A stretch of DNA of 61,575 nucleotides, taken from IMG/VR virus record IMGVR_UViG_3300032081_000734, positions 1 through 61,575 of that record. One strand, 5' to 3'. Position numbers and translations under genes: made by a program. Under the pieces are notes generated by a model. The model was not told where the DNA came from. It did no database searches and saw nothing but the letters and a program-made list of their open reading frames with translations. Below are positions 1 through 61,575 of this stretch, one piece after another (position 1 is the first letter of the stretch; the number at the start of each line of letters is the position of its first letter). This DNA comes from a virus.

Positions 1-17
1 TTCGTGTCCGTTGATGA

Positions 18-494
18 TCATGAGTTGTTCTCTAAAATAGTTCCTTTTAGGTTAGCACCCTCAAGGTCAGCACCCTCAAGGTTAACACCCACAAGGAAAG
101 CATTCTTAAGGTTAGCACTCACAAGGAAAGCGCCCTCAAGGTTAGCGCCCCAAAGGTCAGCACTCCTAAGATTAGCATAACTTAAGTCAGCACCCCTAAG
201 GTTAGCAAACCTAAGATAAGCATCCTCAAGGTCAGCAGCCTCAAGGTTAGCGTCCACAAGGCAAGCATCCACAAGGCAAGCATCCCTAAGATCAGCACCT
301 TCAAGGTCAGCACCAAGAAGATTAGCCTCCCTAAGGGAAGCATCCCTAAGATTGGCCCCCTTAAGATTAGCACCCCTTAGGTCAACACCCCTAAGATCAG
401 CGTACCTAAGGTTAGCACCCCTAAGGTCAATGCCCCTAAGGTCAGCCCACCTAAGGTCAGCACCTGGTTCGATTGCGTACCCGTTGATTTTCAT
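18..494 (-). CDS. Pentapeptide-repeat protein
   Basis: A 158-residue protein made almost entirely of tandem five-residue repeats of the type A(D/N)LxG, about 28 copies from residue 11 to the C-terminus. Such repeats fold into a right-handed quadrilateral beta-helix. The frame is open to 590, but I chose the ATG at 492-494 because it gives a short natural lead-in (MKINGYAIEPG) and because a TATAAT-like box and a terminator sit just upstream. No signal peptide or membrane segment is visible. Cyanobacteria and their phages carry many such proteins, mostly of unknown role; some relatives mimic DNA and inhibit gyrase, but nothing here shows that. At DNA level the gene looks like a 15-base tandem repeat. 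It is the last gene of the window and seems to form its own transcript. Confidence 0.9.
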   Translation of the reverse strand: MKINGYAIEPGADLRWADLRGIDLRGANLRYADLRGVDLRGANLKGANLRDASLREANLLGADLEGADLRDACLVDACLVDANLEAADLEDAYLRFANLRGADLSYANLRSADLWGANLEGAFLVSANLKNAFLVGVNLEGADLEGANLKGTILENNS

Positions 495-518
495 ATTGTG
501 TTTGTTTTGTATGAAGTC

Positions 519-547
519 ATTATACAATAAAAAACCACCCCTGTGAT
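519..547 (-). promoter_or_regulatory. Possible sigma70-type promoter of the pentapeptide gene
   Basis: On the minus strand a perfect TATAAT (519-524) lies 24 bases upstream of the pentapeptide ATG. At 17-base spacing the -35 would be ATCACA (542-547), four of six matches to TTGACA. The -35 overlaps the terminator of the preceding operon, so one transcript would end as the next begins. Confidence 0.45.
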
Positions 548-557
548 GGAGTGGTGG
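529..557 (-). terminator. Rho-independent terminator after the gp45 operon
   Basis: Read on the minus strand, a CCACC/GGTGG stem (553-557 with 535-539) is followed by a run of T (529-534). It lies 18 bases beyond the stop of the 89-residue gene that follows gp45. Confidence 0.6.
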
Positions 558-574
558 ACGGTTTGGGAAGTGGT

Positions 575-844
575 TTAGAGAGCATCCCATTGATCACCCA
601 GAGTAGAGGTTTGACAGAGAAGAGGATGATCCAAAGAGCCAGAAGATATGAGGGGACGGGTTTGAGGTTGTTCATTGTCGTTCCAATGGCGGATTACTCC
701 GCTAATAATAAAACAGTTAGTGACAAGATAAGAGAGGGCAATGATAGACCGTACACCAGCTACGTAATTGTCGTAAGGTTTGGTTTTGTCATCGGAAAAA
801 CTCCCTAAGGAGTATTTCCAAATACGTGCCACTCTCTTCATCAT
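575..844 (-). CDS. Small predicted membrane protein downstream of gp45
   Basis: An 89-residue protein starting MMKR. It has a charged N-terminus with several Lys/Arg/Asp, then one hydrophobic segment at about residues 31-51 (IIALSYLVTNCFIISGVI), then a polar tail. One transmembrane helix is likely. The start codon overlaps the gp45 stop in an ATGA arrangement, so it is translationally coupled to the clamp gene. I do not recognise a named family; similar short proteins seem common beside gp45 in T4-like cyanophages, but that is from memory. Function unknown. The gene ends just before a terminator. Confidence 0.75.
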   Translation of the reverse strand: MMKRVARIWKYSLGSFSDDKTKPYDNYVAGVRSIIALSYLVTNCFIISGVIRHWNDNEQPQTRPLISSGSLDHPLLCQTSTLGDQWDAL

Positions 845-1521
845 CCATTATAGACCGAATCTGGTTCAAGTGCAATGAAGTAATCAAGTTCCTGCGACTC
901 AACTGTGTTTGTAAACTTTGATAAACACTTGCTAGAGATGGTGACTGTATAGTTTCCAGGAAGAATCTTGATGTTCTCAACTTTGAAGTTAAAACTGAAT
1001 TGCTTTTCAGTCTCACCAACTACAATTGAGTGATCATTTGAAGTATCATTCTTCTTGTCACGAACTGAAAGACGAACTACACCAGCGTCACCAATGACTG
1101 CAAGATCAGGCAGATCAAGAGTATTAGCTGCCTGTAGAAGTTGACTCAAATGACTTTGATTGATCTGAAATGTAATGTCTTCACTAGGAAGATTGAGTTG
1201 CTTCTCTGGAGGAGATACGATTACATTAGGATCTGCAAAGAAGTAACGTGAACGATTACGTCCTTCCCTGATAGTGACATAGTTATCTTCTTTGAAATCA
1301 AGTTCAGGATCTTGATGCAAACGAAGAACTTTTAAGAACTGTGGTAGATCGTAGATAGCAAAGTCTTTAGGAAACTCTTCTTCAACTTCAGCTTCTGCTA
1401 GGATGTTCTTCATCACTGAAATAGTGCGAAGTTTATTACCCTGCTTAACTAAGATAGATTGATTGATATCCGAATAGTTGCTGAGGATAGCAATGGTCTG
1501 TTTGGAAAGTTTCATATTCAT
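841..1521 (-). CDS. 45: gp45 sliding clamp (DNA polymerase processivity factor)
   Basis: A 226-residue protein of the size of T4 gp45 (228). It begins MNMKLSKQT; T4 gp45 begins MKLSK, so Met3 at 1515 is an equally good start, while the ATG at 1521 overlaps the preceding stop as ATGA. Further matches to T4 are the DFAIYDL segment near residue 53, a PGNYTVTISSK segment and the C-terminal YFIALEPDS. gp45 is a trimeric ring that tethers the replicative polymerase to DNA; in T4 it also activates late promoters together with gp55 and gp33. The loader genes (44, 62) and polymerase (43) are not in the window, so the T4 replication cluster is split here. Confidence 0.95.
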   Translation of the reverse strand: MNMKLSKQTIAILSNYSDINQSILVKQGNKLRTISVMKNILAEAEVEEEFPKDFAIYDLPQFLKVLRLHQDPELDFKEDNYVTIREGRNRSRYFFADPNVIVSPPEKQLNLPSEDITFQINQSHLSQLLQAANTLDLPDLAVIGDAGVVRLSVRDKKNDTSNDHSIVVGETEKQFSFNFKVENIKILPGNYTVTISSKCLSKFTNTVESQELDYFIALEPDSVYNG

Positions 1522-1967
1522 TGAGGGTAGGTTTCACGGGTGGCGTTCTGATCATTGAAATGTAGCAGAAGCACAGCATAATGCAAGATCTTCATGATAT
1601 CACGACGGGCAGTGCCCTTCTTGTCGTATCGTGATGCGTACTTGAGGATATTGGATCGACAGAATGGTTCCCCATCACCACAGGCTTCAATAAGATCAAG
1701 AGTTTGAATCTTATCACTTCCAGCAGAGTAGTGCTGGTTATATGTGCCAGCAATATACTCTTGAAGTTCTTTAAGTATGGCATCTTCACTATACTTAAAA
1801 CGATTATCTTTTTTTATCTTTTCAGTCAGAGTATCAGTAAAGGTAGAAGAAAATTGGTCATATGTTTCATTTGCAAGTTTATCTAGGGGATCATCATTAA
1901 GAATGATTTTGTCTTCATCATTGTTGTTCATCATTTCTTCGTAAAGCAGACTCCAAGAGTTGGTCAT
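1518..1967 (-). CDS. DUF3310-type protein
   Basis: A 149-residue protein. The C-terminal half has the pattern I associate with the DUF3310 phage family: YNQHYSAG at about residue 77, then IQTLDLIEACGDG, FCRSNILKYASRYDKKGT and a DIMKILHYAVLLLHF helix. The N-terminal 70 residues are acidic and low in recognisable features. The family is widespread in tailed phages beside replication and nucleotide genes; the helical pattern resembles MazG-like folds, but I see no proven catalytic site. An AGGTG ribosome-binding site stands just before the ATG at 1967. It overlaps gp45 (ATGA) and belongs to the same transcript. Function unknown. Confidence 0.8.
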   Translation of the reverse strand: MTNSWSLLYEEMMNNNDEDKIILNDDPLDKLANETYDQFSSTFTDTLTEKIKKDNRFKYSEDAILKELQEYIAGTYNQHYSAGSDKIQTLDLIEACGDGEPFCRSNILKYASRYDKKGTARRDIMKILHYAVLLLHFNDQNATRETYPQ

Positions 1968-1970
1968 ATT

Positions 1971-2537
1971 CTACACCTCTTTCCATAAAAAAGCAAGTGT
2001 TTTTCTTTCGTGTATAGCAAATCTATTTGGAGCTAGTCCTCTGTGTTCTAAGTGACCATTTAATAGAACAGCACAATTAGGAATATATGGCAGTGTAATG
2101 TAGTCATCTCCACTTTGAATTTCTATGTGGCCACCCCAAGTTGAATCCCAGTCAAACTCAGTAAAGACAACACATGTCCAGATTTTAATAGTAGAATCCT
2201 CAGCATCATTATGAAATGCAGAGTCTTGGCCGTGAAAATGAATGTTAGTGTTGACCCTACAGAGTTCCAAATCTCTTTTCAAAATCTTTTGAACTTTGAG
2301 TTTGGCAGTAGTTGCAGATTTGATAAGTTGAAAATTTGTACTGTAGGACCAGTTATCTGTATGATCATGAGTACACATGAGTTCACCAAATAATGGATCA
2401 GTGCGGTTTTGATGTTTGTCAAAAACCCACTGAGAATATTCTGGCAAAAACTCTGTAACAACATCATTAAACATATCATCACTAAAGATATTTTTAATAT
2501 ACCATACCTCTGGTGCTTTTTGAGATACTTCCATCAT
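1971..2537 (-). CDS. 2-oxoglutarate/Fe(II)-dependent oxygenase-like protein
   Basis: A 188-residue protein with the double-stranded beta-helix pattern of 2OG-Fe(II) oxygenases: HND (His109, Asp111) as the HxD iron ligands, a GGHIEIQSG turn, and a distal His165 in GHLEHRG, with basic residues at 172 and 178 as candidate 2-oxoglutarate contacts. Family members hydroxylate protein side chains, lipids or nucleobases; the substrate cannot be told from sequence. Such genes are frequent in marine T4-like phages, often near structural genes; here it lies between an AAA+ ATPase and the clamp gene, 6 bases after the ATPase stop, so it is probably co-transcribed. ATG at 2537, with a second ATG directly after. 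Confidence 0.8.
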   Translation of the reverse strand: MMEVSQKAPEVWYIKNIFSDDMFNDVVTEFLPEYSQWVFDKHQNRTDPLFGELMCTHDHTDNWSYSTNFQLIKSATTAKLKVQKILKRDLELCRVNTNIHFHGQDSAFHNDAEDSTIKIWTCVVFTEFDWDSTWGGHIEIQSGDDYITLPYIPNCAVLLNGHLEHRGLAPNRFAIHERKTLAFLWKEV

Positions 2538-2543
2538 TTTATA

Positions 2544-3623
2544 TCAGAAGTTAGTAGTGTTGTCAATTGTATCGATGCTACCATCAGATGCCATTTGGAA
2601 GTCAGCATCAACTTTGTCATAGAGTTCCAAGAATGCTTGCTTGGTTTCGTCATCAAAACGATTCAGACAAACTTGAATTGCTTTTGCCTTATCACTAAAG
2701 ATCATATAGGCTCGAACAATATGAACTAAACGACGTGTACTGATCACTTCTTCAACACCTCCGTCAAAGAATGTTTTACGGATGATGTCTGCCCAATCTA
2801 CAAGATTCTTACAGAATTGAGTATCATCAATCATAGAAGAAAGAATCTTTTGTTCTGTTGCAGGATGAGGATACTCCTGTTCAAATGTTACAGGGAACCT
2901 CTCAAGGAAAGCTTCATTAAGAACATTGGTTCCAATAAACCGACCATCCTCAGATCCCTTACCTTTAGTATTAGCAGTAGCAATGATGTTGAAACCAGCA
3001 GCAGGTTTTACATACTTACTAATCTTCTTCAAGAAGACACCTTTGCCTTCAAGGATAGATTGGAGACAGAGGATTTTATTCGATGCAAGGTCAACCTCAT
3101 CTAGAAGCAACACAGCTCCACGTTCCAAAGCTTCGATGACAGGACCATTATGCCAAACAGTTTCGCCGTTAACAAGACGGAACCCACCAATAAGATCATC
3201 CTCGTCGGTTTCAATGGTAATGTTTACCCGAATCAATTCCCTATTTAGAGCAGCACATACTTGCTCCACAGAGAAAGTTTTACCATTACCAGAAAGACCA
3301 GTAATGAACGTTGGATAAAAACTACGAGAGTTAATAATTTTTTTAAGATCTTTAAAGTTCCCGAACGGGACAAAACTATCATCTTTGGCAGGAATAAGAT
3401 TCATTTCTTCCCGTTCGGGAAATTGAGTTTCTAGTTGATCCCGTACTTCGTCAACAGTCAGGTTCCACTTACCACGGCCAACTTTACGATCAGCAAGTTT
3501 ACTAGTGATAGTTTGATAACTAACTCCATTTAGTGCAGACCATGCACGTAAATCTCCAGAAGAAATGTTGTCTCCATAGATTTGCTGAAGAGATGAAACG
3601 ATGTACTCGGAAGAAATTGACAT
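2544..3623 (-). CDS. cobS: CobS/MoxR-like AAA+ ATPase
   Basis: A 359-residue protein from the ATG at 3623 (the open frame runs further up, but the upstream residues look random). Walker A GLSGNGKT is at residues 109-116, Walker B VLLLDEVDL near 171-179, the sensor-1 strand IIATANT near 213-219, and a candidate arginine finger in LERF near 240-243. This is the MoxR/CobS branch of AAA+ proteins. In bacteria CobS is one subunit of cobaltochelatase; cyanophage genes annotated cobS are a hallmark of the group, but no CobN or other cobalamin gene is present here. MoxR ATPases work with VWA-domain partners, and exactly such a gene lies immediately upstream (3701-5872). I infer a protein-remodelling pair rather than cobalt insertion. 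Confidence 0.88.
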   Translation of the reverse strand: MSISSEYIVSSLQQIYGDNISSGDLRAWSALNGVSYQTITSKLADRKVGRGKWNLTVDEVRDQLETQFPEREEMNLIPAKDDSFVPFGNFKDLKKIINSRSFYPTFITGLSGNGKTFSVEQVCAALNRELIRVNITIETDEDDLIGGFRLVNGETVWHNGPVIEALERGAVLLLDEVDLASNKILCLQSILEGKGVFLKKISKYVKPAAGFNIIATANTKGKGSEDGRFIGTNVLNEAFLERFPVTFEQEYPHPATEQKILSSMIDDTQFCKNLVDWADIIRKTFFDGGVEEVISTRRLVHIVRAYMIFSDKAKAIQVCLNRFDDETKQAFLELYDKVDADFQMASDGSIDTIDNTTNF

Positions 3624-3683
3624 TGATGGTTTGTTTGATGTACTTATTATAACGGATGATGGGTGGGAATGGAGGCGTGGCCG

Positions 3684-3699
3684 CCAGTTCCCCAACTGG
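3684..3699 (-). other. Hairpin between the VWA and AAA+ genes
   Basis: A perfect six-base stem CCAGTT/AACTGG with a CCCC loop (GGGG on the transcript) stands immediately after the stop of the VWA gene and 60 bases before the AAA+ start. No T-run follows, so it is not a standard terminator; it could be a processing or attenuation site that sets the ratio of the two proteins. Confidence 0.4.
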
Positions 3700-3700
3700 T

Positions 3701-5872
3701 TCAGCAGACAAGGGAGATGAATTCTGAAAGAACTTTCTTGTTCATTTTCTTGGAGTTTAAAGACTTCTTGAATGCACTTCGGATTTGACCTTTAGTTGCT
3801 TTGTCTTTAACTTCAAATTCAGAATTCTGGGAAAGTCCATTTGAGGAGAGCCCAAAGTATGCAGTGTATCCTACATCTTTCATAGCAAAACTACGATTCT
3901 TTTTCCAAGATTTTTCAGCATCAAGAAACTCGTCAGAGTTTAGATACATACGCATGAACTTCCATGCTTCGCGAGGAGCAAGAACACGAATACCAATAAA
4001 GTTAATATCTGGATAACGATCACGAAGATTATTCAAAAGAGTTTCCGTGAACTTATGATACCCATAACCAAAAGAATAGGTCCTGCCAAGTTTACGATCA
4101 CGAAGGAAAGTTGCATTAGGATAAACAGACCTAGTGCCAATAAAACTTTCTGCTTTATTGTATGCATATGAAATTTCAACGTGACGATTTAGTGGATGAG
4201 CTTCACCATCAGTCAAAATAACACATTGAACTTTTTCAAGTTTGTTTTTCTTTTTAAAGTCTGGAAGAATTTGATTTAGGCAAACAATTGCTTCATTGAG
4301 AGGTGTTCCAGATAATCCAGCCATAGTTGGAACATCATACATGCTAGATCTATTACTGTATGCATAACAAAGTCTCCAGATATTTTTCATGCAATTTTCA
4401 AACTCAGAAGTTTTGATTCTGCTACTAATCATGTTAAGTAGATTAAAGTCTTTACTGACTTGTAGAATGCCATCTTTCAATTCATAAGATGGATCTGGAA
4501 TCTTAAAATACCCCTGATGGTTAGGATCAGGTTCTCTCCAGTTAGTAGTAAATGCATAGACTTCAAAAGGAATATTAGTTTTCTTACAAAACCAAATCAA
4601 GTTGAATAGTTGCTTGATGGTATCCAAAAGAGTTTCTGACATTGAACCACTCCAATCAAGAACAAACACCAGGCCATGGTTCTTACCATCAGCAAGAGTT
4701 GTAACTTTCTTAAAAAGATCTTCGCTGTACTTATAACTGTATAGTTTGGAGCAATCTAAAACTCCAGTGCGAGAAGTGGTTGCTCGGGAATAAGAAGCAG
4801 CAGATTTTTTACATTCAAATTCTTTTACAAGATAAGTAACTTCTTTCTGAGCAGATTTTTTAAATAAGTTATACTGATTATCAGATACTCTATAGAGATT
4901 AACTGGAGTCCTTTCATACGCTATATGTCTATTATCAGATTCTTCTTGCATATCTGCAAAAGATTTGTTTAGATATTCATGAAACTTTGCAGCATCTATA
5001 ATGATTTTATCAAGATCAAGTTTTGGAAGTTCAACATAATTATTCTCAATAGAGGAATGATCAATGAGATCTTCAATATTTTTATCGAAAGCTGCATCAG
5101 TCTTAACTTCTGGTTCATTATCAGAGGGTTGATCTTCATGCTGATAACTTGGAGTATCAAGATCTGCAATCCCTTTTTCATTATCATCTTCACGACGTTC
5201 TGCTTCCTCCAGCATTTCTTCGTGAGTCATACTATCACCTTCACCCTGCTGATCACTATCCTGTTGACCATTAGGATTTCCATTTTGTGATGCTGGTTTT
5301 AGATCTTCAGAATCATTCTCTTGAGATTCTTTACAATACTTATAAAGATCTTCAGACACGTTAAGAACATCGTCAAATGTTTCACAATTTGAGATTGCTT
5401 TGATTAGGAGATCCTCATCATCATTAGTAAAAGGAATATCAATATAGTTTCCAATTTTGAAGTATAAATTTGCACGATCTGCAAGATTCATTTTACCGAT
5501 ATCTTCACCTTCAACTTCAAAAAAATCTTCATCTGAAAGTTCTTGATAACCAGAGAAGAAAGTTTTAGATAGGCCACCATAACGACGCTTCATCATCTTT
5601 TCAATGCGAGCATCTTCAACAATATTTACGAAAGATGGTGGAATATCTCTGTCTTTGATCCAATCTACATCTGGTGTATACAATGCATGGCCCACTTCAT
5701 GACCAACCAAAAGATCATAAACGATATTAGACGCCTTTTCCCACATAGGAAGAGTCAAAACTCTTGTGTGAACGTTAAAGCAAGCAGTACGAACGTTCTT
5801 ATGCTCAACAACCAGATCTTCAGTTGCTAGAAGTTTGGCAAGTTGTCCTTTGACTTCGTGAGAGACTGCCAT
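3701..5872 (-). CDS. CobT-like VWA-domain protein with HExxH zinc-peptidase motif
   Basis: A 723-residue protein from MAVSHEVKG (ATG at 5872). Parts in order: an N-terminal region with HEVGH at residues 58-62, the HExxH signature of zinc metallopeptidases; a strongly acidic linker around 200-280; then a C-terminal von Willebrand A domain with the metal-dependent adhesion motif DWSGS near residue 404 and later TDGE (LTDGEAHPL). The acidic linker followed by a VWA domain is the layout of CobT, the partner of CobS. The AAA+ gene follows after 77 bases, so the two likely form an ATPase/adaptor machine. The metal-peptidase motif is absent from classical CobT as far as I recall. Proteolytic activity is inferred from the motif only. 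Confidence 0.85.
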   Translation of the reverse strand: MAVSHEVKGQLAKLLATEDLVVEHKNVRTACFNVHTRVLTLPMWEKASNIVYDLLVGHEVGHALYTPDVDWIKDRDIPPSFVNIVEDARIEKMMKRRYGGLSKTFFSGYQELSDEDFFEVEGEDIGKMNLADRANLYFKIGNYIDIPFTNDDEDLLIKAISNCETFDDVLNVSEDLYKYCKESQENDSEDLKPASQNGNPNGQQDSDQQGEGDSMTHEEMLEEAERREDDNEKGIADLDTPSYQHEDQPSDNEPEVKTDAAFDKNIEDLIDHSSIENNYVELPKLDLDKIIIDAAKFHEYLNKSFADMQEESDNRHIAYERTPVNLYRVSDNQYNLFKKSAQKEVTYLVKEFECKKSAASYSRATTSRTGVLDCSKLYSYKYSEDLFKKVTTLADGKNHGLVFVLDWSGSMSETLLDTIKQLFNLIWFCKKTNIPFEVYAFTTNWREPDPNHQGYFKIPDPSYELKDGILQVSKDFNLLNMISSRIKTSEFENCMKNIWRLCYAYSNRSSMYDVPTMAGLSGTPLNEAIVCLNQILPDFKKKNKLEKVQCVILTDGEAHPLNRHVEISYAYNKAESFIGTRSVYPNATFLRDRKLGRTYSFGYGYHKFTETLLNNLRDRYPDINFIGIRVLAPREAWKFMRMYLNSDEFLDAEKSWKKNRSFAMKDVGYTAYFGLSSNGLSQNSEFEVKDKATKGQIRSAFKKSLNSKKMNKKVLSEFISLVC

Positions 5873-5900
5873 TGATTTGTTTCGTATGAACGTAGTATAC

Positions 5901-5927
5901 AAAAGAACCTCGCTTTTTGGGCGAGGT
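5901..5927 (-). terminator. Terminator of the gp55-to-glutaredoxin operon
   Basis: On the minus strand a seven-base stem ACCTCGC/GCGAGGT (5921-5927 with 5907-5913), loop CCAAAAA, is followed by TTCTTTT. It lies between the glutaredoxin-like gene (stop 6013) and the VWA gene (start 5872), and closes the long operon that begins at gp55. The 85 bases between it and 6013 hold no gene I would defend. Confidence 0.75.
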
Positions 5928-6012
5928 ACTGTGACACTTTTTAAAGTGGTTTAGGGATTGTCGCCTTGCTCGGAGTCTTCCTTTGCAAGTGCCTTTACCA
6001 TGTTTGTCTTTC

Positions 6013-6276
6013 TTAGAGTGATGTTGCCAGTTCGGGACTTTCATTGAGTAAATGGTTCTCCTTTAGGAAGTGTAGCACATCTTTCAGTCCACCGATATGT
6101 TTAGCATCAATGGAAGCCTGTGGATATTCTGCATTAGATCCAAACTCTGATTCAAATGCTCTTTGAGTAAAATGATTATTTAGTTTATACTCCAAAAATT
6201 CTCCACCGATTGACTTAAGAAGCATGGCCAAACGCTCACACTCTTGGTTTCCGTTGGTGTAAATTACTGTTGTCAT
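6013..6276 (-). CDS. Glutaredoxin-like protein lacking the CxxC motif
   Basis: An 87-residue protein of glutaredoxin size. It opens with a beta strand MTTVIYTNG followed by NQECERLAMLLKSIG, the place of the CPYC active site in glutaredoxins; here only one Cys remains, shifted to GNQEC. A YPQ segment near residue 50 could be the cis-proline loop that binds glutathione, and GG follows near residue 63, as in the family's GGxxD turn. Fold assignment is therefore moderate and redox activity doubtful; it may be a binding protein. The ATG overlaps the preceding stop (ATGA). Last gene before the terminator at about 5910. Confidence 0.65.
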   Translation of the reverse strand: MTTVIYTNGNQECERLAMLLKSIGGEFLEYKLNNHFTQRAFESEFGSNAEYPQASIDAKHIGGLKDVLHFLKENHLLNESPELATSL

Positions 6277-6464
6277 TTGTTTTCTTTGTAAGTGATAGTA
6301 ATTTGGTTGTACACTTCGTCTCTATTGTCGCTATTGTAGATACGACAACGGTCCACTTTAGCATCTAATATATTTACAATATTATCTAGTTGCCATTCAG
6401 TTATATATTTTTTGAAACCATCATCCATCCAATTTTTATTAGATCCTGGTGTGTTAAATTCCAT
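6273..6464 (-). CDS. Hypothetical protein, 63 residues
   Basis: A short polar protein (MEFNTPGSNKNWMDDGFKK start) without a recognised motif. It is supported by context: its ATG overlaps the purS stop (TAATG) and its stop overlaps the next start (ATGA), as at almost every junction in this operon. Function unknown. Confidence 0.65.
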   Translation of the reverse strand: MEFNTPGSNKNWMDDGFKKYITEWQLDNIVNILDAKVDRCRIYNSDNRDEVYNQITITYKENK

Positions 6465-6739
6465 TACTGAATACCTTTAGGAAATTCTTCAATCTCAGTC
6501 AATTCATAGTCCCAGTCTTCCATGACTGTATTGGCATAGAAACGATCAGAAAGCATTTCGATTTCTTTCTCGGCATACTCTCTGGTCGGTGCTTCCAACC
6601 AAATATCAATTACCTTACCAAGTCTAAGTTTCTTGATATTCAACTCAGACAATCGTCTACTACCATCTCTCACAGCATTACCTGGTGAGTCATCAACCTG
6701 TGATCGTAATCGGATGAATACTAGTGCTTTAAATTTCAT
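6464..6739 (-). CDS. purS: PurS, small subunit of phosphoribosylformylglycinamidine synthase
   Basis: A 91-residue protein, close to the 80-90 usual for PurS. Matching features are a first strand (KALVFIRLRS), the DSPGNAV turn with a following helix, RLGKVIDIWLEA in the middle, the REYAEKEIEMLSDRF helix and NTVMEDWDYEL at the end. In bacteria PurS bridges PurL and PurQ to channel ammonia during the fourth step of purine synthesis. No PurL, PurQ or other purine gene is in the window, so if it works it must join host subunits, presumably to raise purine flux for phage DNA. purS is known in T4-like cyanophages. Its ATG overlaps the upstream small gene (ATGA). Confidence 0.9.
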   Translation of the reverse strand: MKFKALVFIRLRSQVDDSPGNAVRDGSRRLSELNIKKLRLGKVIDIWLEAPTREYAEKEIEMLSDRFYANTVMEDWDYELTEIEEFPKGIQ

Positions 6740-6900
6740 AATCTTTCTCTCTCATCAAGTGCTTCATGAATAATTTCCTTTAACTCGATACGTTCTTCTG
6801 GTGTGAAAATTGTACGTGTCTTTACTGGCATAGGAGCATAGCTATTTGGATTCTTTGATTTACCAGGAAGACTCATTCCCTGTGTGTCAATTTTGTCCAT
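6736..6900 (-). CDS. Small hypothetical protein, 54 residues
   Basis: Reads MDKIDTQGMSLPGKSK..., has a Pro-rich middle and ends in a charged helix (TPEERIELKEIIHEALDERE). Its stop overlaps the purS start as ATGA, and its own start overlaps the zinc-ribbon gene by 14 bases. No family recognised. Coupling and helix-like composition argue that it is real. Confidence 0.6.
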   Translation of the reverse strand: MDKIDTQGMSLPGKSKNPNSYAPMPVKTRTIFTPEERIELKEIIHEALDERERL

Positions 6901-7039
6901 TATTCTTCTTTATCCAACAAGGTTTACATAACGAATTCTTGTATCTTTTCTCGGACGGGACATAGCATCCAACTTGAGGTGTTTGATTCGCTGGCACCAT
7001 TTTACCACATCCAACGCATTTTGTCTCCCACATCTTCAT
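6887..7039 (-). CDS. Small zinc-ribbon-like protein, 50 residues
   Basis: Begins MKMWETKCVGCGKMVPANQ and carries CVGC (residues 8-11) and CKPC (residues 38-41), the two-knuckle arrangement of a treble-clef or zinc-ribbon fold, plus a single Cys25. The C-terminus is basic (WIKKNNGQN). The ATG at 7039 overlaps the stop of the preceding 99-residue gene as ATGA. Zinc binding is inferred from Cys spacing; it may bind nucleic acid or protein. Confidence 0.65.
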   Translation of the reverse strand: MKMWETKCVGCGKMVPANQTPQVGCYVPSEKRYKNSLCKPCWIKKNNGQN

Positions 7040-7335
7040 ACTGTTCTCTCCAATCTATTTGTTGCTTGGTCGGGAAAGTCTCTTGGTCTACTATCACCAG
7101 CATTGTCAGTCCTAGGAGAACCTTCGTTAGCCTTCATAGTATGCTGATAGTTTGCTCTTGGATATCTAATACAGAATGGATCAGGCATCCAGTATGTTAC
7201 TTGCCATTCTTGATCAGGACATAACTCAAGATGCTTTTCTACACTATGAGAAAAACTACCGATTTGAATGTGGCCATCATGACTGACACATCTACCGTTG
7301 CCAACATCAACTAGGAATAGCATCTTGCTACTCAT
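7036..7335 (-). CDS. Hypothetical protein, 99 residues
   Basis: The first 65 residues look folded (MLFLVDVGNGRCVSHDG, later EWQVTYWMPDPFCIRYPR), while the last 35 are polar and probably disordered (SPRTDNAGDSRPRDFPDQ). It contains three Cys and several His but no recognised motif. It overlaps both neighbours by ATGA. Function unknown. Confidence 0.6.
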   Translation of the reverse strand: MSSKMLFLVDVGNGRCVSHDGHIQIGSFSHSVEKHLELCPDQEWQVTYWMPDPFCIRYPRANYQHTMKANEGSPRTDNAGDSRPRDFPDQATNRLERTV

Positions 7336-7463
7336 AATACTTCTTTCTCTGGATTGAGGTTCTTTACAAATTGCACTGGATTCTTTTCAGACTTATGAAC
7401 CCAATGATAGCGCATCATCTCGTAAATGGGATCCCATGTGGCGATACAGACATAATCAGTCAC
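7332..7463 (-). CDS. Small hypothetical protein with GTG start, 43 residues
   Basis: The frame is open to 7559, but that would overlap the preceding gene by about 100 bases. A strong GGAGG site stands five bases before a GTG at 7461-7463, which overlaps the preceding stop by eight bases; I take this as the start. The protein reads (M)TDYVCIATWDPIYEMMRYHW... with a high aromatic content. No family recognised. Confidence 0.6.
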   Translation of the reverse strand: MTDYVCIATWDPIYEMMRYHWVHKSEKNPVQFVKNLNPEKEVL

Positions 7464-7770
7464 GTTGCCTCCAATCTTTTGGTTTATCTTGCTGAAACCA
7501 ATCTTTGATATCATCAGCACTATCGAATCCCGTTCTATGATTGGATGGGTCGGGATCACCTAGTCCCATCCTATTCATAAAATCGTCTAAACTTCCCTCT
7601 TCAATTTTGTTGGTTATCTGGCGACGTGCCATCTTCAACATTTCATTGGCAGAGGTATTTGCCTTAGCAAGCTTATTTGCCCAAATCATGTCGTCTAATT
7701 TAACCTCTTCACCATTGGCAATACATTTGCAAATGAATTCTAAGCGCAGTCGGTACTGTGTAGAAAGCAT
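7456..7770 (-). CDS. Conserved phage protein, 104 residues
   Basis: Mostly helical: MLSTQYRLRLEFICKCIANGEEV, then DDMIWANKLAKANTSANEML and an Arg-rich RRQITNK segment, followed by an acidic and probably flexible tail ending KDWRQRD. It begins 25 bases after gp46. I recall similar proteins beside gp46 in cyanophages but know no function; the position suggests a helper of replication or recombination. A CTAAATA box lies 22 bases upstream. Confidence 0.65.
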   Translation of the reverse strand: MLSTQYRLRLEFICKCIANGEEVKLDDMIWANKLAKANTSANEMLKMARRQITNKIEEGSLDDFMNRMGLGDPDPSNHRTGFDSADDIKDWFQQDKPKDWRQRD

Positions 7771-7791
7771 ACATCTAAGTCACATCCTGAT

Positions 7792-7798
7792 TATTTAG
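7792..7798 (-). promoter_or_regulatory. CTAAATA box upstream of the 104-residue gene
   Basis: CTAAATA on the minus strand, 22 bases upstream of the ATG at 7770 and overlapping the end of gp46. It resembles the phage late box NATAAATA with C for the first A. Late genes are not expected here, so the assignment is weak. Confidence 0.25.
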
Positions 7799-9504
7799 AC
7801 TATTCTACTGAAACCTTTTATCTTATCAAATTTAATTACGTTATCAAATTTATCGTAAAGGCCGTCTTTGTGAGAGATTACAAAGGTATTTGCACCCTTG
7901 ATAACATATTTGATAATCTTTAAAAATTCTTCTGTACCAAATCCGTCTAGAGAACTATCAAAAACTTCATCCATGACAAGAAGATTAGTATTGACAGAAT
8001 TTTTGGATCTGGCAATCTCTCTCCAGGTAAACAACAATGCGAGATCTATTCTCATTTTTTCACCTTCACTGAAAGATGCATATGAGAACTTATCATGAAT
8101 TGGGGATTGAATAGTCTCATTAAATTCTTCGTCAAGTTGAAAATTGATGTAAAAATCCATCATCCTCAAGTAACGATTAACTTGTTGATTTATAAGAGGC
8201 AAATATTTTTTAATGATTTGTCTCTTGACCCCACCATCTTTGAGAAGTGAAAACGCAAAGTCGTAGTATTTTAGAGATTCTTTATGCTCAGAAAGATCAG
8301 TATAGAGTTTATCTAATTGTGTCTGAAATGAAATTAATTTCTCATGTTCAGAATTTCTATTCTCGAGCTGACTGGCAATAGTTTGAATTTCAGATTCAAG
8401 TTGTCGTACTTGCCGCTGAAACCCAGATATTGTTGAATTGTTTTTAGAAATCTCATGGTTGAGGTTTACAATCTCCCTACTAATAGTTTTAAATTGCTGC
8501 TCTCGTTGTTCTTCATCTTTAATTGCACTCTCCAGTTCATTGAAACCAGATTGCAACTCTTGTGCTTTATTTTGAGCAGTACTAATTCTATTTAATCGAA
8601 ACTCTTCTTCTATATCTTGGGTGCATGTAGGGCATACCGTATTTTCTGTGAAGAACTTATGCTCTTTGGTAATGGTAGACACTTTTTGAGAGATTTTACC
8701 TCTAAGATTTCCCAGTTTACGCAACTTTATAGAAGCACTAGAATATACTTCCATCTCTTTCTGAAGATCATTGACTTTAGTTTGAGTTTCAGAATTATTA
8801 TTAATGGCATTATTCTCTTCCACAAGAAGATTTTGAATGCTATCTTCTTTTTGTTTAATATTTTGTTTACTACGATTTTCTAGCTCATCAATAAAATCTT
8901 GTTGCATCCTAATTTTTTCAAGAAAGGATTCTTTTTTTACATCAAGAATTTTTGTTTTTTCTCTGTAGGTTTTAATATTTTCTTTGATGAGTGAATTCAT
9001 TGCAGAGAAGATTCTAATATCTAGAATGTCTTCAATAACTTCTCTACGATGACCACCAGACAATTGCATAAAGGGAACAAACGTTGAGCTTCCCAGAATT
9101 ACAACTTGAGTAAAAGATTTATGATTTAGTTTTAAAATATTCTCTTCTAATATTCTTTGATTTGATCTATCGTCTGCTTCTTTATGAAGAGCTACTCCAT
9201 CGACTTCAATATCAAAGACGTTCGGTTTCATTCCTCTCCGAACAAAATATTTTTTATTTCCAACATTAAATTTAACCTCCACAAGACAATTCTTTTCATT
9301 GATTGTGTTGACTAATTGTGGTTTATTAATTTTGCGAAATGGTTTATTGAATAAGGAAAATGATAATGCATCTAGCAAAGTTGATTTTCCAGATCCGTTG
9401 GAACCAATAATAATAGTATTACTGTTTTCAACAAAATTTATTTCAGTCCATTGATCACCTGTTGACAAAAAATTACGCCAACGAATACTCTCAAATAAAA
9501 TCAT
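7795..9504 (-). CDS. 46: gp46 recombination endonuclease subunit (Rad50/SbcC-like)
   Basis: A 569-residue SMC-type ATPase, close to T4 gp46 (560). Walker A GSNGSGKST lies at residues 34-42, long coiled-coil arms flank the zinc-hook motif CPTC near residue 291, and the C-terminal ABC signature SFSEGEKMRIDLAL is followed by Walker B LLVMDEVFDSSLD and a switch His (VISHKDG). With gp47 it forms the Mre11-Rad50-type complex that resects DNA ends for recombination-dependent replication. It starts two bases after a small DUF3110-like gene, which separates it from gp47, and is part of the gp55 operon. Confidence 0.96.
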   Translation of the reverse strand: MILFESIRWRNFLSTGDQWTEINFVENSNTIIIGSNGSGKSTLLDALSFSLFNKPFRKINKPQLVNTINEKNCLVEVKFNVGNKKYFVRRGMKPNVFDIEVDGVALHKEADDRSNQRILEENILKLNHKSFTQVVILGSSTFVPFMQLSGGHRREVIEDILDIRIFSAMNSLIKENIKTYREKTKILDVKKESFLEKIRMQQDFIDELENRSKQNIKQKEDSIQNLLVEENNAINNNSETQTKVNDLQKEMEVYSSASIKLRKLGNLRGKISQKVSTITKEHKFFTENTVCPTCTQDIEEEFRLNRISTAQNKAQELQSGFNELESAIKDEEQREQQFKTISREIVNLNHEISKNNSTISGFQRQVRQLESEIQTIASQLENRNSEHEKLISFQTQLDKLYTDLSEHKESLKYYDFAFSLLKDGGVKRQIIKKYLPLINQQVNRYLRMMDFYINFQLDEEFNETIQSPIHDKFSYASFSEGEKMRIDLALLFTWREIARSKNSVNTNLLVMDEVFDSSLDGFGTEEFLKIIKYVIKGANTFVISHKDGLYDKFDNVIKFDKIKGFSRIV

Positions 9505-9505
9505 A

Positions 9506-9769
9506 CTATTTTAATGGTGGAACAACTAAATCATCGGGGGTGATAATTATATATTTTACTCCTTTCAATTCACAAGTTTTAACGGCAAGTTCAGGATTAA
9601 CTTCTACTGCTTCTACTGATCCAGTTTCATCATCCTGAGTTTCCAACATCATAGCATACCTTTCGGCATCATCTGCTTCTTCAAAGAAAAATAAAATTTT
9701 CTCACGCTTTCTATTATAGACTGCATAAGCACCCTCTTGCTTTTTTTTCCTATGAACAAGCATGTACAT
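9506..9769 (-). CDS. DUF3110-like protein between gp47 and gp46
   Basis: An 87-residue protein starting MYMLVHRKKKQEGAYAVYN, with FFFEEADDAERYAMMLE and KYIIITPDDLVVPP. This pattern of a short beta strand, an EEADDAERYA helix and a closing strand is that of DUF3110, a small family of cyanobacteria and their phages (family name from memory). In cyanobacteria the function is unknown. Placement between the two subunits of the end-processing nuclease suggests it may modulate that complex. Its ATG overlaps the gp47 stop. Confidence 0.7.
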   Translation of the reverse strand: MYMLVHRKKKQEGAYAVYNRKREKILFFFEEADDAERYAMMLETQDDETGSVEAVEVNPELAVKTCELKGVKYIIITPDDLVVPPLK

Positions 9770-10818
9770 TAATCAACCTCACAAGCTGAAGTATAAACTT
9801 TTTCCAGAATTGATTTCACCTTTGAAGTATTTAAACTACATTCAGATTCATCAACATATCTATTCAAAATAGAAAGTGTGTTTTCAGACTCATCAGTTGT
9901 AAATTCATCACTTTGATAAAAACCATTAAAATCAAAGTTTTCAACAATCTTCAAATCATTCACTCCAGATTGATAAAGTTTATCAATAAATCTTTCAAAC
10001 TTAGCTCCATTACTTTTTTTGTTAACTACAACTTTAACAATTTTATCTTTGTATGGTTCTGCGTTAAAGGTTTGATGTGGAGTATCTTCGTATGAAATAA
10101 TATGAAATAGTCTATGTGGATTATTTACTGGAGTATGCTCTAAAGTTTCGGTATCAAAAATGTGACATCCTCTAGTTTCTTCTACATCATGCCAATAAAT
10201 TTCATATGGATTTCCAAGATAGTAGATATTGTCTTGGAAATTTCTATGATGATAATGTCCAGAGAAAACTTTTTCAAACTTCTTATAATTTGTTTTATCT
10301 TCACCGTGTTCACAAATATAAGTTTTATTTGCAAAAAATCCTCTCATCTCAAGATGGCCAAAAGCAACTTTTGATTTTGTCGAATTTATCATTCCCACAG
10401 TTTCTTCACGATTTTCATCGTTGATCCATGGAATGAAGAACATATCTAGACCACCAATTTTAACTTCGGTAGGACTTCCATAAACAACAACGTTATCATA
10501 CTCTCGCAATAGTAGATCAACAGAGTTAATGTCGTTAGTGTCTTTGTAATATGCTGTATGATTTCCGACAATTGTATGTACAGTGACACCCATATCCCTG
10601 AGGATATTATAATAGTTCTCTTTAGCCCAGTTAAGAGACCAGAAATCAATCCCTTTACGAGTGTCAAAAGTATCACCCATATCGATAATAGTATCGATGC
10701 ATTCTTTTTTGAGGGTTGGGAAGAAAACGGTGTCATAGAATTTTTTAAAATACTCATGAAGATTTTGGTTTCCCTTTCTTGCGCCAAAATGCTGATCCGT
10801 AATAACTGCAACTTTCAA
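9769..10818 (-). CDS. 47: gp47 recombination nuclease subunit (Mre11/SbcD-like)
   Basis: A 349-residue metallophosphoesterase. The conserved motifs appear in order: DQHFG at residue 8, DMGDTFD near 46, GNHTAYY near 90, GHLEM near 153 and SGHYHHR near 186, which supply the two-metal site. T4 gp47 has 339 residues. It partners gp46 in DNA-end resection. The start appears to be TTG (10816-10818), which forms a TTGA overlap with the preceding stop; the next in-frame ATG would delete the first metal motif, so TTG must be used. Confidence 0.95.
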   Translation of the reverse strand: MKVAVITDQHFGARKGNQNLHEYFKKFYDTVFFPTLKKECIDTIIDMGDTFDTRKGIDFWSLNWAKENYYNILRDMGVTVHTIVGNHTAYYKDTNDINSVDLLLREYDNVVVYGSPTEVKIGGLDMFFIPWINDENREETVGMINSTKSKVAFGHLEMRGFFANKTYICEHGEDKTNYKKFEKVFSGHYHHRNFQDNIYYLGNPYEIYWHDVEETRGCHIFDTETLEHTPVNNPHRLFHIISYEDTPHQTFNAEPYKDKIVKVVVNKKSNGAKFERFIDKLYQSGVNDLKIVENFDFNGFYQSDEFTTDESENTLSILNRYVDESECSLNTSKVKSILEKVYTSACEVD

Positions 10819-11093
10819 AGTTTAACACCCATAGCAACGGAAGTAACATACGTGTAATCGTCAAGTGTGCCTTCTTGCAGACACTTAAGATGCCATCTAG
10901 TCATCTTGATAACTCCTTCTTCAGTAGCACCAGTAATGAAATTAGCTCCAAAAGGATTTCTTAGTACACTGGTATAAAGACCAAAACGAGTTGCTTTGAC
11001 GTAAAAGATATCATCAATCCAGACTTGATCATCAGGAATATTTTTTTCAATTGTAGGATTAGGACCTAGACTAGTTGATAATGTAGATTTCAT
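10815..11093 (-). CDS. Conserved hypothetical protein, 92 residues
   Basis: A protein with a polar N-terminus, then VWIDDIFYVKATRFGLYTSVLRNPFGANFITGATEEGVIKMTRWHLKCL and an acidic YDD-like stretch. No family recognised. It is coupled to gp55 upstream (ATGA) and to gp47 downstream (TTGA), so it belongs to the replication/late-switch operon. Confidence 0.65.
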   Translation of the reverse strand: MKSTLSTSLGPNPTIEKNIPDDQVWIDDIFYVKATRFGLYTSVLRNPFGANFITGATEEGVIKMTRWHLKCLQEGTLDDYTYVTSVAMGVKL

Positions 11094-11596
11094 CGGTTCA
11101 TTTTCGTCTGAATGTTTTCCTTAATTGTATTATAGTCTGAACTATCTCTAGAAAGCAAGCTATTATCTACTGCCATTACCTCAGCAAATCCAGATTTTTC
11201 GATGATACGATTTTTAATTTCTAATTGTTTTTTCTCTTTACCTATTCTTCTCAAAAATGCAAAGTAAATAATCTGAGTAAAGTATGCAAATGGATTACTT
11301 GACTTTGCTGGATCAAAGTTAGTAACGTATTCAATACAGTTTTCCAAACCATCAGAGATCATGTCTTCCTTAAACATGTAGTTGACAAAGTTTGGTTTAT
11401 GCGATAAATGATCGCCAATCTTTTTAAAACAAGTTCCTAGGTATTCATGAGTTTTTTTAAACTCCCTTGACTCCTTTAAAAGATCTGATTTTGTTTTACC
11501 TTCAGCTTCAGCATTTTTAAGGAAAGTTTTATATTTGTTTATCTCAAACAAAAACTCTTTATTATTTACATAATGTTCTGGTTTTTTCTTTACCAT
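11090..11596 (-). CDS. 55: gp55 late-transcription sigma factor
   Basis: A 168-residue protein, similar in size to T4 gp55 (185). The central segment EDMISDGLENCIEYVTNFDP followed by SNPFAYFTQIIYFAFLRRIGKEKK corresponds to sigma region 2, which binds core polymerase and opens the -10 box. The N-terminus is basic. In T4 gp55 replaces the host sigma and recognises TATAAATA; several such boxes are present upstream of the structural genes in this window. It is the first gene of a long operon behind a near-consensus sigma70 promoter, so the host polymerase would make the late sigma itself. Confidence 0.94.
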   Translation of the reverse strand: MVKKKPEHYVNNKEFLFEINKYKTFLKNAEAEGKTKSDLLKESREFKKTHEYLGTCFKKIGDHLSHKPNFVNYMFKEDMISDGLENCIEYVTNFDPAKSSNPFAYFTQIIYFAFLRRIGKEKKQLEIKNRIIEKSGFAEVMAVDNSLLSRDSSDYNTIKENIQTKMNR

Positions 11597-11620
11597 TATC
11601 TATGAGTGATGCTTGATAAG

Positions 11621-11649
11621 ATTATATCATATATGACATGACTTGTCAA
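11621..11649 (-). promoter_or_regulatory. Consensus sigma70 promoter of the gp55 operon
   Basis: On the minus strand TTGACA (11644-11649), a 17-base spacer and TATAAT (11621-11626) match the bacterial consensus at all twelve positions; the gp55 ATG is 25 bases downstream. The -35 lies inside a 16-base palindrome (11643-11658). Confidence 0.85.
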
Positions 11650-11658
11650 ACTTGACAA
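11643..11658. promoter_or_regulatory. Palindrome over the gp55 -35 box (candidate operator)
   Basis: Perfect inverted repeat TTGTCAA-AC-TTGACAA. One arm contains the minus-strand -35 hexamer; the other contains the same hexamer on the plus strand. A dimeric repressor or activator bound here would cover the -35 element. No regulator gene adjoins it. Confidence 0.5.
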
Positions 11659-11705
11659 AGGTCCCAAAATCATGTACAATCTGGCTTGTCCAGGATGAAA
11701 AGACA

Positions 11706-12164
11706 TTAAAGCTCTTTAGTATTATCTTTAATATCTTTTTTGAATAAGTCTTCTAGAGATTTCTTAGTGTCACTGATTGTTCCTAAGAATCCCATCTTCT
11801 TACTTATATTCTTTTCTACATCAGATTTGTCAACTAAGTCTTCTTGATATTCTTCTTTCAATTCATTCTTTTGATCATTAAAATCTGTATATAAATTAAT
11901 TAAATCTATATCATTAATTTCAGTCATTGTTATGACTTTAGATAATCGAATAAAAAATATATCTTCTTCAGTAGTTTTTAGCCAAGGTTCTAATTTTATT
12001 TGAGAAAATGCACCTTGAGTACTGTATTGTATTACTATTGGTTCTTGTAAAATAATCAAAGGATCTAAGGCATCAGTATCATCTACCATTATTAGAGATA
12101 CAATTTCTTCACCAGAGACTAGTTTTAAGGTGCAATAGAATTCTCTTTCTAGATCTGAATTCAT
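11706..12164 (-). CDS. Conserved protein with Sm-like beta N-terminus
   Basis: A 152-residue protein. Residues 8-95 look all-beta (FYCTLKLVSGEEIVSLIMVDD, then LDPLIILQEPIVIQY), a pattern resembling LSm/Hfq-like domains seen in phages; the rest is acidic and helical (DQKNELKEEYQEDLVD). The Sm assignment is a pattern-based guess. Its ATG overlaps the UvsW stop by four bases (ATGA), so it follows UvsW on one transcript. It may bind RNA or a protein partner; function unknown. Confidence 0.6.
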   Translation of the reverse strand: MNSDLEREFYCTLKLVSGEEIVSLIMVDDTDALDPLIILQEPIVIQYSTQGAFSQIKLEPWLKTTEEDIFFIRLSKVITMTEINDIDLINLYTDFNDQKNELKEEYQEDLVDKSDVEKNISKKMGFLGTISDTKKSLEDLFKKDIKDNTKEL

Positions 12165-13624
12165 TGAGATAACGCGACGTTTATAACTTCATAATTAAAT
12201 TTTTCTTCTTTATATATTTTGATTCTTTCTACTAGGTGATTAAGAGTATAGTTTCTTCTCTTGTTAAAAGTAATATCATCTGCAATATCAAAGAGAGTAG
12301 CTTTAGTTTTATTTTCACTTTTTCTAAGAACTCTTCCAATTGACTGAAGATTTCTTACTCTTGATTTTGAAGGTGATGCAAATATCACATTATGCAAATT
12401 TTTAATATTGATTCCAGTAGAGAATGTTCCATATGATGCAACAATAATTGCATCCGTTTCATCCTCAGTAATTCTGCGAATCTCTTCTCTATCTTCTGTT
12501 TCTACGCCGCCATAGACAAAGAAAACTTTTCTATTGCCTTTGACAGAATTATTTATCATATCAAATAATGGTTCACCATGAGTTTCTACTCGGGTAAACA
12601 ACACCAAAGTATTTCCTTTCTGAACCAAAGTTAAGTTTTTAATAAATCTATTTCTTTGTGGACTTTCGCATAGATAACGAATTTCTTCTTGATAACTATC
12701 AAACAATCTTGGTTTGTGCTTGAGAGCAATAATTTTTACATCTAAATCAGATAAATGCTTTTCTTTGATAAGTTCCTTTGTTTTGATAGTTGAATAAGAT
12801 GGACCGAAAAGACCTTCCAAAATCCATTTGTGAGTTTGACTACCATCAAGAGTTCCAGTAAATCCAAATCTATATTTGGCATCATACAATTTAGTCATAA
12901 TGCTGACTAGGGATTTTGATTTAAATAGGTGAGCCTCATCTCCGACTACAACTTCAAATCTGTCAAAGTATTTCTTTTCAAGTTTGTAAATAGATTGCCA
13001 AGTAGTGATGATAACTTGGTTTTTAGTTTCTCTTTCTCTACCACCATAAATTTTATGGCAATAGGATCCAACGTCCCATCCATAGTCAGCAAAGTCCTTG
13101 TACATTTGTTCTACAAGAGATGTGGTTGGAACGATGATTAAAGTATCTTTTCCTTTTTCAACATAATATCTGACTACAGAATAAATCATCAGAGATTTAC
13201 CAGATCCAGTAGGGGATACTATGAGTCTTCTATTGCACTTCAGAGCGTCGTAGACCGCTTGTATTTGATACTCTCTAGGTTTGTGTACAGATATGTGGGT
13301 CATGTAGTCTCTGACACCCTCATAGGAGATCATCTGATTTAAATCAATCGGATGGCCGTAATATTTGTTTTCTTCAAATTTATATTTGTATCCGTGATCA
13401 TCACAAAATCTCAATAACTTATCTAAGAGACCAATGTAAAGTTCTCCTGTTTGAATATTGAATAATCGTATTTTTCCATCCCACCATTTATTACGATATT
13501 GGGGCATGTACTTTGCTCCCTCAACATCGAAAGTAAATTGATCAGATAATTCGTGGCTAATGTGTGGTTCTGTTTTTACTCTGAGATATACTTCATTCTT
13601 CTTTGAAATAATCAATTCGGACAT
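12161..13624 (-). CDS. uvsW: UvsW RNA-DNA/DNA helicase
   Basis: A 487-residue superfamily-2 helicase, close to T4 UvsW (about 500). The N-terminal 100 residues form the UvsW-type substrate-binding domain. Then come motif I SPTGSGKS near residue 137, TLIIVPTTSLVEQM (motif Ia), GDEAHLF (DEAH-type motif II) near 230, GFTGTLDG (motif III) and SIGRVLRKSENK (motif VI). UvsW unwinds R-loops and branched DNA and helps switch replication from origin-dependent to recombination-dependent initiation. Here it sits with UvsY, as in T4. Confidence 0.95.
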   Translation of the reverse strand: MSELIISKKNEVYLRVKTEPHISHELSDQFTFDVEGAKYMPQYRNKWWDGKIRLFNIQTGELYIGLLDKLLRFCDDHGYKYKFEENKYYGHPIDLNQMISYEGVRDYMTHISVHKPREYQIQAVYDALKCNRRLIVSPTGSGKSLMIYSVVRYYVEKGKDTLIIVPTTSLVEQMYKDFADYGWDVGSYCHKIYGGRERETKNQVIITTWQSIYKLEKKYFDRFEVVVGDEAHLFKSKSLVSIMTKLYDAKYRFGFTGTLDGSQTHKWILEGLFGPSYSTIKTKELIKEKHLSDLDVKIIALKHKPRLFDSYQEEIRYLCESPQRNRFIKNLTLVQKGNTLVLFTRVETHGEPLFDMINNSVKGNRKVFFVYGGVETEDREEIRRITEDETDAIIVASYGTFSTGINIKNLHNVIFASPSKSRVRNLQSIGRVLRKSENKTKATLFDIADDITFNKRRNYTLNHLVERIKIYKEEKFNYEVINVALSQ

Positions 13625-13647
13625 ATAATTAAGTCATCACTTAAAAA

Positions 13648-13654
13648 TATTTAG
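13648..13654 (-). promoter_or_regulatory. CTAAATA box upstream of uvsW
   Basis: CTAAATA on the minus strand, 24 bases before the uvsW ATG; it overlaps the stop of the preceding small gene. This is the spacing of the other late boxes, but with C in place of the A of NATAAATA. Confidence 0.35.
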
Positions 13655-13833
13655 TCCTCTGAATTGAACTGATCTTCTAAAATAAGTCTATAAAAATTAT
13701 CTCTCATTGCAATTAAGTTCTCTTGTTCTTCAGGTTCTCCTCCTGACCATTTTTGAACTGCCTGTCGAAGGCCTTCATGGATAAGTCTAATTCCTCGAAT
13801 ATTTAATTCGATCTGGTAGTATTGATCGTCCAT
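13651..13833 (-). CDS. Small conserved protein between UvsY and UvsW, 60 residues
   Basis: An acidic, helical protein (MDDQYYQIELNIRGIRLIHE, then WSGGEPEEQENLIAMRDNFYRLILE). It is coupled to uvsY by a TAATG overlap. By position it resembles the short orphan genes around T4 uvsY, but I claim no homology. It may assist recombination; function unknown. Confidence 0.65.
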   Translation of the reverse strand: MDDQYYQIELNIRGIRLIHEGLRQAVQKWSGGEPEEQENLIAMRDNFYRLILEDQFNSED

Positions 13834-14261
13834 TACATTCCTGCTTGAAATTTCATCCAGTCAATTGCATTTTTGATGGCATAATTTCTATTTGACAAAG
13901 ATTTGATAATTTCCTCAAGATATTTAAGCATCGTATCATAGTATCTAATTTTCAATTCAACCTGACTCACTTTGCTATCAGCAGTCATATATCTATTTAA
14001 AGCTTCTTTATCTCTTACTTTGTATGGAAAAGGTTCTTCCTCGTATACATCAGGATCTGCCTTTCCAGTATAATAGACATGTCTTTCTAGATAAACTCTA
14101 TTATAAGTCTCTTTAGCCCTTTCTCTTAACAGTAATATTGTATTGTATACTTCATAATATTTGGAATGAAGTTGTGAAGTTTTTAGTGATTCGTTTGCTA
14201 GATCGTCTTTGTCTATTACAGAATCACGGGTCCACATCTTCTGAATGTCATCAAGATTCAT
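13833..14261 (-). CDS. uvsY: UvsY recombination mediator
   Basis: A 142-residue protein, near T4 UvsY (137). It begins MNLDDIQKMWTRDS, has LHSKYYEVYNTILLLRER in the middle and ends AIDWMKFQAGM, all recognisable UvsY features; the body is rich in Lys, Arg and Glu helices. UvsY forms hexamers that displace the single-strand binding protein and load UvsX recombinase. Its ATG overlaps the preceding structural gene by four bases (ATGA). Confidence 0.93.
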   Translation of the reverse strand: MNLDDIQKMWTRDSVIDKDDLANESLKTSQLHSKYYEVYNTILLLRERAKETYNRVYLERHVYYTGKADPDVYEEEPFPYKVRDKEALNRYMTADSKVSQVELKIRYYDTMLKYLEEIIKSLSNRNYAIKNAIDWMKFQAGM

Positions 14262-14806
14262 AAATTAGTTCCACTTAAATTTGTTACTTCGTAAAGAGTA
14301 TACTTGAAAGTTACTTGAGCCGTAAAGAACTCTTCACTCTCCAGTTTAGTATTAAAATCCAATCCCGTCAAACTAACGGGGAATAGATCTTTGAACGTCA
14401 CTTTAAAATTTGGTCTGAAACTGCTGTTTAAAACAATAAGAGTTCCATCAGAGAACTGTTGTCCAAGATCCTCAGTTCCATTGGGGTTTTTTGTAAAATC
14501 ATCAAACTGTTTTGTTGACTTTGGAAATCCTATTCCAGTCATCCAATTATGGATTACCATATAATTTTCAAAATTCTCATCGACTAAGAATGATAATACA
14601 AAATCATCATATTGAAGTTGATCTCCAGGAACATCTATGTTCTTCAAGTACGATGGTTGAATTACTGTGTTAAGACTAATTTGTGGAATATTAACTGTCT
14701 GAGAAAAAAATGTTATCTTCGGACTCTTTCTAATAGAAAACTCAAACCCACCAGGAGTCAAAAAATTCCTATTTTGAATTTGTGTTCTAAATGGCGAGAC
14801 TGACAT
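14258..14806 (-). CDS. gp19-fold tail tube/baseplate protein paralogue
   Basis: A 182-residue structural protein. Its C-terminal stretch FKDLFPVSLTGLDF followed by an alternating beta segment aligns by eye with gp19 of this same phage (FHDVFPTNISQIDLSY, then SLEEFTVELQV), and its N-terminus (GGFEFSIRKSPKITFFSQTV) resembles the tube-protein start. In myophages, tube-fold paralogues form the rings that join tube to baseplate (T4 gp48 and gp54); this could be one of them, though it is much shorter than those. It sits between the gp23 region and uvsY and overlaps uvsY by four bases. A CTAAATA box stands 14 bases upstream. Confidence 0.75.
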   Translation of the reverse strand: MSVSPFRTQIQNRNFLTPGGFEFSIRKSPKITFFSQTVNIPQISLNTVIQPSYLKNIDVPGDQLQYDDFVLSFLVDENFENYMVIHNWMTGIGFPKSTKQFDDFTKNPNGTEDLGQQFSDGTLIVLNSSFRPNFKVTFKDLFPVSLTGLDFNTKLESEEFFTAQVTFKYTLYEVTNLSGTNL

Positions 14807-14820
14807 GGAGCTTTTAATTC

Positions 14821-14827
14821 TATTTAG
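14821..14827 (-). promoter_or_regulatory. CTAAATA box upstream of the gp19 paralogue
   Basis: CTAAATA on the minus strand just after the terminator at 14830-14853. It lies only 14 bases from the ATG, which would leave a very short leader. Confidence 0.25.
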
Positions 14828-14829
14828 AT

Positions 14830-14853
14830 AAAAAAAGGGACCTTTGAGGTCCC
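14830..14853 (-). terminator. Rho-independent terminator of the 57-residue gene
   Basis: On the minus strand a perfect six-base stem GGGACC/GGTCCC with loop TCAAA is followed by seven T. It lies eight bases after the stop at 14861. Confidence 0.9.
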
Positions 14854-14860
14854 TGAAATT

Positions 14861-15034
14861 TTAAAATAGTAACTCCTTACAAATCTTTTTACAATGGCTT
14901 TTGCCATCAACATCACATTCAATTAAACATTCATAATAGTCACTAATTTTTTGATCCTCCGTTTCTATGTCAGTTACTGTTTGTGCAAGATGTCTCCACT
15001 CATCAAATTGAGATCTGGATAGTAGATTGTGCAT
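14861..15034 (-). CDS. Small conserved protein downstream of gp23, 57 residues
   Basis: Reads MHNLLSRSQFDEWRHLAQTV..., then an acidic ETEDQKISDYYECLIECDVDG, and ends HCKKICKELLF; five Cys in the last third suggest metal binding or disulfides. It stands alone between the gp23 terminator and its own terminator, so it is its own transcription unit. Two GGAG ribosome-binding sites precede it because a 12-base segment is duplicated (15036-15059). I recall related proteins beside gp23 in other cyanophages; function unknown. Confidence 0.75.
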   Translation of the reverse strand: MHNLLSRSQFDEWRHLAQTVTDIETEDQKISDYYECLIECDVDGKSHCKKICKELLF

Positions 15035-15035
15035 T

Positions 15036-15059
15036 TTTCAAACTCCGTTTCAAACTCCG
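15036..15059 (-). repeat. Tandem 12-base duplication of a ribosome-binding site
   Basis: TTTCAAACTCCG occurs twice without a gap. On the transcript each copy provides CGGAG; the nearer GGAG is eight bases before the ATG of the 57-residue gene, the other 12 bases further away. Confidence 0.85.
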
Positions 15060-15193
15060 TTTAGACTTACATAATATATTTGAAATTTCAGAGCATAGTT
15101 ATCTTCCTAATACTGTATTATATAGTCAGCATATGCTAACTTTACATAGTTTATGTAATGAAAATTATTGCCTACTAATTTATACCTAGGCAT
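15060..15193. promoter_or_regulatory. AT-rich leader with inverted repeats and promoter-like boxes
   Basis: No gene is seen in this stretch between the gp23 terminator and the 57-residue gene. It holds AGCATATGCT (15128-15137, perfect palindrome), TTACATA-gtt-TATGTAA (15142-15158), a minus-strand TATAAT (15117-15122) with a poor -35, and TATAAATT (15177-15184), seven of eight matches to the T4 late box. It is probably the promoter and control region of the small gene; which box is used is unknown. Confidence 0.45.
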
Positions 15194-15216
15194 AAAAAAA
15201 GGACCCCGAAGGGTCC
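15194..15216 (-). terminator. Rho-independent terminator of gp23
   Basis: On the minus strand GGACCC-TTCG-GGGTCC is followed by seven T. The loop with its closing pair is the very stable cUUCGg tetraloop. It lies 24 bases after the major capsid gene. Confidence 0.93.
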
Positions 15217-15239
15217 AAGTAGTTGTGTATCCTGATGGA

Positions 15240-16661
15240 TCACATAAGGTTCTTGACGGAAACGCGACGGTAGTAGCGGTTGGTGGCAGCCTTGACAGCG
15301 CCGAACGCCTGATCGGTTCCTTCTGCGAATGGGTTAGCGACCATGCCGTAGCGGGTCTTAAAGCCAATCTTGGGTTGGAAGGTGTCCTGTCCAACTGCAC
15401 GAACCATCTGAAGAGGAACGTATGGGCAGTAGAATAGACCAGCGTCATAAGGTGAAGTACCCTTATAACCAACAACGTAGTACTGAAGAGCACTGTTGTT
15501 TGAAGCATAAGGATCGATGTAGACCTTATACTTACCGTTGATAGTACCAGCAAAGGTGTTGCCAGTGTCGTCAACGTTAAGGTTAGCGTTGAGTGCAGGG
15601 GTGTAATCAAGTACACCAGCCATGGTTAGCGCAGAAGCAACATCAGCAGAAGTTAGGATGATGTTACCCTTTCCTCTACGAGTTCTTTGTGCAATCTGGT
15701 TAGCATCTCTTTCGATCTGGAAGAGGAGTCCTTTGAACTTCTCAACGGACCAACGACCGTTGCTGTCGATGTCTAGGTCAAACTGACCAGCGGTAGCGGT
15801 GTTAAGTTGAGCACCAGCTTCAGCAGTCTTGTAGATAGTTCTGATAACTTCTCTGTTGATTTCCGCAAGGATTTCAGTTGAGAGAATGTTAGCAAGTTCT
15901 GCTTCAGCGTTAAGACCGTGGATTGCCTTAAGGTCTTGTGCAAGTTCCAAGGAGTACTCAGCCTTGAGTGCTCTGGACTTAGCGGTTACGGTGACTTTCT
16001 CGATTGAGAATGCCATCTGGTTGAAGTCAGTTCCACTCTCGCCTAGGGCTTCAGAGTCGGTAACTGCCATACCCTGACCAGTGCTGTATGTTGCAGGAGC
16101 AGCATTAGGATCAAGTACACCAGGATTTGAACCACGCTGTAGCGTAGTACCGAAACCAACGGTGCCATCGCTGTCAGCACCACCAGTGTAGTCACCCTGA
16201 GTTGCAGAGTAACCAGAGTTCTGTGCAGAGAATGCGGAATCTGCTTCGTTGAACAAAGCTTCGGTTCCATTCATGTTCTCATAGCGAGAACGCATTGCGA
16301 AGATAAGTCCAGTAGGACCGTTCATTGGTTGTACACCAGCAAGGTCATAAGCGACCAAGTTGGGCATGGAGCGACGGATGAGACTGATCAGTACGGGATC
16401 GAAACCACCAGTGGGTGAACCACTGTCAGTACCACCAGAACCACGGTAGTATGCACCACCACCTGTGGAGAATGAGTTGGTGGGAGTAGCTTCTTGAAGG
16501 TCATAACCCTCAGAGAAAGCACGCTCTTCGTTTAGGAAACGCTCTTGGTTCTCAAGTAGTTGGGCTGTTACAGCTCTACGGTGGTTGTCCTTAATAGGAT
16601 CACTACCTTCGTAGTCTAGGAGAGGTGCCCACTTCTCCATTAATTGGGGATTGTTATACAT
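15240..16661 (-). CDS. 23: gp23 major capsid protein precursor
   Basis: A 473-residue protein; T4 gp23 has 521. The N-terminal 57 residues are helical and charged and end in the pattern LQE followed by ATPTN, which fits the T4 prohead protease rule (Leu/Ile-x-Glu then small residue), so cleavage after Glu57 is expected. The following body (LIRRSMPNLVAYDLAGVQPM, GPTGLIFAMRSRY and others) is typical gp23. It assembles the capsid lattice around the gp22 core. There is no clear ribosome-binding site in front of the ATG and no late box in the 50-base gap to gp22, so it may depend on the transcript from upstream genes. Confidence 0.96.
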   Translation of the reverse strand: MYNNPQLMEKWAPLLDYEGSDPIKDNHRRAVTAQLLENQERFLNEERAFSEGYDLQEATPTNSFSTGGGAYYRGSGGTDSGSPTGGFDPVLISLIRRSMPNLVAYDLAGVQPMNGPTGLIFAMRSRYENMNGTEALFNEADSAFSAQNSGYSATQGDYTGGADSDGTVGFGTTLQRGSNPGVLDPNAAPATYSTGQGMAVTDSEALGESGTDFNQMAFSIEKVTVTAKSRALKAEYSLELAQDLKAIHGLNAEAELANILSTEILAEINREVIRTIYKTAEAGAQLNTATAGQFDLDIDSNGRWSVEKFKGLLFQIERDANQIAQRTRRGKGNIILTSADVASALTMAGVLDYTPALNANLNVDDTGNTFAGTINGKYKVYIDPYASNNSALQYYVVGYKGTSPYDAGLFYCPYVPLQMVRAVGQDTFQPKIGFKTRYGMVANPFAEGTDQAFGAVKAATNRYYRRVSVKNLM

Positions 16662-16711
16662 TTTGGGAGTTTTTTGTTTAAGGTTTTACAATAAATGATC
16701 TATGTTAACGA

Positions 16712-17671
16712 TCACTTAATTCTGGAGAGAGTTTCTAAGTAACGAGACATTGAACCAGAAAAATCTGGACCACTGCCTACACCCTCAGAAAGAGTTTCTG
16801 AAGTGTCGGCTACGACAGCTTCTGATGGAAAATATGACTCTCTTAGAGTCGTTAACTTATCACGGTAAGATTCTTCACCCTCAAACTCAACACCTTCTGC
16901 TAGAGAAGCGAGTTTCTCCTTCTGAGTTAGGGCAAGACCTTCAGAAACTGCTGCGAAGATTCCTTCAGCAGTAGATTCTCCAAGTCTGCGATTCAGATGG
17001 ATATTTCTCTCGATTTGCTCGTTGAGCTTGGTCTCCATGTCATCAAGTTTTTCTACCATATTCTCAACAACATCATATTTATCTTCAGGGATTGATACAT
17101 AATGATCTTCAAAAAGACTCTTCATTCCTTCAAGGAATGATTCGGTCATCTCAGTTTTCAGACCATGTTCGATCTGAAGTGAATTTTCTTCGATCCATTC
17201 TTGAGAAACATACTCAAGGTAGGAATCGACTCTTTCAACTAGTTCGGACTTCATGCCCTCTAGTTGTTCTGCAAGAGCTGCTTGTGATTGCTCTTCGATT
17301 TGTGCTTTGACTTGCTCAACACGCATGTGAAGGGCAGCTTCAAAAACAGTTTTTGCTTTTTCTTGGAACTCTTCGGAGAGTTCTTCACCAGCGAATAGAG
17401 CGGCAACATCTTCTTCGACGTTGACTTCTTCGATGGTGTTCTCCACTGCTTCGACTTCTTCTTTCTTAGTTGCGCCCTGACCTTGTGGTGCAGGAGCTTG
17501 ATTGATAGAAGCAGCAGGGTCTTTTAGTTTGGCTGAATCGTCGTCGGGACGATAGTTCTCTGGGGTAGGACCACCGAGATCTTCGATTTGAGCTCCACCA
17601 GCAACCATTGGTGCTGGAGCAGCTGCGCCTTTGCTCACGACGTTATCCATTTCTTGTAAATTAGCGGACAT
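16712..17671 (-). CDS. 22: gp22 prohead core scaffold protein
   Basis: A 319-residue protein, somewhat longer than T4 gp22 (269). It is very acidic and helical, with long coiled-coil stretches rich in Glu, Ala and Leu (LKTEMTESFLEGMKSLFEDH, VENMVEKLDDMETKL) and a disordered Pro/Ala/Gly-rich N-terminus. It ends PDFSGSMSRYLETLSRIK. Scaffolds of this type form the core inside the prohead and are then digested by gp21. Position between gp21 and gp23 matches T4. A TATAAATA box lies 46 bases upstream of the ATG. Confidence 0.9.
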   Translation of the reverse strand: MSANLQEMDNVVSKGAAAPAPMVAGGAQIEDLGGPTPENYRPDDDSAKLKDPAASINQAPAPQGQGATKKEEVEAVENTIEEVNVEEDVAALFAGEELSEEFQEKAKTVFEAALHMRVEQVKAQIEEQSQAALAEQLEGMKSELVERVDSYLEYVSQEWIEENSLQIEHGLKTEMTESFLEGMKSLFEDHYVSIPEDKYDVVENMVEKLDDMETKLNEQIERNIHLNRRLGESTAEGIFAAVSEGLALTQKEKLASLAEGVEFEGEESYRDKLTTLRESYFPSEAVVADTSETLSEGVGSGPDFSGSMSRYLETLSRIK

Positions 17672-17716
17672 GTAAACTCTCCGAAAGTAGATCTATATTG
17701 GTAAGTTGACTATACT

Positions 17717-17724
17717 TATTTATA
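17717..17724 (-). promoter_or_regulatory. Late promoter box TATAAATA upstream of gp22
   Basis: An exact match to the T4 late consensus on the minus strand, 46 bases before the gp22 ATG and overlapping the end of gp21. It can supply gp22 and gp23 messages. Confidence 0.8.
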
Positions 17725-17726
17725 AA

Positions 17727-18377
17727 TTATAAACTTGATAGAAAATTTTGAAATAAGTTAATTTTATTTTCTTCTAATTTTTTCTGATCTACCAAAGTAT
17801 TAATTTGCTTGTAGGTTCTTTCTGCAAGTTTTTCGCGGAGAATTCCTCCGTCCCAAACCCAATCTTTACCTTCCATAATACCGTCAACAAAAGCATCAGG
17901 TGCGGAAGGATCTGCTACAATATCAGCAGCAGTTGCTAAAGCAAAGTCATCATTAACTAAACTATATCCTTCTTTAGTGGGAGAAAGGGTTCCAATTCCT
18001 CTAGAAGAAACTCCAAGTTTGACACCATCATTTAGAAGAGATTCGGCAATTTTACCCATTGGGGTAGAAAGAATTTTTGCCTTACCTATAAAATTATTTC
18101 CTTCTCTTTGAAGAGAAACAATCTTATGGGAAACTCGATCAAGATTGATGGAAGGGCCATCAGGATGCCCCAATTCCCCAAGAGCTCTGCCTTTAGATAC
18201 AAAGTTTTCGTTGTATCGTCCTACTTCTCTTTCTAGAAGAGAACAGTCATACATCCTCTTGTTTCTATTGGGCATATTACCCTGAAGGAAAACTCCTTCA
18301 ATATACAGATTCTTTTTACCGTTGCGTTGCTCAACGATAATTTCAACCTGTTCGATCTCTTCTCTAATAAGTTTCAT
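17727..18377 (-). CDS. 21: gp21 prohead core protease
   Basis: A 216-residue serine protease of the phage prohead type, close to T4 gp21 (212). The segment RALGELGHPDGPSINLDRVSH contains the candidate catalytic His, and LGVSSRGIGTL the candidate catalytic Ser, as in the family. The N-terminus has YIEGVFLQGNMPNRNKRMY. It digests the scaffold and trims gp23 during head maturation. It lies five bases after the gp68-position gene. Confidence 0.93.
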   Translation of the reverse strand: MKLIREEIEQVEIIVEQRNGKKNLYIEGVFLQGNMPNRNKRMYDCSLLEREVGRYNENFVSKGRALGELGHPDGPSINLDRVSHKIVSLQREGNNFIGKAKILSTPMGKIAESLLNDGVKLGVSSRGIGTLSPTKEGYSLVNDDFALATAADIVADPSAPDAFVDGIMEGKDWVWDGGILREKLAERTYKQINTLVDQKKLEENKINLFQNFLSSL

Positions 18378-18381
18378 TTGT

Positions 18382-18648
18382 TTATGCGGTGAATCCTACT
18401 TTAGTTCCTTTTACATCAGCAGATCCAGCTAGGATCAAATCCTTATGCTTTTTCTCGACATATTCTACAGTTCCAGTTGGCATAGTCATAGAACCAATAC
18501 CTTGAAAATTTTCATCAAGAATGGTGATTAACTGAGCACCTGCATTACTGTTGTAAAGGCGAACAACAGTTGCTGAACTGAAACTCGATGCTGCTCCAAC
18601 ACTAGTTGGGCAATTTGTTTGTGGTCCTAAGACAAGGGATCTTGCCAT
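18382..18648 (-). CDS. Small beta-rich head protein in gp68 position
   Basis: An 88-residue protein in the place where T4 has gp68, between gp67 and gp21. The sequence is not gp68-like: it is all-beta (SSATVVRLYNSNAGAQLITI, GSMTMPTGTVEYVEKKHKDL), resembling small phage structural proteins. Its ATG overlaps the gp67 stop by one base. It may be a core or capsid accessory protein; family not identified. Confidence 0.7.
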   Translation of the reverse strand: MARSLVLGPQTNCPTSVGAASSFSSATVVRLYNSNAGAQLITILDENFQGIGSMTMPTGTVEYVEKKHKDLILAGSADVKGTKVGFTA

Positions 18649-18839
18649 TATTCTTCTCCAGTTTCTGTTGTTGCGTCAAACTCAACTTCTTCTTCTCCTT
18701 TACCAAACAAAGATGCTGCGGCTAAAGGACGAAGAGAATCAATTTTCTCTGCGGATTTGCCGTAAAGAGCATCTTTAATTTCATCACTAATTTGTGACGC
18801 GCTTGCACCACTAGCAATTAAATCGACAATATTGTCCAT
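18648..18839 (-). CDS. 67: gp67 prohead core protein
   Basis: A 63-residue protein between portal and gp21, as in T4 (gp67, 80 residues). It has a helical N-terminus (MDNIVDLIASGASASQISDE), a SLRPLAAASLFGKGEEE segment and an acidic tail. In T4 gp67 is a small core component needed for head shape and is destroyed by gp21. Homology is judged from position, size and the acidic end. Confidence 0.75.
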   Translation of the reverse strand: MDNIVDLIASGASASQISDEIKDALYGKSAEKIDSLRPLAAASLFGKGEEEVEFDATTETGEE

Positions 18840-18864
18840 GAATTATAAAATAAGAACTTAAATC

Positions 18865-18872
18865 TATTTATA
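18865..18872 (-). promoter_or_regulatory. Late promoter box TATAAATA upstream of gp67
   Basis: An exact consensus on the minus strand, 26 bases before the gp67 ATG; it overlaps the gp20 stop codon. Confidence 0.8.
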
Positions 18873-20535
18873 TCTCAGCAGCTCGACCATCAGCCTCAGT
18901 GTATCCACCGTCGGCTTCATCATCCATAGGAATCTCACCCATCCCACCAGTGGCGTCTTGTGGAATTGGATTTCCCATTTCATCTACAGGTGCATTTGGA
19001 TCAGGCAAAATTCCACTAAGAATTTCTTTTTCAATTTGTTGATCAATTTCAATAATTTCTTCATCGGTTTGATGGAGAACTTTTCTACGAAGATATTCAA
19101 CAGAATAGTATTTTCCAAGATATGGTTCTGCTAGTTGAGCGGCACTCAATCTACCTTCCAATAATTCTTTTTCTTTAAGTTCTGCAAAATGATTATCGTA
19201 GATAAAATCAAATTGAATATGCTCTTCAAGTGTCACCCAATCTTTAGTGGTGCAGATATTCTTTAAAAGACATTGAGTCTTTAGCATATCAATAAACATA
19301 TTACTGAAACGCTTTCTTAGACGGCCAACAAACTTAGAGAATTTGAGTTCATCTCTCAAAATTTCACTGGATCGACCAAGATTAAATCCACCCTCAGCAC
19401 CAATTCTGGATTCAGGTACACTTAATGATCTGTATAGTTTCTTTTGGAAATAAGCAACATCACTGAGTTCTCCAAGATTTTGACCACCAGGAAGTGTGGT
19501 AATTTCTGTACCACGACCACCCTCACGTCTAGGAAGCCAGAAATCTTCAAGCATACTCATATGCTTACGATCATCACGAACTTCTCCAGTCGATGCATCA
19601 TAAACCAACTTATTACGATATCGGTTCATTACATCTTTTAGATATTGTTCCGCTTTTATTTTGGGAAGATTGCCAACATCAATGTAGAAAATTCTACGCT
19701 CTGGGGCTCTAGATAATCTATAGATTACCAGAGAATCTTCAATCATTCTAAGTTGATTGAGAGACTTGATTGCTTTGTGTAGATATGAAAGAACTACTCC
19801 CTTATTTCTATCTACAAGACCAGACGTGCAATATGTGATTGAATCTTTAGAAAATTTAATTCCCTTTGTTCCAGAATATCTATCACCCATTCCACCAGCA
19901 TAAGTTGGTCTTGGCATATACATGAAGTATTCTTCAATTTCAGGAAACTGAACTACTTCCTTTTGTTGAGCTCCATTTGGTTGTCTGAAGATAGCATTAC
20001 CATTATTTTGATCTTGCTTAGATTTTTTCTCTTCACGAACATACCTCATTTTAAGAGGATCAATATATCTTAGTTCTTGAATACCTTCTTCAGGTTTTTT
20101 GATATCGATTACTTTATGATAGTAAACTCTTCCATCAACATACCAATTTCTGAAAATTTCATGTGATTTAGCATCAAAGTTCATCAAGTCTTTGATTACT
20201 TTAAATTCTTCCCTAATTCTTTTCTTGATACCGTCACTAGCTGGAAGGTTTTCAAGATTGATAGTGACAGGAGTATCATTAAGATCACTGACAATAGCTT
20301 CATTCACCACATCTTCAATCGCTGTGTCTGCTTCTGGATGAAGCGCCATCTCACGATATCTTTTTACTAATTCAAACTCTGATTTATATACACCTTCTAA
20401 ATCTAAATATTGACCATAAAAGTTACTAGCAATATAATGATCAACCCCATCCTCGTTATTAACGGGGACAGGGGACACTATACTTTTAGATTTTTTTTCG
20501 TTATCTTCAATAGAGAATCCAAAAAGTCTCGCCAT
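18868..20535 (-). CDS. 20: gp20 portal vertex protein
   Basis: A 555-residue protein; T4 gp20 has 524. Recognisable segments are YREMALHPEADTAIEDVVNE, EIFRNWYVDGRVYYHKVID, the LRYIDPLKMRYVREE strand, SYLHKAIKSLNQLRMIEDSL and IYRLSRAPERRIFYIDVGNL, the stretch widely used as a cyanophage marker. The C-terminus is acidic with a Gly/Asp-rich tail. The dodecamer forms the entry vertex and docks the terminase and neck. A CTAAATA box lies 28 bases upstream of the ATG. Confidence 0.97.
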   Translation of the reverse strand: MARLFGFSIEDNEKKSKSIVSPVPVNNEDGVDHYIASNFYGQYLDLEGVYKSEFELVKRYREMALHPEADTAIEDVVNEAIVSDLNDTPVTINLENLPASDGIKKRIREEFKVIKDLMNFDAKSHEIFRNWYVDGRVYYHKVIDIKKPEEGIQELRYIDPLKMRYVREEKKSKQDQNNGNAIFRQPNGAQQKEVVQFPEIEEYFMYMPRPTYAGGMGDRYSGTKGIKFSKDSITYCTSGLVDRNKGVVLSYLHKAIKSLNQLRMIEDSLVIYRLSRAPERRIFYIDVGNLPKIKAEQYLKDVMNRYRNKLVYDASTGEVRDDRKHMSMLEDFWLPRREGGRGTEITTLPGGQNLGELSDVAYFQKKLYRSLSVPESRIGAEGGFNLGRSSEILRDELKFSKFVGRLRKRFSNMFIDMLKTQCLLKNICTTKDWVTLEEHIQFDFIYDNHFAELKEKELLEGRLSAAQLAEPYLGKYYSVEYLRRKVLHQTDEEIIEIDQQIEKEILSGILPDPNAPVDEMGNPIPQDATGGMGEIPMDDEADGGYTEADGRAAEI

Positions 20536-20563
20536 TTTATAAAATTTGCTGTCTTACTAAGAT

Positions 20564-20570
20564 TATTTAG
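20564..20570 (-). promoter_or_regulatory. CTAAATA box upstream of gp20
   Basis: CTAAATA on the minus strand, 28 bases before the gp20 ATG, in the 40-base gap after gp19. Spacing equals that of the NATAAATA boxes. Confidence 0.45.
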
Positions 20571-20575
20571 CGATC

Positions 20576-21166
20576 TTAGTTGATGTCTCCAGCACCACCA
20601 CCTGCATTATCTGCAGCTGCTGTCCAGAATAGAACTTGTAGTTCGACAGTAAATTCTTCTAGAGAATCAGATGAATCATATGATAGATCGATCTGAGAAA
20701 TGTTTGTTGGGAAAACATCATGGAACTTGTACTTTCTAAGTACACTTCCATCTCTATCTAGTTGATATACGAAAGCGTCAGCTTGGTAATCAGCAGGATT
20801 GACTGCACCAGTCGCATCAGTGACACGATTGATAGAATTCATCCATCTTTCAAATGCTCCTCTGATTCCGAAATCGGTATCATTGAGAACAGTGATTGTC
20901 CAAGTATCAAAGGTTCTGTCTCCAGCAACCTTAAGTAGACGACCACGGAAAGCAACATCAATAGGAGCAATGTTTGATGCAGGCAGCGCAGCTGCCTTTA
21001 CCATAAATCTTGCTTCATTGACGACATTGTTGCTAACACTCAAATTTCCAGGAAATGCGAGTACAACTTCAAATAAATTGGGTCGGGCCCCGCCGCCCTG
21101 CAATTTATTCTTGAAATCGGAAATAGTCCTTAAAGCGGGAGGATTTTGTTGATTTTTTGATGCCAT
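20576..21166 (-). CDS. 19: gp19 tail tube protein
   Basis: A 196-residue protein; T4 gp19 has 163. It has the LRTISDFKNKLQGGGARPNLFEV start, a MVKAAALPASNI segment, GDRTFDTWTITVLNDTDF and FHDVFPTNISQIDLSY, all typical of the T4-like tube family. It stacks as rings to form the inner tail tube. A Gly-rich tail follows the last strand. It starts 18 bases after gp18. Confidence 0.95.
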   Translation of the reverse strand: MASKNQQNPPALRTISDFKNKLQGGGARPNLFEVVLAFPGNLSVSNNVVNEARFMVKAAALPASNIAPIDVAFRGRLLKVAGDRTFDTWTITVLNDTDFGIRGAFERWMNSINRVTDATGAVNPADYQADAFVYQLDRDGSVLRKYKFHDVFPTNISQIDLSYDSSDSLEEFTVELQVLFWTAAADNAGGGAGDIN

Positions 21167-21184
21167 TTTGGTTTAGACCCCTAA

Positions 21185-23593
21185 TTAAACGTTTCCGATG
21201 ACTTCATCAAATGACACACCAGTTCGTGTTGCCACGAAGGTGAGTCCAACGAAGTTGATTGAGCGTGCTGGTTTGACGAATATATCAGCAACGAATTCAT
21301 TACGATCAATTACAGCAGGAGTGTTGTTGCTTTCGTCACATACAACAACAAAATCTTGAAGTCCACGATTAGATTGAACTTCTCTTAGGAAAGGCTCAAC
21401 AGAGTTAACAAAGTTAGTTCTGGTGATCTCATCGTTGAATTCAAAGAGTTGATCTCTTGCTACAGCGGCGATTGCTTTTTCTAGGAAGATAAACAATCTA
21501 CGAACGTTGATTCTATCGAAAGCAGAAGCTTTCGCGAATCCAGTTTTATCACCGAACAGAACAATACCAGAACCAGGAATAAAGGTTACAGGGTTGATTC
21601 TATTACTGTAGAGACGATCTCTCTGGGACTTACCTGGGTTGTAAGGAAGTTTGACAGCGTTTAGGATAGCTCCTCTATCTGTTCCTGCGGGTGAGAACCA
21701 AGGGAAATCATTGATATCAGTTCTTGCACAAGTTCCAGCAGTATCTCCATTTAGTGGGACATAGCGGAACTTATCAGAGAACCTATCATACATATACTTA
21801 TAACCACTATCAAAGACTGCGAATGAAGATGAAGTGAGTGGTGTGAAGTGACCAATTACGTTATTGGTAATTGTTTCAATAGGTCTTACAACTGCTTCAG
21901 TATCACTATCATTAAAGATAGCAGCTCTATGTGGTGATAGGAATGCAACAGCATCCTTTCTCTTCTCTGCAACTTCGATGACTTTTAGACCAATTGCCTG
22001 AGTTTCTTCTTTGGTGTAGTTTCCAGATCCTTGAAGGATGAAGTCTACAGTGTACTCATCAGGGTTGTTTAGGATTTCATATCCATTAGCAATCTCTGAA
22101 ATATCTGCTGCAAGTGAAGTTGTGGTTGTTAGACCAGTTGCTCCATTGTAGTTTAGACCGCCTGCCAAAGCAGCAGTGGTGTTACCAAATCCTGCGAAAG
22201 AAACTCCAGATGTTGCTTGATCCCATGCAATATTTGTTACTGCAGTGAATCCATTTCCAGTTGCAAGTTTAAAGTCACTTGCTACAGCTCCTGCAGGTTG
22301 TCCACCAGCGAAGAAGTAACCAGAACCACTAGCAACATATGATCTGTAGTAAGATGATGATCCATTTTCAAACTGGGCATCACTTGCTTTAGACAAGTTT
22401 AGATGCTTCTCAAGAATAGTTCCAGGATTACCTGTTTGTGATCCATCGTCATCGATGACAACTAGATGAACTTCATCAAATCTACTATTTCTATTTCCAG
22501 CATACTCTGAAGTTCCTGGGCGATCAGAAAGTTGATTCCAGAAAAGTTCTCCACCAGTATAACTAATTTTTTGTTGATCGAACCAATCAGCCGCTGAGTT
22601 AGTTCTGATAGAACGTGCGAATGTTACTCCAGTACCAACAGGAAGAGTTCCACTAGCAGGGCCAGCAACAGATGTACTGAATCCAGCGAAAGAACTAATT
22701 GTTACAGCAGTTGTTCCAACTCCAGTAACTGTTAGGCCATATCCAAGGTGAGGAACGGAAAGAACATCACTTACAACAACATCAGTTACTGCACCAACAG
22801 GAATAGAAGTAACTCCAGTGGAAAGACCGACTGATGCAAGAGTTGTTGATAGTTCGTTACCACCAGTTACACCTTCACCAGAAGAGTTGATGATTCTTAC
22901 ATCACCAGTGAATCTATAAATTCCATTCTCTTGATAATCAACTTGAGTTGTTACTCCAGCAGCACTTTCATGTTGAACAAATTTGACATCAATAAAGTCT
23001 GCGCCAACTTTAGTTACAATTCCTTTAAATGCACCATCTAGTGTAGAGGTTGCTCCAATACCAGGAACAACGGTTCCTTCGGGAACAACTTGACTTACAC
23101 CCATACCAACTGTAATACCAGTTAGTGCGAGTCCAGTAAGTCTTTGGTCAGCTGCTGAGTCGATGATTGCAACTTTTAAACCGTTACCCCATGATCCAGG
23201 GTTTCTGGAGACAAAAGTGACGTTAGGAATAACGTTATCTTCGTAACCTAAATCATTATAATGCTCTAAACTTTTAATTTTTGGTGCATCTCCAGATCCG
23301 TAGAATGCGTTCTTCATTTCAGAATCATCTACTCTGATGACTCTTAGTGATCCGCCATATGCGAGGAACGAAGATGCGACCATCCAGTTCTCATAATGCC
23401 TGTCAGCATCATATGATTTGCCAAAGTTAGCTAGCAAATCGGATTCATTCTGGATTAGAGTGGGAACTTCTACTGGTCCTTGTGCAAAAGGAGCTGCAAT
23501 AGCAGCAACTTTATCAGATACGGGATCTACTCTTCCTAAAGTAAGATCTACCTCTCTTACAACAATACCAGGAGATGCTAAATTTAGCGCCAT
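21185..23593 (-). CDS. 18: gp18 tail sheath protein
   Basis: An 802-residue protein, longer than T4 gp18 (659). It begins MALNLASPGIVVREVDLT, the usual sheath start. The C-terminal 300 residues hold the conserved core (NVIGHFTPLTSSSFAVFDSGY, PWFSPAGTDRGAILNAVKL, ALRDQLF-like helix, SFDEVIGN end). The extra length lies in residues 150-330, rich in Gly, Thr, Val and Ser, probably outward-facing domains. It contracts on infection. A late box AATAAATA lies 38 bases upstream. Confidence 0.96.
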   Translation of the reverse strand: MALNLASPGIVVREVDLTLGRVDPVSDKVAAIAAPFAQGPVEVPTLIQNESDLLANFGKSYDADRHYENWMVASSFLAYGGSLRVIRVDDSEMKNAFYGSGDAPKIKSLEHYNDLGYEDNVIPNVTFVSRNPGSWGNGLKVAIIDSAADQRLTGLALTGITVGMGVSQVVPEGTVVPGIGATSTLDGAFKGIVTKVGADFIDVKFVQHESAAGVTTQVDYQENGIYRFTGDVRIINSSGEGVTGGNELSTTLASVGLSTGVTSIPVGAVTDVVVSDVLSVPHLGYGLTVTGVGTTAVTISSFAGFSTSVAGPASGTLPVGTGVTFARSIRTNSAADWFDQQKISYTGGELFWNQLSDRPGTSEYAGNRNSRFDEVHLVVIDDDGSQTGNPGTILEKHLNLSKASDAQFENGSSSYYRSYVASGSGYFFAGGQPAGAVASDFKLATGNGFTAVTNIAWDQATSGVSFAGFGNTTAALAGGLNYNGATGLTTTTSLAADISEIANGYEILNNPDEYTVDFILQGSGNYTKEETQAIGLKVIEVAEKRKDAVAFLSPHRAAIFNDSDTEAVVRPIETITNNVIGHFTPLTSSSFAVFDSGYKYMYDRFSDKFRYVPLNGDTAGTCARTDINDFPWFSPAGTDRGAILNAVKLPYNPGKSQRDRLYSNRINPVTFIPGSGIVLFGDKTGFAKASAFDRINVRRLFIFLEKAIAAVARDQLFEFNDEITRTNFVNSVEPFLREVQSNRGLQDFVVVCDESNNTPAVIDRNEFVADIFVKPARSINFVGLTFVATRTGVSFDEVIGNV

Positions 23594-23631
23594 TGATGTC
23601 TCCTTTTGGTGTCCGATATTAATCTAAAGTT

Positions 23632-23639
23632 ATTTATTA
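23632..23639 (-). promoter_or_regulatory. Late promoter box AATAAATA upstream of gp18
   Basis: Seven of eight to the T4 late box and a full match to NATAAATA, on the minus strand, 38 bases before the gp18 ATG, in an 85-base gap after the zinc-finger gene. Confidence 0.65.
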
Positions 23640-23678
23640 AAAAGTACCTCTATCATGGGGAAACAATGCATGAACATA

Positions 23679-23906
23679 CTACCAGTCTGGATATTCGTTT
23701 TTGAAGGAAGTATCAATTTTTCTTGAATTCATGACACGTTTGATTGTGCATTCTTTACATTCGTATGAATATGCCGATGGAAAAGATCCTCTATCTTTTC
23801 TAGTAAGATAAAAGTCCGTTAATAAATTTTTTGTTTGACCACAAGATCTGCACTGCCTTTCATTAAAAAGAAGATGTTCTAACTCAAAAGAATCTTCAAT
23901 ATCCAC
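23679..23906 (-). CDS. Zinc-finger protein between gp17 and gp18
   Basis: A 75-residue protein with CRSC (residues 19-22) and CKEC (residues 50-53), a treble-clef pair of the kind that precedes HNH nucleases, although no HNH residues follow. The C-terminus is basic then acidic. The start is GTG (23904-23906), overlapping the gp17 stop as TAGTG. I recall similar proteins at this position in cyanophages. It could bind DNA or help packaging; function unknown. Confidence 0.7.
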   Translation of the reverse strand: MDIEDSFELEHLLFNERQCRSCGQTKNLLTDFYLTRKDRGSFPSAYSYECKECTIKRVMNSRKIDTSFKNEYPDW

Positions 23907-25552
23907 TATCTATAATCCCACATATAAGATCTATCACCATATTCATCAGCAAACCATCTATCTCCATCATTATCAACTTCACTTACAGTATCTAAACCAT
24001 CAGCAATAAAACCAAACGGAGCCATATCTTGATCGATTTGATTTTTTTGCTCTTCATAAATTCTTTTACGAACATCATTATCAGTCATTTCTTTGAAATA
24101 ATCTTGTGCAACTAACCATGAGAATATAACTAGACACATTGCTAGATCATCATTACATCCCTCTTCAGCCTCAAATGATTGTCTCTTTTGAACAAATGTA
24201 GTTAGTTCGGAAATAATATCATAATCATTTGTTAAAAGTTTATCATCTTCTAATAAAGTTTTTAAATTAGAACATCCTAATTTTTTTACTGCTGATGTCA
24301 TTCTGACACCCAATTGAGATTTTTTACCAGAAAATCCAGATCCAACTACTTGCCCTGCTCTACCTCTCATAGAACACATTAGCAAATTTTCATATTCAAG
24401 ATCAAAATAAAGAATAGATGCAACTTGATCACCAATATCGTTGACTTCAACTAAAACATATGATTGATTATATCCGTCTGCAACTTGTTTGATGATACTT
24501 GGAAATACCATCGGTTTTATTTCATTATTTCTATATTTTGCAACTATCTTATATGGAAATTGTGTTATGTCATATACAATGAAAGCTGAATAGTCACGTT
24601 CTACTCCTCTAGCAACGTCAACAGTAATCATATAATTATGATCTTTTTGAGATGCTTCATAGATATCCAATCCTTTATTTCTTTTGATTGGATCTTCATA
24701 TACTAAGTTTCTAAGTTTAGTGACATCAATCAGAGTATCAACAGATCCAAGGAATTCGCACTCGAACTCAACTTTGAACTGTTGTTCTGAAGTGTTTGCA
24801 ATAGTCTGTTGCTTCCACTTTGCATTTCTTCCAGGAACTTCTGACCAATGTACAGCTGTCGGAACATATTCATTCTTTTGCCTTTCAGCATCATGCCACA
24901 TACGGTAGAAGTGATTCATACCATGTGGTGTTGAAACAATAATTACCTTGGTGTTTTTACCAGACGAGATAGTAGGATAAACAGAGGCAAAGAATTGGTC
25001 AGCAATATGATTTGGGATGAAAGCGAACTCGTCAAGAAAGATGATATTATAGGACCCGCCACGGACAGCAGATGCAGATGTAGATGCGGCGATAATTTTA
25101 GATCCATTCTCCAACTCCAATGATTGTTTGTTCCAAGAAACAATACCCTGTTGCATCCACTTGGGTAAATTTTCATATGCAAGTTGTAATCTTCCAAGAA
25201 GATCTTTCGCAGTAGCTGCTTTGTTTGCTAAGATAGCAATATTAACATTGTCATTAAAGACGGCATAATGAAGCAGATAAGACACGCATGTTGTAGACTT
25301 ACCAGTCTGACGTGGCATCTTACAGATGTTGAATCTATTCTTATGGAAGTTTTTTACAAGTTTCTCTTGGAACTTGTACATCTTAAATGGTACAAGACCC
25401 TCATCTAGAGAAACAATTTTGATATAATTTTTAGCAAAATATACAGGATCTTTTTTACACTTCAAGAATTCTCGAATATCATCTTCAGAAAATTGAATCT
25501 TTGTATTTGCTTTTTTTAGATTTGGATTACCAAGATAAATGCTTTCACTCAT
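23906..25552 (-). CDS. 17: gp17 terminase large subunit
   Basis: A 548-residue protein from the ATG at 25552 (a TTG two codons upstream is less likely); T4 gp17 has 610. ATPase motifs: Walker A PRQTGKST near residue 80, and Walker B NIIFLDEFAF near 178. The C-terminal RNase H-type nuclease begins with VDVARGVERDYSAF, and a further acidic motif lies in EEGCNDDLAMCLVIF. It powers DNA packaging and cuts the concatemer. It ends in an acidic tail (DRWFADEYGDRSYMWDYR). Confidence 0.97.
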   Translation of the reverse strand: MSESIYLGNPNLKKANTKIQFSEDDIREFLKCKKDPVYFAKNYIKIVSLDEGLVPFKMYKFQEKLVKNFHKNRFNICKMPRQTGKSTTCVSYLLHYAVFNDNVNIAILANKAATAKDLLGRLQLAYENLPKWMQQGIVSWNKQSLELENGSKIIAASTSASAVRGGSYNIIFLDEFAFIPNHIADQFFASVYPTISSGKNTKVIIVSTPHGMNHFYRMWHDAERQKNEYVPTAVHWSEVPGRNAKWKQQTIANTSEQQFKVEFECEFLGSVDTLIDVTKLRNLVYEDPIKRNKGLDIYEASQKDHNYMITVDVARGVERDYSAFIVYDITQFPYKIVAKYRNNEIKPMVFPSIIKQVADGYNQSYVLVEVNDIGDQVASILYFDLEYENLLMCSMRGRAGQVVGSGFSGKKSQLGVRMTSAVKKLGCSNLKTLLEDDKLLTNDYDIISELTTFVQKRQSFEAEEGCNDDLAMCLVIFSWLVAQDYFKEMTDNDVRKRIYEEQKNQIDQDMAPFGFIADGLDTVSEVDNDGDRWFADEYGDRSYMWDYR

Positions 25553-25558
25553 AATCAA

Positions 25559-26836
25559 TTACCTTTGTTCAATCCAGTTGAGAACTGCCAGTGCCTTTTT
25601 GTTAGTGTTGGGAGAGGCACATGCTAAAGTGTATGTATCACTGATTGTTCCAATACCAGTTCTACCAAGTTGTAGTTGAGCTTTGTCATCAATTTCAGTT
25701 AATGCTGAACTTCCTGCAATAGCAAATCCAGATAGAAGATCAATCCCACCAGTAATTGCAGTGGCACTTACATCATACTGAGCAAATGAATCTGGATTTG
25801 GATGATCTGCAAAATTTTCATCTGTTAAAGTTCCATTTTGAATTAATTTCCAAAAAATATTTGTATTATCATTTGTTGCTGCTTGTAAGGATCTTAGTAA
25901 AAGAACAGCACCTAATTGATCAGATTTTAATCTGACAGTTACGACTGGATAAAATATATTTGCAGATTGTAGTGTAGTGCCAGTAATCGGATTGGATATA
26001 GTTTCAAGAATACCAAGTTTCTCTGGCTCACCTTCTTGAATTAGAGAATTAGAACCCTGATAGATGTAATGAGTTCCAGCAACACCAGTTATATTTTCAA
26101 TCTCAACACGAATGGGTAAGAACGGAGTGGAACACCAAACATTCTCATTAGTATTTGAATTATCAAATGTATGAGACGGAATAGTCTCATTCTTCATTAA
26201 CCATGCAAACTCTACAATACCAGCACCATACCATTCATAGTTGATGGAAATCATCTGCTGTTTTGTTGCATCAGCAGTTACACCAGTATATCCATTACCA
26301 TCAAACTTTTCACCATTCCAATTGTCTCTAGTGACTCTGGTTTCTGTAACAATACCTGTTGTAGTACTACGAATCACATAAGAATAAGTGCCACCATCAT
26401 CCTCAAAGTAAGCACCATTATTTTCATCAAATAATCCAAATCTTCTACGAATACCAACTTGTGGAGTATCAAGACGAATTGCAAATGTAAGAGTTCCACT
26501 TCTACCAGGAATGTATCTCATTACATTCCTGGTTTGTCGAATTACTTTACTTCCAGATGCAGAACCAACCTGCATTGTTACATTACTGGAACTTGCATTA
26601 AAAGTAGCAGTTGCACCGACTCCGACTAATCTTTCATCCCATACATCAGATTCTTTGCCATACTGAAAAGTATTGAAAAATACTGTTTGGTATGGAGCAA
26701 CTTTAAGTCTATTACTATCGGAAAAATTAGGTCTCCAATCTGTCTGGTTTCCCCAATGATCTGCAATATTATATGTCTCAAATAAAGATCTTTCCTGGTT
26801 TAGAAAGTCTTGTGTAGTCTTATTCCACTGTGCCAT
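25559..26836 (-). CDS. Virion structural protein, 425 residues
   Basis: A predicted all-beta protein beginning MAQWNKTTQDFLNQERSLFE. Segments such as SGTLTFAIRLDTPQVGIRRR, YEWYGAGIVEFAWLMKNE and STPFLPIRVEIENI suggest a jelly-roll or fibre-type domain. It has no T4 counterpart at this place (between gp16 and gp17). I recall homologues in marine T4-like phages called structural proteins. It may be a head or neck decoration or a fibre. It starts two bases after the 107-residue gene and is separated from gp17 by six bases. Confidence 0.7.
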   Translation of the reverse strand: MAQWNKTTQDFLNQERSLFETYNIADHWGNQTDWRPNFSDSNRLKVAPYQTVFFNTFQYGKESDVWDERLVGVGATATFNASSSNVTMQVGSASGSKVIRQTRNVMRYIPGRSGTLTFAIRLDTPQVGIRRRFGLFDENNGAYFEDDGGTYSYVIRSTTTGIVTETRVTRDNWNGEKFDGNGYTGVTADATKQQMISINYEWYGAGIVEFAWLMKNETIPSHTFDNSNTNENVWCSTPFLPIRVEIENITGVAGTHYIYQGSNSLIQEGEPEKLGILETISNPITGTTLQSANIFYPVVTVRLKSDQLGAVLLLRSLQAATNDNTNIFWKLIQNGTLTDENFADHPNPDSFAQYDVSATAITGGIDLLSGFAIAGSSALTEIDDKAQLQLGRTGIGTISDTYTLACASPNTNKKALAVLNWIEQR

Positions 26837-26838
26837 AA

Positions 26839-27162
26839 TCAGTCAACCCATTCTAGTTTTGAAGGATGATATCTCCTTGCGTTTTTAATATTAAAGTTCT
26901 TTTCTTCTACTGGATAAATGTTATGTACCATTGCACCAGGATATTCACTCTGAAGTTTTTCAGCCAATTCCTGCTTTGATGGTATTCCAGTCTTTGTTAC
27001 CATCTCAATTCTATATATGCTATTCTGCCAAGTTATATCGGCAACATAACTCTCACCAACTTCCTCTTGAGATTGTTGATCTTGAGAGTTGATGTATAGG
27101 TTTCCGTTGAAGTCGCCAGAGATATTGACTGACTCTGACATAAATTGTTTAAAGTTTTTCAT
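26839..27162 (-). CDS. Virion protein with head-targeting-like N-terminus, 107 residues
   Basis: The ATG at 27160-27162 overlaps the preceding stop as ATGA, so I prefer it to the in-frame start at 27174. The protein begins MKNFKQFMSESVNI, close to the T4 capsid-targeting peptide MKTYQEFIAEA of internal head proteins, and FMSE followed by Ser fits prohead-protease cleavage. The rest is a compact domain with IPSKQELAEKLQSEYPGAMV that resembles residues 410-435 of the adjacent 540-residue protein. I infer an internal head protein; not proven. Confidence 0.65.
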   Translation of the reverse strand: MKNFKQFMSESVNISGDFNGNLYINSQDQQSQEEVGESYVADITWQNSIYRIEMVTKTGIPSKQELAEKLQSEYPGAMVHNIYPVEEKNFNIKNARRYHPSKLEWVD

Positions 27163-28784
27163 CAGCAATTCCAAGCTCTAAGGGACTTATTGATTCTGCT
27201 ATCGGGATCTCTAGCAGTTTTGGCAGAAGTGAGTTTTGCCTTCATACCTTTCATTCTTGCACAGAATGATGATCTTCTTTTGTTACCCTTCTTTTTAGAT
27301 GGTGCTTTTAGATCAGAACCAGGGTTCTCTCTTTCATAAGACTTACGTCCTTTTTCATTGAGGCCACCTTCTTTGTTCTTACCAGACTTCTTAGTCCATG
27401 CAGCACCTTCTGCCATGAAATTTCCAAAACTTTTAACACCTTCTACAGTTACAAGCGGTTCATTTTCAATACGATCTCTTTCAAAGAAATTTGCCAATAT
27501 AGCTTCAGGATAAATTTTTCTGAGTTGAATTAATACATCTTCTCTAGAAGGTCTCTTTGATGTTGGAAAGAAAAATTGAAGTGACTTATACTGACCTCTA
27601 AAGGTAAAGAAGATTGTATAAGTTCTTCCCGTTTTTTGAATTCTTTCATATTTTTCTTCAACATACTCTTCATTTGATGGAGTAACAGAAGCAATATCAA
27701 ATGTATTTGATCCAAGAGCAGCAGGACTTGAATTCATATCCCAGTTTTTTGGCCCATATGCACACTCTTCTCTAGTCTCATTCTTTTGGCACTGAGGGCA
27801 ATAACGAACATTTCCCATACCCTCTACATGTAGACTGAGATTGTCACCGAGATTTACTTCTTCTTTCTTAGTTTTCTTAACACAGTTTGGATATCTCTTT
27901 CCAAACATAGTCTTCATGCCTTTCTGCTCATAACCTTTCCAACATGCTTCGCCAATCTCCACTTCTTCTTTTGTGCTATTACCCCAGTTAGCAGCACCAA
28001 CCTTACGACACTTTACTAAAGCACCAGAAGCATAAGCAGAGGGCCATACAGAATAGCGAGACTTGACCTTACTGTAACAAGCGTCTTTCTTACCACTACC
28101 TTTTCCTGGTGTATCCTTTGCTTCTTTCATTGATTCTTTTTTCTTTTCTGGTAAATTTTTATGCTTTGTTTTTGCAAAATCTTTTACATCTTTCAACTTC
28201 ATACTGGATGCAGCTTTAGCAACCTCAGATGATGGATTTTCCATTTCACCTTTTTGAGTTGCTCTAACCATTCCAAAAAATCTTTGCTGTTTTTTAGAAA
28301 CTGCTTCTTCGTTTCTAATTTTTCTATCAGTTTTTACCATGGTAGGTGCAGATGCTCCAGTTTTTTTCTGTTGACCAGGATCTTCTCTTCTCTTTGCTGC
28401 CTTAGCAGCAACTCTCTCTTTCTTAGACATACTTGCCCTTTTAGAAGAAGAAACACATTTAGGAATACCTTCACCAGGTTTATCACTTGCACAGGTTCCA
28501 CCTGTTACAACATTAACCCATCCACCTTTACCATCTTTTGATTTAGATTTACCAAACCAATCACGTAGCCCTTCTTCAGATATTCCACCGTCACCATTAG
28601 CATTTCCACCATTGCCATTACTACTTTCACCATTACCATTCTTTTTATTCTCGGAATCATCACCTTCTTCATCTTTTGCAAGATATCCACGAGAACCAAT
28701 ATGGTATCCCATAGGAATCTTCTTACATTTTTTATCTGTAAAACAGTAGTAATAACCAATTTTACATTTCTTAGATTCCGTCAT
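27162..28784 (-). CDS. Multi-domain basic virion protein with DUF6321-like end, 540 residues
   Basis: A mosaic. Residues 1-35 have Cys pairs (CKIGYYYCFTDKKC). Residues 40-68 are an Asn/Gly linker. Residues 71-150 form a basic block with GLRDWFGKSKSKDGKGGWV. Residues 236-268 hold CYSKVKSRYSVWPSAYASG. Residues 277-342 have a second Cys-rich part with CPQC. Residues 370-436 resemble the 107-residue neighbour. Residues 451-459 (KSFGNFMAE) look like a head-targeting/prohead-protease motif placed internally. Residues 461-540 match what I remember as DUF6321 (GGLNEKGRKSYERENPGSDL, RMKGMKAKLTSAKTARDP). It is very rich in Lys. Between gp16 and gp17; probably packaged with or bound to DNA, by inference. 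Confidence 0.65.
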   Translation of the reverse strand: MTESKKCKIGYYYCFTDKKCKKIPMGYHIGSRGYLAKDEEGDDSENKKNGNGESSNGNGGNANGDGGISEEGLRDWFGKSKSKDGKGGWVNVVTGGTCASDKPGEGIPKCVSSSKRASMSKKERVAAKAAKRREDPGQQKKTGASAPTMVKTDRKIRNEEAVSKKQQRFFGMVRATQKGEMENPSSEVAKAASSMKLKDVKDFAKTKHKNLPEKKKESMKEAKDTPGKGSGKKDACYSKVKSRYSVWPSAYASGALVKCRKVGAANWGNSTKEEVEIGEACWKGYEQKGMKTMFGKRYPNCVKKTKKEEVNLGDNLSLHVEGMGNVRYCPQCQKNETREECAYGPKNWDMNSSPAALGSNTFDIASVTPSNEEYVEEKYERIQKTGRTYTIFFTFRGQYKSLQFFFPTSKRPSREDVLIQLRKIYPEAILANFFERDRIENEPLVTVEGVKSFGNFMAEGAAWTKKSGKNKEGGLNEKGRKSYERENPGSDLKAPSKKKGNKRRSSFCARMKGMKAKLTSAKTARDPDSRINKSLRAWNC

Positions 28785-29194
28785 TGTTGGCTTTTAAGAA
28801 ATTTAGCTAGTTCTGCAGTAGACCCTACAAATAATGAATTATTTGTAATGGATTTCGGACCAGAGTCCTCATCTTTATTTAGTTCCTTCATTTTTTTCTG
28901 TAAATCTATAAGTTTATCAGTTGTATCTGCAACACTTTTTATAATCTGTCCAGCAACTTCATATGCTCTAGGAGAATCTGACTCCTGAGCTAATTCCATA
29001 ATTCCATTTAAACTTTCTTGACCTTTTTCAATTAAAGAATAAAGATTTCCTCTCGTATATTCATAGTCTTTCTTAGACTGTTCAATTCTTTCATCAGAAA
29101 CAATAGGAATAATTTCAGATTCCTTGGGAGTGACATCTATAATATCAGTTTCAGTATTCAGAGAATCGCTAATTTTATCGAATGATTTTGACAT
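28781..29194 (-). CDS. 16: gp16 terminase small subunit
   Basis: A 137-residue protein; T4 gp16 has 164. The core DYEYTRGNLYSLIEKGQESL, then ELAQESDSPRAYEVAGQIIK and DTTDKLIDLQKKMKEL, is the helical hairpin of T4-like small terminases, and the GPKSITNNSLFVGSTAEL end is typical. It recognises or regulates packaging by gp17. It overlaps the next gene by ATGA. In T4 gp16 directly precedes gp17; here three genes are inserted between them. Confidence 0.9.
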   Translation of the reverse strand: MSKSFDKISDSLNTETDIIDVTPKESEIIPIVSDERIEQSKKDYEYTRGNLYSLIEKGQESLNGIMELAQESDSPRAYEVAGQIIKSVADTTDKLIDLQKKMKELNKDEDSGPKSITNNSLFVGSTAELAKFLKSQQ

Positions 29195-29202
29195 GACATT
29201 AA

Positions 29203-30000
29203 TTATGAATCAGTTCCTGAGGCTGGATTAAATGACTTACTATCACTAAACATTTCTATCGTTTCACTGAATCCAAAGTCATCTCCAGGACTAGCATCAA
29301 TGGGATCAGGAACAGCGGTATATCTCATTTCACGTTTAGCGGTATCTGTATCAGTTTGAGTGTGATAATCAACTTGAACCTTACGAATGAGTCCATCAGT
29401 GCTTTCTGCAATAGGACCAAATAGATATGTGTTAGCAGTAAACGTTAAATTATAAATTAAAGCTCTCCTTGTTTGGAAATTTCCTTCATATTCATCTTGC
29501 ATATTGATATTATTTAATGCAATGGCAATATCTCTCTTTTCTCCTATTGAACTCACTAAATCAACAGTAACTTTAAAAGATGGTTGAAAGTATGGTAAAA
29601 TTTGCTCTATAATTTGTAGAGCGTCTTCATTTAGTTTTGAATATATTGATAGTTGAAATTCTACGTTATAAGGAACAGGAAGAAATACTTTTTTTAGGTT
29701 CTCACCATCTACTGCTTTGAAAGTTTTAGTTACATTTGACTTTCTAGATGCATCATATGTAATTCCCAACATTTCAAATGACATTCGTGGTAATGTTATT
29801 GCCACTGATCTATCGAAATCAGGGTTTTGCAACAATCTTGCAAGAAACTTTTGTTGGGGTGCATATGCTAAAGGAACTTTTATGTCACTAATTGTTCCAG
29901 AGTCATCACTTGTATGTCTTATATGAATATCATTGAATATAGTACCAAAGGCAACAATTGTCTTTCGTAATATTTCGTGATAGTAATAAGTTCCTAACAT
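29203..30000 (-). CDS. 15: gp15 tail sheath stabiliser and completion protein
   Basis: A 265-residue protein, near T4 gp15 (272). It begins MLGTYYYHEILRKTIVAFGT and contains VPLAYAPQQKFLARLLQNPD and PYNVEFQLSIYSKLNEDALQ, motifs recognisable in the gp15 family. It caps the tail tube and sheath and joins the neck. Its ATG overlaps the gp14 stop by one base (TAATG-type junction). Confidence 0.94.
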   Translation of the reverse strand: MLGTYYYHEILRKTIVAFGTIFNDIHIRHTSDDSGTISDIKVPLAYAPQQKFLARLLQNPDFDRSVAITLPRMSFEMLGITYDASRKSNVTKTFKAVDGENLKKVFLPVPYNVEFQLSIYSKLNEDALQIIEQILPYFQPSFKVTVDLVSSIGEKRDIAIALNNINMQDEYEGNFQTRRALIYNLTFTANTYLFGPIAESTDGLIRKVQVDYHTQTDTDTAKREMRYTAVPDPIDASPGDDFGFSETIEMFSDSKSFNPASGTDS

Positions 30001-31379
30001 TAGTATGTACCAAAGGGATTCGATTCTGTAAAGTCTACGATATCGTCAGCTAAGTTTTCAATTTCTTCATTTTGAGCATATGCTATTTCAATTCCAGGGT
30101 CTGAATTAAATGTAGAAACTGTATGCGTGGCGTTAGATGTAGCGCCAACAACATCTTCTCCAGCTGTGAACGTACCACTATTTATGTACACGTCTAGGGT
30201 CTTGGCATCTTTATCGTATTTCTTGACTCTTGCTGTAGCACCAGATAGACTTCCAGTAACAATTTCATTACTAATAAAGATTCCAGTTCCAATTGATGGT
30301 GCTGTAGAAATCCCCACAGTTGGTGCCACAGTATAACCAAAACCAGCGTTTCTAATTCTCATTTCAGTAATAGTTCCACCAGTTCCAATTGTAGAAATTA
30401 CTTCAGCAGAAGAACCAATTGAAGTATTTGCTGAACCAGCTAAAGTTACTATAGGAGCATTGACATAAAGTGATCCAGGGTTTGTAATGGTAAGTGTTTG
30501 AACAGATCCATCACCAAGAATTGCTGTTGCAGCTGCTCCAACACCACCGCCACCACTAAACGTTATGGTTGGAACCTCTGTGTATCCTGCACCAGCATTT
30601 GTGATAAGAACTTCCAAGATGGAGTTTGATGTTGTTATAGCAACAGCTGTTGCATTTGTTCCACCTACAGGTGCAGTTGAAATTGCAACCGTTGGTGCTG
30701 ATGTATAGTTATATCCATCATTATTAAGTTGAACTTTTCTAACTGATCCAGTTAACGCAATGCCAGCAGTTGCAGTAGCATTTACACCAGATCCTGTAAG
30801 ATTTATTGTAGTAATATACCCTTCATCAACAACTCTATCATCAATTGCCTCAATACCAGTATCGATAATTTCATCTTCAAGTCTAAGAAGTTCACAACTT
30901 ATCTGATAAACATAATTTTTACCTAATTGGTAAAATGGTTTTTCTTCCTCAACAAATTTAATTTCATAAAGTCTTTCACCAAGAGGGAAGAAAATGACAT
31001 CACCTTCTCTAGGCCTAGAATCTAATATAATTTCACTAGCATCTTGTTCTTTTAAATCTTTTAAAAACTCTACGATATAAGTCTGAAATCTTTCTGCTGA
31101 AATTGTTAATGATATTTCATTTCTAAGTTCAATACCAAATTTTGACATGATATTGACATTATCACCATATCCTTGATAATTATCAAGATATGCTTCGATG
31201 ATAAAATTATCATCTAACTTAGACATTGTAACTTCTTTAGAAATTTTTTCAGTGCCAAGAATTTTTCGTGGGATATAATATACATCTATCCCATATATTT
31301 TTAACTGCTCATTAATCAAATCTTGAAGTAAATACTGCTCTTGACTTGATCCTTGTAGAAAATAAGAATTTCTTGCCAT
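30000..31379 (-). CDS. 14: gp14 neck protein with inserted repeat domain
   Basis: A 459-residue protein; T4 gp14 has 256. Residues 1-180 match gp14 (QEQYLLQDLINEQLKIYG, RPREGDVIFFPLGERLYEI, PFYQLGKNYVYQISCELL), and the end ENLADDIVDFTESNPFGTY matches the gp14 C-terminus. Between them about 230 residues are inserted, with four copies of a motif of the form N-x-G-x-x-Y-x-x-x-P-x-V-x-(I/L) at about 217-235, 261-276, 299-316 and 344-360. These resemble repeats in the baseplate proteins of this phage. gp14 with gp13 completes the head and binds the tail. Confidence 0.92.
   Translation of the reverse strand: MARNSYFLQGSSQEQYLLQDLINEQLKIYGIDVYYIPRKILGTEKISKEVTMSKLDDNFIIEAYLDNYQGYGDNVNIMSKFGIELRNEISLTISAERFQTYIVEFLKDLKEQDASEIILDSRPREGDVIFFPLGERLYEIKFVEEEKPFYQLGKNYVYQISCELLRLEDEIIDTGIEAIDDRVVDEGYITTINLTGSGVNATATAGIALTGSVRKVQLNNDGYNYTSAPTVAISTAPVGGTNATAVAITTSNSILEVLITNAGAGYTEVPTITFSGGGGVGAAATAILGDGSVQTLTITNPGSLYVNAPIVTLAGSANTSIGSSAEVISTIGTGGTITEMRIRNAGFGYTVAPTVGISTAPSIGTGIFISNEIVTGSLSGATARVKKYDKDAKTLDVYINSGTFTAGEDVVGATSNATHTVSTFNSDPGIEIAYAQNEEIENLADDIVDFTESNPFGTY
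30285..30752 (-). repeat. Four internal repeats inside gp14
   Basis: Protein-level repeats (DGYNYTSAPTVAIS, GAGYTEVPTITFS, GSLYVNAPIVTL, GFGYTVAPTVGIS) within the insertion in the neck protein, spaced about 40 residues apart and separated by Gly/Ala/Thr-rich linkers. Confidence 0.8.
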
Positions 31380-32218
31380 TATCCTATCATGTCCATGGGT
31401 GGTAATTCATAATAACTAGCCATCTTATCTTCTATTTCTCTTATTTCTGCATTTCCATCTTCATAATATTGTCTACCATTAAGTTCAACACCTCCAGGTA
31501 GTTTGGTTCCACTAAATTTCATCATGTTCGCACCCCACTGTCTTTTGATTAAAGAAGTTAAGTATCTTTTTACCCAAGTATCATTATATATTTTATTAAA
31601 ATCTGATGGATTTAAAGCACGAATACAGTCAATAACAAGATAATCACCAGCTGTCTGAGCAGTCCAATCAATATCTAGATACAATCTACCAGATCTCTTT
31701 GAAAATCTAACTTGCTTATCTGTAGTTAATAAGAAATCAATATCTTCTAGATATCTTTTTGTCATTGAATAATTTAGAAGATCCACACTACTGAAGTAGT
31801 ATAGATCATTTAAAAATAGTTGATATTTAATACTAAACATGCCACCAGAAATAGAACTAGTGTCAAATTTAAAAATTTTATTGATTCCTATAACAGAATC
31901 TGGTACTTTAATATAATTGTTGTTCTCTTCAAAAGAAAATTCTGTTGTCAATCCAACAGATTCTGTTACTGTTGTAGTTGAAATTCCAGTGCTTGCAGAA
32001 CTACCTGGACCCCTTCCCCTATCAATATCATCTTGTGTAATTTGATATTTTAGAAATGTTTTTTCAGATCCATCAAAATGACGTTCTTGAAAATATTGAA
32101 TGGTATCATCAACCAAATCATCTATCTGATCATCATCCACGTTGATTTCTAAAACTGGCGCACCAAGTTTTCGTAGAGAGTAATCTATTAATTCTTGTCT
32201 TGTAGATGGTGATGCCAT
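31379..32218 (-). CDS. 13: gp13 neck protein
   Basis: A 279-residue protein; T4 gp13 has 309. It starts MASPSTRQELIDYSLRKLG and carries INVDDDQIDDLVDDTIQYFQ, ALNPSDFNKIYNDTWVKRY and LIKRQWGANMMKFSGTKLPG, the family's signature segments. It forms the head-completion ring with gp14. Position and order (13, 14, 15) are as in T4; no wac-like fibritin gene precedes it. Confidence 0.93.
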   Translation of the reverse strand: MASPSTRQELIDYSLRKLGAPVLEINVDDDQIDDLVDDTIQYFQERHFDGSEKTFLKYQITQDDIDRGRGPGSSASTGISTTTVTESVGLTTEFSFEENNNYIKVPDSVIGINKIFKFDTSSISGGMFSIKYQLFLNDLYYFSSVDLLNYSMTKRYLEDIDFLLTTDKQVRFSKRSGRLYLDIDWTAQTAGDYLVIDCIRALNPSDFNKIYNDTWVKRYLTSLIKRQWGANMMKFSGTKLPGGVELNGRQYYEDGNAEIREIEDKMASYYELPPMDMIG

Positions 32219-32229
32219 TTTACTCCAAA

Positions 32230-32364
32230 CTAATTATTCAGTAAAATTTTTACAGATTTGCTGGTATCATCAAGAGATGAAACTGATTTATCAGTCCTAT
32301 TATTTAATAAAACTGTAGTTACAGTAGAGCTATTCTCAGTTGTGACTGTAGTTATTCCAGCCAT
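32230..32364 (-). CDS. Small Thr/Ser-rich protein, 44 residues
   Basis: Reads MAGITTVTTENSSTVTTV, then LLNNRTDKSVSSLDDTSKSV and ends ILLNN. Its ATG overlaps the preceding stop as TAATG, and gp13 begins 11 bases later. The beta-prone repeat-like composition suggests a minor structural peptide. No family recognised. Confidence 0.5.
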   Translation of the reverse strand: MAGITTVTTENSSTVTTVLLNNRTDKSVSSLDDTSKSVKILLNN

Positions 32365-32720
32365 TATCGGGTAATTCCAGGATTGACAATCGCGGAACCT
32401 TGAACAACTCTAAGTGTTGTAGAAATACCACTCACAGTGTCTATCCCACTATTAATTACAACATCATAAACATATCTACCACTTTTTATGGCAGATGTTT
32501 CCGTTGCACCTAAAGAAATACGAACATTTCCACCACTATCACTTGTCACTGTTGAAATGAAAGTGTGTTTTGAAGATGACGTTGGAGTCTTTCTTAATTG
32601 AGCACTAACAGCATATCCAACCAAACTCTTGGGTGAGTTTGTTGACGCATCTTCAATGGTGAAATTTTTAGTAAAATCAGCACCCTGATTGATAATCAAG
32701 TTGTGTGAATATACTGCCAT
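32364..32720 (-). CDS. Small beta-sandwich structural protein, 118 residues
   Basis: Begins MAVYSHNLIINQGADFTKNF, followed by SLVGYAVSAQLRKTPTSS and ending in GIDTVSGISTTLRVVQGSAI. Alternating beta pattern with Gly turns suggests an Ig-like sandwich, as in many phage fibre or neck attachments; the QGADF-start resembles proteins seen widely in marine T4-like phages. A late box lies 27 bases upstream. Exact role unknown. Confidence 0.65.
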   Translation of the reverse strand: MAVYSHNLIINQGADFTKNFTIEDASTNSPKSLVGYAVSAQLRKTPTSSSKHTFISTVTSDSGGNVRISLGATETSAIKSGRYVYDVVINSGIDTVSGISTTLRVVQGSAIVNPGITR

Positions 32721-32745
32721 CTTACAAGTTCATCAGGGCTCTTGA

Positions 32746-32958
32746 CTATTTATTATTATTCTCAATGAGAGTCTTCAATATCCCCTTGATTTCAGAGAGT
32801 TCATTTTTAAGTTGATCAATCTCTTCATTTTTTCTTTCTTTTTGCCTTTTTAATTTCATGTAGTTTGCATAAGCTTGATCATCTACATTGATCACACTCC
32901 CAGTTTCTAAGTTTTTATACAAACTGGGATCTTGATCTACTTTAATATATTCAGACAT
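32746..32958 (-). CDS. Coiled-coil protein, 70 residues
   Basis: N-terminal half MSEYIKVDQDPSLYKNLETG with VINVDDQAYANYMKLKRQ, then a heptad-patterned coiled coil to the end (ERKNEEIDQLKNELSEIKGI, LKTLIENNNK). It starts one base after the 2476-residue gene ends. It may trimerise a fibre or act as a chaperone; unknown. Confidence 0.7.
   Translation of the reverse strand: MSEYIKVDQDPSLYKNLETGSVINVDDQAYANYMKLKRQKERKNEEIDQLKNELSEIKGILKTLIENNNK
32747..32754 (-). promoter_or_regulatory. Late promoter box AATAAATA upstream of the 118-residue gene
   Basis: On the minus strand, 27 bases before the ATG at 32720, overlapping the end of the coiled-coil gene. It could also serve gp13 to gp15. Confidence 0.6.
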
Positions 32959-32959
32959 T

Positions 32960-35900
32960 TTATGCTAATGCAATGGTTCTAAGATCATTCATTCTAGGAG
33001 CGAGACACTCATTTGTTCCACTAAACACAATCTTTATCTGATATGCAGTAAATGGTGGCAATTCATCAATACTGAATTGGTACTCCCTCATTTCATCAAC
33101 TGTTACAGAAATAACTTGCTGATCTGGTTTACCAGAATTTTTAGATGGATCTATGACTTGATCGCCAAAATTATCACCATCAGTATCAGTTAAGTTATCA
33201 AATCCAGGGAACAGAACAAATGATGGATTTGTGTTTCCACTATCAACTGGGAATGTTCTGAAGAGTGCTCTGATGTCTGCAGTGGGATCAACATAAGCTG
33301 CTGTGAACAACTTAAGTGAAGTTGCAGGGTTTTTCAGATCAATCCTATCAGAAACGTAGATTGCAGCATGAGGATCATCTTGTATGGAATTTACTCTAGA
33401 ATCGGTTGTATAATCACTAATTGGATTATCAACTCTAGATCTATCAAAGTCAATAGAGCAGTTATTAAGATAGATAAATGGTGAATAATTACTATCTGTA
33501 CTCTGCAAATCAACTTCAACTGTAAATGATTTGTTTCTTGGTAGACCTGTTACATTTGCTTCTTCATTTACTTTTGAACAAACCATTTGAGGTTGGCCAA
33601 ACAATAAAGTTGCATTTGGTTCAGTTGACAAGAACCCTTGATCAACGAAAGATGCTTCATTACCACCAGCACTAGTTCCAGAAATTGTTCTCACGCGAGT
33701 TTCAATTTTGGTCTTCTTAGGAGTAACAATGTCAAGTCTGCAGTTTAATCTGTCATACTGAATGTTACCAGAAGCAAATACTTCATCACCACCAGCAATA
33801 AATTCACTTGCAAAATTCAACATGTTTGGACCATCTCTCCTATTACCCCTATCAATTTCAATATAGTAGGTATCAATAGTTTTATTTGCTTGGAAAACTA
33901 CTGCAGAAGGAATGTTATGGACTTTGTTAATTTGAGTCAGTGAAATGTCATTGAATTCATATGGATATACTTCGTCTCCAGCTGCATGTCTAACGGCCGT
34001 GGTTCCTTCTGCGCCTCTTGTGGCTATTCCAAGAGTGCCATTACCAATGCTGTTGTAATACATGACTTCATTATCAACCAAGATATATCCAGCAGAAGTA
34101 GTTATACCTTGGAATGTTCCATAAGGTGAAGTGTCAGCAACTCCAATAGATGTTACAGTGGCGTTAATATCCACATTTAATTCTGAAGGAATTCTTGTTG
34201 GATCTACGTTATAGATGTCAACAACATTACGAGTATCTTTCAGTGCATGATTTGGATGAAGAACTTCAATTACATTTCCTGAATGCAATTCATCAGAAAC
34301 AATAGAAGTTCTAACTGCTGTTGTAACACCAGTATTCAAAGTTTGTGCATTTCCACTATCATCATAGTAAACTAGTGGATCATCAACAACAAGGTGTTCA
34401 CCTCTGACATTTGTAAGATAAAGTGTATCAACACCATCAATCGCAGAAATTGATATCTGAGCACCAGTACCTTTAGTCACATCTGCTGTAGTAATGCCAA
34501 GAGACTCTCCAGCAATATAACCAGTTCCAGTATTTGCAATTGACGCTGAAGATAAAACACCATTAGCAATTGTTACTATACCTGTTGCTCCAGATCCATC
34601 ACCAGATAATGAGAAGAAGTTTACATTACTGTAAGTACCATCAGAATATCCAATACCAGGCAAATTAGCTTTCAGGGATTGGATAGTTCCACCAACATTA
34701 CCAATTACACCAGTAACAAGTGATCCAGTTCCGACCTTTCTACCAATCTGTAGAACATCCTTCATCCCTTGTGTCAATACAGTTGTAATACCAACATCAA
34801 GTTGTCTTGGTAGAGACTTAATTGGATCTTCTGGCATATCAGGAAGTTGATCACCATCTCTATCAATATCTGGATTATGGAATGTAACAGTTCCGTTATC
34901 AACTAAGAAACGACACTTATTAACTCGGAACTTCATGTCTTCAAACTGACATGGTGTCCAAATAGAACCGTTCTGTGACTTATACAGTGAACCAGAACCA
35001 TACTGTCTAGTATATTGCTGTGATTCAGGCCCAGATAGTTCTGCAGTGTTTACAGTTTTCTCTCCAAGTTTTGCAATCCAAGCATTATACTTGATCGAAG
35101 TTGGTGCTAGAAGTACAATACAATATTCAGTTTCTGGTTCAACAGGAATTGGTGCTGAGAAAGTAACTCTAGTAGCAACACTAGCATCATCAGAAATATT
35201 TATTTGTGATGGTTGGAGAACCACTTGTGCTTCTTGAGAAACAAGTTGTAGTGTTGGTAGACCTAATTGAATTGTTCTTAATTCAACAGTCAATGGTGCT
35301 CTACGATCTTTTGTTGCCATGTAAATGTCAACAGAGGAAATGAATGCACCTTTTTTATCTGTTGTGAATGACTGTGCCAGAGGGTCTCTTCTAGGAACTG
35401 GTCTTACAACAACCCTCTCCCTCAAAACTCGGGTTTCCCTAATAATTCTAGGCTCAATAACTCTTGTTCTTTCAACAATCTCCCTTCTCACAATAATCTG
35501 TGGGGGTGGAAGTCTCTGCATTCTAAAGACATTCGTTTTGGTTACAGTCGTAACCGCATTTTTAGTTGTCGTTACCAGTTTTTTAATGGTTGTTGTTAAT
35601 GTAGTTCTGGTAATTGTTCCTGAAGAGGTGAATGGAGCTTCTGCATCACTATGCTTAATTTGTCCAGGTAATGCAACTGTATCCTTACTATCGTTAGTTA
35701 ATTTGAATACTTTGGTTCCTGTCTTAAATCTTGCATTTACATCTTTTGGTCCAGCAAATGCAATGTTTCCATACAAACTTCCAATACCATCAGTCATCAA
35801 CCTTTTTCTACTGACTGTTGCAACTGCACCACTCTTTCTACCGATAATTACATAATTTGACCAGAAGTTTCCAAAGAACTTACCTTGTGCCTTACGAGAC

Positions 35901-38900
35901 ATTCCAAGAATATCTAGATTCAAAAATGTAGAAGAACTATTGTAACTAGTTAACCTACTAATATCTTGTCCTCTATTATATGGATTAAAAGTATATACAT
36001 CGCTTGGGCTTGTAATCCTTCCAGACTTATGATTTGGTCTAGCAAGTCTACAAACAGCTGTTCTACGAGCTCTCTTAAACTTTTTAGTTTTAGGATCGTC
36101 AACGGCAATATTAGAGAATCGACCATCTCTAACATATCTTTGTGCCTTTCTATTCCAAATTTCAACAATTTCTCCAACTTGGAAAGATCCCTGAACGTTT
36201 TTAATTTCAACCAACTTAGGAAGAAGTCTTACCTTTCTGGATCCATCATAGAAACCATAATATCTTGTAAATGGTTTCAATCCATCAGCAAAGAAAGAGA
36301 CGTTTCTCTCTCTCATATACTTGGCTTTAGTAGTCTTTGAGTCAATTTTTGTAGAAACGTCAGTAATTGAAGTTGATACTGATGTATCTACTTTCGTACT
36401 CTTCTTGGTCGTAGTCTTCATTGAAGACGGACCATTTTTTGGTTTTCCAACCCTGAATTTTTCTACAACGTTTTGACTCTTAGTGTTTAAGGTCTTAAAC
36501 TGTCTCTGAATTCTCTTTTTATTACTAACCTTAGTTTCTGTCCATGTATCTTGTGCTGGTTGTAACAGAATAGTACCAACATAATCAATAATACTGAATG
36601 GGTTTACATTCTCAACTCTAGTTGCATATGCTTGTTTCAGATACTCAATCTCTTCATATCTTAGACTTACAACATTTCCTGTTTTTTGGCAATTTGTATC
36701 CAACAATGGATCATTAGATGATAGATCTAGAGTATTAACATCATCTTGTGTTCGATACTGTAACTGTGGGGTTAAAGTTATTTGGGAAGCTTCACATGAA
36801 AGTTGTTCGATACCTGGATCAACAACCATAGTTGTCAATTCACTATCAAATAAGTCATTATTTGTAAAATCATCAGCAAAGAAACCAGTTTTGAATCTGC
36901 TCAATCCATCAGCGTCTGTAATCTCTAAAGATCTAGTATCATTTTCAAGTATTGAAAGAGAAACTGTATCTTCAAGATTTTCAATTCTATCTTGAAGAGC
37001 ACCGATATCTCTCATCGTGAAACGCTTATTATCAATAAGAGTTAGTCTAGTGCTTTCAACATTATAAACATATGGTGGAGACTCCAATGTTGCCAAAGTC
37101 ATAGAGTCTTCGACAACTGAAGGTACTTGTGGATCTTCAGATGGAACACCTTCAACAACTTCAATTTCACCCTCTGGAGTTAGAAGAATTCTATCCATTC
37201 TACCTAAGTAGAAATCATAACTAAGGAAAGAACTTTCAGAGTCTTTTGGGATCAATGGTGAAGAAGAACCAGTGACTGAGAAATCTCTAGAGTCATAATC
37301 AAATGGTGATTTTCCAGCTTCAGTTCCGAAAGGAGCAACTCTTGGTCTAAAGTCTAATGTATCTGAAGCTCTTGCAAAACTAAATTGATTGAAATTGTTT
37401 GGATCAAAAATATCTGGTATGTCATTCTTGAATCTATCTGCACCATAAGATAGTACAGTAAAAGCATCACCATCATCACTATCTGGGATAACGTAATGAT
37501 TGAAGATAACTAACAACTGTTTTGTTGGAACTTTATTTTCAACTCTAACTAATCTTGAATAATCAGAGAAATCTGGTCTTTGACCATCATCAAGAATATA
37601 TTGCTCAGTTATATCTACATATCTACCTTCAATAATTGCCTGAATAGTTCCTTCAATTTTAGATTCTTGGAATGTGAGAGTTTCACCAACAGAGAATCTA
37701 TCATCATTCAAATATACAATTTCAACTTTAGTTGGTGATGATCTTGTAACAATTTGTGCTACAGCATTATTATCGGGTCCAAGAATGTACTCACCAAGAA
37801 TTGAATTTGTATCTAATGCAAGACCAGTTTCAAATGTCAATGCATCTAATACTGGAGCTTCTGATGTTTTGGATTCATATACAGCAAGAATTTCTGCAAC
37901 ATCTGGATAATTTAGTGAAATTTCTTCGTCTTCAACTCTAAGTCCATAAAAAGCGTTATGGTTCATTCCATTGACGGTTCCTGTAGAGATTCCAGAACTC
38001 CTCAATTTGGACTTATCTACAGTTAGTTTTGTACTTCTTGACCACTGTTTTAATTTTGATTGCAATCCTCTCTTTTTAGCTGTTACAAGAACAGTAACGT
38101 TACTTTCACTTCTCTTTAGACCACTAAATGAAATTTCAGTTCCATCACTATTGAGTGTGAACTGTTCAGATCTCAGTCTTTCTGTAGATCCATCCGAATA
38201 TGTTATTACATATCTTTCACCATCAAAGGCATCAAAAAATGAACTTGTTACACCAACATTACTAATGTTGATGGACATTTCACCTTGAGCATTTGTTGAT
38301 TGTGCAAGTATTTGATCATAAATTGTAAGATTTGATCCAGAAATATCAACTGATGCAATATTTGCCTGATCTAATGGTAAAAATAGTGATCCGCCATTGT
38401 CACCTTGTTCAAATCTTGTCTGACCAATTCTAAATCCAGTTTCAATTGTGCCAGATGGTAGAGTTCCAGTAACAACACCAGCGACCGTTGGTACGGCCAC
38501 AATTGTCATTGAATCTCCATCAGCAGCAACTGCACTTACACGGTTGAATACAACATTATCATATTCTGGATTTTGATATCTGATAATTGAATTAGTTGCA
38601 ATTCCAGTAAACTTATTACCTGGAGAAGTTACAGTTCCTCCTGATGTAATTTGAACTGTATCTCTTCTAGTAAATCTAGGAGCGACTCTACCTCTTTGAA
38701 GTGTATCTGCAACAAAATCAGCAGTTAAACCAAGAGTTGATGCATCCTGATATACAGATTTTACTGAATTGATATCATAAACTATCATATCTTTGATAGT
38801 TCTTGGAAATTCATTTGTGCCATCAATACTGATGGTTTCTCCTTCAGCAAAAGTTCCAGAAGTTTGATGAAGTTTTACTTTGTCACCACTTGTCCAAGCT

Positions 38901-40390
38901 TCAGCAGCATATCCACTAGCACCACTACTATTTCCTTTGAAATAAGTACCTTTAGAATATTGATATACTTCATTTAGGGTCAATTCAGTGTAAGTCTGAA
39001 TATCAAATAGTCTTAATTCCCAATTAGTAGCATCACTTGAATATGAATTTCTAGGGGCAAATGAGTATATTCTGGCTTCACCAACTTTTTCACCAGTGCC
39101 AGCAGTAGTACTATTTCTTCTTTGATCATAAAGATCAATTACATGAGTGGAATCCTTATCAAGCCCAATTACTGGTGTACCATGTACATTTTCCACCATT
39201 AAAACTGAACCAAGATCAAATGCAACTAGAGAATTATCAACTCTCTTAGTTGTTCGTGGTTTTGGAATATCAACTACTCTTGACCCTGATATATCAATAT
39301 CATATCCATTCACATATGCCTTACCAGGACCCACTGTAAGGCACATTAAATCGTCTGTAGGTACATTTCCACTCCTAGTAGTCTGACTGCGCTCATAGAT
39401 ACCATCATTACCCTGCTCATCGTTTAGACACTCATCCATAGTGAGGTCCATAGGGACTACAGTGTAATCACCAGATTCCTCATATGTTCTCTGTGCAAAA
39501 TAATCTCTAATTTGATTATATTGAGTTTTTTGTTCTGCCTTATCAGTTTCACCGTCATTAAGTCTTAGAATTTCTACAAATTCTTTATCATCCTCATCAG
39601 TTACTAATTTTTTAGTAAGTTGTAATTGGAACTTGAATCTATCTGCTCCAGGAGCTGAGAAATTATTAAATCCAGCGGCATTATCAAATAATTTTGTATT
39701 CTCATTTGAGTTTACAGTTGTCTCAATAATGTCTAGACCAACTCTATATGTTGGATTGTTGGTATATTGATCTAGTATAATAGTTTGTGCTAATACATTT
39801 ACAAAGAATCCACGAACAAAGTAAATACCATCAGCTATGGAAATGGCTGATCCAATAGCAGTGGCATCCTTTGCAACAACCTGAGCAAATGCGGAACCCT
39901 GGAAAATAGTTGTATTTCCATAAGTTACATCATCTTCTGCAAGAAGGAGTTCACTTTCAGTAAATGTTGAAAATTCACCATCTTCACTAGAGTTTAAATA
40001 CTTGACATATATTGTAAGTTGATCATCATCTGAATCATCTGCAAGTAGTACATTTACAACAGATGCAGTTACTCTTGAAGTTTGTCCTAAAATTTCCGTA
40101 CCAATAAAATTTTGGGCATATGCTTCAACGGAAACACCAAGATACTCTGGATTAATCTTTACGGAATAATATTCACTATCATATGTAATTCCACCAGGAA
40201 TTACAACAGAACCATCCTTGAAGAAATGATCTCCAAATTTTTCAATTTGATTTTGAAGAATAGACTGAGCATTATTTAACTCTCGGGCTTGAACTGGAAA
40301 CCCTGGCTTAAACAGAACCTTATAGAAATTGTCGTTTTCGTTAAAATCGTCAAAATATGGGGTCGTGTTTAGATTTGTCTTTTGTGCCAT
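32960..40390 (-). CDS. Giant DUF4815-type baseplate/fibre protein, 2476 residues
   Basis: Starts MAQKTNLNTTPYFDDFNEND with PGFPVQARELNNAQSILQ, the DUF4815 pattern (name from memory), and keeps it for over 1100 residues, e.g. FTMRDIGALQDRIENLEDTV and ITDADGLSRFKTGFFADDF. Around 1340-1460 come SFFADGLKPFTRYYGFYDG and then Thr/Lys-rich linkers. Residues about 1623-1668 are an Arg/Val/Glu stretch (VRREIVERTRVIEPRIIRET) before DPLAQSF, which starts a further beta domain. Near 1890-1980 is a GTGYIAGESL-type repeat, and near 2085-2130 a YYNSIGNGTLGIATRGAEGT module shared with the gp7-position giant. It takes the place of T4 genes 9-12, so it probably supplies outer baseplate or short-fibre functions; this is inferred. 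Confidence 0.85.
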   Translation of the reverse strand: MAQKTNLNTTPYFDDFNENDNFYKVLFKPGFPVQARELNNAQSILQNQIEKFGDHFFKDGSVVIPGGITYDSEYYSVKINPEYLGVSVEAYAQNFIGTEILGQTSRVTASVVNVLLADDSDDDQLTIYVKYLNSSEDGEFSTFTESELLLAEDDVTYGNTTIFQGSAFAQVVAKDATAIGSAISIADGIYFVRGFFVNVLAQTIILDQYTNNPTYRVGLDIIETTVNSNENTKLFDNAAGFNNFSAPGADRFKFQLQLTKKLVTDEDDKEFVEILRLNDGETDKAEQKTQYNQIRDYFAQRTYEESGDYTVVPMDLTMDECLNDEQGNDGIYERSQTTRSGNVPTDDLMCLTVGPGKAYVNGYDIDISGSRVVDIPKPRTTKRVDNSLVAFDLGSVLMVENVHGTPVIGLDKDSTHVIDLYDQRRNSTTAGTGEKVGEARIYSFAPRNSYSSDATNWELRLFDIQTYTELTLNEVYQYSKGTYFKGNSSGASGYAAEAWTSGDKVKLHQTSGTFAEGETISIDGTNEFPRTIKDMIVYDINSVKSVYQDASTLGLTADFVADTLQRGRVAPRFTRRDTVQITSGGTVTSPGNKFTGIATNSIIRYQNPEYDNVVFNRVSAVAADGDSMTIVAVPTVAGVVTGTLPSGTIETGFRIGQTRFEQGDNGGSLFLPLDQANIASVDISGSNLTIYDQILAQSTNAQGEMSINISNVGVTSSFFDAFDGERYVITYSDGSTERLRSEQFTLNSDGTEISFSGLKRSESNVTVLVTAKKRGLQSKLKQWSRSTKLTVDKSKLRSSGISTGTVNGMNHNAFYGLRVEDEEISLNYPDVAEILAVYESKTSEAPVLDALTFETGLALDTNSILGEYILGPDNNAVAQIVTRSSPTKVEIVYLNDDRFSVGETLTFQESKIEGTIQAIIEGRYVDITEQYILDDGQRPDFSDYSRLVRVENKVPTKQLLVIFNHYVIPDSDDGDAFTVLSYGADRFKNDIPDIFDPNNFNQFSFARASDTLDFRPRVAPFGTEAGKSPFDYDSRDFSVTGSSSPLIPKDSESSFLSYDFYLGRMDRILLTPEGEIEVVEGVPSEDPQVPSVVEDSMTLATLESPPYVYNVESTRLTLIDNKRFTMRDIGALQDRIENLEDTVSLSILENDTRSLEITDADGLSRFKTGFFADDFTNNDLFDSELTTMVVDPGIEQLSCEASQITLTPQLQYRTQDDVNTLDLSSNDPLLDTNCQKTGNVVSLRYEEIEYLKQAYATRVENVNPFSIIDYVGTILLQPAQDTWTETKVSNKKRIQRQFKTLNTKSQNVVEKFRVGKPKNGPSSMKTTTKKSTKVDTSVSTSITDVSTKIDSKTTKAKYMRERNVSFFADGLKPFTRYYGFYDGSRKVRLLPKLVEIKNVQGSFQVGEIVEIWNRKAQRYVRDGRFSNIAVDDPKTKKFKRARRTAVCRLARPNHKSGRITSPSDVYTFNPYNRGQDISRLTSYNSSSTFLNLDILGMSRKAQGKFFGNFWSNYVIIGRKSGAVATVSRKRLMTDGIGSLYGNIAFAGPKDVNARFKTGTKVFKLTNDSKDTVALPGQIKHSDAEAPFTSSGTITRTTLTTTIKKLVTTTKNAVTTVTKTNVFRMQRLPPPQIIVRREIVERTRVIEPRIIRETRVLRERVVVRPVPRRDPLAQSFTTDKKGAFISSVDIYMATKDRRAPLTVELRTIQLGLPTLQLVSQEAQVVLQPSQINISDDASVATRVTFSAPIPVEPETEYCIVLLAPTSIKYNAWIAKLGEKTVNTAELSGPESQQYTRQYGSGSLYKSQNGSIWTPCQFEDMKFRVNKCRFLVDNGTVTFHNPDIDRDGDQLPDMPEDPIKSLPRQLDVGITTVLTQGMKDVLQIGRKVGTGSLVTGVIGNVGGTIQSLKANLPGIGYSDGTYSNVNFFSLSGDGSGATGIVTIANGVLSSASIANTGTGYIAGESLGITTADVTKGTGAQISISAIDGVDTLYLTNVRGEHLVVDDPLVYYDDSGNAQTLNTGVTTAVRTSIVSDELHSGNVIEVLHPNHALKDTRNVVDIYNVDPTRIPSELNVDINATVTSIGVADTSPYGTFQGITTSAGYILVDNEVMYYNSIGNGTLGIATRGAEGTTAVRHAAGDEVYPYEFNDISLTQINKVHNIPSAVVFQANKTIDTYYIEIDRGNRRDGPNMLNFASEFIAGGDEVFASGNIQYDRLNCRLDIVTPKKTKIETRVRTISGTSAGGNEASFVDQGFLSTEPNATLLFGQPQMVCSKVNEEANVTGLPRNKSFTVEVDLQSTDSNYSPFIYLNNCSIDFDRSRVDNPISDYTTDSRVNSIQDDPHAAIYVSDRIDLKNPATSLKLFTAAYVDPTADIRALFRTFPVDSGNTNPSFVLFPGFDNLTDTDGDNFGDQVIDPSKNSGKPDQQVISVTVDEMREYQFSIDELPPFTAYQIKIVFSGTNECLAPRMNDLRTIALA

Positions 40391-40393
40391 TTT

Positions 40394-41956
40394 TTAGAAT
40401 TCCAGAACTACCTTAATGTCTTCTTTTTGGCGAGAGTTTCTCGCAATTGTTGGTCTATTGTCTAGGTATATTATTTCACCTGTCCTCTTATTTATCTGTG
40501 GGTTTGCTATTCCATCTGTGAAGTTAACTCCCAAGTTGACAACATTGTTTCCAAGGATTGTCGTGATTCCAGCAAAGGTAGTGTCAACTGATGCTGAGAA
40601 TCCACCATCAGTTGTAATAGACTCTGCAGATGATTCAAAATTGACATATTTTGATTCGGAAGTAACACCAATATAATCGCGTTGTGTTCCAGTAGTTTTA
40701 TTAAAGTAAAGTGTTCTATCTTGAATATATTTAATTACGTTTGTTTCTTCGTCAAAAGATGCAACGTATGCAACAGCTGTTGTAGTACCTACAATTTGCT
40801 TAATTGTATTACCAACGACTAAACTGCCAGATGGATTTACAACTTTAATTTGACCTGTTGCACTAAAGTCATTAGAAGTGAAATTGGATGTGGATCCAAA
40901 AGATGTTGGATTTTTTACAATACCAACTTGTGCAAATTGAGTATCTGTTGGAAAGTTTTTAGTTGAATCATCAAAACGTCCATAAACTAAAACTTTTTCT
41001 GCACCAAGTTCTGTGTATATGTCAAATCCATGACCTTTAGATGGTGGAATAATTGGAATTAATTCAGCAAACTCAGTTAAACTACCACTTTGAATTGGTC
41101 CTAGATCAATAACACCGTAACTATATCCACTACCACCAGCAGATATTTGAGCATTGATTATTCTTCCACTAGTATCAGTAGAAACAACAACTTTTCCTCC
41201 AGTTCCATCGCCAAGAATATCTAATTCAACATCAAGACCTAGACCATAACCAAATCCAGCATTCTTAATTGAAACTGTTTTTAACTGATTATTATTTACG
41301 CTAGAATCACCATTATCACGAATAACTGAAACTTGTGGATCAATACTAGTTGACCAATTTGGTGGCAAAGTAATATATTCAGTTGAGTCAAATTTAATAA
41401 TATCTGATGGAGAAACTGTAAACAGATATTTCCAAAAATAACCATCACCACTACTACCAGCCTTAGTTGGTTCTAGATCTGTGAAATTTGGTTCATCTTG
41501 AGATGAATTTCCAGAAGGGTTTGAAGGTGTTGCTCCATTTTCAATACAAATATAAACTCTGAAATCAGAATTCATCACATAATATCTTGCATCATAAAGT
41601 CTGGTTGATCCAGTAACTGGTGATAGATTATTTAAACTATAGTCATGACGATATTGCTCGTAAACATTACCTTGTTCCCAATCAACTCTTTTAATAACTC
41701 TACGAATATTAGCAGGGGTAATTTTTCTACCAAACAGCATCGTATCATAAGCATGATTGCTGTAATTGAAATTATCAACTGGGCTAGGAGGACCAGAAGT
41801 GTTGGTATTCCAATCAGATGTTCTACCATACCCAATAGCTAAAGTTGGGTTTGGTAGAGACGTAAAGATGAAATATGAATTATTAGAATTCTCAACGGAA
41901 TCAATAAAATTATTGACATTTAAGATTCTAAACTGATCCGTTACAATAGCCGCCAT
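40394..41956 (-). CDS. 8: gp8 baseplate wedge protein
   Basis: A 520-residue protein; T4 gp8 has 334. The T4 match is in the first 200 residues: AIVTDQFR start, AIGYGRTSDW, SDFRVYICIEN, and GDGYFWKYLFTVSPSDIIKF with EYITLPPNW, equivalent to T4 GDGYVWEYLFEIPPD and EYIVVPWP. The extra length includes two copies of the NAGFGY/GGSGYS repeat near residues 225-280. gp8 dimers hold the wedge together in the baseplate. It lies 42 bases after the giant gene, behind a TATAAATA box. Confidence 0.88.
   Translation of the reverse strand: MAAIVTDQFRILNVNNFIDSVENSNNSYFIFTSLPNPTLAIGYGRTSDWNTNTSGPPSPVDNFNYSNHAYDTMLFGRKITPANIRRVIKRVDWEQGNVYEQYRHDYSLNNLSPVTGSTRLYDARYYVMNSDFRVYICIENGATPSNPSGNSSQDEPNFTDLEPTKAGSSGDGYFWKYLFTVSPSDIIKFDSTEYITLPPNWSTSIDPQVSVIRDNGDSSVNNNQLKTVSIKNAGFGYGLGLDVELDILGDGTGGKVVVSTDTSGRIINAQISAGGSGYSYGVIDLGPIQSGSLTEFAELIPIIPPSKGHGFDIYTELGAEKVLVYGRFDDSTKNFPTDTQFAQVGIVKNPTSFGSTSNFTSNDFSATGQIKVVNPSGSLVVGNTIKQIVGTTTAVAYVASFDEETNVIKYIQDRTLYFNKTTGTQRDYIGVTSESKYVNFESSAESITTDGGFSASVDTTFAGITTILGNNVVNLGVNFTDGIANPQINKRTGEIIYLDNRPTIARNSRQKEDIKVVLEF
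40489..40496 (-). promoter_or_regulatory. GATAAATA box inside gp8, upstream of the DUF4815 gene
   Basis: Matches NATAAATA on the minus strand, 99 bases before the ATG at 40390, inside the gp8 coding region. Confidence 0.3.
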
Positions 41957-41982
41957 TACTACCTGTTAAAAGGAATTTTTTT

Positions 41983-41990
41983 TATTTATA
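41983..41990 (-). promoter_or_regulatory. Late promoter box TATAAATA upstream of gp8
   Basis: An exact T4 late consensus on the minus strand, 27 bases before the gp8 ATG, directly behind the giant gene; a T-rich stretch lies beyond it on the plus strand. Confidence 0.8.
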
Positions 41991-41997
41991 CGTTGAG

Positions 41998-44900
41998 TTA
42001 TAGGAAGATAATTTTACTTAGACTACCAGTGTTTCTAAGTCCCAATCCACGTCTTGATATTGAAGAGAAAGTTGTTAACCCAACATCAACAGTATTTCCG
42101 CTTACGGAAATTGAAATTGGAGTATCTCCTCTAGTAAATCCAGAGAGTTTACCCCAAGAGAATTCACCAATATTTGCACCAAAGGTTTGAGCAATTGCTA
42201 TAACGTTTGTGTCAGATTTAATATTACAAGTAATAATACCTGTATTACCTTCAATGTTAAATGCGTTTACTGTATAGATGTTATCTAACAGATTTGTTCC
42301 GATTCCAACTATATCAGAATCATCCACATTAACTGATGTAACTCCAGATCCAGTAACAGTACCCTTAACAAAAATTGGATAACCTTCTAGTAAAGTTGGC
42401 AGTAAAGATACAGGGCCAGAATCATTCAAATCAACTTGAAGTTTAAGTGCAAGAGGATGACCACCAGTTCCAGTTGTTGTACCGATTCCAGTAATAATGC
42501 CTGCGTAACCAAGAATGATATCTGAATTGCTAATAGATTCAGTTTCAGAAGCAGGGAATTCTACAATTGCTTTTGGTGGATTAGTAGGATCATAACCTAA
42601 TCCCTCATTAGTGAGTGTTACTGAAGTTAATATGCCACCTGATGCACTGCCAGTTGCAATTGCAGTAGTTCCAACTCCAATAATTCCATATTTTGAATTG
42701 TCAACTTTTGAAGGATTTGCAATAGAAACTTCGACAGGTCCATCAGCATATCCAGAACCAGCACTTGCAATAGTTAATGATGTAATTGTTCCACCAACTG
42801 ATACTGATGCTGTAACTGCGGCCGCAACGGGATCGTTATATTTAACAATAAGACCATCTGCAACAACTAGACCAGTGTTTCCTTCATCTTGCTCATATCT
42901 AAAGAGATCTGCACTCTCAAGGAATATTTCAGAGTCAGTTACACTAAAGTCTCTAATGACTTTACTGGTTGGCATGATTTGTGCTTCAAGTGTTTCTCTG
43001 ATTTTTGGTTGATTTTGTTCAGAGATGATGATATCTTTCTTCTGTCTGGTAAAGGAGATTGGTCTGAAGATGTTTGCATCGATACCTTGTCCTCTATAGA
43101 CATTTGTTTCAATGTCAGTAGAGTCCTTAATAGAGAAGATTGTTCTTTCATTCTGAGTAGTGGTTTCTGTTCCATCAAATTTCCTGAGTTGAACTTGATC
43201 TCCAGGTTTTACAGTCTCAAATACTGTAACAATGAAACTATCAACGCCTCTAGTTCCTCTATAGAAATAGATGGAAATTACATCAGATGGGCCTGGTGGT
43301 GAGGTGAAGTTGAAGTTGAAACTTGTACCACCTTCAAAGAAGTAATCCTTTTTGGGCACCTGAACAACACCGTTAACAAAGATCAAGAGAACAGAATCCA
43401 AGTCAATCTCAGCTGATCTTTGGTTTGTAGGATCTGTTTGGAAACTTAGAGGGATGCCATTCAAGTTAAGTGGGAATCTAGTTCTAGTTCCATCTTGAAG
43501 ACTTCTGATTGAGTCAATATAATCAATTTCTCCAAAGTTCCATGCAGAGAAAGTGTCACTAAGAATTTCAAGAACTTCAAAAGTCAATTGTGAATATTCA
43601 GTTCCTACTCCTGCTGCAGTAACAAGTCCAACTGGAGTAAAGACATCACCTCGTTTGAAGGAGAATCCAGGACTGGATAATTCATAGTTAACAATTCCAA
43701 AGAGATCTGTTCCAATTCCAGTAGTAGCAGCAGATCCAACTATACAGTCAACTTTTACACCCAATCCAGTTTCTACTGTAGCTCCAATGCCAGGTCTACT
43801 AACACCTTGAATTGGAAGATCGGAGTATGATGGTGTTTCGATTTGAATTGTTGGATTCGTGTATCCAGATCCCTCACCTTCAATATTGAAAGATAAGACA
43901 CCACCATCGTTTACAGTTGCTACTACTGTTGCAGCAGCGCCAGAATGACCTTCCTCTTCAACTACAACATCTACAGTATTGAAGTAACCAGAACCGAATG
44001 TCAAGTAATTGTATACTGCAACCTCAGCGTCTATACCACCTTTTCTTCTATTTGGAACAAATGTATGTGCAAATCCAACTTTAAAGACATCGACTATAAA
44101 TTGGGTGGGTGATATGATAGTTTCAATTTCATATGGCCCAACTGATTTGACACCAAATACAACACCATGATCATCGTAGATATGATCAATTGTAGAAACT
44201 CCTACATTAGTGATAATTTTATTAGAAGCAGGAAGACCAAAGATTTGGAATTCAGATCCTTGAGTTCCATCTGGGAAAATTGAAGTTGTGATGCCAATTC
44301 TAACCTTACCAGTTCCAGAAACATAATCGTGAGCAATTGTAGAAATACCTACGTTTGTAACGATTGATGTTCCAGAACTTCCAGCATTAACGTTAAAGTA
44401 GAAACCTTGAGTTCCATCTGGGAAGATAGTTGTTGTCACGCCTGCATGAGGAGCTGCACATGAGAATTCAATATCGCGAAGCATTACCAGATCACCATCA
44501 CTTAAACCATGATTATCTGCTGTTAGGATTGTACTAACGCCAGTTGATGCGGTGTAATCAAAGTCGTAGATAGCAATCTCATTACCATATGCAAGACAAG
44601 TCATTGCAATTCCAGAGAGATTAATTATATCCCCAATGGCAAGACCGCTGTGATTTTTCTTAGTAGTAATAGTTGAGAAACCAGTTGTCTTGTCATATTC
44701 AAAGTTTTCGATTGCAAAAGGAATTCCTCTATTATCTGGGAATCTAGTAGTGGTAAATCCAGTATCAACATTACCACCACCAACGTAAGTATGTGCAAAA
44801 CCGACAGGATTTACATTAGTGACGAATGTTGTTGGGCCAACAATTGAATTGACCAAATAACTATCAGCGTATGTTACGCGATTTAAATGTCCACTATGAT

Positions 44901-47900
44901 CAACATATGTGTGAGCAATTGTTGATGGACCTACATTAACTGTCAGTGTTGTTGCTGAAGTTGCAGTAACTTCAAATTCATCAATTACAGTATCTGGGAA
45001 GATAGTTGTAGTGACTCCAGAGTGCTCAGAATCACATGAGAATTCGAGATTTGCCAATCTGACAAAAGATCCAATTCCAATTCCATGAGTTCCCTTTGTA
45101 GTGATAGTACCAACACCGATAGACTCGGTGTAATCAAAACCACTAATACCCCACTGAGTACCAATATCACTTGGGAATCTGTCAGTAGTAACACCAATTT
45201 CTACTGCAGCCTCACTTGTACCAGTTGGAATATGAGGGATAGTGGAAACGCCAACTTGTGTTTCAAATTGAGTTGTGCTATTTCTCTTAGTTACAACATT
45301 AAAGACTCTACCATTTGTTCCATCTGGGAAGAATGTTGTAGTGACACCAGCATGTTCAGATGCACAAGCAAACTCAAATCTTTCAAGTTTGACTTGCATA
45401 CCAGGATTCAATCCATGAACAAGGTTAGTGGTAATCGTCATGATACCAACAACATTGTTATATTCAAATGTGGTAACACCAACTCTCTTATTGTAAGATC
45501 CCGCAGGGCAGATCATCTGCAAACCATCAAACTGAACTCTCATATCCTTATTCAGGTTATGATTGCCAGATGTTGTTACAGTCATGATTCCAGATACATT
45601 ATCATAATCAACAGTAGAAACGCCAACTAGACTGTCATAGCCACTAGTGCAATCAAACTGAATGTTTCTCATGTCTAAGAAATCATTATTAGTAAATCCA
45701 TGAGGCCCAGCAGTAGTCACTGTTCCAATACCACTTGTTCCATCATAGATAAAATCAGTGATGGTTGTATAAGTTCCTACAGTATCAAGACCAACAATAT
45801 TAGTAATAGTGCCACCAGCACCGACCTCAGCAATGACCTTAGCTCCAACTAGAGGTGCTACTCCGATTCCACCAGAAGATGCAACAGAAACAATTACACC
45901 ACCAACTGGCAGTTTGTTTTTAATAGCATCAAGTTCGCTAATATAATCATCACCAGTTATCAGTTTAGTTCCACTGAATACTACTTCTACATCATCTACG
46001 TTAGATACGATTGAATATACATTCAGAGGGTTGTTATCAGTTGACTGACCCTGGTGAACACCATTAAGGAAGAGTAGTCCACTTCCACTAGAAGTATCGA
46101 GACCAACAGGATAATCTCCACCATTAACACCTAGTGCAAACGTTCTACCAATACCAGTGAATTCAGTTGAAATATCATCATAAAGTTCATTCGTGGTGTA
46201 ATCACTTCTTAGATAAACACGCCCATTAAATTCAGATCTAGTAAATGATAGTCCTCTATCATCGGTAACAAAATCGCCACCAGAACCTTTAGGTGTATCA
46301 ACAAAGTGAATATCACTTTCTACAATGTTATATGCTCCTCTGTGAACAATTGCTGTTTGATTGCTTTCGTGAGCAACTTCTGTTGTTCCAACAAATCCTC
46401 TAGCAACATTTACAAGTTGGAAAGTGCCAATACCAGTAATTGGGCCAAGTCCTGTTGTACCAACTCCAACATTCAAAATGTTCATCATCTCATCACCAAT
46501 TTTTAAAATGTAATCGGGAACAAGAGTTGAGATGCCAGATAGTGCAAGGAATGTTCTACCAACAGCAACTGGTTCAATAGTCTCATGTGTGACTAGTGTT
46601 CTAGAAATAGGATCTTGAACAACACCATCGAGAACAATCAATGATTTTTCAAGTTTTTTGGTAGTGTCAATTAGATGACTGTTACCTTCACCAATACCTG
46701 TTGGTGAAATTCCAAGACCTTTTAGAGCAAAGTCTCTCTTGGTAGCAAGTTTAATGTTATTATTATCAATTCTAATTACAAATAGATTCTCTGGTAGAAT
46801 ATTTGTGGTAACTCCAGAAAAGTAAGACTGTCTGCTTGTAGTTGCCGTAGCCACAACAGACATTGTAATACCAATTCCAAGTCTTTCTGAATAATATGTG
46901 CTTCCAATACCAACTGGAACATTATTTGCAACAGTGAGAGATCCTTCACCAATAGCAGTAACAGTTCCAAATCCAGTTTCTGTGACAAGTTCACGAATTG
47001 TATCACCAATCGCAATAACTGAAGTGTTTGCAACTCCAGTGATAACTTTAGTTCCATCAGAATCTCCAAGGAAGAATCTGAATGTGCTTCCAATACTTAC
47101 AATAGTTGCACCAGATCCAACACCAGGTCCAAAGAACTCTTCACCAATAGATATACCTGAACTATTGCTTGCTGAAGAAACAACGTTTGATCCACTTCTA
47201 ATATCACCGATTAAACTTTCACCACCAGCGGTTGTAGATCCAATAGTAATTGATTCTGAATTAATTCCAATGATAGATGATCCAGGTGCATACTTGATAT
47301 CCTGGCCATTATTCATGAAATGACTTTCTAGGAAAATGTTTCCTGTTGTCTGATCAAATACTGAACTATTTGAAGGATTAAATCTTCTTGCAAAAATCGG
47401 ATAACCTTCATATTCTAAAGTGAAACTAGTTCTGTCTTGTGGAGTGTATTTTGCCTGTATAACAAGCTCAATAGCAGTTCCAAATCCAAATTCCTCAATT
47501 TGGTTAATGTTTGTATCTAGATCGCTATAAACAATCTCACTAAATTCTTCAATTCTGATTTCATCACCAATATATTTTGCATCAGGTAGGAAAATCAACT
47601 CACAGAAAACTCCATTATATTGAGCACTAAATGATCCAAGACCAATTGGTGTGTTTATACCTAATTGTGGATACTCAAGAACATAGGTATCTTTTTGAGC
47701 AAACTCCTGAGCAAATAGAACTTGACTTAATGATTCAGTATTTCCACTAGAAACTCTAATGATTGATTTTGAGAAACGATCAATAATTGATGTGATTCCA
47801 ACAACTGTGATACCATAACCAGCATTAGCAGTTTCTTGAATTACATTAGATTCTATTCTTGCTGTTCTTTCTGTACCATTTTGCTGTGCGGGAAGTTTAA

Positions 47901-50900
47901 AGTGTTCTGTTCTCAATCCAACATTGGTGGTTGTGAATCCAACAACATTTGCTTTAATTGTGGCGGTATTTGAACCATCATTATGGAATTCTAATTTTAG
48001 AACATCATTTACTATATCGGCACCAAATGTACCGATAGGTGAGAAACTTAGCAATCTTTCACTACTATCAAATCCATATTGACCAAGATATGCGTTGACC
48101 CCATCATGAAGAACAGTTATTTCTGCATATTGCCTTTCAGAAGTTGTATTATCTATAACTTCAACATATGCAAACATTGAATTAAAATCACTAGTATCAA
48201 ATCCAACAATTTGATCTGTAGATCCAGCTCCAATTACAGTGGTTACGCCGATGAGTCTTGTATCACCAATAATATTGGTTCCAATACCAGTAGTTCTTGA
48301 ATCAAATAGTTGGCGGAATGCTTTTATATCATAAGTTTTTTCTGAATTTGATGGGGAATATCTTAAAGCGATAGTTCCATCTAACTGAGAAAATTCTGTA
48401 GTAAATTCTCCTAGACTTTCTTGCTCTTCTACAAGATCTACTTGTAGTTGAGGATTAGATTTGATATTTGATTTTTCTAGAAGGAAGGTATTATTATTAC
48501 CATCAGTAATAACAACCAAATCATAAATTTGGAATGATGTCAGATCAACAACGTCAGTTACTACAACTGTAAATCTAGAATATCCTGTTCCAGAAGGGAA
48601 CTTAATAATATCTACGAAATCACCGACTAAGTTTTCTCTATCAATAAATGATTCACTTATATCATCAATACTCAGAACTCTATTAGTCAAACATTCAATA
48701 AAGTTGGTAAGTTTTTTAGTTCCAAACTTGATTGAATTTGTAGCAAGTTGACTAATATTAGTTACATTCTGTTCAACATCAGTATCAACTGCAAAATCAA
48801 AGAAATTGTTAGTTGTTACATCTGATTCAGAGAATAGGTCAATAACTATAGATTGTGTGCCATCACTAATAAAATTAGTAGAAGCAACAGCTACTGAATT
48901 GATTTCAGTGTCAGCGAAATTCTTTGTACCTGAAATATGTGCCAAACGATTGACTGGACCAATTAGATCATTAAATTTAACAGGACTCTTAATACTATAT
49001 GCTAGTTTTTGGTAATAGTCATTATCTGACATGACTTGAGTATCATCATTCAAGAATCCTTTATTTGTCAACCAACCAAAGTTAATTGTAGATCCACATC
49101 CAACATCATAGAAACCATCAAAAGTCTTAGTGTCTACAACTGTTCCTCTAGCTCCAGAGATTGAACCAAGAAGTTTATTTCCAACAACCAGTTTTAAATC
49201 ACCTCTGGTTTTAAGGAATGCTTCATTAGAAGAATCCACTTTCAAAACAGTTTTGGTTGTTTCACCCAAGTCGTTTTCTAATAGTAAAGGTTCATTATCA
49301 ATAAAATCTTTACTAGCGATGTCTACAGAGAATGTTGGGTAAGATTCTTTCTTAACAATAGATCCAAAGTTAACATTAGTAACACCAATTCCAGGAGATC
49401 CTGTTCCTATCCCAGTTAGATCAATTGTAACTTCAGCAGGGTTAACACCAGAATTGAAATTTGTAACTTCAAAGAATCTAAATCCATAATTTTTAGAATT
49501 AAATCCATCGCCTTCTCCAGTATATTCCTGAATACCATCAACAAATACTTCATCACCTGCTTGTAGTGGGCTTGTTGAGAATCCTAATATTGGAGTCACA
49601 ACAGTTAGAGTCATAATTCCAGTTTGAACACTATCAATCTTTGTAATACTTAAACCATTATCATTAATCAAACTAAAGACACTATGACCAACACCCTGAA
49701 GACCACTTCCAGGATTTATGATTTCAACACTACTAATACTTCCAGAGTCTAATTCGGCAATGATACTTACATCATCAACTTGCTCAAGACTTACTGAGTT
49801 TACAAGGACTAAGTTTGGAGCAGTAATAAAGTTTTTCCCACCATATACTGGTATGATACTATTAGTAGTGAAGTAATTTGTAAGTTCATGTCTTGCTGGA
49901 ATGTCAGCTACTGGTTTTAGAGTTTTATCAACAGCAAAGTCAAATCCAGGTTTCTCAACTTCAGTTCTATCCAACAAACCAATATTGGTTGATTTTGGAG
50001 CAATTTCAGCATTAACTCCTAAGGTTGTTGTAATCGTTGATATTCCAGGAAGTTTATCATAATTAGTTCCTTTGTTCAAAATATTGAGTTTGGAAATTCC
50101 ACCGAAGGCAGTAGTTGATTTTGTAGAATATTCTAACTTATCAACTTCAGAAGAACTATAAGAACCTCTTTCAGGTTTTTCCGAAAGACTAACTAAGAAT
50201 GTTGTACCTGTAGTTCCTAATCCAACTACAGTTGTTTTTGTAGAATACTCACTATCAACATATAGAATTCTTGAGAAATTATCTACTGAAATATCAGATT
50301 CTACAAGAGTATTATTTGAAATTTTTTCCAAGTTATAATATAGTTGCTCTGGTAAATACTCGTTAAACTTAATAGTAAAACTAGCCGTTCCCAGTCCAAC
50401 AGTTCCAATTCCAGTCAATTCAAATGCTTCAGAACTTCCAGTTCCAACAAGTTCATTTCTATAATCAGAATCATAGAAAATTCTAAAATTATAACCAGAC
50501 AAGGAACTATCTGACACATCAAATTTGATATTATTATTTCTAGTTACTTTTATTTCTGGGTTTACTTTAGATATTGTATGTGAAGTTCCACCAACTTTGG
50601 TAAATTCAACTAATCTAATAGTTTCTCCCTCAAGGTCAGTTTTAGTTTCTGCAATTGAGAATGCATCTGGATCATCAGAAAATACGAAATACTTTCCAGT
50701 ATCAATACCAGTTGTTTCATTCGCATCATAGAATACCAAATCACCAGTAACTAAACCATGACTCTCAATATTAAATCTTGAACTTGATAAACCAACTGAA
50801 GCTGAACTGAAACCAATGGGATCAATAATAGTATTTTGAGTGAACTCATTAAATAAGACTCTTACTGCTGTTGATGTTCCAATACCAACTGTTAGATTTG

Positions 50901-53900
50901 GTTTTACATTTAATCTAACTTCATCATCTTCTTCAAGACCATGAGAAGATGCTGTCGCTACTCTTGCAGTTAATCTTTCTACTCTACCAGTTACCTGCTT
51001 ATAATCTGATGTGATTTGATATTCATAATCGTCTGTATCACAGGAAACGAAATTAATTTCTGCAGAATCTAAAGTGGTTTTAATACCAATGGTATTTGTA
51101 CCTTTATTGACAGCATATACTAGTTGTTCATTTCCAGATAAAGGAAGAGTAAATGTATACGCAGCACCAACTGTAGATACTGCAATAGCATTACCAGATG
51201 CTGGTTTTATAATCTTAATTGGTTGATTATCTGTAAATGTATGATTCTCAAGATAGATTGAATATGTTGGAACACTTCTAAAAGTTGTTGCACCACTAAC
51301 AACATAATCTGTATCAATTGCTATACCTACAGTAGTTCCAAATCCGACGGCTTCTGTAGGATTAAAATATACAACATCATTTGCTTTAGAATCTAAAGTT
51401 GGACCATTAAAATTAAATATTATTTGACTGGATTTTACTAATATAGAATCTCCAACAGTATGACCAAGCCCAGAGGTTCCTCTTACTGCTCTAATGATGT
51501 TATTAAATGGACCAGAAGTCTTGTAGATATTGAGAACTTTAAAAGTTTCATCATCAATTTGAAGTTCAGAGTTTGGTCTTAAGAACTCTGGGACATTCGA
51601 GACTGGTATATCTGTGGTTATACCACCAACAAATTCTGCTGCTATGTTATCAGTTAAACTAAAGTCGTCAACTGGAACTCCAATATTTACATCACCAGAC
51701 AAATTAGCAACATAAGTTGAGAGACCAGAAATTTTAACAATATCATTCGGTTCCAAATCATGATATGTTGAAATGAATCCAGCTACCTGATTTCCATTAA
51801 GAGTTTCAAATACAAATTTATCATATGTCAAAAATTCCTCTGTTATACTATTAACAAAGTCTCCAGTAACTTCTGAGACTTGAGCGGATGCTGATCCACC
51901 AGTTGTATCACTATTATCAAATACAACACTATCACCAATTTGATAATTTGTTCCTTTCTTTACAATAGAAATACTTTCTATTTGACCTGTTTTTCTAGAC
52001 CTTACAGTAACCCTTTGACTATCAAAATTATAAGGTTGAGTAAAGAAGTTATAATCAGCACCAACTTCTGCAACGTTGTACGGGAAAGTATTTCTAATTA
52101 ATTCATTTCCAACAAAATCAAAATCTTGATTTAGTGATACTGAAGATCCTGCAAGATTTTCTTCAATAACATTGGATCTATATGAATCACCCATGAAATA
52201 TGGGAAACTAGATGCGAGATCTCCAGTTAATGGATCTAGTTCTAACGTTGCAAAGTATGCATAAGTTCCGTTTGGAAACTCTGGTGTTTTGGTAAATCTA
52301 CCATTGTGCTTATCTAAGTCGCCAGAATCATTAAACAAATAATCTTCGACAAATAATCCAGATTCAAATCCACTTGGTCTATTGGTGACTTGATTAATAT
52401 CAATAACATAACCAGATTCAATTAGTTTAATAGCAGAAGTTTGATCACCTGAGTCTGTATAACCAAAACATCCATAAATTGGATTTCCGTCATATGCCCA
52501 TCCAATTAGTGGTGAGTGTTTGGTGTTATCAGTGTCTTGGAAATCTGACTGTAATTTTGGACTATAACCAACAACAGCATATTGTAAGCCGTTTTCACCT
52601 TTATCAATTATAGCTTCACCACCATAATCTTTAAATCTTGCTCTGCTGTTGAGAGTTAGACTTCTAATAGATGAACGTAGAACTGCTCCACTTCCTCTTG
52701 ATACTGGTTCAATTTTAGTGTCTGAGAAAACATAATTGTTACCACTCGCGATAACAACTACATCTGTAACCAGACCATTTGCATCAGTAACTGCTCTCGC
52801 TATACAACCACTTCCAGATTCACTAATTATATTAATATCAGGTGGAGAAAAATAGTTATTTCCTGGTTGTGTTACTAAAATATCAACAATCTTTTTATCA
52901 ACAATTACCGCTCTAAATTCTGCTCCAGATCCTATATCAATACTTACAGATGGCCTATTATGGAAGTTTAGAACTTTAGATCCATATGATGTTCCACCAT
53001 CATATAGAAGGGCATCTTTTATGTTGCCTGTTACAATAGGAGTAGCTGTTACAACACCTACAGTATTTGCAATGGATACTGAAATATCAACTGTGATTTC
53101 TGGATAATTGAATAAGTGAAGACCCGTTCCAATCCCAGTGATTTTTTCAGTCAATCCTCTATCAAAATTAGTATTACTAGTTCCTGCAACACCAGCGTCT
53201 GCAATTCTAAAGTTATGATCATCTATTTTGATAACATAATACTGATTTGATGTTGATAGATCTGGAATCTTATCACCAGTAGCGTTATATGTAATTAACT
53301 CACCTGTAGAATATCCATGATTTTTAAATGTGAATGAATTATTAGATGTTGAGATACCTGTTGTTTGAATAGCAACTTGTCTATTTTCATATCCAACCCC
53401 ACCATCTAGAACATTAACACCAGTTAATTGCTTGGTTGATTGTGCAGTTCTAAATTTATGTAAACCACCACTGTTACTACCAGTACTAAAACCAACAGTG
53501 TTTATACCACTATTAAAATCTGATTCATTTTCATATAATCTAAAAGATACTGGATCAATAACTTCGGTAAAGTACTTACCACCAGTTTCTAGGAAATTAC
53601 CAGTAACACTAGTCAATCCAAATCCAGTGACTCCTAAAGATCTGTTACCATTTGGATCATAGATAATTTCTTGACCATTTCCAAAATTATGATTATTGGT
53701 TGTTCTAATAAAATCACCATAAACGGAGACGCCACCACCATCAGAGGCATTCTTACCATTAAATATAACTTCTCTAAATTGATCAATTACAGTTGGTTCG
53801 ACTAAAGCCCCAGTTCCATTACCACCACTTATACTGATGCTTATGACTCGATCAATATCAAAGTCTTGTGGATCAATAAGAATATCTTTAAGGGTTCCTA

Positions 53901-56232
53901 CTACGGCAACATTTGCCAGAGCAGTATTTCCAGAATTATCCGAATCTGCAATGATACATTTTGGTGGATTGATTACATCATAACCAGATCCAAAATTGAA
54001 AACACTAATTTTTTCAACGGGTCCAAAAAATACTTTGTCGTCAATTTTATAATTTGTAAGTTCTACACCATTTTTAAGAATGCCAGAAGCTCCAGCAATT
54101 GTGCTGGTTTCACTACCAGTATCTAATGATCTTATCAATGAAAACTTCTTTAGAACCTTTTGTGGCGAAATCTTCTTATCAACTTGTTCTGATAATGAGA
54201 AGAAGTGAGATCCAGTATTTCCATCATCAGGAACATTTAGTTTTACATTGATACCAGTATCAATGAATGATCTGGCAACATAAAGTTTTATTTTATTGTT
54301 CGGTGATTGAACTTCAACAAAATAACTTCTACCAAACTCCAAACCTTTAATTGGTTCAGTTGCAGTTCCAGCAGAATAAACTACCTCATCACCAGTTATG
54401 AAAGGAACAGTATTTGAAAATGAAATATTATTATAATCACCAAGTGAATCTTGATCATCAAGAGTTCCAGAAGATACTGATGCCTCAGCAATTGAAACCT
54501 CAATTTGATTTAGATCAATGTTGTAATCAGGTAAAGAGTTTGATGCAACATAAAGAGTACTACGATTTTTTGTAATATATGTGTTCAACACATTTGATAC
54601 TAGAGTATTATTGCCATAACTCAGTTCAATACCAGTGCTAGATGCCTTTTTAATTTGTCTTCTAATATCATATGCTCTACCCTGCACCAAATCGGAAATA
54701 TTACCACCAGATAATACAACTTGCTTATCACCAGTGATTGTAGCTGTGGTTAACCCAACAACAACATCAAGAGTTTCACTATTGACAACTTCTACATTAT
54801 CACCGTCACTAAGGAATGCATCATCTAGACTTCTTTCTAGAACAAATACAGAACCATTAAAACTTTCAACTTTTATACTTGATGCAGTATTATATTTCCA
54901 AGAGTTGAATGAAATCTGTTCGTAAGTTTTATTAGATGGAGGATTTAGAATTTTTGAACCAACTGTTTTGGCTCTATAAACTTCACCTATGTTTGCGTTG
55001 TAGATATCTTCCTGTGGATCAAATTCTGATATTACGCCAGTTAACCTAAGTTCTACTTTTTCATTAGTATCGCTTGTATATCCATATGCAACGTCATTGG
55101 TTCTAATATTTGTAGCAGGTGCAATGTTTGCGGTAACACCAGAACAACCTAAGAATTGATTAATAGTTTTATCAGTGTATGTAATGACATCACTGCCATT
55201 TCTTAACACACCACTCTTAGGGAATCCAATGGTACTATCTACCAAAATTACATCACTTCCAATGAGAGTATCCCCAATGGTTTTTGAGCTTGGTGTTATA
55301 GAGAAGGTGCCATCAAAACCAGGAGATGGTTCTTGATATCTTAGGAATAGAGAAACCGTATAATATGTAACTCCACCTCTAATAGTTTCTTCTACTTCAG
55401 AGATGGGAGCTGAACAACCACCAATATCTGGATTATTGCTATTACTATCCTGGAATAGTGTTTGACCAGATAATTTGGATGGATCTCCACCATCAACCTT
55501 TTCAGTCAATAATACTAGTCTCTTTCTGAATGATGATTCAGACGGTTCAAGTAAAAACTCTGACTGCTTTTTAACTTTTGAGTTTTGGCCAAATAATATT
55601 GATATTAGAGTATTGATTGATTCAGCAGTACCCTTAGACTGATAGAATGACTTTAAATTCTTAACTAAGTTGTTTACATTTACATCTGAATCAAAAGACT
55701 CGTTCTCAAATCCAGGTGCATATAATACTTTTAAGTTTTTAAAATATTCTCGTAAAAATAGTGTACTAAGGTTAGTTACACCAATCCCTGTAGTGTGGTC
55801 TTTGGCGTTGGTATTGTTAAATGTAACCTCACCATCATTATATTCACTGATACCACTAAATCCACGAACACAACCCGTGAATGAATTGGTTGTGATTCCA
55901 CTGTAATAAATTATCTCATCATTAAGTTGAAAGATACCATCTTTATTTGGATATCCTTTTGTAGAGAATACATTGATAACTGTATCACTACTAGAGACAT
56001 CTGATGTCAGAGTAGTGATGCCAGAAACTACTTCTGGAGTTATATTATCAAATTTTAAATATTGATCCAAATTATCAATTAGATCTGCAGGAGAGCCCTG
56101 AGAATCTTGTGATTTATAATACTGTTTTAAAAAATCAACCGCCTTTGGTGTTTCTACTGAAACATAAGATGGTAATTGACTTTCAATAATTTGATTGACT
56201 TTTACTCTTGTATCAAATCCAGTTTCTATCAT
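41998..56232 (-). CDS. Giant gp7-position baseplate protein with YHYH domain, 4744 residues
   Basis: One uninterrupted frame of 14.2 kb between gp6 and gp8, the place of T4 gp7 (1032 residues). Residues 155-225 (LREYFKNLKVLYAPGF, LKSFYQSKGTAESINTL, ILFGQNSKV) match by eye the KGIEAS/LFKVLYNEEV part of T4 gp7, so it is probably the wedge initiator. Residues about 1235-1355 hold a YHYH domain (HSPLIGWAYDGNPIYGCFGY, PNGTYAYFATLELD, PYFMGDSY). About 3490-4055 is a tandem repeat array. GSGY-type repeats occur throughout (e.g. FGSGYDVINPPK, GSGYTNPTI, AGSGYADGP). The rest is beta-rich, Gly/Thr/Ser/Val-dominated. It may combine wedge assembly with adhesin-like arms. No signal peptide or coiled coil. 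Confidence 0.85.
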   Translation of the reverse strand: MIETGFDTRVKVNQIIESQLPSYVSVETPKAVDFLKQYYKSQDSQGSPADLIDNLDQYLKFDNITPEVVSGITTLTSDVSSSDTVINVFSTKGYPNKDGIFQLNDEIIYYSGITTNSFTGCVRGFSGISEYNDGEVTFNNTNAKDHTTGIGVTNLSTLFLREYFKNLKVLYAPGFENESFDSDVNVNNLVKNLKSFYQSKGTAESINTLISILFGQNSKVKKQSEFLLEPSESSFRKRLVLLTEKVDGGDPSKLSGQTLFQDSNSNNPDIGGCSAPISEVEETIRGGVTYYTVSLFLRYQEPSPGFDGTFSITPSSKTIGDTLIGSDVILVDSTIGFPKSGVLRNGSDVITYTDKTINQFLGCSGVTANIAPATNIRTNDVAYGYTSDTNEKVELRLTGVISEFDPQEDIYNANIGEVYRAKTVGSKILNPPSNKTYEQISFNSWKYNTASSIKVESFNGSVFVLERSLDDAFLSDGDNVEVVNSETLDVVVGLTTATITGDKQVVLSGGNISDLVQGRAYDIRRQIKKASSTGIELSYGNNTLVSNVLNTYITKNRSTLYVASNSLPDYNIDLNQIEVSIAEASVSSGTLDDQDSLGDYNNISFSNTVPFITGDEVVYSAGTATEPIKGLEFGRSYFVEVQSPNNKIKLYVARSFIDTGINVKLNVPDDGNTGSHFFSLSEQVDKKISPQKVLKKFSLIRSLDTGSETSTIAGASGILKNGVELTNYKIDDKVFFGPVEKISVFNFGSGYDVINPPKCIIADSDNSGNTALANVAVVGTLKDILIDPQDFDIDRVISISISGGNGTGALVEPTVIDQFREVIFNGKNASDGGGVSVYGDFIRTTNNHNFGNGQEIIYDPNGNRSLGVTGFGLTSVTGNFLETGGKYFTEVIDPVSFRLYENESDFNSGINTVGFSTGSNSGGLHKFRTAQSTKQLTGVNVLDGGVGYENRQVAIQTTGISTSNNSFTFKNHGYSTGELITYNATGDKIPDLSTSNQYYVIKIDDHNFRIADAGVAGTSNTNFDRGLTEKITGIGTGLHLFNYPEITVDISVSIANTVGVVTATPIVTGNIKDALLYDGGTSYGSKVLNFHNRPSVSIDIGSGAEFRAVIVDKKIVDILVTQPGNNYFSPPDINIISESGSGCIARAVTDANGLVTDVVVIASGNNYVFSDTKIEPVSRGSGAVLRSSIRSLTLNSRARFKDYGGEAIIDKGENGLQYAVVGYSPKLQSDFQDTDNTKHSPLIGWAYDGNPIYGCFGYTDSGDQTSAIKLIESGYVIDINQVTNRPSGFESGLFVEDYLFNDSGDLDKHNGRFTKTPEFPNGTYAYFATLELDPLTGDLASSFPYFMGDSYRSNVIEENLAGSSVSLNQDFDFVGNELIRNTFPYNVAEVGADYNFFTQPYNFDSQRVTVRSRKTGQIESISIVKKGTNYQIGDSVVFDNSDTTGGSASAQVSEVTGDFVNSITEEFLTYDKFVFETLNGNQVAGFISTYHDLEPNDIVKISGLSTYVANLSGDVNIGVPVDDFSLTDNIAAEFVGGITTDIPVSNVPEFLRPNSELQIDDETFKVLNIYKTSGPFNNIIRAVRGTSGLGHTVGDSILVKSSQIIFNFNGPTLDSKANDVVYFNPTEAVGFGTTVGIAIDTDYVVSGATTFRSVPTYSIYLENHTFTDNQPIKIIKPASGNAIAVSTVGAAYTFTLPLSGNEQLVYAVNKGTNTIGIKTTLDSAEINFVSCDTDDYEYQITSDYKQVTGRVERLTARVATASSHGLEEDDEVRLNVKPNLTVGIGTSTAVRVLFNEFTQNTIIDPIGFSSASVGLSSSRFNIESHGLVTGDLVFYDANETTGIDTGKYFVFSDDPDAFSIAETKTDLEGETIRLVEFTKVGGTSHTISKVNPEIKVTRNNNIKFDVSDSSLSGYNFRIFYDSDYRNELVGTGSSEAFELTGIGTVGLGTASFTIKFNEYLPEQLYYNLEKISNNTLVESDISVDNFSRILYVDSEYSTKTTVVGLGTTGTTFLVSLSEKPERGSYSSSEVDKLEYSTKSTTAFGGISKLNILNKGTNYDKLPGISTITTTLGVNAEIAPKSTNIGLLDRTEVEKPGFDFAVDKTLKPVADIPARHELTNYFTTNSIIPVYGGKNFITAPNLVLVNSVSLEQVDDVSIIAELDSGSISSVEIINPGSGLQGVGHSVFSLINDNGLSITKIDSVQTGIMTLTVVTPILGFSTSPLQAGDEVFVDGIQEYTGEGDGFNSKNYGFRFFEVTNFNSGVNPAEVTIDLTGIGTGSPGIGVTNVNFGSIVKKESYPTFSVDIASKDFIDNEPLLLENDLGETTKTVLKVDSSNEAFLKTRGDLKLVVGNKLLGSISGARGTVVDTKTFDGFYDVGCGSTINFGWLTNKGFLNDDTQVMSDNDYYQKLAYSIKSPVKFNDLIGPVNRLAHISGTKNFADTEINSVAVASTNFISDGTQSIVIDLFSESDVTTNNFFDFAVDTDVEQNVTNISQLATNSIKFGTKKLTNFIECLTNRVLSIDDISESFIDRENLVGDFVDIIKFPSGTGYSRFTVVVTDVVDLTSFQIYDLVVITDGNNNTFLLEKSNIKSNPQLQVDLVEEQESLGEFTTEFSQLDGTIALRYSPSNSEKTYDIKAFRQLFDSRTTGIGTNIIGDTRLIGVTTVIGAGSTDQIVGFDTSDFNSMFAYVEVIDNTTSERQYAEITVLHDGVNAYLGQYGFDSSERLLSFSPIGTFGADIVNDVLKLEFHNDGSNTATIKANVVGFTTTNVGLRTEHFKLPAQQNGTERTARIESNVIQETANAGYGITVVGITSIIDRFSKSIIRVSSGNTESLSQVLFAQEFAQKDTYVLEYPQLGINTPIGLGSFSAQYNGVFCELIFLPDAKYIGDEIRIEEFSEIVYSDLDTNINQIEEFGFGTAIELVIQAKYTPQDRTSFTLEYEGYPIFARRFNPSNSSVFDQTTGNIFLESHFMNNGQDIKYAPGSSIIGINSESITIGSTTAGGESLIGDIRSGSNVVSSASNSSGISIGEEFFGPGVGSGATIVSIGSTFRFFLGDSDGTKVITGVANTSVIAIGDTIRELVTETGFGTVTAIGEGSLTVANNVPVGIGSTYYSERLGIGITMSVVATATTSRQSYFSGVTTNILPENLFVIRIDNNNIKLATKRDFALKGLGISPTGIGEGNSHLIDTTKKLEKSLIVLDGVVQDPISRTLVTHETIEPVAVGRTFLALSGISTLVPDYILKIGDEMMNILNVGVGTTGLGPITGIGTFQLVNVARGFVGTTEVAHESNQTAIVHRGAYNIVESDIHFVDTPKGSGGDFVTDDRGLSFTRSEFNGRVYLRSDYTTNELYDDISTEFTGIGRTFALGVNGGDYPVGLDTSSGSGLLFLNGVHQGQSTDNNPLNVYSIVSNVDDVEVVFSGTKLITGDDYISELDAIKNKLPVGGVIVSVASSGGIGVAPLVGAKVIAEVGAGGTITNIVGLDTVGTYTTITDFIYDGTSGIGTVTTAGPHGFTNNDFLDMRNIQFDCTSGYDSLVGVSTVDYDNVSGIMTVTTSGNHNLNKDMRVQFDGLQMICPAGSYNKRVGVTTFEYNNVVGIMTITTNLVHGLNPGMQVKLERFEFACASEHAGVTTTFFPDGTNGRVFNVVTKRNSTTQFETQVGVSTIPHIPTGTSEAAVEIGVTTDRFPSDIGTQWGISGFDYTESIGVGTITTKGTHGIGIGSFVRLANLEFSCDSEHSGVTTTIFPDTVIDEFEVTATSATTLTVNVGPSTIAHTYVDHSGHLNRVTYADSYLVNSIVGPTTFVTNVNPVGFAHTYVGGGNVDTGFTTTRFPDNRGIPFAIENFEYDKTTGFSTITTKKNHSGLAIGDIINLSGIAMTCLAYGNEIAIYDFDYTASTGVSTILTADNHGLSDGDLVMLRDIEFSCAAPHAGVTTTIFPDGTQGFYFNVNAGSSGTSIVTNVGISTIAHDYVSGTGKVRIGITTSIFPDGTQGSEFQIFGLPASNKIITNVGVSTIDHIYDDHGVVFGVKSVGPYEIETIISPTQFIVDVFKVGFAHTFVPNRRKGGIDAEVAVYNYLTFGSGYFNTVDVVVEEEGHSGAAATVVATVNDGGVLSFNIEGEGSGYTNPTIQIETPSYSDLPIQGVSRPGIGATVETGLGVKVDCIVGSAATTGIGTDLFGIVNYELSSPGFSFKRGDVFTPVGLVTAAGVGTEYSQLTFEVLEILSDTFSAWNFGEIDYIDSIRSLQDGTRTRFPLNLNGIPLSFQTDPTNQRSAEIDLDSVLLIFVNGVVQVPKKDYFFEGGTSFNFNFTSPPGPSDVISIYFYRGTRGVDSFIVTVFETVKPGDQVQLRKFDGTETTTQNERTIFSIKDSTDIETNVYRGQGIDANIFRPISFTRQKKDIIISEQNQPKIRETLEAQIMPTSKVIRDFSVTDSEIFLESADLFRYEQDEGNTGLVVADGLIVKYNDPVAAAVTASVSVGGTITSLTIASAGSGYADGPVEVSIANPSKVDNSKYGIIGVGTTAIATGSASGGILTSVTLTNEGLGYDPTNPPKAIVEFPASETESISNSDIILGYAGIITGIGTTTGTGGHPLALKLQVDLNDSGPVSLLPTLLEGYPIFVKGTVTGSGVTSVNVDDSDIVGIGTNLLDNIYTVNAFNIEGNTGIITCNIKSDTNVIAIAQTFGANIGEFSWGKLSGFTRGDTPISISVSGNTVDVGLTTFSSISRRGLGLRNTGSLSKIIFL
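44140..45770 (-). repeat. Tandem repeat array in the giant gp7-position gene
   Basis: Units of 60-110 residues with FxY...GIxT(I/V)TT...HGL..GD, a Cys-containing (I/F)EF(S/A)C strand, HxGVTTT(I/F)FPDG and (T/Q)NVGxSTIxH. The ITTxxFPD part recurs at about 44272, 44412, 44735, 44992, 45172 and 45329, in places nearly identical at DNA level. Confidence 0.85.
52170..52530 (-). other. YHYH domain inside the giant baseplate gene
   Basis: Codes for SPLIGWAYDGNPIYGCFGYT, FVEDYLFNDSGDLDKHNGRF, PEFPNGTYAYFATLELD and PYFMGDSY, the landmark segments of the YHYH family known from large secreted or membrane proteins of bacteria and algae. Domain boundaries are approximate. Confidence 0.75.
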
Positions 56233-56233
56233 C

Positions 56234-58219
56234 TTACCTTGTTAATTTGCCGTTTGAGTAACTTGAAGTAACTGGGAATCCGATTCCCGAAACTTGCTCA
56301 CCAGAAGTGATTGTGTCCTTAACCATATTTATCGTGCTTTTATCTATTGACAATTCAACAAACAAATTTTCCAATCCAATGACATCATTACTTTCTGGAA
56401 ATGCTTGTACTTCAATAGTTCCGTTTGAAAGAACGGTATTAACGATATTAACTGTAAAGATATTAATCTCTCCAGTCTTATAATTAACACTTCCAGCATT
56501 CTGTACTTTTACAGATGAAACGCCATTTTCATCAATAGAAATAAATGAAATAACGCCCGTTTCGGCTCTAACTGATGACCCTGGTCTTCTATTAAAAACC
56601 TCAGTAGCTGCTAAAGAACTAGTTACATTTACATTATTACTAATAATACCTGGTGTATCTGTCATATAAAGAATATCAGGAACACCAGCAACACTAAATC
56701 CTGTTGACTTAATATTCGCCCCAGCTGGATTTACATGAAACTGATTACCAAAGCACAACTCATATTGAGCTGGATTATTGATAGAAGATTTCATGTTTCT
56801 TCTAATTTTCACTTTTGTAATATTAGAAGTAATAGAAGTGTCTGTAGAATCAATTACGTTTAGTAGTTTACTATATTTGAATCGGCCACCAAAATTATTA
56901 AGATCTTCTGATCTTGAAAATTCTGATAATGTAGATGTAACAGAACTCTTCAAGTTCTCTAAACTCGAAACTTTACTTCCATTATAATAAACAAAAATAT
57001 CCAATTCTACATTTAAAATTTCAAGATCTACAATACTTTGTTTAATCCCAGCAACTGCATAATCTTTAAGTCTACCTAAGATCAATCCTTTATTGAAATC
57101 AGATACAAAGTAATCATTCTTTGGTTTGATTGAAATTTCAACCTCTCCAAATCTTGGAGGTGTCATTTCTTCACCACCAACTACAGAAACGGATTCTGCA
57201 TCAGGAAACACTTGCTTTACAATTGCTTCGTAATCACTAGCCGTAACCGCCCTGTACTGCGATGAGTACGTTTTAGGAGCAAAGTATTTAATAGACTGTA
57301 TTGATTCAATCTCAGTCCCTCCTTGCGCCTTCTGGTTAGTCGTTACTACTATACTAGTAGTAGGAGAAATTCTTTCATCTGAAGATCCTCTTAGAACACC
57401 AGAGAAACTGAAATTTACAACTCCATTTCCTTCGATACCATTAGTTACAATGTAAGATGCAACAATTTGACTTCCAGTTTCTGGTTTCTTACCGATGACA
57501 CCATCACCAAATAATAATTCATATTTTTCATCTCTTACTTCTTGCAAGAAGTAAATTTCTGATGAAGAAGTAATTTTGAAAACAGTATCAGATCTTACGA
57601 ATTTATTATCAATACCTTGATCTAATGGGCCTTTAATTCCTACTCTAAGTGTGCTGGTATCAATAGAAGCATTGTCAAGAATAAATCTTTGATCTAAAGA
57701 TTGATCGACATTAAATTTCTTAACTGCATATGATCCTTCATATACATCAATATCAGAGAAGAGTGCAGTCCTAGCACCAATCTGATTATCTAATGCATTA
57801 TCTAATGGTGCTGTTGCGGTAATATCTTCTGGAATAGAAAATACGAAACTAGTGTTTTTGGTGTTTCCTACACAAACTAGTCCCGCTTTTAATGTAACAG
57901 TTTGACTGGAACCAGAAAATTTTACGGAAAATGATATTTTTGACTTAGCTGCAGTGCGTGAACGCGGAGTATAACCAATATTACGCGCCAAAGAAACAAC
58001 ATTCTCTCTTAATGCTGCGGATTCAATGAAAGATTCGTTGACAATCATGTTCGCATTAAACGAACTGATGTAAGTATTGTAGGCAAGAGTGTCAATTAAT
58101 ACGGAAAAGTTTGATCCTTCAAAATCAAAGTCAGAAAAATCCGAATTTGCTCTTAGATAATCTTTAATTTGATCCCTTATTTGATCAAAATCTAAATTAG
58201 CGTACTTTGTAAATGGCAT
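56234..58219 (-). CDS. 6: gp6 baseplate wedge protein
   Basis: A 661-residue protein, identical in scale to T4 gp6 (660). The start MPFTKYANLDFDQIRDQIKD with FEGSNFSVLIDTLAYNTYIS, SLARNIGYTPRSRTAAKSKI and AVTASDYEAIVKQVFPDAES is typical of gp6 and of J-like wedge proteins. gp6 rings form the inner backbone of the baseplate and control sheath contraction. It begins one base after gp25. Confidence 0.95.
   Translation of the reverse strand: MPFTKYANLDFDQIRDQIKDYLRANSDFSDFDFEGSNFSVLIDTLAYNTYISSFNANMIVNESFIESAALRENVVSLARNIGYTPRSRTAAKSKISFSVKFSGSSQTVTLKAGLVCVGNTKNTSFVFSIPEDITATAPLDNALDNQIGARTALFSDIDVYEGSYAVKKFNVDQSLDQRFILDNASIDTSTLRVGIKGPLDQGIDNKFVRSDTVFKITSSSEIYFLQEVRDEKYELLFGDGVIGKKPETGSQIVASYIVTNGIEGNGVVNFSFSGVLRGSSDERISPTTSIVVTTNQKAQGGTEIESIQSIKYFAPKTYSSQYRAVTASDYEAIVKQVFPDAESVSVVGGEEMTPPRFGEVEISIKPKNDYFVSDFNKGLILGRLKDYAVAGIKQSIVDLEILNVELDIFVYYNGSKVSSLENLKSSVTSTLSEFSRSEDLNNFGGRFKYSKLLNVIDSTDTSITSNITKVKIRRNMKSSINNPAQYELCFGNQFHVNPAGANIKSTGFSVAGVPDILYMTDTPGIISNNVNVTSSLAATEVFNRRPGSSVRAETGVISFISIDENGVSSVKVQNAGSVNYKTGEINIFTVNIVNTVLSNGTIEVQAFPESNDVIGLENLFVELSIDKSTINMVKDTITSGEQVSGIGFPVTSSYSNGKLTR
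56326..56333 (-). promoter_or_regulatory. GATAAATA box inside gp6, upstream of the giant gene
   Basis: A NATAAATA match on the minus strand, 94 bases before the ATG of the 4744-residue gene, inside the gp6 coding region. Confidence 0.35.
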
Positions 58220-58220
58220 T

Positions 58221-58622
58221 TTATCTGGTTGCCTCTAATACGAAGGAAAATTCTTGTGTTGGGGTATTCATTCCAACGATATCATATGCTATAACGCACT
58301 CAAATTCATTTCTATCAGGCGCAGGCCTCACGTTTACAATGATATTGTCAACTCTAGGTTCATACTGTTCAATAACTAACTTGATTTCTTCTTGAATTTG
58401 AGAAGAACTTCCGAAGTCAACAAACTCAAACAACAAATCACGAACGGGTGAACCTATATCAGAGTCAAAAAACCTTTCAGTAAACTGTGTCTCTACTAAA
58501 TTGCGAACAGCTCTCTGAATCGCTCTCTCATTTTTTAATATAGGCAGATCTTTTGTGACAGGATGAGCCTCAAAAGACAAGGAAATGTCCTTAAATGCCC
58601 TTGAAACTCGCTGTGTTGCCAT
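58221..58622 (-). CDS. 25: gp25 baseplate wedge protein
   Basis: A 133-residue protein of the T4 gp25 family (T4: 132). Conserved features: NERAIQRAVRNLVETQFTER, then DIGSPVRDLLFE, and the EPR motif in VIEQYEPRVDNI. gp25 anchors gp6 and the first sheath ring to the tube. In T4 gene 25 is far from gene 6; here they are adjacent. A TATAAATA box lies 22 bases upstream. Confidence 0.96.
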   Translation of the reverse strand: MATQRVSRAFKDISLSFEAHPVTKDLPILKNERAIQRAVRNLVETQFTERFFDSDIGSPVRDLLFEFVDFGSSSQIQEEIKLVIEQYEPRVDNIIVNVRPAPDRNEFECVIAYDIVGMNTPTQEFSFVLEATR

Positions 58623-58638
58623 TAATAGACCATGAACT

Positions 58639-59325
58639 TTATGTATTTATACCCTCATTAGGATATTCTGATAAATTTTCACGTTCTTGTGATGTCTTCC
58701 AGAAATATTCGTCTTCACGACCCATTCCAAGTCTTTCAAATCCATTTTCAACTTGATACCATTGAGTTGAAACCTTAAAATCAGGCATTTTTGGCTCAAC
58801 AGGTGTCAAACTATTGTCAAAAATACGCAATCTATTGTTTGGATATAATGCATACTGTCCATTTTCAAGTTCAATCAAGTTATGAGACTTATGTTCGGCA
58901 GGATTTTCACTTGTTGCCCAATCAACATAGTCTGGATCATGATGATAGTTATCAATGGTACAAATATAGGTGCCTTTTACATTACCATGATCCCTTGTAT
59001 AGCATTCAAAGTCCATTGAGCCAATAAATTTCTTATCTACTGAGACAACCCCATAATCCATACAGTTCCAAAACTGAAGGTTAGGTAGATTCATATCAGG
59101 TGTGGGAGTCTCAGGGTCTGCTACAAAGGCACTGATGGGCAATTTATCGTACATTGCCGCATATTCTGGTAGATAGGTCTCAAAATAAAAAGCACGCCCA
59201 GGAATCGATTTAACCGATACCCAGACGCCCTTTACAAATTCACCATGACCACTTTGATGATCGGTGAGATATTCTTTACGAACCCACACTTCTTTTGATG
59301 GAAGATTAGCAATCAAACATGCCAT
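58639..59325 (-). CDS. Conserved phage protein, 228 residues
   Basis: Begins MACLIANLPSKEVWVRKEYL and has a long mixed alpha/beta body with FYFETYLPEYAAMYDKLPIS, PNLQFWNCMDYGVVSVDKKF, CTIDNYHHDPDYVDW, and ENGQYALYPNNRLRIFD. Highly aromatic and His-rich near residue 127. I recall homologues near gp25 in marine T4-like phages without known function. A structural or assembly role is possible from position. Confidence 0.7.
   Translation of the reverse strand: MACLIANLPSKEVWVRKEYLTDHQSGHGEFVKGVWVSVKSIPGRAFYFETYLPEYAAMYDKLPISAFVADPETPTPDMNLPNLQFWNCMDYGVVSVDKKFIGSMDFECYTRDHGNVKGTYICTIDNYHHDPDYVDWATSENPAEHKSHNLIELENGQYALYPNNRLRIFDNSLTPVEPKMPDFKVSTQWYQVENGFERLGMGREDEYFWKTSQERENLSEYPNEGINT
58644..58651 (-). 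promoter_or_regulatory. Late promoter box TATAAATA upstream of gp25
   Basis: An exact T4 late consensus on the minus strand, 22 bases before the gp25 ATG, overlapping the end of the 228-residue gene. It probably drives gp25, gp6 and the giant gene. Confidence 0.8.
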
Positions 59326-59350
59326 AATGACTTAATGCATCTTCACCTAT

Positions 59351-59458
59351 TTAACCTTTTTTCTTCTTTCTTGGTTTTTTGGGTGCGGCGCTTGCTTTGA
59401 AACGCTTATCGGGGCGAGACTTCCCGCCCTTATGCACCCACCTAGACGCTTTGGTCAT
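59351..59458 (-). CDS. Tiny highly basic protein, 35 residues
   Basis: Reads MTKASRWVHKGGKSRPDKRF, then KASAAPKKPRKKKKG; 15 of 35 residues are Lys, Arg or His. Its ATG overlaps the stop of the next upstream tiny gene as ATGA. The composition suggests nucleic-acid binding or an artefact; coupling favours a real gene. Confidence 0.5.
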   Translation of the reverse strand: MTKASRWVHKGGKSRPDKRFKASAAPKKPRKKKKG

Positions 59459-59607
59459 CCTCGACCTTGACCCCTATACATCTTACGAGCCGAGTTACGG
59501 GACGACGCCGCGTATTTTGTGTTCTTACCAGAACCCTGACGAGTTCTTTTGGGTTTACCAGGCATCCAGCCATCTTTGCTGATACCGACTTTTGAACGTA
59601 CTGCCAT
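59455..59607 (-). CDS. Small basic protein, 50 residues
   Basis: Begins MAVRSKVGISKDGWMPGKPK and ends RKMYRGQGRG; about a quarter of residues are Lys or Arg. It lies eight bases after the 62-residue gene and overlaps the next tiny gene. I recall similar short basic proteins in cyanophages. GC content is clearly higher here than in the flanking genes. Function unknown; DNA or RNA binding is plausible. Confidence 0.6.
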   Translation of the reverse strand: MAVRSKVGISKDGWMPGKPKRTRQGSGKNTKYAASSRNSARKMYRGQGRG

Positions 59608-59614
59608 AATTAAT

Positions 59615-59803
59615 TCACTCCTCTAGTAATTGCTTCATTTCGTGACGGAAGTTTGCAGGATTCAATGCAGGATCCTGTGTCATATAATATTCATGGGCAT
59701 AGAATTCCATCTGATCCATGAATTCAGTCTCGGTAAGTTCTTCATGTAGAAGCTCCGAGCCACGGTAGACATTGTAATAATAAGTCTTGTTCTTTCTAGC
59801 CAT
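59615..59803 (-). CDS. Hypothetical protein, 62 residues
   Basis: Starts MARKNKTYYYNVYRGSELLH and continues with an acidic, aromatic helix (FMDQMEFYAHEYYMTQD), ending HEMKQLLEE. It begins ten bases after the glycosyltransferase with a GGAGG site (GAGGTCGCA before the ATG). No family recognised. Confidence 0.65.
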   Translation of the reverse strand: MARKNKTYYYNVYRGSELLHEELTETEFMDQMEFYAHEYYMTQDPALNPANFRHEMKQLLEE

Positions 59804-59813
59804 TGCGACCTCC

Positions 59814-60572
59814 TTAGATAACGCGAGTTTTTTCGTGACCTACCCTGATACGAGGATCACACCAGATCTCATATCCTGCTTCCTTCGCATCAAGACAGAA
59901 TGATACATCCTCTCCACACATATCCTGTACTGCCCCACTATCAAAGACTTGCATCTTCGGAGCAAACCATGGATACTTCATACCCTCATTCTCAAAGACT
60001 CCATGCTTGATTAGGATCCATCCGAAACCTGCATAATCAACTGTGAACGGTTGCTTACGCTTGGCCATCGTGTCAAGTGTCTCATGATTCATGACCCCAC
60101 CATTGTTGGTAAAGTCCTCTTCCTCTAGCCAGTGCGCCACAGAGGTGGTCTTTCCATCTTCTGTGCAATACCAACCAGAAGCAATGTCTTCGTCCATCAG
60201 AACCAACTGATAGAACTTCTCAGTGTTGAATACAATATCACTATCAATCCATAATTGATAATCATACTTTAACTTTCCATCCCAGGGAATCTGATCAGGT
60301 CCCCTAAGGACATTCGCTCCAAGACACTTGCATCTTGCAAAGTTTACCATGGAGGAATAGTCCTGACTGATCTGAATGCTCGCTCCGGCTTGCACTAAAT
60401 CAAAACAGAGTTGTACAAAGTTTTTTAGATATGTATATGATACCCCTCGACCAGGTAGACAGAATACTACTGTCTTTCCTTTGATTATCTCTTTAGCTTT
60501 GTCGTAGTCCCACTCTGAACTAGATGCTTTCTTCGCTGGCGGTTTCGCCTTGATCGTAAATCCTTTCGCCAT
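59814..60572 (-). CDS. GT-A-fold glycosyltransferase
   Basis: A 252-residue protein. After a Lys-rich N-terminus come TVVFCLPGRGVSYTYLKNF and a DSD motif (residues 110-112 in LWIDSDIVF), the metal and nucleotide-sugar site of GT-A enzymes. DYAGFGWILIKHGVFE and GEDVSFCLDAKEAGYEIWCD follow, the acceptor loop and catalytic acidic region as in family-2-like transferases. Substrate unknown: it could glycosylate virion proteins, DNA or host surface sugars. It has its own sigma70-type promoter, so it may be expressed early. Confidence 0.85.
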   Translation of the reverse strand: MAKGFTIKAKPPAKKASSSEWDYDKAKEIIKGKTVVFCLPGRGVSYTYLKNFVQLCFDLVQAGASIQISQDYSSMVNFARCKCLGANVLRGPDQIPWDGKLKYDYQLWIDSDIVFNTEKFYQLVLMDEDIASGWYCTEDGKTTSVAHWLEEEDFTNNGGVMNHETLDTMAKRKQPFTVDYAGFGWILIKHGVFENEGMKYPWFAPKMQVFDSGAVQDMCGEDVSFCLDAKEAGYEIWCDPRIRVGHEKTRVI

Positions 60573-60595
60573 AATCTGAAATGATGAACTCAGTT

Positions 60596-60624
60596 ATTCT
60601 AACGTATTATATAGCGTCTGTCAA
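60596..60624 (-). promoter_or_regulatory. Sigma70-type promoter of the glycosyltransferase gene
   Basis: On the minus strand TTGACA (60619-60624, perfect), a 17-base spacer and TAGAAT (60596-60601, five of six), 24 bases upstream of the ATG at 60572. A second TATAAT lies inside the spacer without a suitable -35. Confidence 0.7.
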
Positions 60625-60809
60625 TCATCCACTGGGCAGTCCTCCCCAGTCTCTAATACAATGTCATTCCCGTCGCTATTCGCTATCAGACACGTCCCGT
60701 CATACCATCCCATATCATTCACCAGATACTCTGGAAGTAATATCATATAATCATGAGTCACTGGATCGATCTCTACAGTCAAATAAACTGGCCCAGAATT
60801 TTTTTTCAT
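60621..60809 (-). CDS. AbrB-like small protein, 62 residues
   Basis: From the ATG at 60809 (AAGGA site upstream; the longer open frame starts right after a terminator and looks random). Sequence MKKNSGPVYLTVEIDPVTHD, then YMILLPEYLVNDMGWYDGTC and an acidic tail. The LP-E-(Y/L)-L-x-x-x-GW-x-x-G pattern resembles the swapped-hairpin AbrB fold of DNA-binding regulators, but no basic DNA-contact patch stands out. Role unknown. Confidence 0.6.
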   Translation of the reverse strand: MKKNSGPVYLTVEIDPVTHDYMILLPEYLVNDMGWYDGTCLIANSDGNDIVLETGEDCPVDD

Positions 60810-60982
60810 ACAACGTATTTTCCTTCTTCGATTATATATGGGACGGGGGTTTTCTAAAAAGTATTCCGTGTAATATAAAGCTCGCTTGGGTAACACTTTG
60901 TAGACTAGGGTAGTTAGGCGTTTTAATAACGGGGGGGCCATCGCCGCCTTAATTAACAACAACCGCACCGCCAATAACTGTC
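60810..60982. other. Intergenic leader of the AbrB-like gene
   Basis: About 170 bases with no supportable gene. It contains a minus-strand TATAAT (60831-60836) with a weak -35, a G-run (60930-60936) and two GC-rich blocks in otherwise AT-rich DNA. Probably the promoter region of the AbrB-like gene. Confidence 0.4.
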
Positions 60983-61006
60983 AAAAAAGGGGGCAATGTA
61001 GCCCCC
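60983..61006 (-). terminator. Rho-independent terminator of the 61-residue gene
   Basis: On the minus strand a six-base stem GGGGGC/GCCCCC with loop TACATT is followed by six T. It lies seven bases after the stop at 61013. Confidence 0.93.
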
Positions 61007-61012
61007 TCTGTG

Positions 61013-61198
61013 TTATTCAAATGTAGGGATCTTATCTAATGCTTCCTGCTGATACTTGTCAGAACAGACACCTGCAAAGAATGAAGCTTCAGAGGGGAAG
61101 CGTTGACCTAAGGTGGGTTGAATGTCTGTCTTAGTGTTACGCTCTACCCAGCGAATCTGTTGAGATTCGATATCAGAGCACATGGAGAAGATTGCCAT
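61013..61198 (-). CDS. Hypothetical protein, 61 residues
   Basis: Begins MAIFSMCSDIESQQIRWVER and has FPSEASFFAGVCSDKYQQEA near the C-terminus. Mixed polar composition, two Cys. It follows the 42-residue gene after 11 bases and ends at a strong terminator. No family recognised. Confidence 0.65.
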   Translation of the reverse strand: MAIFSMCSDIESQQIRWVERNTKTDIQPTLGQRFPSEASFFAGVCSDKYQQEALDKIPTFE

Positions 61199-61209
61199 TT
61201 GATTGTGAG

Positions 61210-61338
61210 TTAGTAATCGATGTTGGAGTTAATGAAGCTTTCAACGTTGAACTTCTCTTCCTCCTCTAATTCACGAAGTTCGGGGATGTCATAGATCTCA
61301 CCTGGTGAATCCATGATTTCTGAAAGTAGGTCGTCCAT
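61210..61338 (-). CDS. Small acidic protein, 42 residues
   Basis: From the ATG at 61338: MDDLLSEIMDSPGEIYDIPE, then LRELEEEEKFNVESFINSNID and a final Tyr. It is very acidic. The frame is open to 61404, but the residues upstream look random. No ribosome-binding site is obvious. It may be a small inhibitor or adaptor; function unknown. Confidence 0.55.
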   Translation of the reverse strand: MDDLLSEIMDSPGEIYDIPELRELEEEEKFNVESFINSNIDY

Positions 61339-61480
61339 AGTGTTAGTTAAAGAAGAATGAGAATGAGAACAATTGAATAGAATCGGGCATAACATGATGC
61401 CCACTCTTTCTTAGTTTTGATCATGTGGAGAATAAATGATGAAGCGATTAGAGTTGATTAATCGCTTCACTGTGTGAAAC
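61339..61480 (-). promoter_or_regulatory. Intergenic region with two hairpins
   Basis: No gene seen. It has an 11-base perfect stem TGAAGCGATTA/TAATCGCTTCA (61440-61469, loop of eight) directly after the partial gene, without a T-run, and GGGCAT/ATGCCC (61385-61402). The first may stabilise the upstream message or act as a weak terminator; the second lies in the leader of the 42-residue gene. Confidence 0.4.
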
Positions 61481-61575
61481 TTAAGCGTACTCACAGAAGG
61501 TGTAACCGTTCACAAAATCATGGTTGACTTTGTTATCACGAATGAACCACTGATAATCCTTTTGAAAGACTCCAT
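61481..61575 (-). CDS. Partial gene at the window edge
   Basis: The last 30 codons of a protein that continues beyond the window. The frame reads QKDYQWFIRDNKVNHDFVNG, then YTFCEYA and a TAA stop. It is open to the edge while both other frames are closed by stops. Function cannot be assigned. Confidence 0.6.
   Translation of the reverse strand, partial: GVFQKDYQWFIRDNKVNHDFVNGYTFCEYA

Follow-up and report, generated by a model that had tools for sequence, protein, structure and literature searches.

Candidate internal head proteins encoded between the terminase genes of a T4-like cyanophage: a leader-tagged protein and its mosaic neighbor

Do two adjacent genes of a T4-like cyanophage, encoding the proteins here referred to as p107 and p540, specify internal head proteins? 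A sequence-only reading of this DNA had attributed a T4-like head-targeting motif (CTS) to both, at the N-terminus of p107 and inside p540, together with a shared domain and a possible origin of p540 by fusion. In this work, these claims were followed up on the whole stretch of DNA analyzed, a T4-like cyanophage fragment corresponding to a virus record of 61,575 bases (hereafter the window), and by comparison with other phage genomes, IMG/VR sequences and the open-access literature.

A head-targeting-like leader on p107

Both genes belong to a minus-strand head-tail series ordered as gp13, gp14, gp15, TerS, p540, p107, p425, TerL, gp18, gp19, gp20, two small ORFs, gp21, gp22 and gp23, placing the locus between the small (TerS) and large (TerL) terminase genes; the p540 stop and the p107 start share one base (CTGATGA). 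The genome that encodes p107 also encodes an S77 prohead protease and a gp22 core (Table 1). The window gp21 aligns with T4 gp21 at the GELGHP, GVSSRGIG and PSAPDA segments, its catalytic segments being T4-like, and gp23 displays near its N-terminus a candidate cleavage site, LQE/A (LAE/A in S-SCSM1), of the same kind as the p540 boundary sites described below. Two other features of the region were recorded: a 75-aa endonuclease VII-like protein (23682-23906, minus strand; phrog_4723), whose gene is flanked by TerL and the sheath gene and may be a homing-type insertion, with an annotated 'endonuclease' at the matching position in S-SCSM1; and the two small ORFs between portal and gp21 (18651-18839 and 18385-18648, minus strand; phrog_14164 and phrog_19805), a position at which the small genes of S-SCSM1 bear virion protein tags.

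Table 1. Features of the p107/p540 locus and of the head genes relevant to it (window positions)
Feature	Position	Strand	Basis
p107, 107 aa, phrog_1742, proposed CTS-tagged internal head protein	26839..27162	-	ORF; phrog_1742 E 7.6e-43
CTS-like leader MKNFKQFMSE, putative gp21 cut after Glu10	27133..27162	-	conservation in 30 homologues
Beta-beta-alpha-beta domain of p107 (residues 36-84)	26911..27057	-	homologous to p540 residues about 378-447
p540, 540 aa, mosaic basic protein, phrog_727 (gp114 / T4-GC 119 locus), proposed head polyprotein	27162..28784	-	phrog_727 E 5.6e-126
RDWF module (residues 73-150) after ISE70	28335..28568	-	phrog_12753 E 3.6e-30; boundary 8/9 non-redundant
DUF3008-like module (residues 161-215)	28140..28304	-	PF11450 E 0.0025, below curated cut-off; phrog_30268 E 7e-23
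DACY/SAYASGALVKC module (residues 222-273) after MKE221	27966..28121	-	boundary 14/16 non-redundant
CWxGY module (residues 280-304) after IGE279	27873..27947	-	hydrophobic-x-Glu boundary 22/23 non-redundant
RYCPxC Cys module (residues 322-348)	27741..27821	-	module recurrence
PS..YP domain of p540 (residues 378-447)	27444..27653	-	homology to p107 domain; boundary Glu in 42/43 homologous windows
Internal CTS-like motif KSFGNFMAEG (residues 451-460)	27405..27434	-	directly before DUF6321
DUF6321 module (residues 460-540) after E459	27165..27407	-	PF19846 E 4e-22
gp21 prohead protease (Peptidase S77), presumed processing enzyme	17727..18377	-	PF03420 E 4.4e-34
gp22 scaffold/core protein, presumed CTS-binding core	16712..17671	-	PF25623 (T4_CASP) E 1.1e-79
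gp23 major capsid protein	15240..16661	-	sequence and gene order, order as in annotated S-SCSM1

The 107-residue ORF opens at an ATG at 27162 on the minus strand and its product begins MKNFKQFMSES, as the sequence-only reading had it. Relatives were found in 135 phage records, every one named as cyanophage, and 80 of 133 candidate IMG/VR stretches were kept. Across 30 homologues down to 60% identity, K2, F7 and E10 are invariant, residue 4 is F (28/30) or Y (2/30), residue 8 is restricted to M, I or L, and residues 3, 5 and 6 vary. The family is thus characterized by an N-terminal leader of about ten residues with an aromatic at 4, Phe at 7, a hydrophobic residue at 8 and Glu at 10, which aligns with the T4 CTS ungapped and in register (K2, F/Y4, F7, M/I/L8, E10). 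Ten N-terminal residues of T4 IPIII are enough for its packaging, and genetics assigned positions 4 and 7 to targeting and positions 8 and 10 to processing (PMC9026906). Within the p107 family the conserved stretch extends past residue 10 (SVNISGDFNGNLYI), and the leader is for that reason not uniquely conserved among its own homologues; its specificity rests instead on its sharing by unrelated proteins. The protein itself is acidic (pI 5.2).

The same leader on unrelated proteins

The sharing of the leader was assessed with a DNA pattern encoding an ATG-anchored M-K-x-(F/Y)-x-x-F-hydrophobic-x-E, using the pattern read backwards as control. Ten matches and no reversed ones were obtained in nine phage genomes. 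Those of T4 corresponded to IPII, IPIII and gp61.1, and in 5 of 7 marine cyanophages the only matches were the p107 homologue or an NMNAT/cytidylyltransferase; with this pattern, S-SSM7, S-PM2 and pelagiphage HTVC008M displayed no ATG-anchored match. Divergent NMNATs retain the leader, that of S-SSM7 carrying it after a GTG codon, and the NMNAT copies of HTVC008M and S-PM2 are devoid of it. In 25 contigs the pattern gave 28 matches and 0 reversed; with these, the search of other cyanophage genes that had been proposed as a check reached 38 ATG-anchored matches and 0 reversed in a total of 34 T4/cyanophage records. Further, a broad version of the motif in the long ORFs of S-SCSM1 (55,991 residues) had no internal match and two N-terminal ones, namely the p107 and NMNAT homologues. 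The match of the p107 leader to the CTS is not due to chance.

An IMG/VR scan for M-K-T-F-x-(E/Q)-F-I-x-E retrieved at least 120 stretches, versus 1 for the reversed pattern. Among the matches listed, 88 CTS-led proteins in 80 loci fell into 49 families that BLAST did not join once the leader was removed; together with split p540-family genes (see below), they indicate that the leader is common to unrelated mature domains in T4-like phages. Residue 11, left free in the pattern, is A or S in 55 of the 88 proteins, an excess that fits a protease site after Glu10. Synonymous codons vary at the fixed leader positions, and thus it is the peptide, not a DNA or RNA element, that is shared. Among 16 contigs with CTS matches, S77 protease genes were seen in only 5 and T4 portal genes in 6; those with neither were mostly fragments, one of them being nonetheless 132 kb long. 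Two loci (L234 and L258) had a CTS-led gene beside terminase and T4-type sheath genes. Most of the 20 CTS-led proteins scanned against Pfam matched no family, and in the open-access literature CTS and cyanophage were mentioned together only in passing, in a T4 review.

Several individual CTS-led genes were noted. Four genes led by MKTFKQFI[TSL]E, with bodies otherwise unrelated, lie within 3 kb in L268 (6505-9422, minus strand), resembling an internal-protein cassette. The protein at L274 6037-6813 (plus strand) matches the ADP-ribosyltransferase domain of polyvalent proteins (PF18760, E 9.7e-24), reminiscent of T4 Alt. Others match a GNAT acetyltransferase (L304 3231-4265), HNH (L256 6967-7239), DUF6267 (L257 947-2098) or DUF5661 (L258 6583-7671), and are candidates for delivered head cargo. 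T4 gp61.1 (NC_000866 18966-19130; L092 967-1131, minus strand), a 54-aa hypothetical protein, has a perfect CTS-like leader, MKTFKEFIKE; we know of no virion role for it.

Virion annotation provides an additional line of evidence. The NMNAT was identified by MS as a virion protein in S-SCSM1 (PMC9602691), and the NMNAT cluster T4-GC190 is a virion protein in S-SM1 (PMC3037559). The S-SCSM1 homologue of p540 (QFG06285.1, 54% identical) is annotated as 'virion protein' (PMC9602691), and that of p107 (80% identical) as 'hypothetical', with no virion tag. The mature form of the latter would give several tryptic peptides, and its lack of a tag counts mildly against abundant packaging. The S-SCSM1 tags (48 counted in the record versus 45 reported in the paper, PMC9602691) seem to mirror the MS result rather than protein names, because no tag is given to TerS, TerL, the short tail fibre or the head completion protein. 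Two other tagged S-SCSM1 proteins deserve mention, ORF93 (L091 5627-5836), a 69-aa DUF3008-like protein with a C-terminal CTS-like stretch (...RTFKEFLEYIE), and a translational repressor, RegA-like by name (74558-74992; L097 24558-24992).

Modules and boundary sites of p540

The domain defined by PS-x6-L-x3-YP, which the sequence-only reading saw in both proteins, reflects true homology: separate profiles of the p540-type (66 sequences) and p107-type (54 sequences) domains aligned in hhalign with 97% probability, E 8.6e-11 and 24% identity over 58 columns. AF2 models display a beta-beta-alpha-beta fold, with pLDDT of about 80-86 over the fold, and p107 matched no Pfam family. The basic C-terminal tail of p540 was likewise recognized as DUF6321, with a Pfam match at residues 468-538 (79.1 bits versus a curated cut-off of 28.5), the whole protein having a pI of 9.67; no paper on DUF6321 was found in the open-access literature. 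The N-terminal Cys-rich modules, the DUF3008-like stretch and the further modules of p540 had escaped the earlier description. Its homologues are likewise mosaic, combining these modules in varying order, and the same locus lies after gp16 in S-RIM2, Syn9, S-SM1 and S-SCSM1, the protein belonging by sequence to both DUF6321 and phrog_727.

The motif KSFGNFMAEG is indeed present within the 27162-28784 ORF, at the residues previously given for it. The p540 N-terminus (MTESKKCKIGYYYC) has no CTS leader, the CTS-like motif occurring at residues 451-460, and an internal start at V450 that would yield a separate CTS-DUF6321 protein was ruled out, as the codon is GTT. Among the p540-type sequences fetched, KSFGNFMAEG was found only in the close relatives L005, L006, L008, L010 and L012 (plus L183, from the same record as L008); other homologues have PLLQVSEG/AAWT where the window has PLVTVEGVKSFGNFMAEG/AAWT, and the stretch reads as an 11-residue insert or fusion scar. 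A similar internal CTS-like stretch was found once more, in L151 (ITFSQFMSEAKSAAWT). The motif arises in shuffled p540 with P = 0.009; over the 39 window proteins tested, 0.35 such motifs are expected and 2 were observed, one of them the N-terminal copy of p107, and the internal motif alone is thus weak evidence, within chance for the window. Consequently, the earlier claim of a T4-like head-targeting motif in both genes holds unequally: for p107 it is well supported, given the conserved register, the occurrence of the leader on many unrelated proteins including the virion NMNAT, and the S77 gp21 in the window, whereas the p540 copy is weaker, being limited to close relatives and expected by chance at the rate above.

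The sequences are best read as suggesting that KSFGNFMAEG derives from the CTS of an independent CTS-DUF6321 gene that later became fused into p540. Stand-alone DUF6321 proteins bear related N-terminal leaders (L171, MSSYIPSFGEFMAEGAAWT; L153, MKTFKQFCIDLDEGAAWT; L250, MKTFIQFIEEDKSPAW). Contig G024 has three neighboring CTS-led genes, encoding a DUF6321 protein, a product of 151 aa that matches the initial part of phrog_727, and p107; contig G025 has a CTS-led gene for the first part of phrog_727 and a CTS-led p107. These stand-alone and split genes beside p107 fit the proposed fusion of shared domain, internal motif and DUF6321. The internal motif is lineage-specific and most homologues lack it, and the earlier interpretation of p540 as a whole stands only in part.

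Might p540 be processed at its module boundaries? A global excess of hydrophobic-x-Glu-(A/G/S) in p540 alone was not convincing (4 observed versus 1.9 expected, P 0.12; P 0.02 with I/L/M only), and the test was therefore moved to module boundaries across homologues, removing windows >50% identical and scoring hydrophobic-x-Glu within 16 residues upstream of each module core. The site preceded the RDWF module in 8/9 cases (2.4 expected for random windows), DACY in 14/16 (3.9), CWxGY in 22/23 (6.4), DUF6321 in 15/21 (5.4) and the PS..YP domain in 21/21 (5.3); for the five module types together, 80 of 90 non-redundant junctions have it, about a quarter being expected. Glu is present at the DUF6321 boundary in 96% of distinct homologous windows, with P3 often not hydrophobic, and at the RYCP module it is not significantly enriched. 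This enrichment led us to propose that p540-family proteins are gp21-cut head polyproteins, as the boundary sequences suggest. In addition, a second linear motif, [FY]S[DN]WRx[ED][LF], was observed in the same mosaic proteins (L001, L009, L028, L091, L147, L154, L173 and others) and in SSCSM1_92, a tagged virion protein; it often precedes a Glu-bounded module and is possibly another core-binding or cleavage signal.

Proposed pathway, alternatives and known systems

From the observed sequences, their conservation, the shared domain, the presence of gp21, the sharing of the leader, the boundary-Glu enrichment and the virion annotation of homologues, we infer the targeting, cleavage, injection and later function of these proteins as follows. 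The locus is probably an internal-head-protein cargo locus of a T4-like cyanophage, made up of a CTS-led p107 and a head-targeted, gp21-cut p540. Made with the ten-residue CTS MKNFKQFMSE, p107 would be docked by it into the gp22 prohead core and cut by gp21 after Glu10, and the 97-residue mature domain would stay in the head with the DNA and enter the cell at infection. The mosaic, basic p540 would also enter the head, where it would probably be cut into several small proteins at gp21-like hydrophobic-x-Glu sites between modules. Against this reading count the acidity of p107, its untagged homologue, the p540 N-terminus without CTS, which leaves its targeting without an explanation, the absence of the internal motif from most homologues, the RYCP module without boundary enrichment, the frequent non-hydrophobic P3 at the DUF6321 boundary, and the low number of CTS-bearing contigs with S77 protease or T4 portal genes. 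More tentatively, and at somewhat less than even likelihood, the whole p540 family may be a head polyprotein of shuffled modules, each following a gp21 site, cut in the prohead and delivered with DNA, the CTS being a general cargo tag on dozens of families across aquatic T4-like phages, including ADP-ribosyltransferase-domain, GNAT acetyltransferase-domain and HNH proteins as well as NMNAT.

Boundary Glu residues could also be structural parts of the modules. We consider it rather unlikely that only p107 is CTS-tagged and that p540 acts as a normal structural or core component, left uncut at its boundaries, with Glu as part of the folds and KSFGNFMAEG as a chance resemblance. The lineage specificity of this motif and its expected frequency in the window agree with such a role, as do the near invariance of the DUF6321-boundary Glu even without a hydrophobic P3 and the richness of CWxGY windows in the reversed E-x-hydrophobic order (28/38). 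Conversely, hydrophobic-x-Glu lies ahead of five types of module that are unrelated to each other and whose order is shuffled, a hydrophobic-x-Asp control was much lower for 3 of the 4 modules tested, and p540-family modules also exist as separate CTS-led genes.

An RNA-polymerase-directed role for the delivered p107 domain would be compatible with the cargo reading: it may bind host RNA polymerase like T7 Gp2 or RNAP epsilon, aiding early host takeover. In two AF2 models built from different alignments, T7 Gp2 ranked first in PDB (prob 0.91 and 0.98), followed by YkzG, the RNAP epsilon subunit, and a BFVD match is annotated as RNA polymerase inhibitor; Foldseek E-values are only 0.1-0.23, small folds of this type are common, with ribosomal LX-like chains ranking as well, and a Pfam match is lacking, rendering this likeness a lead only and the role itself improbable. 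Improbable too, in our opinion, is that the N-terminal peptide is a non-head signal, for docking to a phage or host factor or as a translation-start element, with p107 remaining intracellular. The untagged S-SCSM1 homologue and gp61.1, a bearer of the peptide lacking a known virion role, would agree with it, but the peptide is also borne by T4 IPII and IPIII, the T4 CTS being experimentally proven (PMC9026906), and by the NMNAT, a virion protein (PMC9602691); varied synonymous codons exclude a DNA or RNA element, and the excess of A/S behind Glu10 is consistent with cleavage by a protease.

If the cargo reading is true, a ten-residue motif would reveal from sequence which proteins T4-like phages, uncultured ones included, pack in their heads and probably deliver. 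It would also account in a simple way for the NMNAT-like enzymes repeatedly found in cyanophage virions, and make directly testable the function of many hypothetical proteins, many of them encoded between terminase genes. Likewise, delivery of many small proteins by way of one head polyprotein cut by a protease would be novel for a phage.

The closest known systems are the T4 internal proteins. Like IPI, IPII and IPIII, p107 has a ten-residue N-terminal leader with K2, an aromatic at 4, F7, a hydrophobic residue at 8 and E10, followed by a small residue; the same leader occurs on unrelated mature proteins, and the phage encodes S77 gp21 and gp22. Unlike them, p107 has an acidic body (T4's being basic) of unrelated sequence and is encoded between terminase genes, p540 has its motif in an internal position, and both presence in the virion and cleavage are putative here. 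T4 Alt and gp21, both with processed or putatively processed termini, are like the cargo proposed here in being non-scaffold proteins handled by the prohead protease, and show that such handling is not limited to IP proteins; their propeptides are only terminal, whereas the many putative sites of p540 are internal and separate shuffled modules. Propeptides of phiKZ and SPN3US are cleaved after x-x-Glu motifs (PMC5694885); in both, as would occur here, head cargo is targeted and then trimmed on the C-terminal side of Glu, a gp21 relative being the protease, and identical N-termini are found on diverged proteins, but their propeptides are mostly far longer than the T4-like ten residues of p107. 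Finally, p540 is a member of the Syn9 gp114 / T4-GC 119 / phrog_727 group by its locus after gp16 and its C-terminal DUF6321, and differs from the other members in the extra 11-residue CTS-like insert of the window lineage before DUF6321. The module-boundary sites suggest a variant without description in the open-access papers searched, the polyprotein reading of phrog_727 being new here, and the leader, as far as its sequence indicates, is a known T4 device whose setting and cargo are new.
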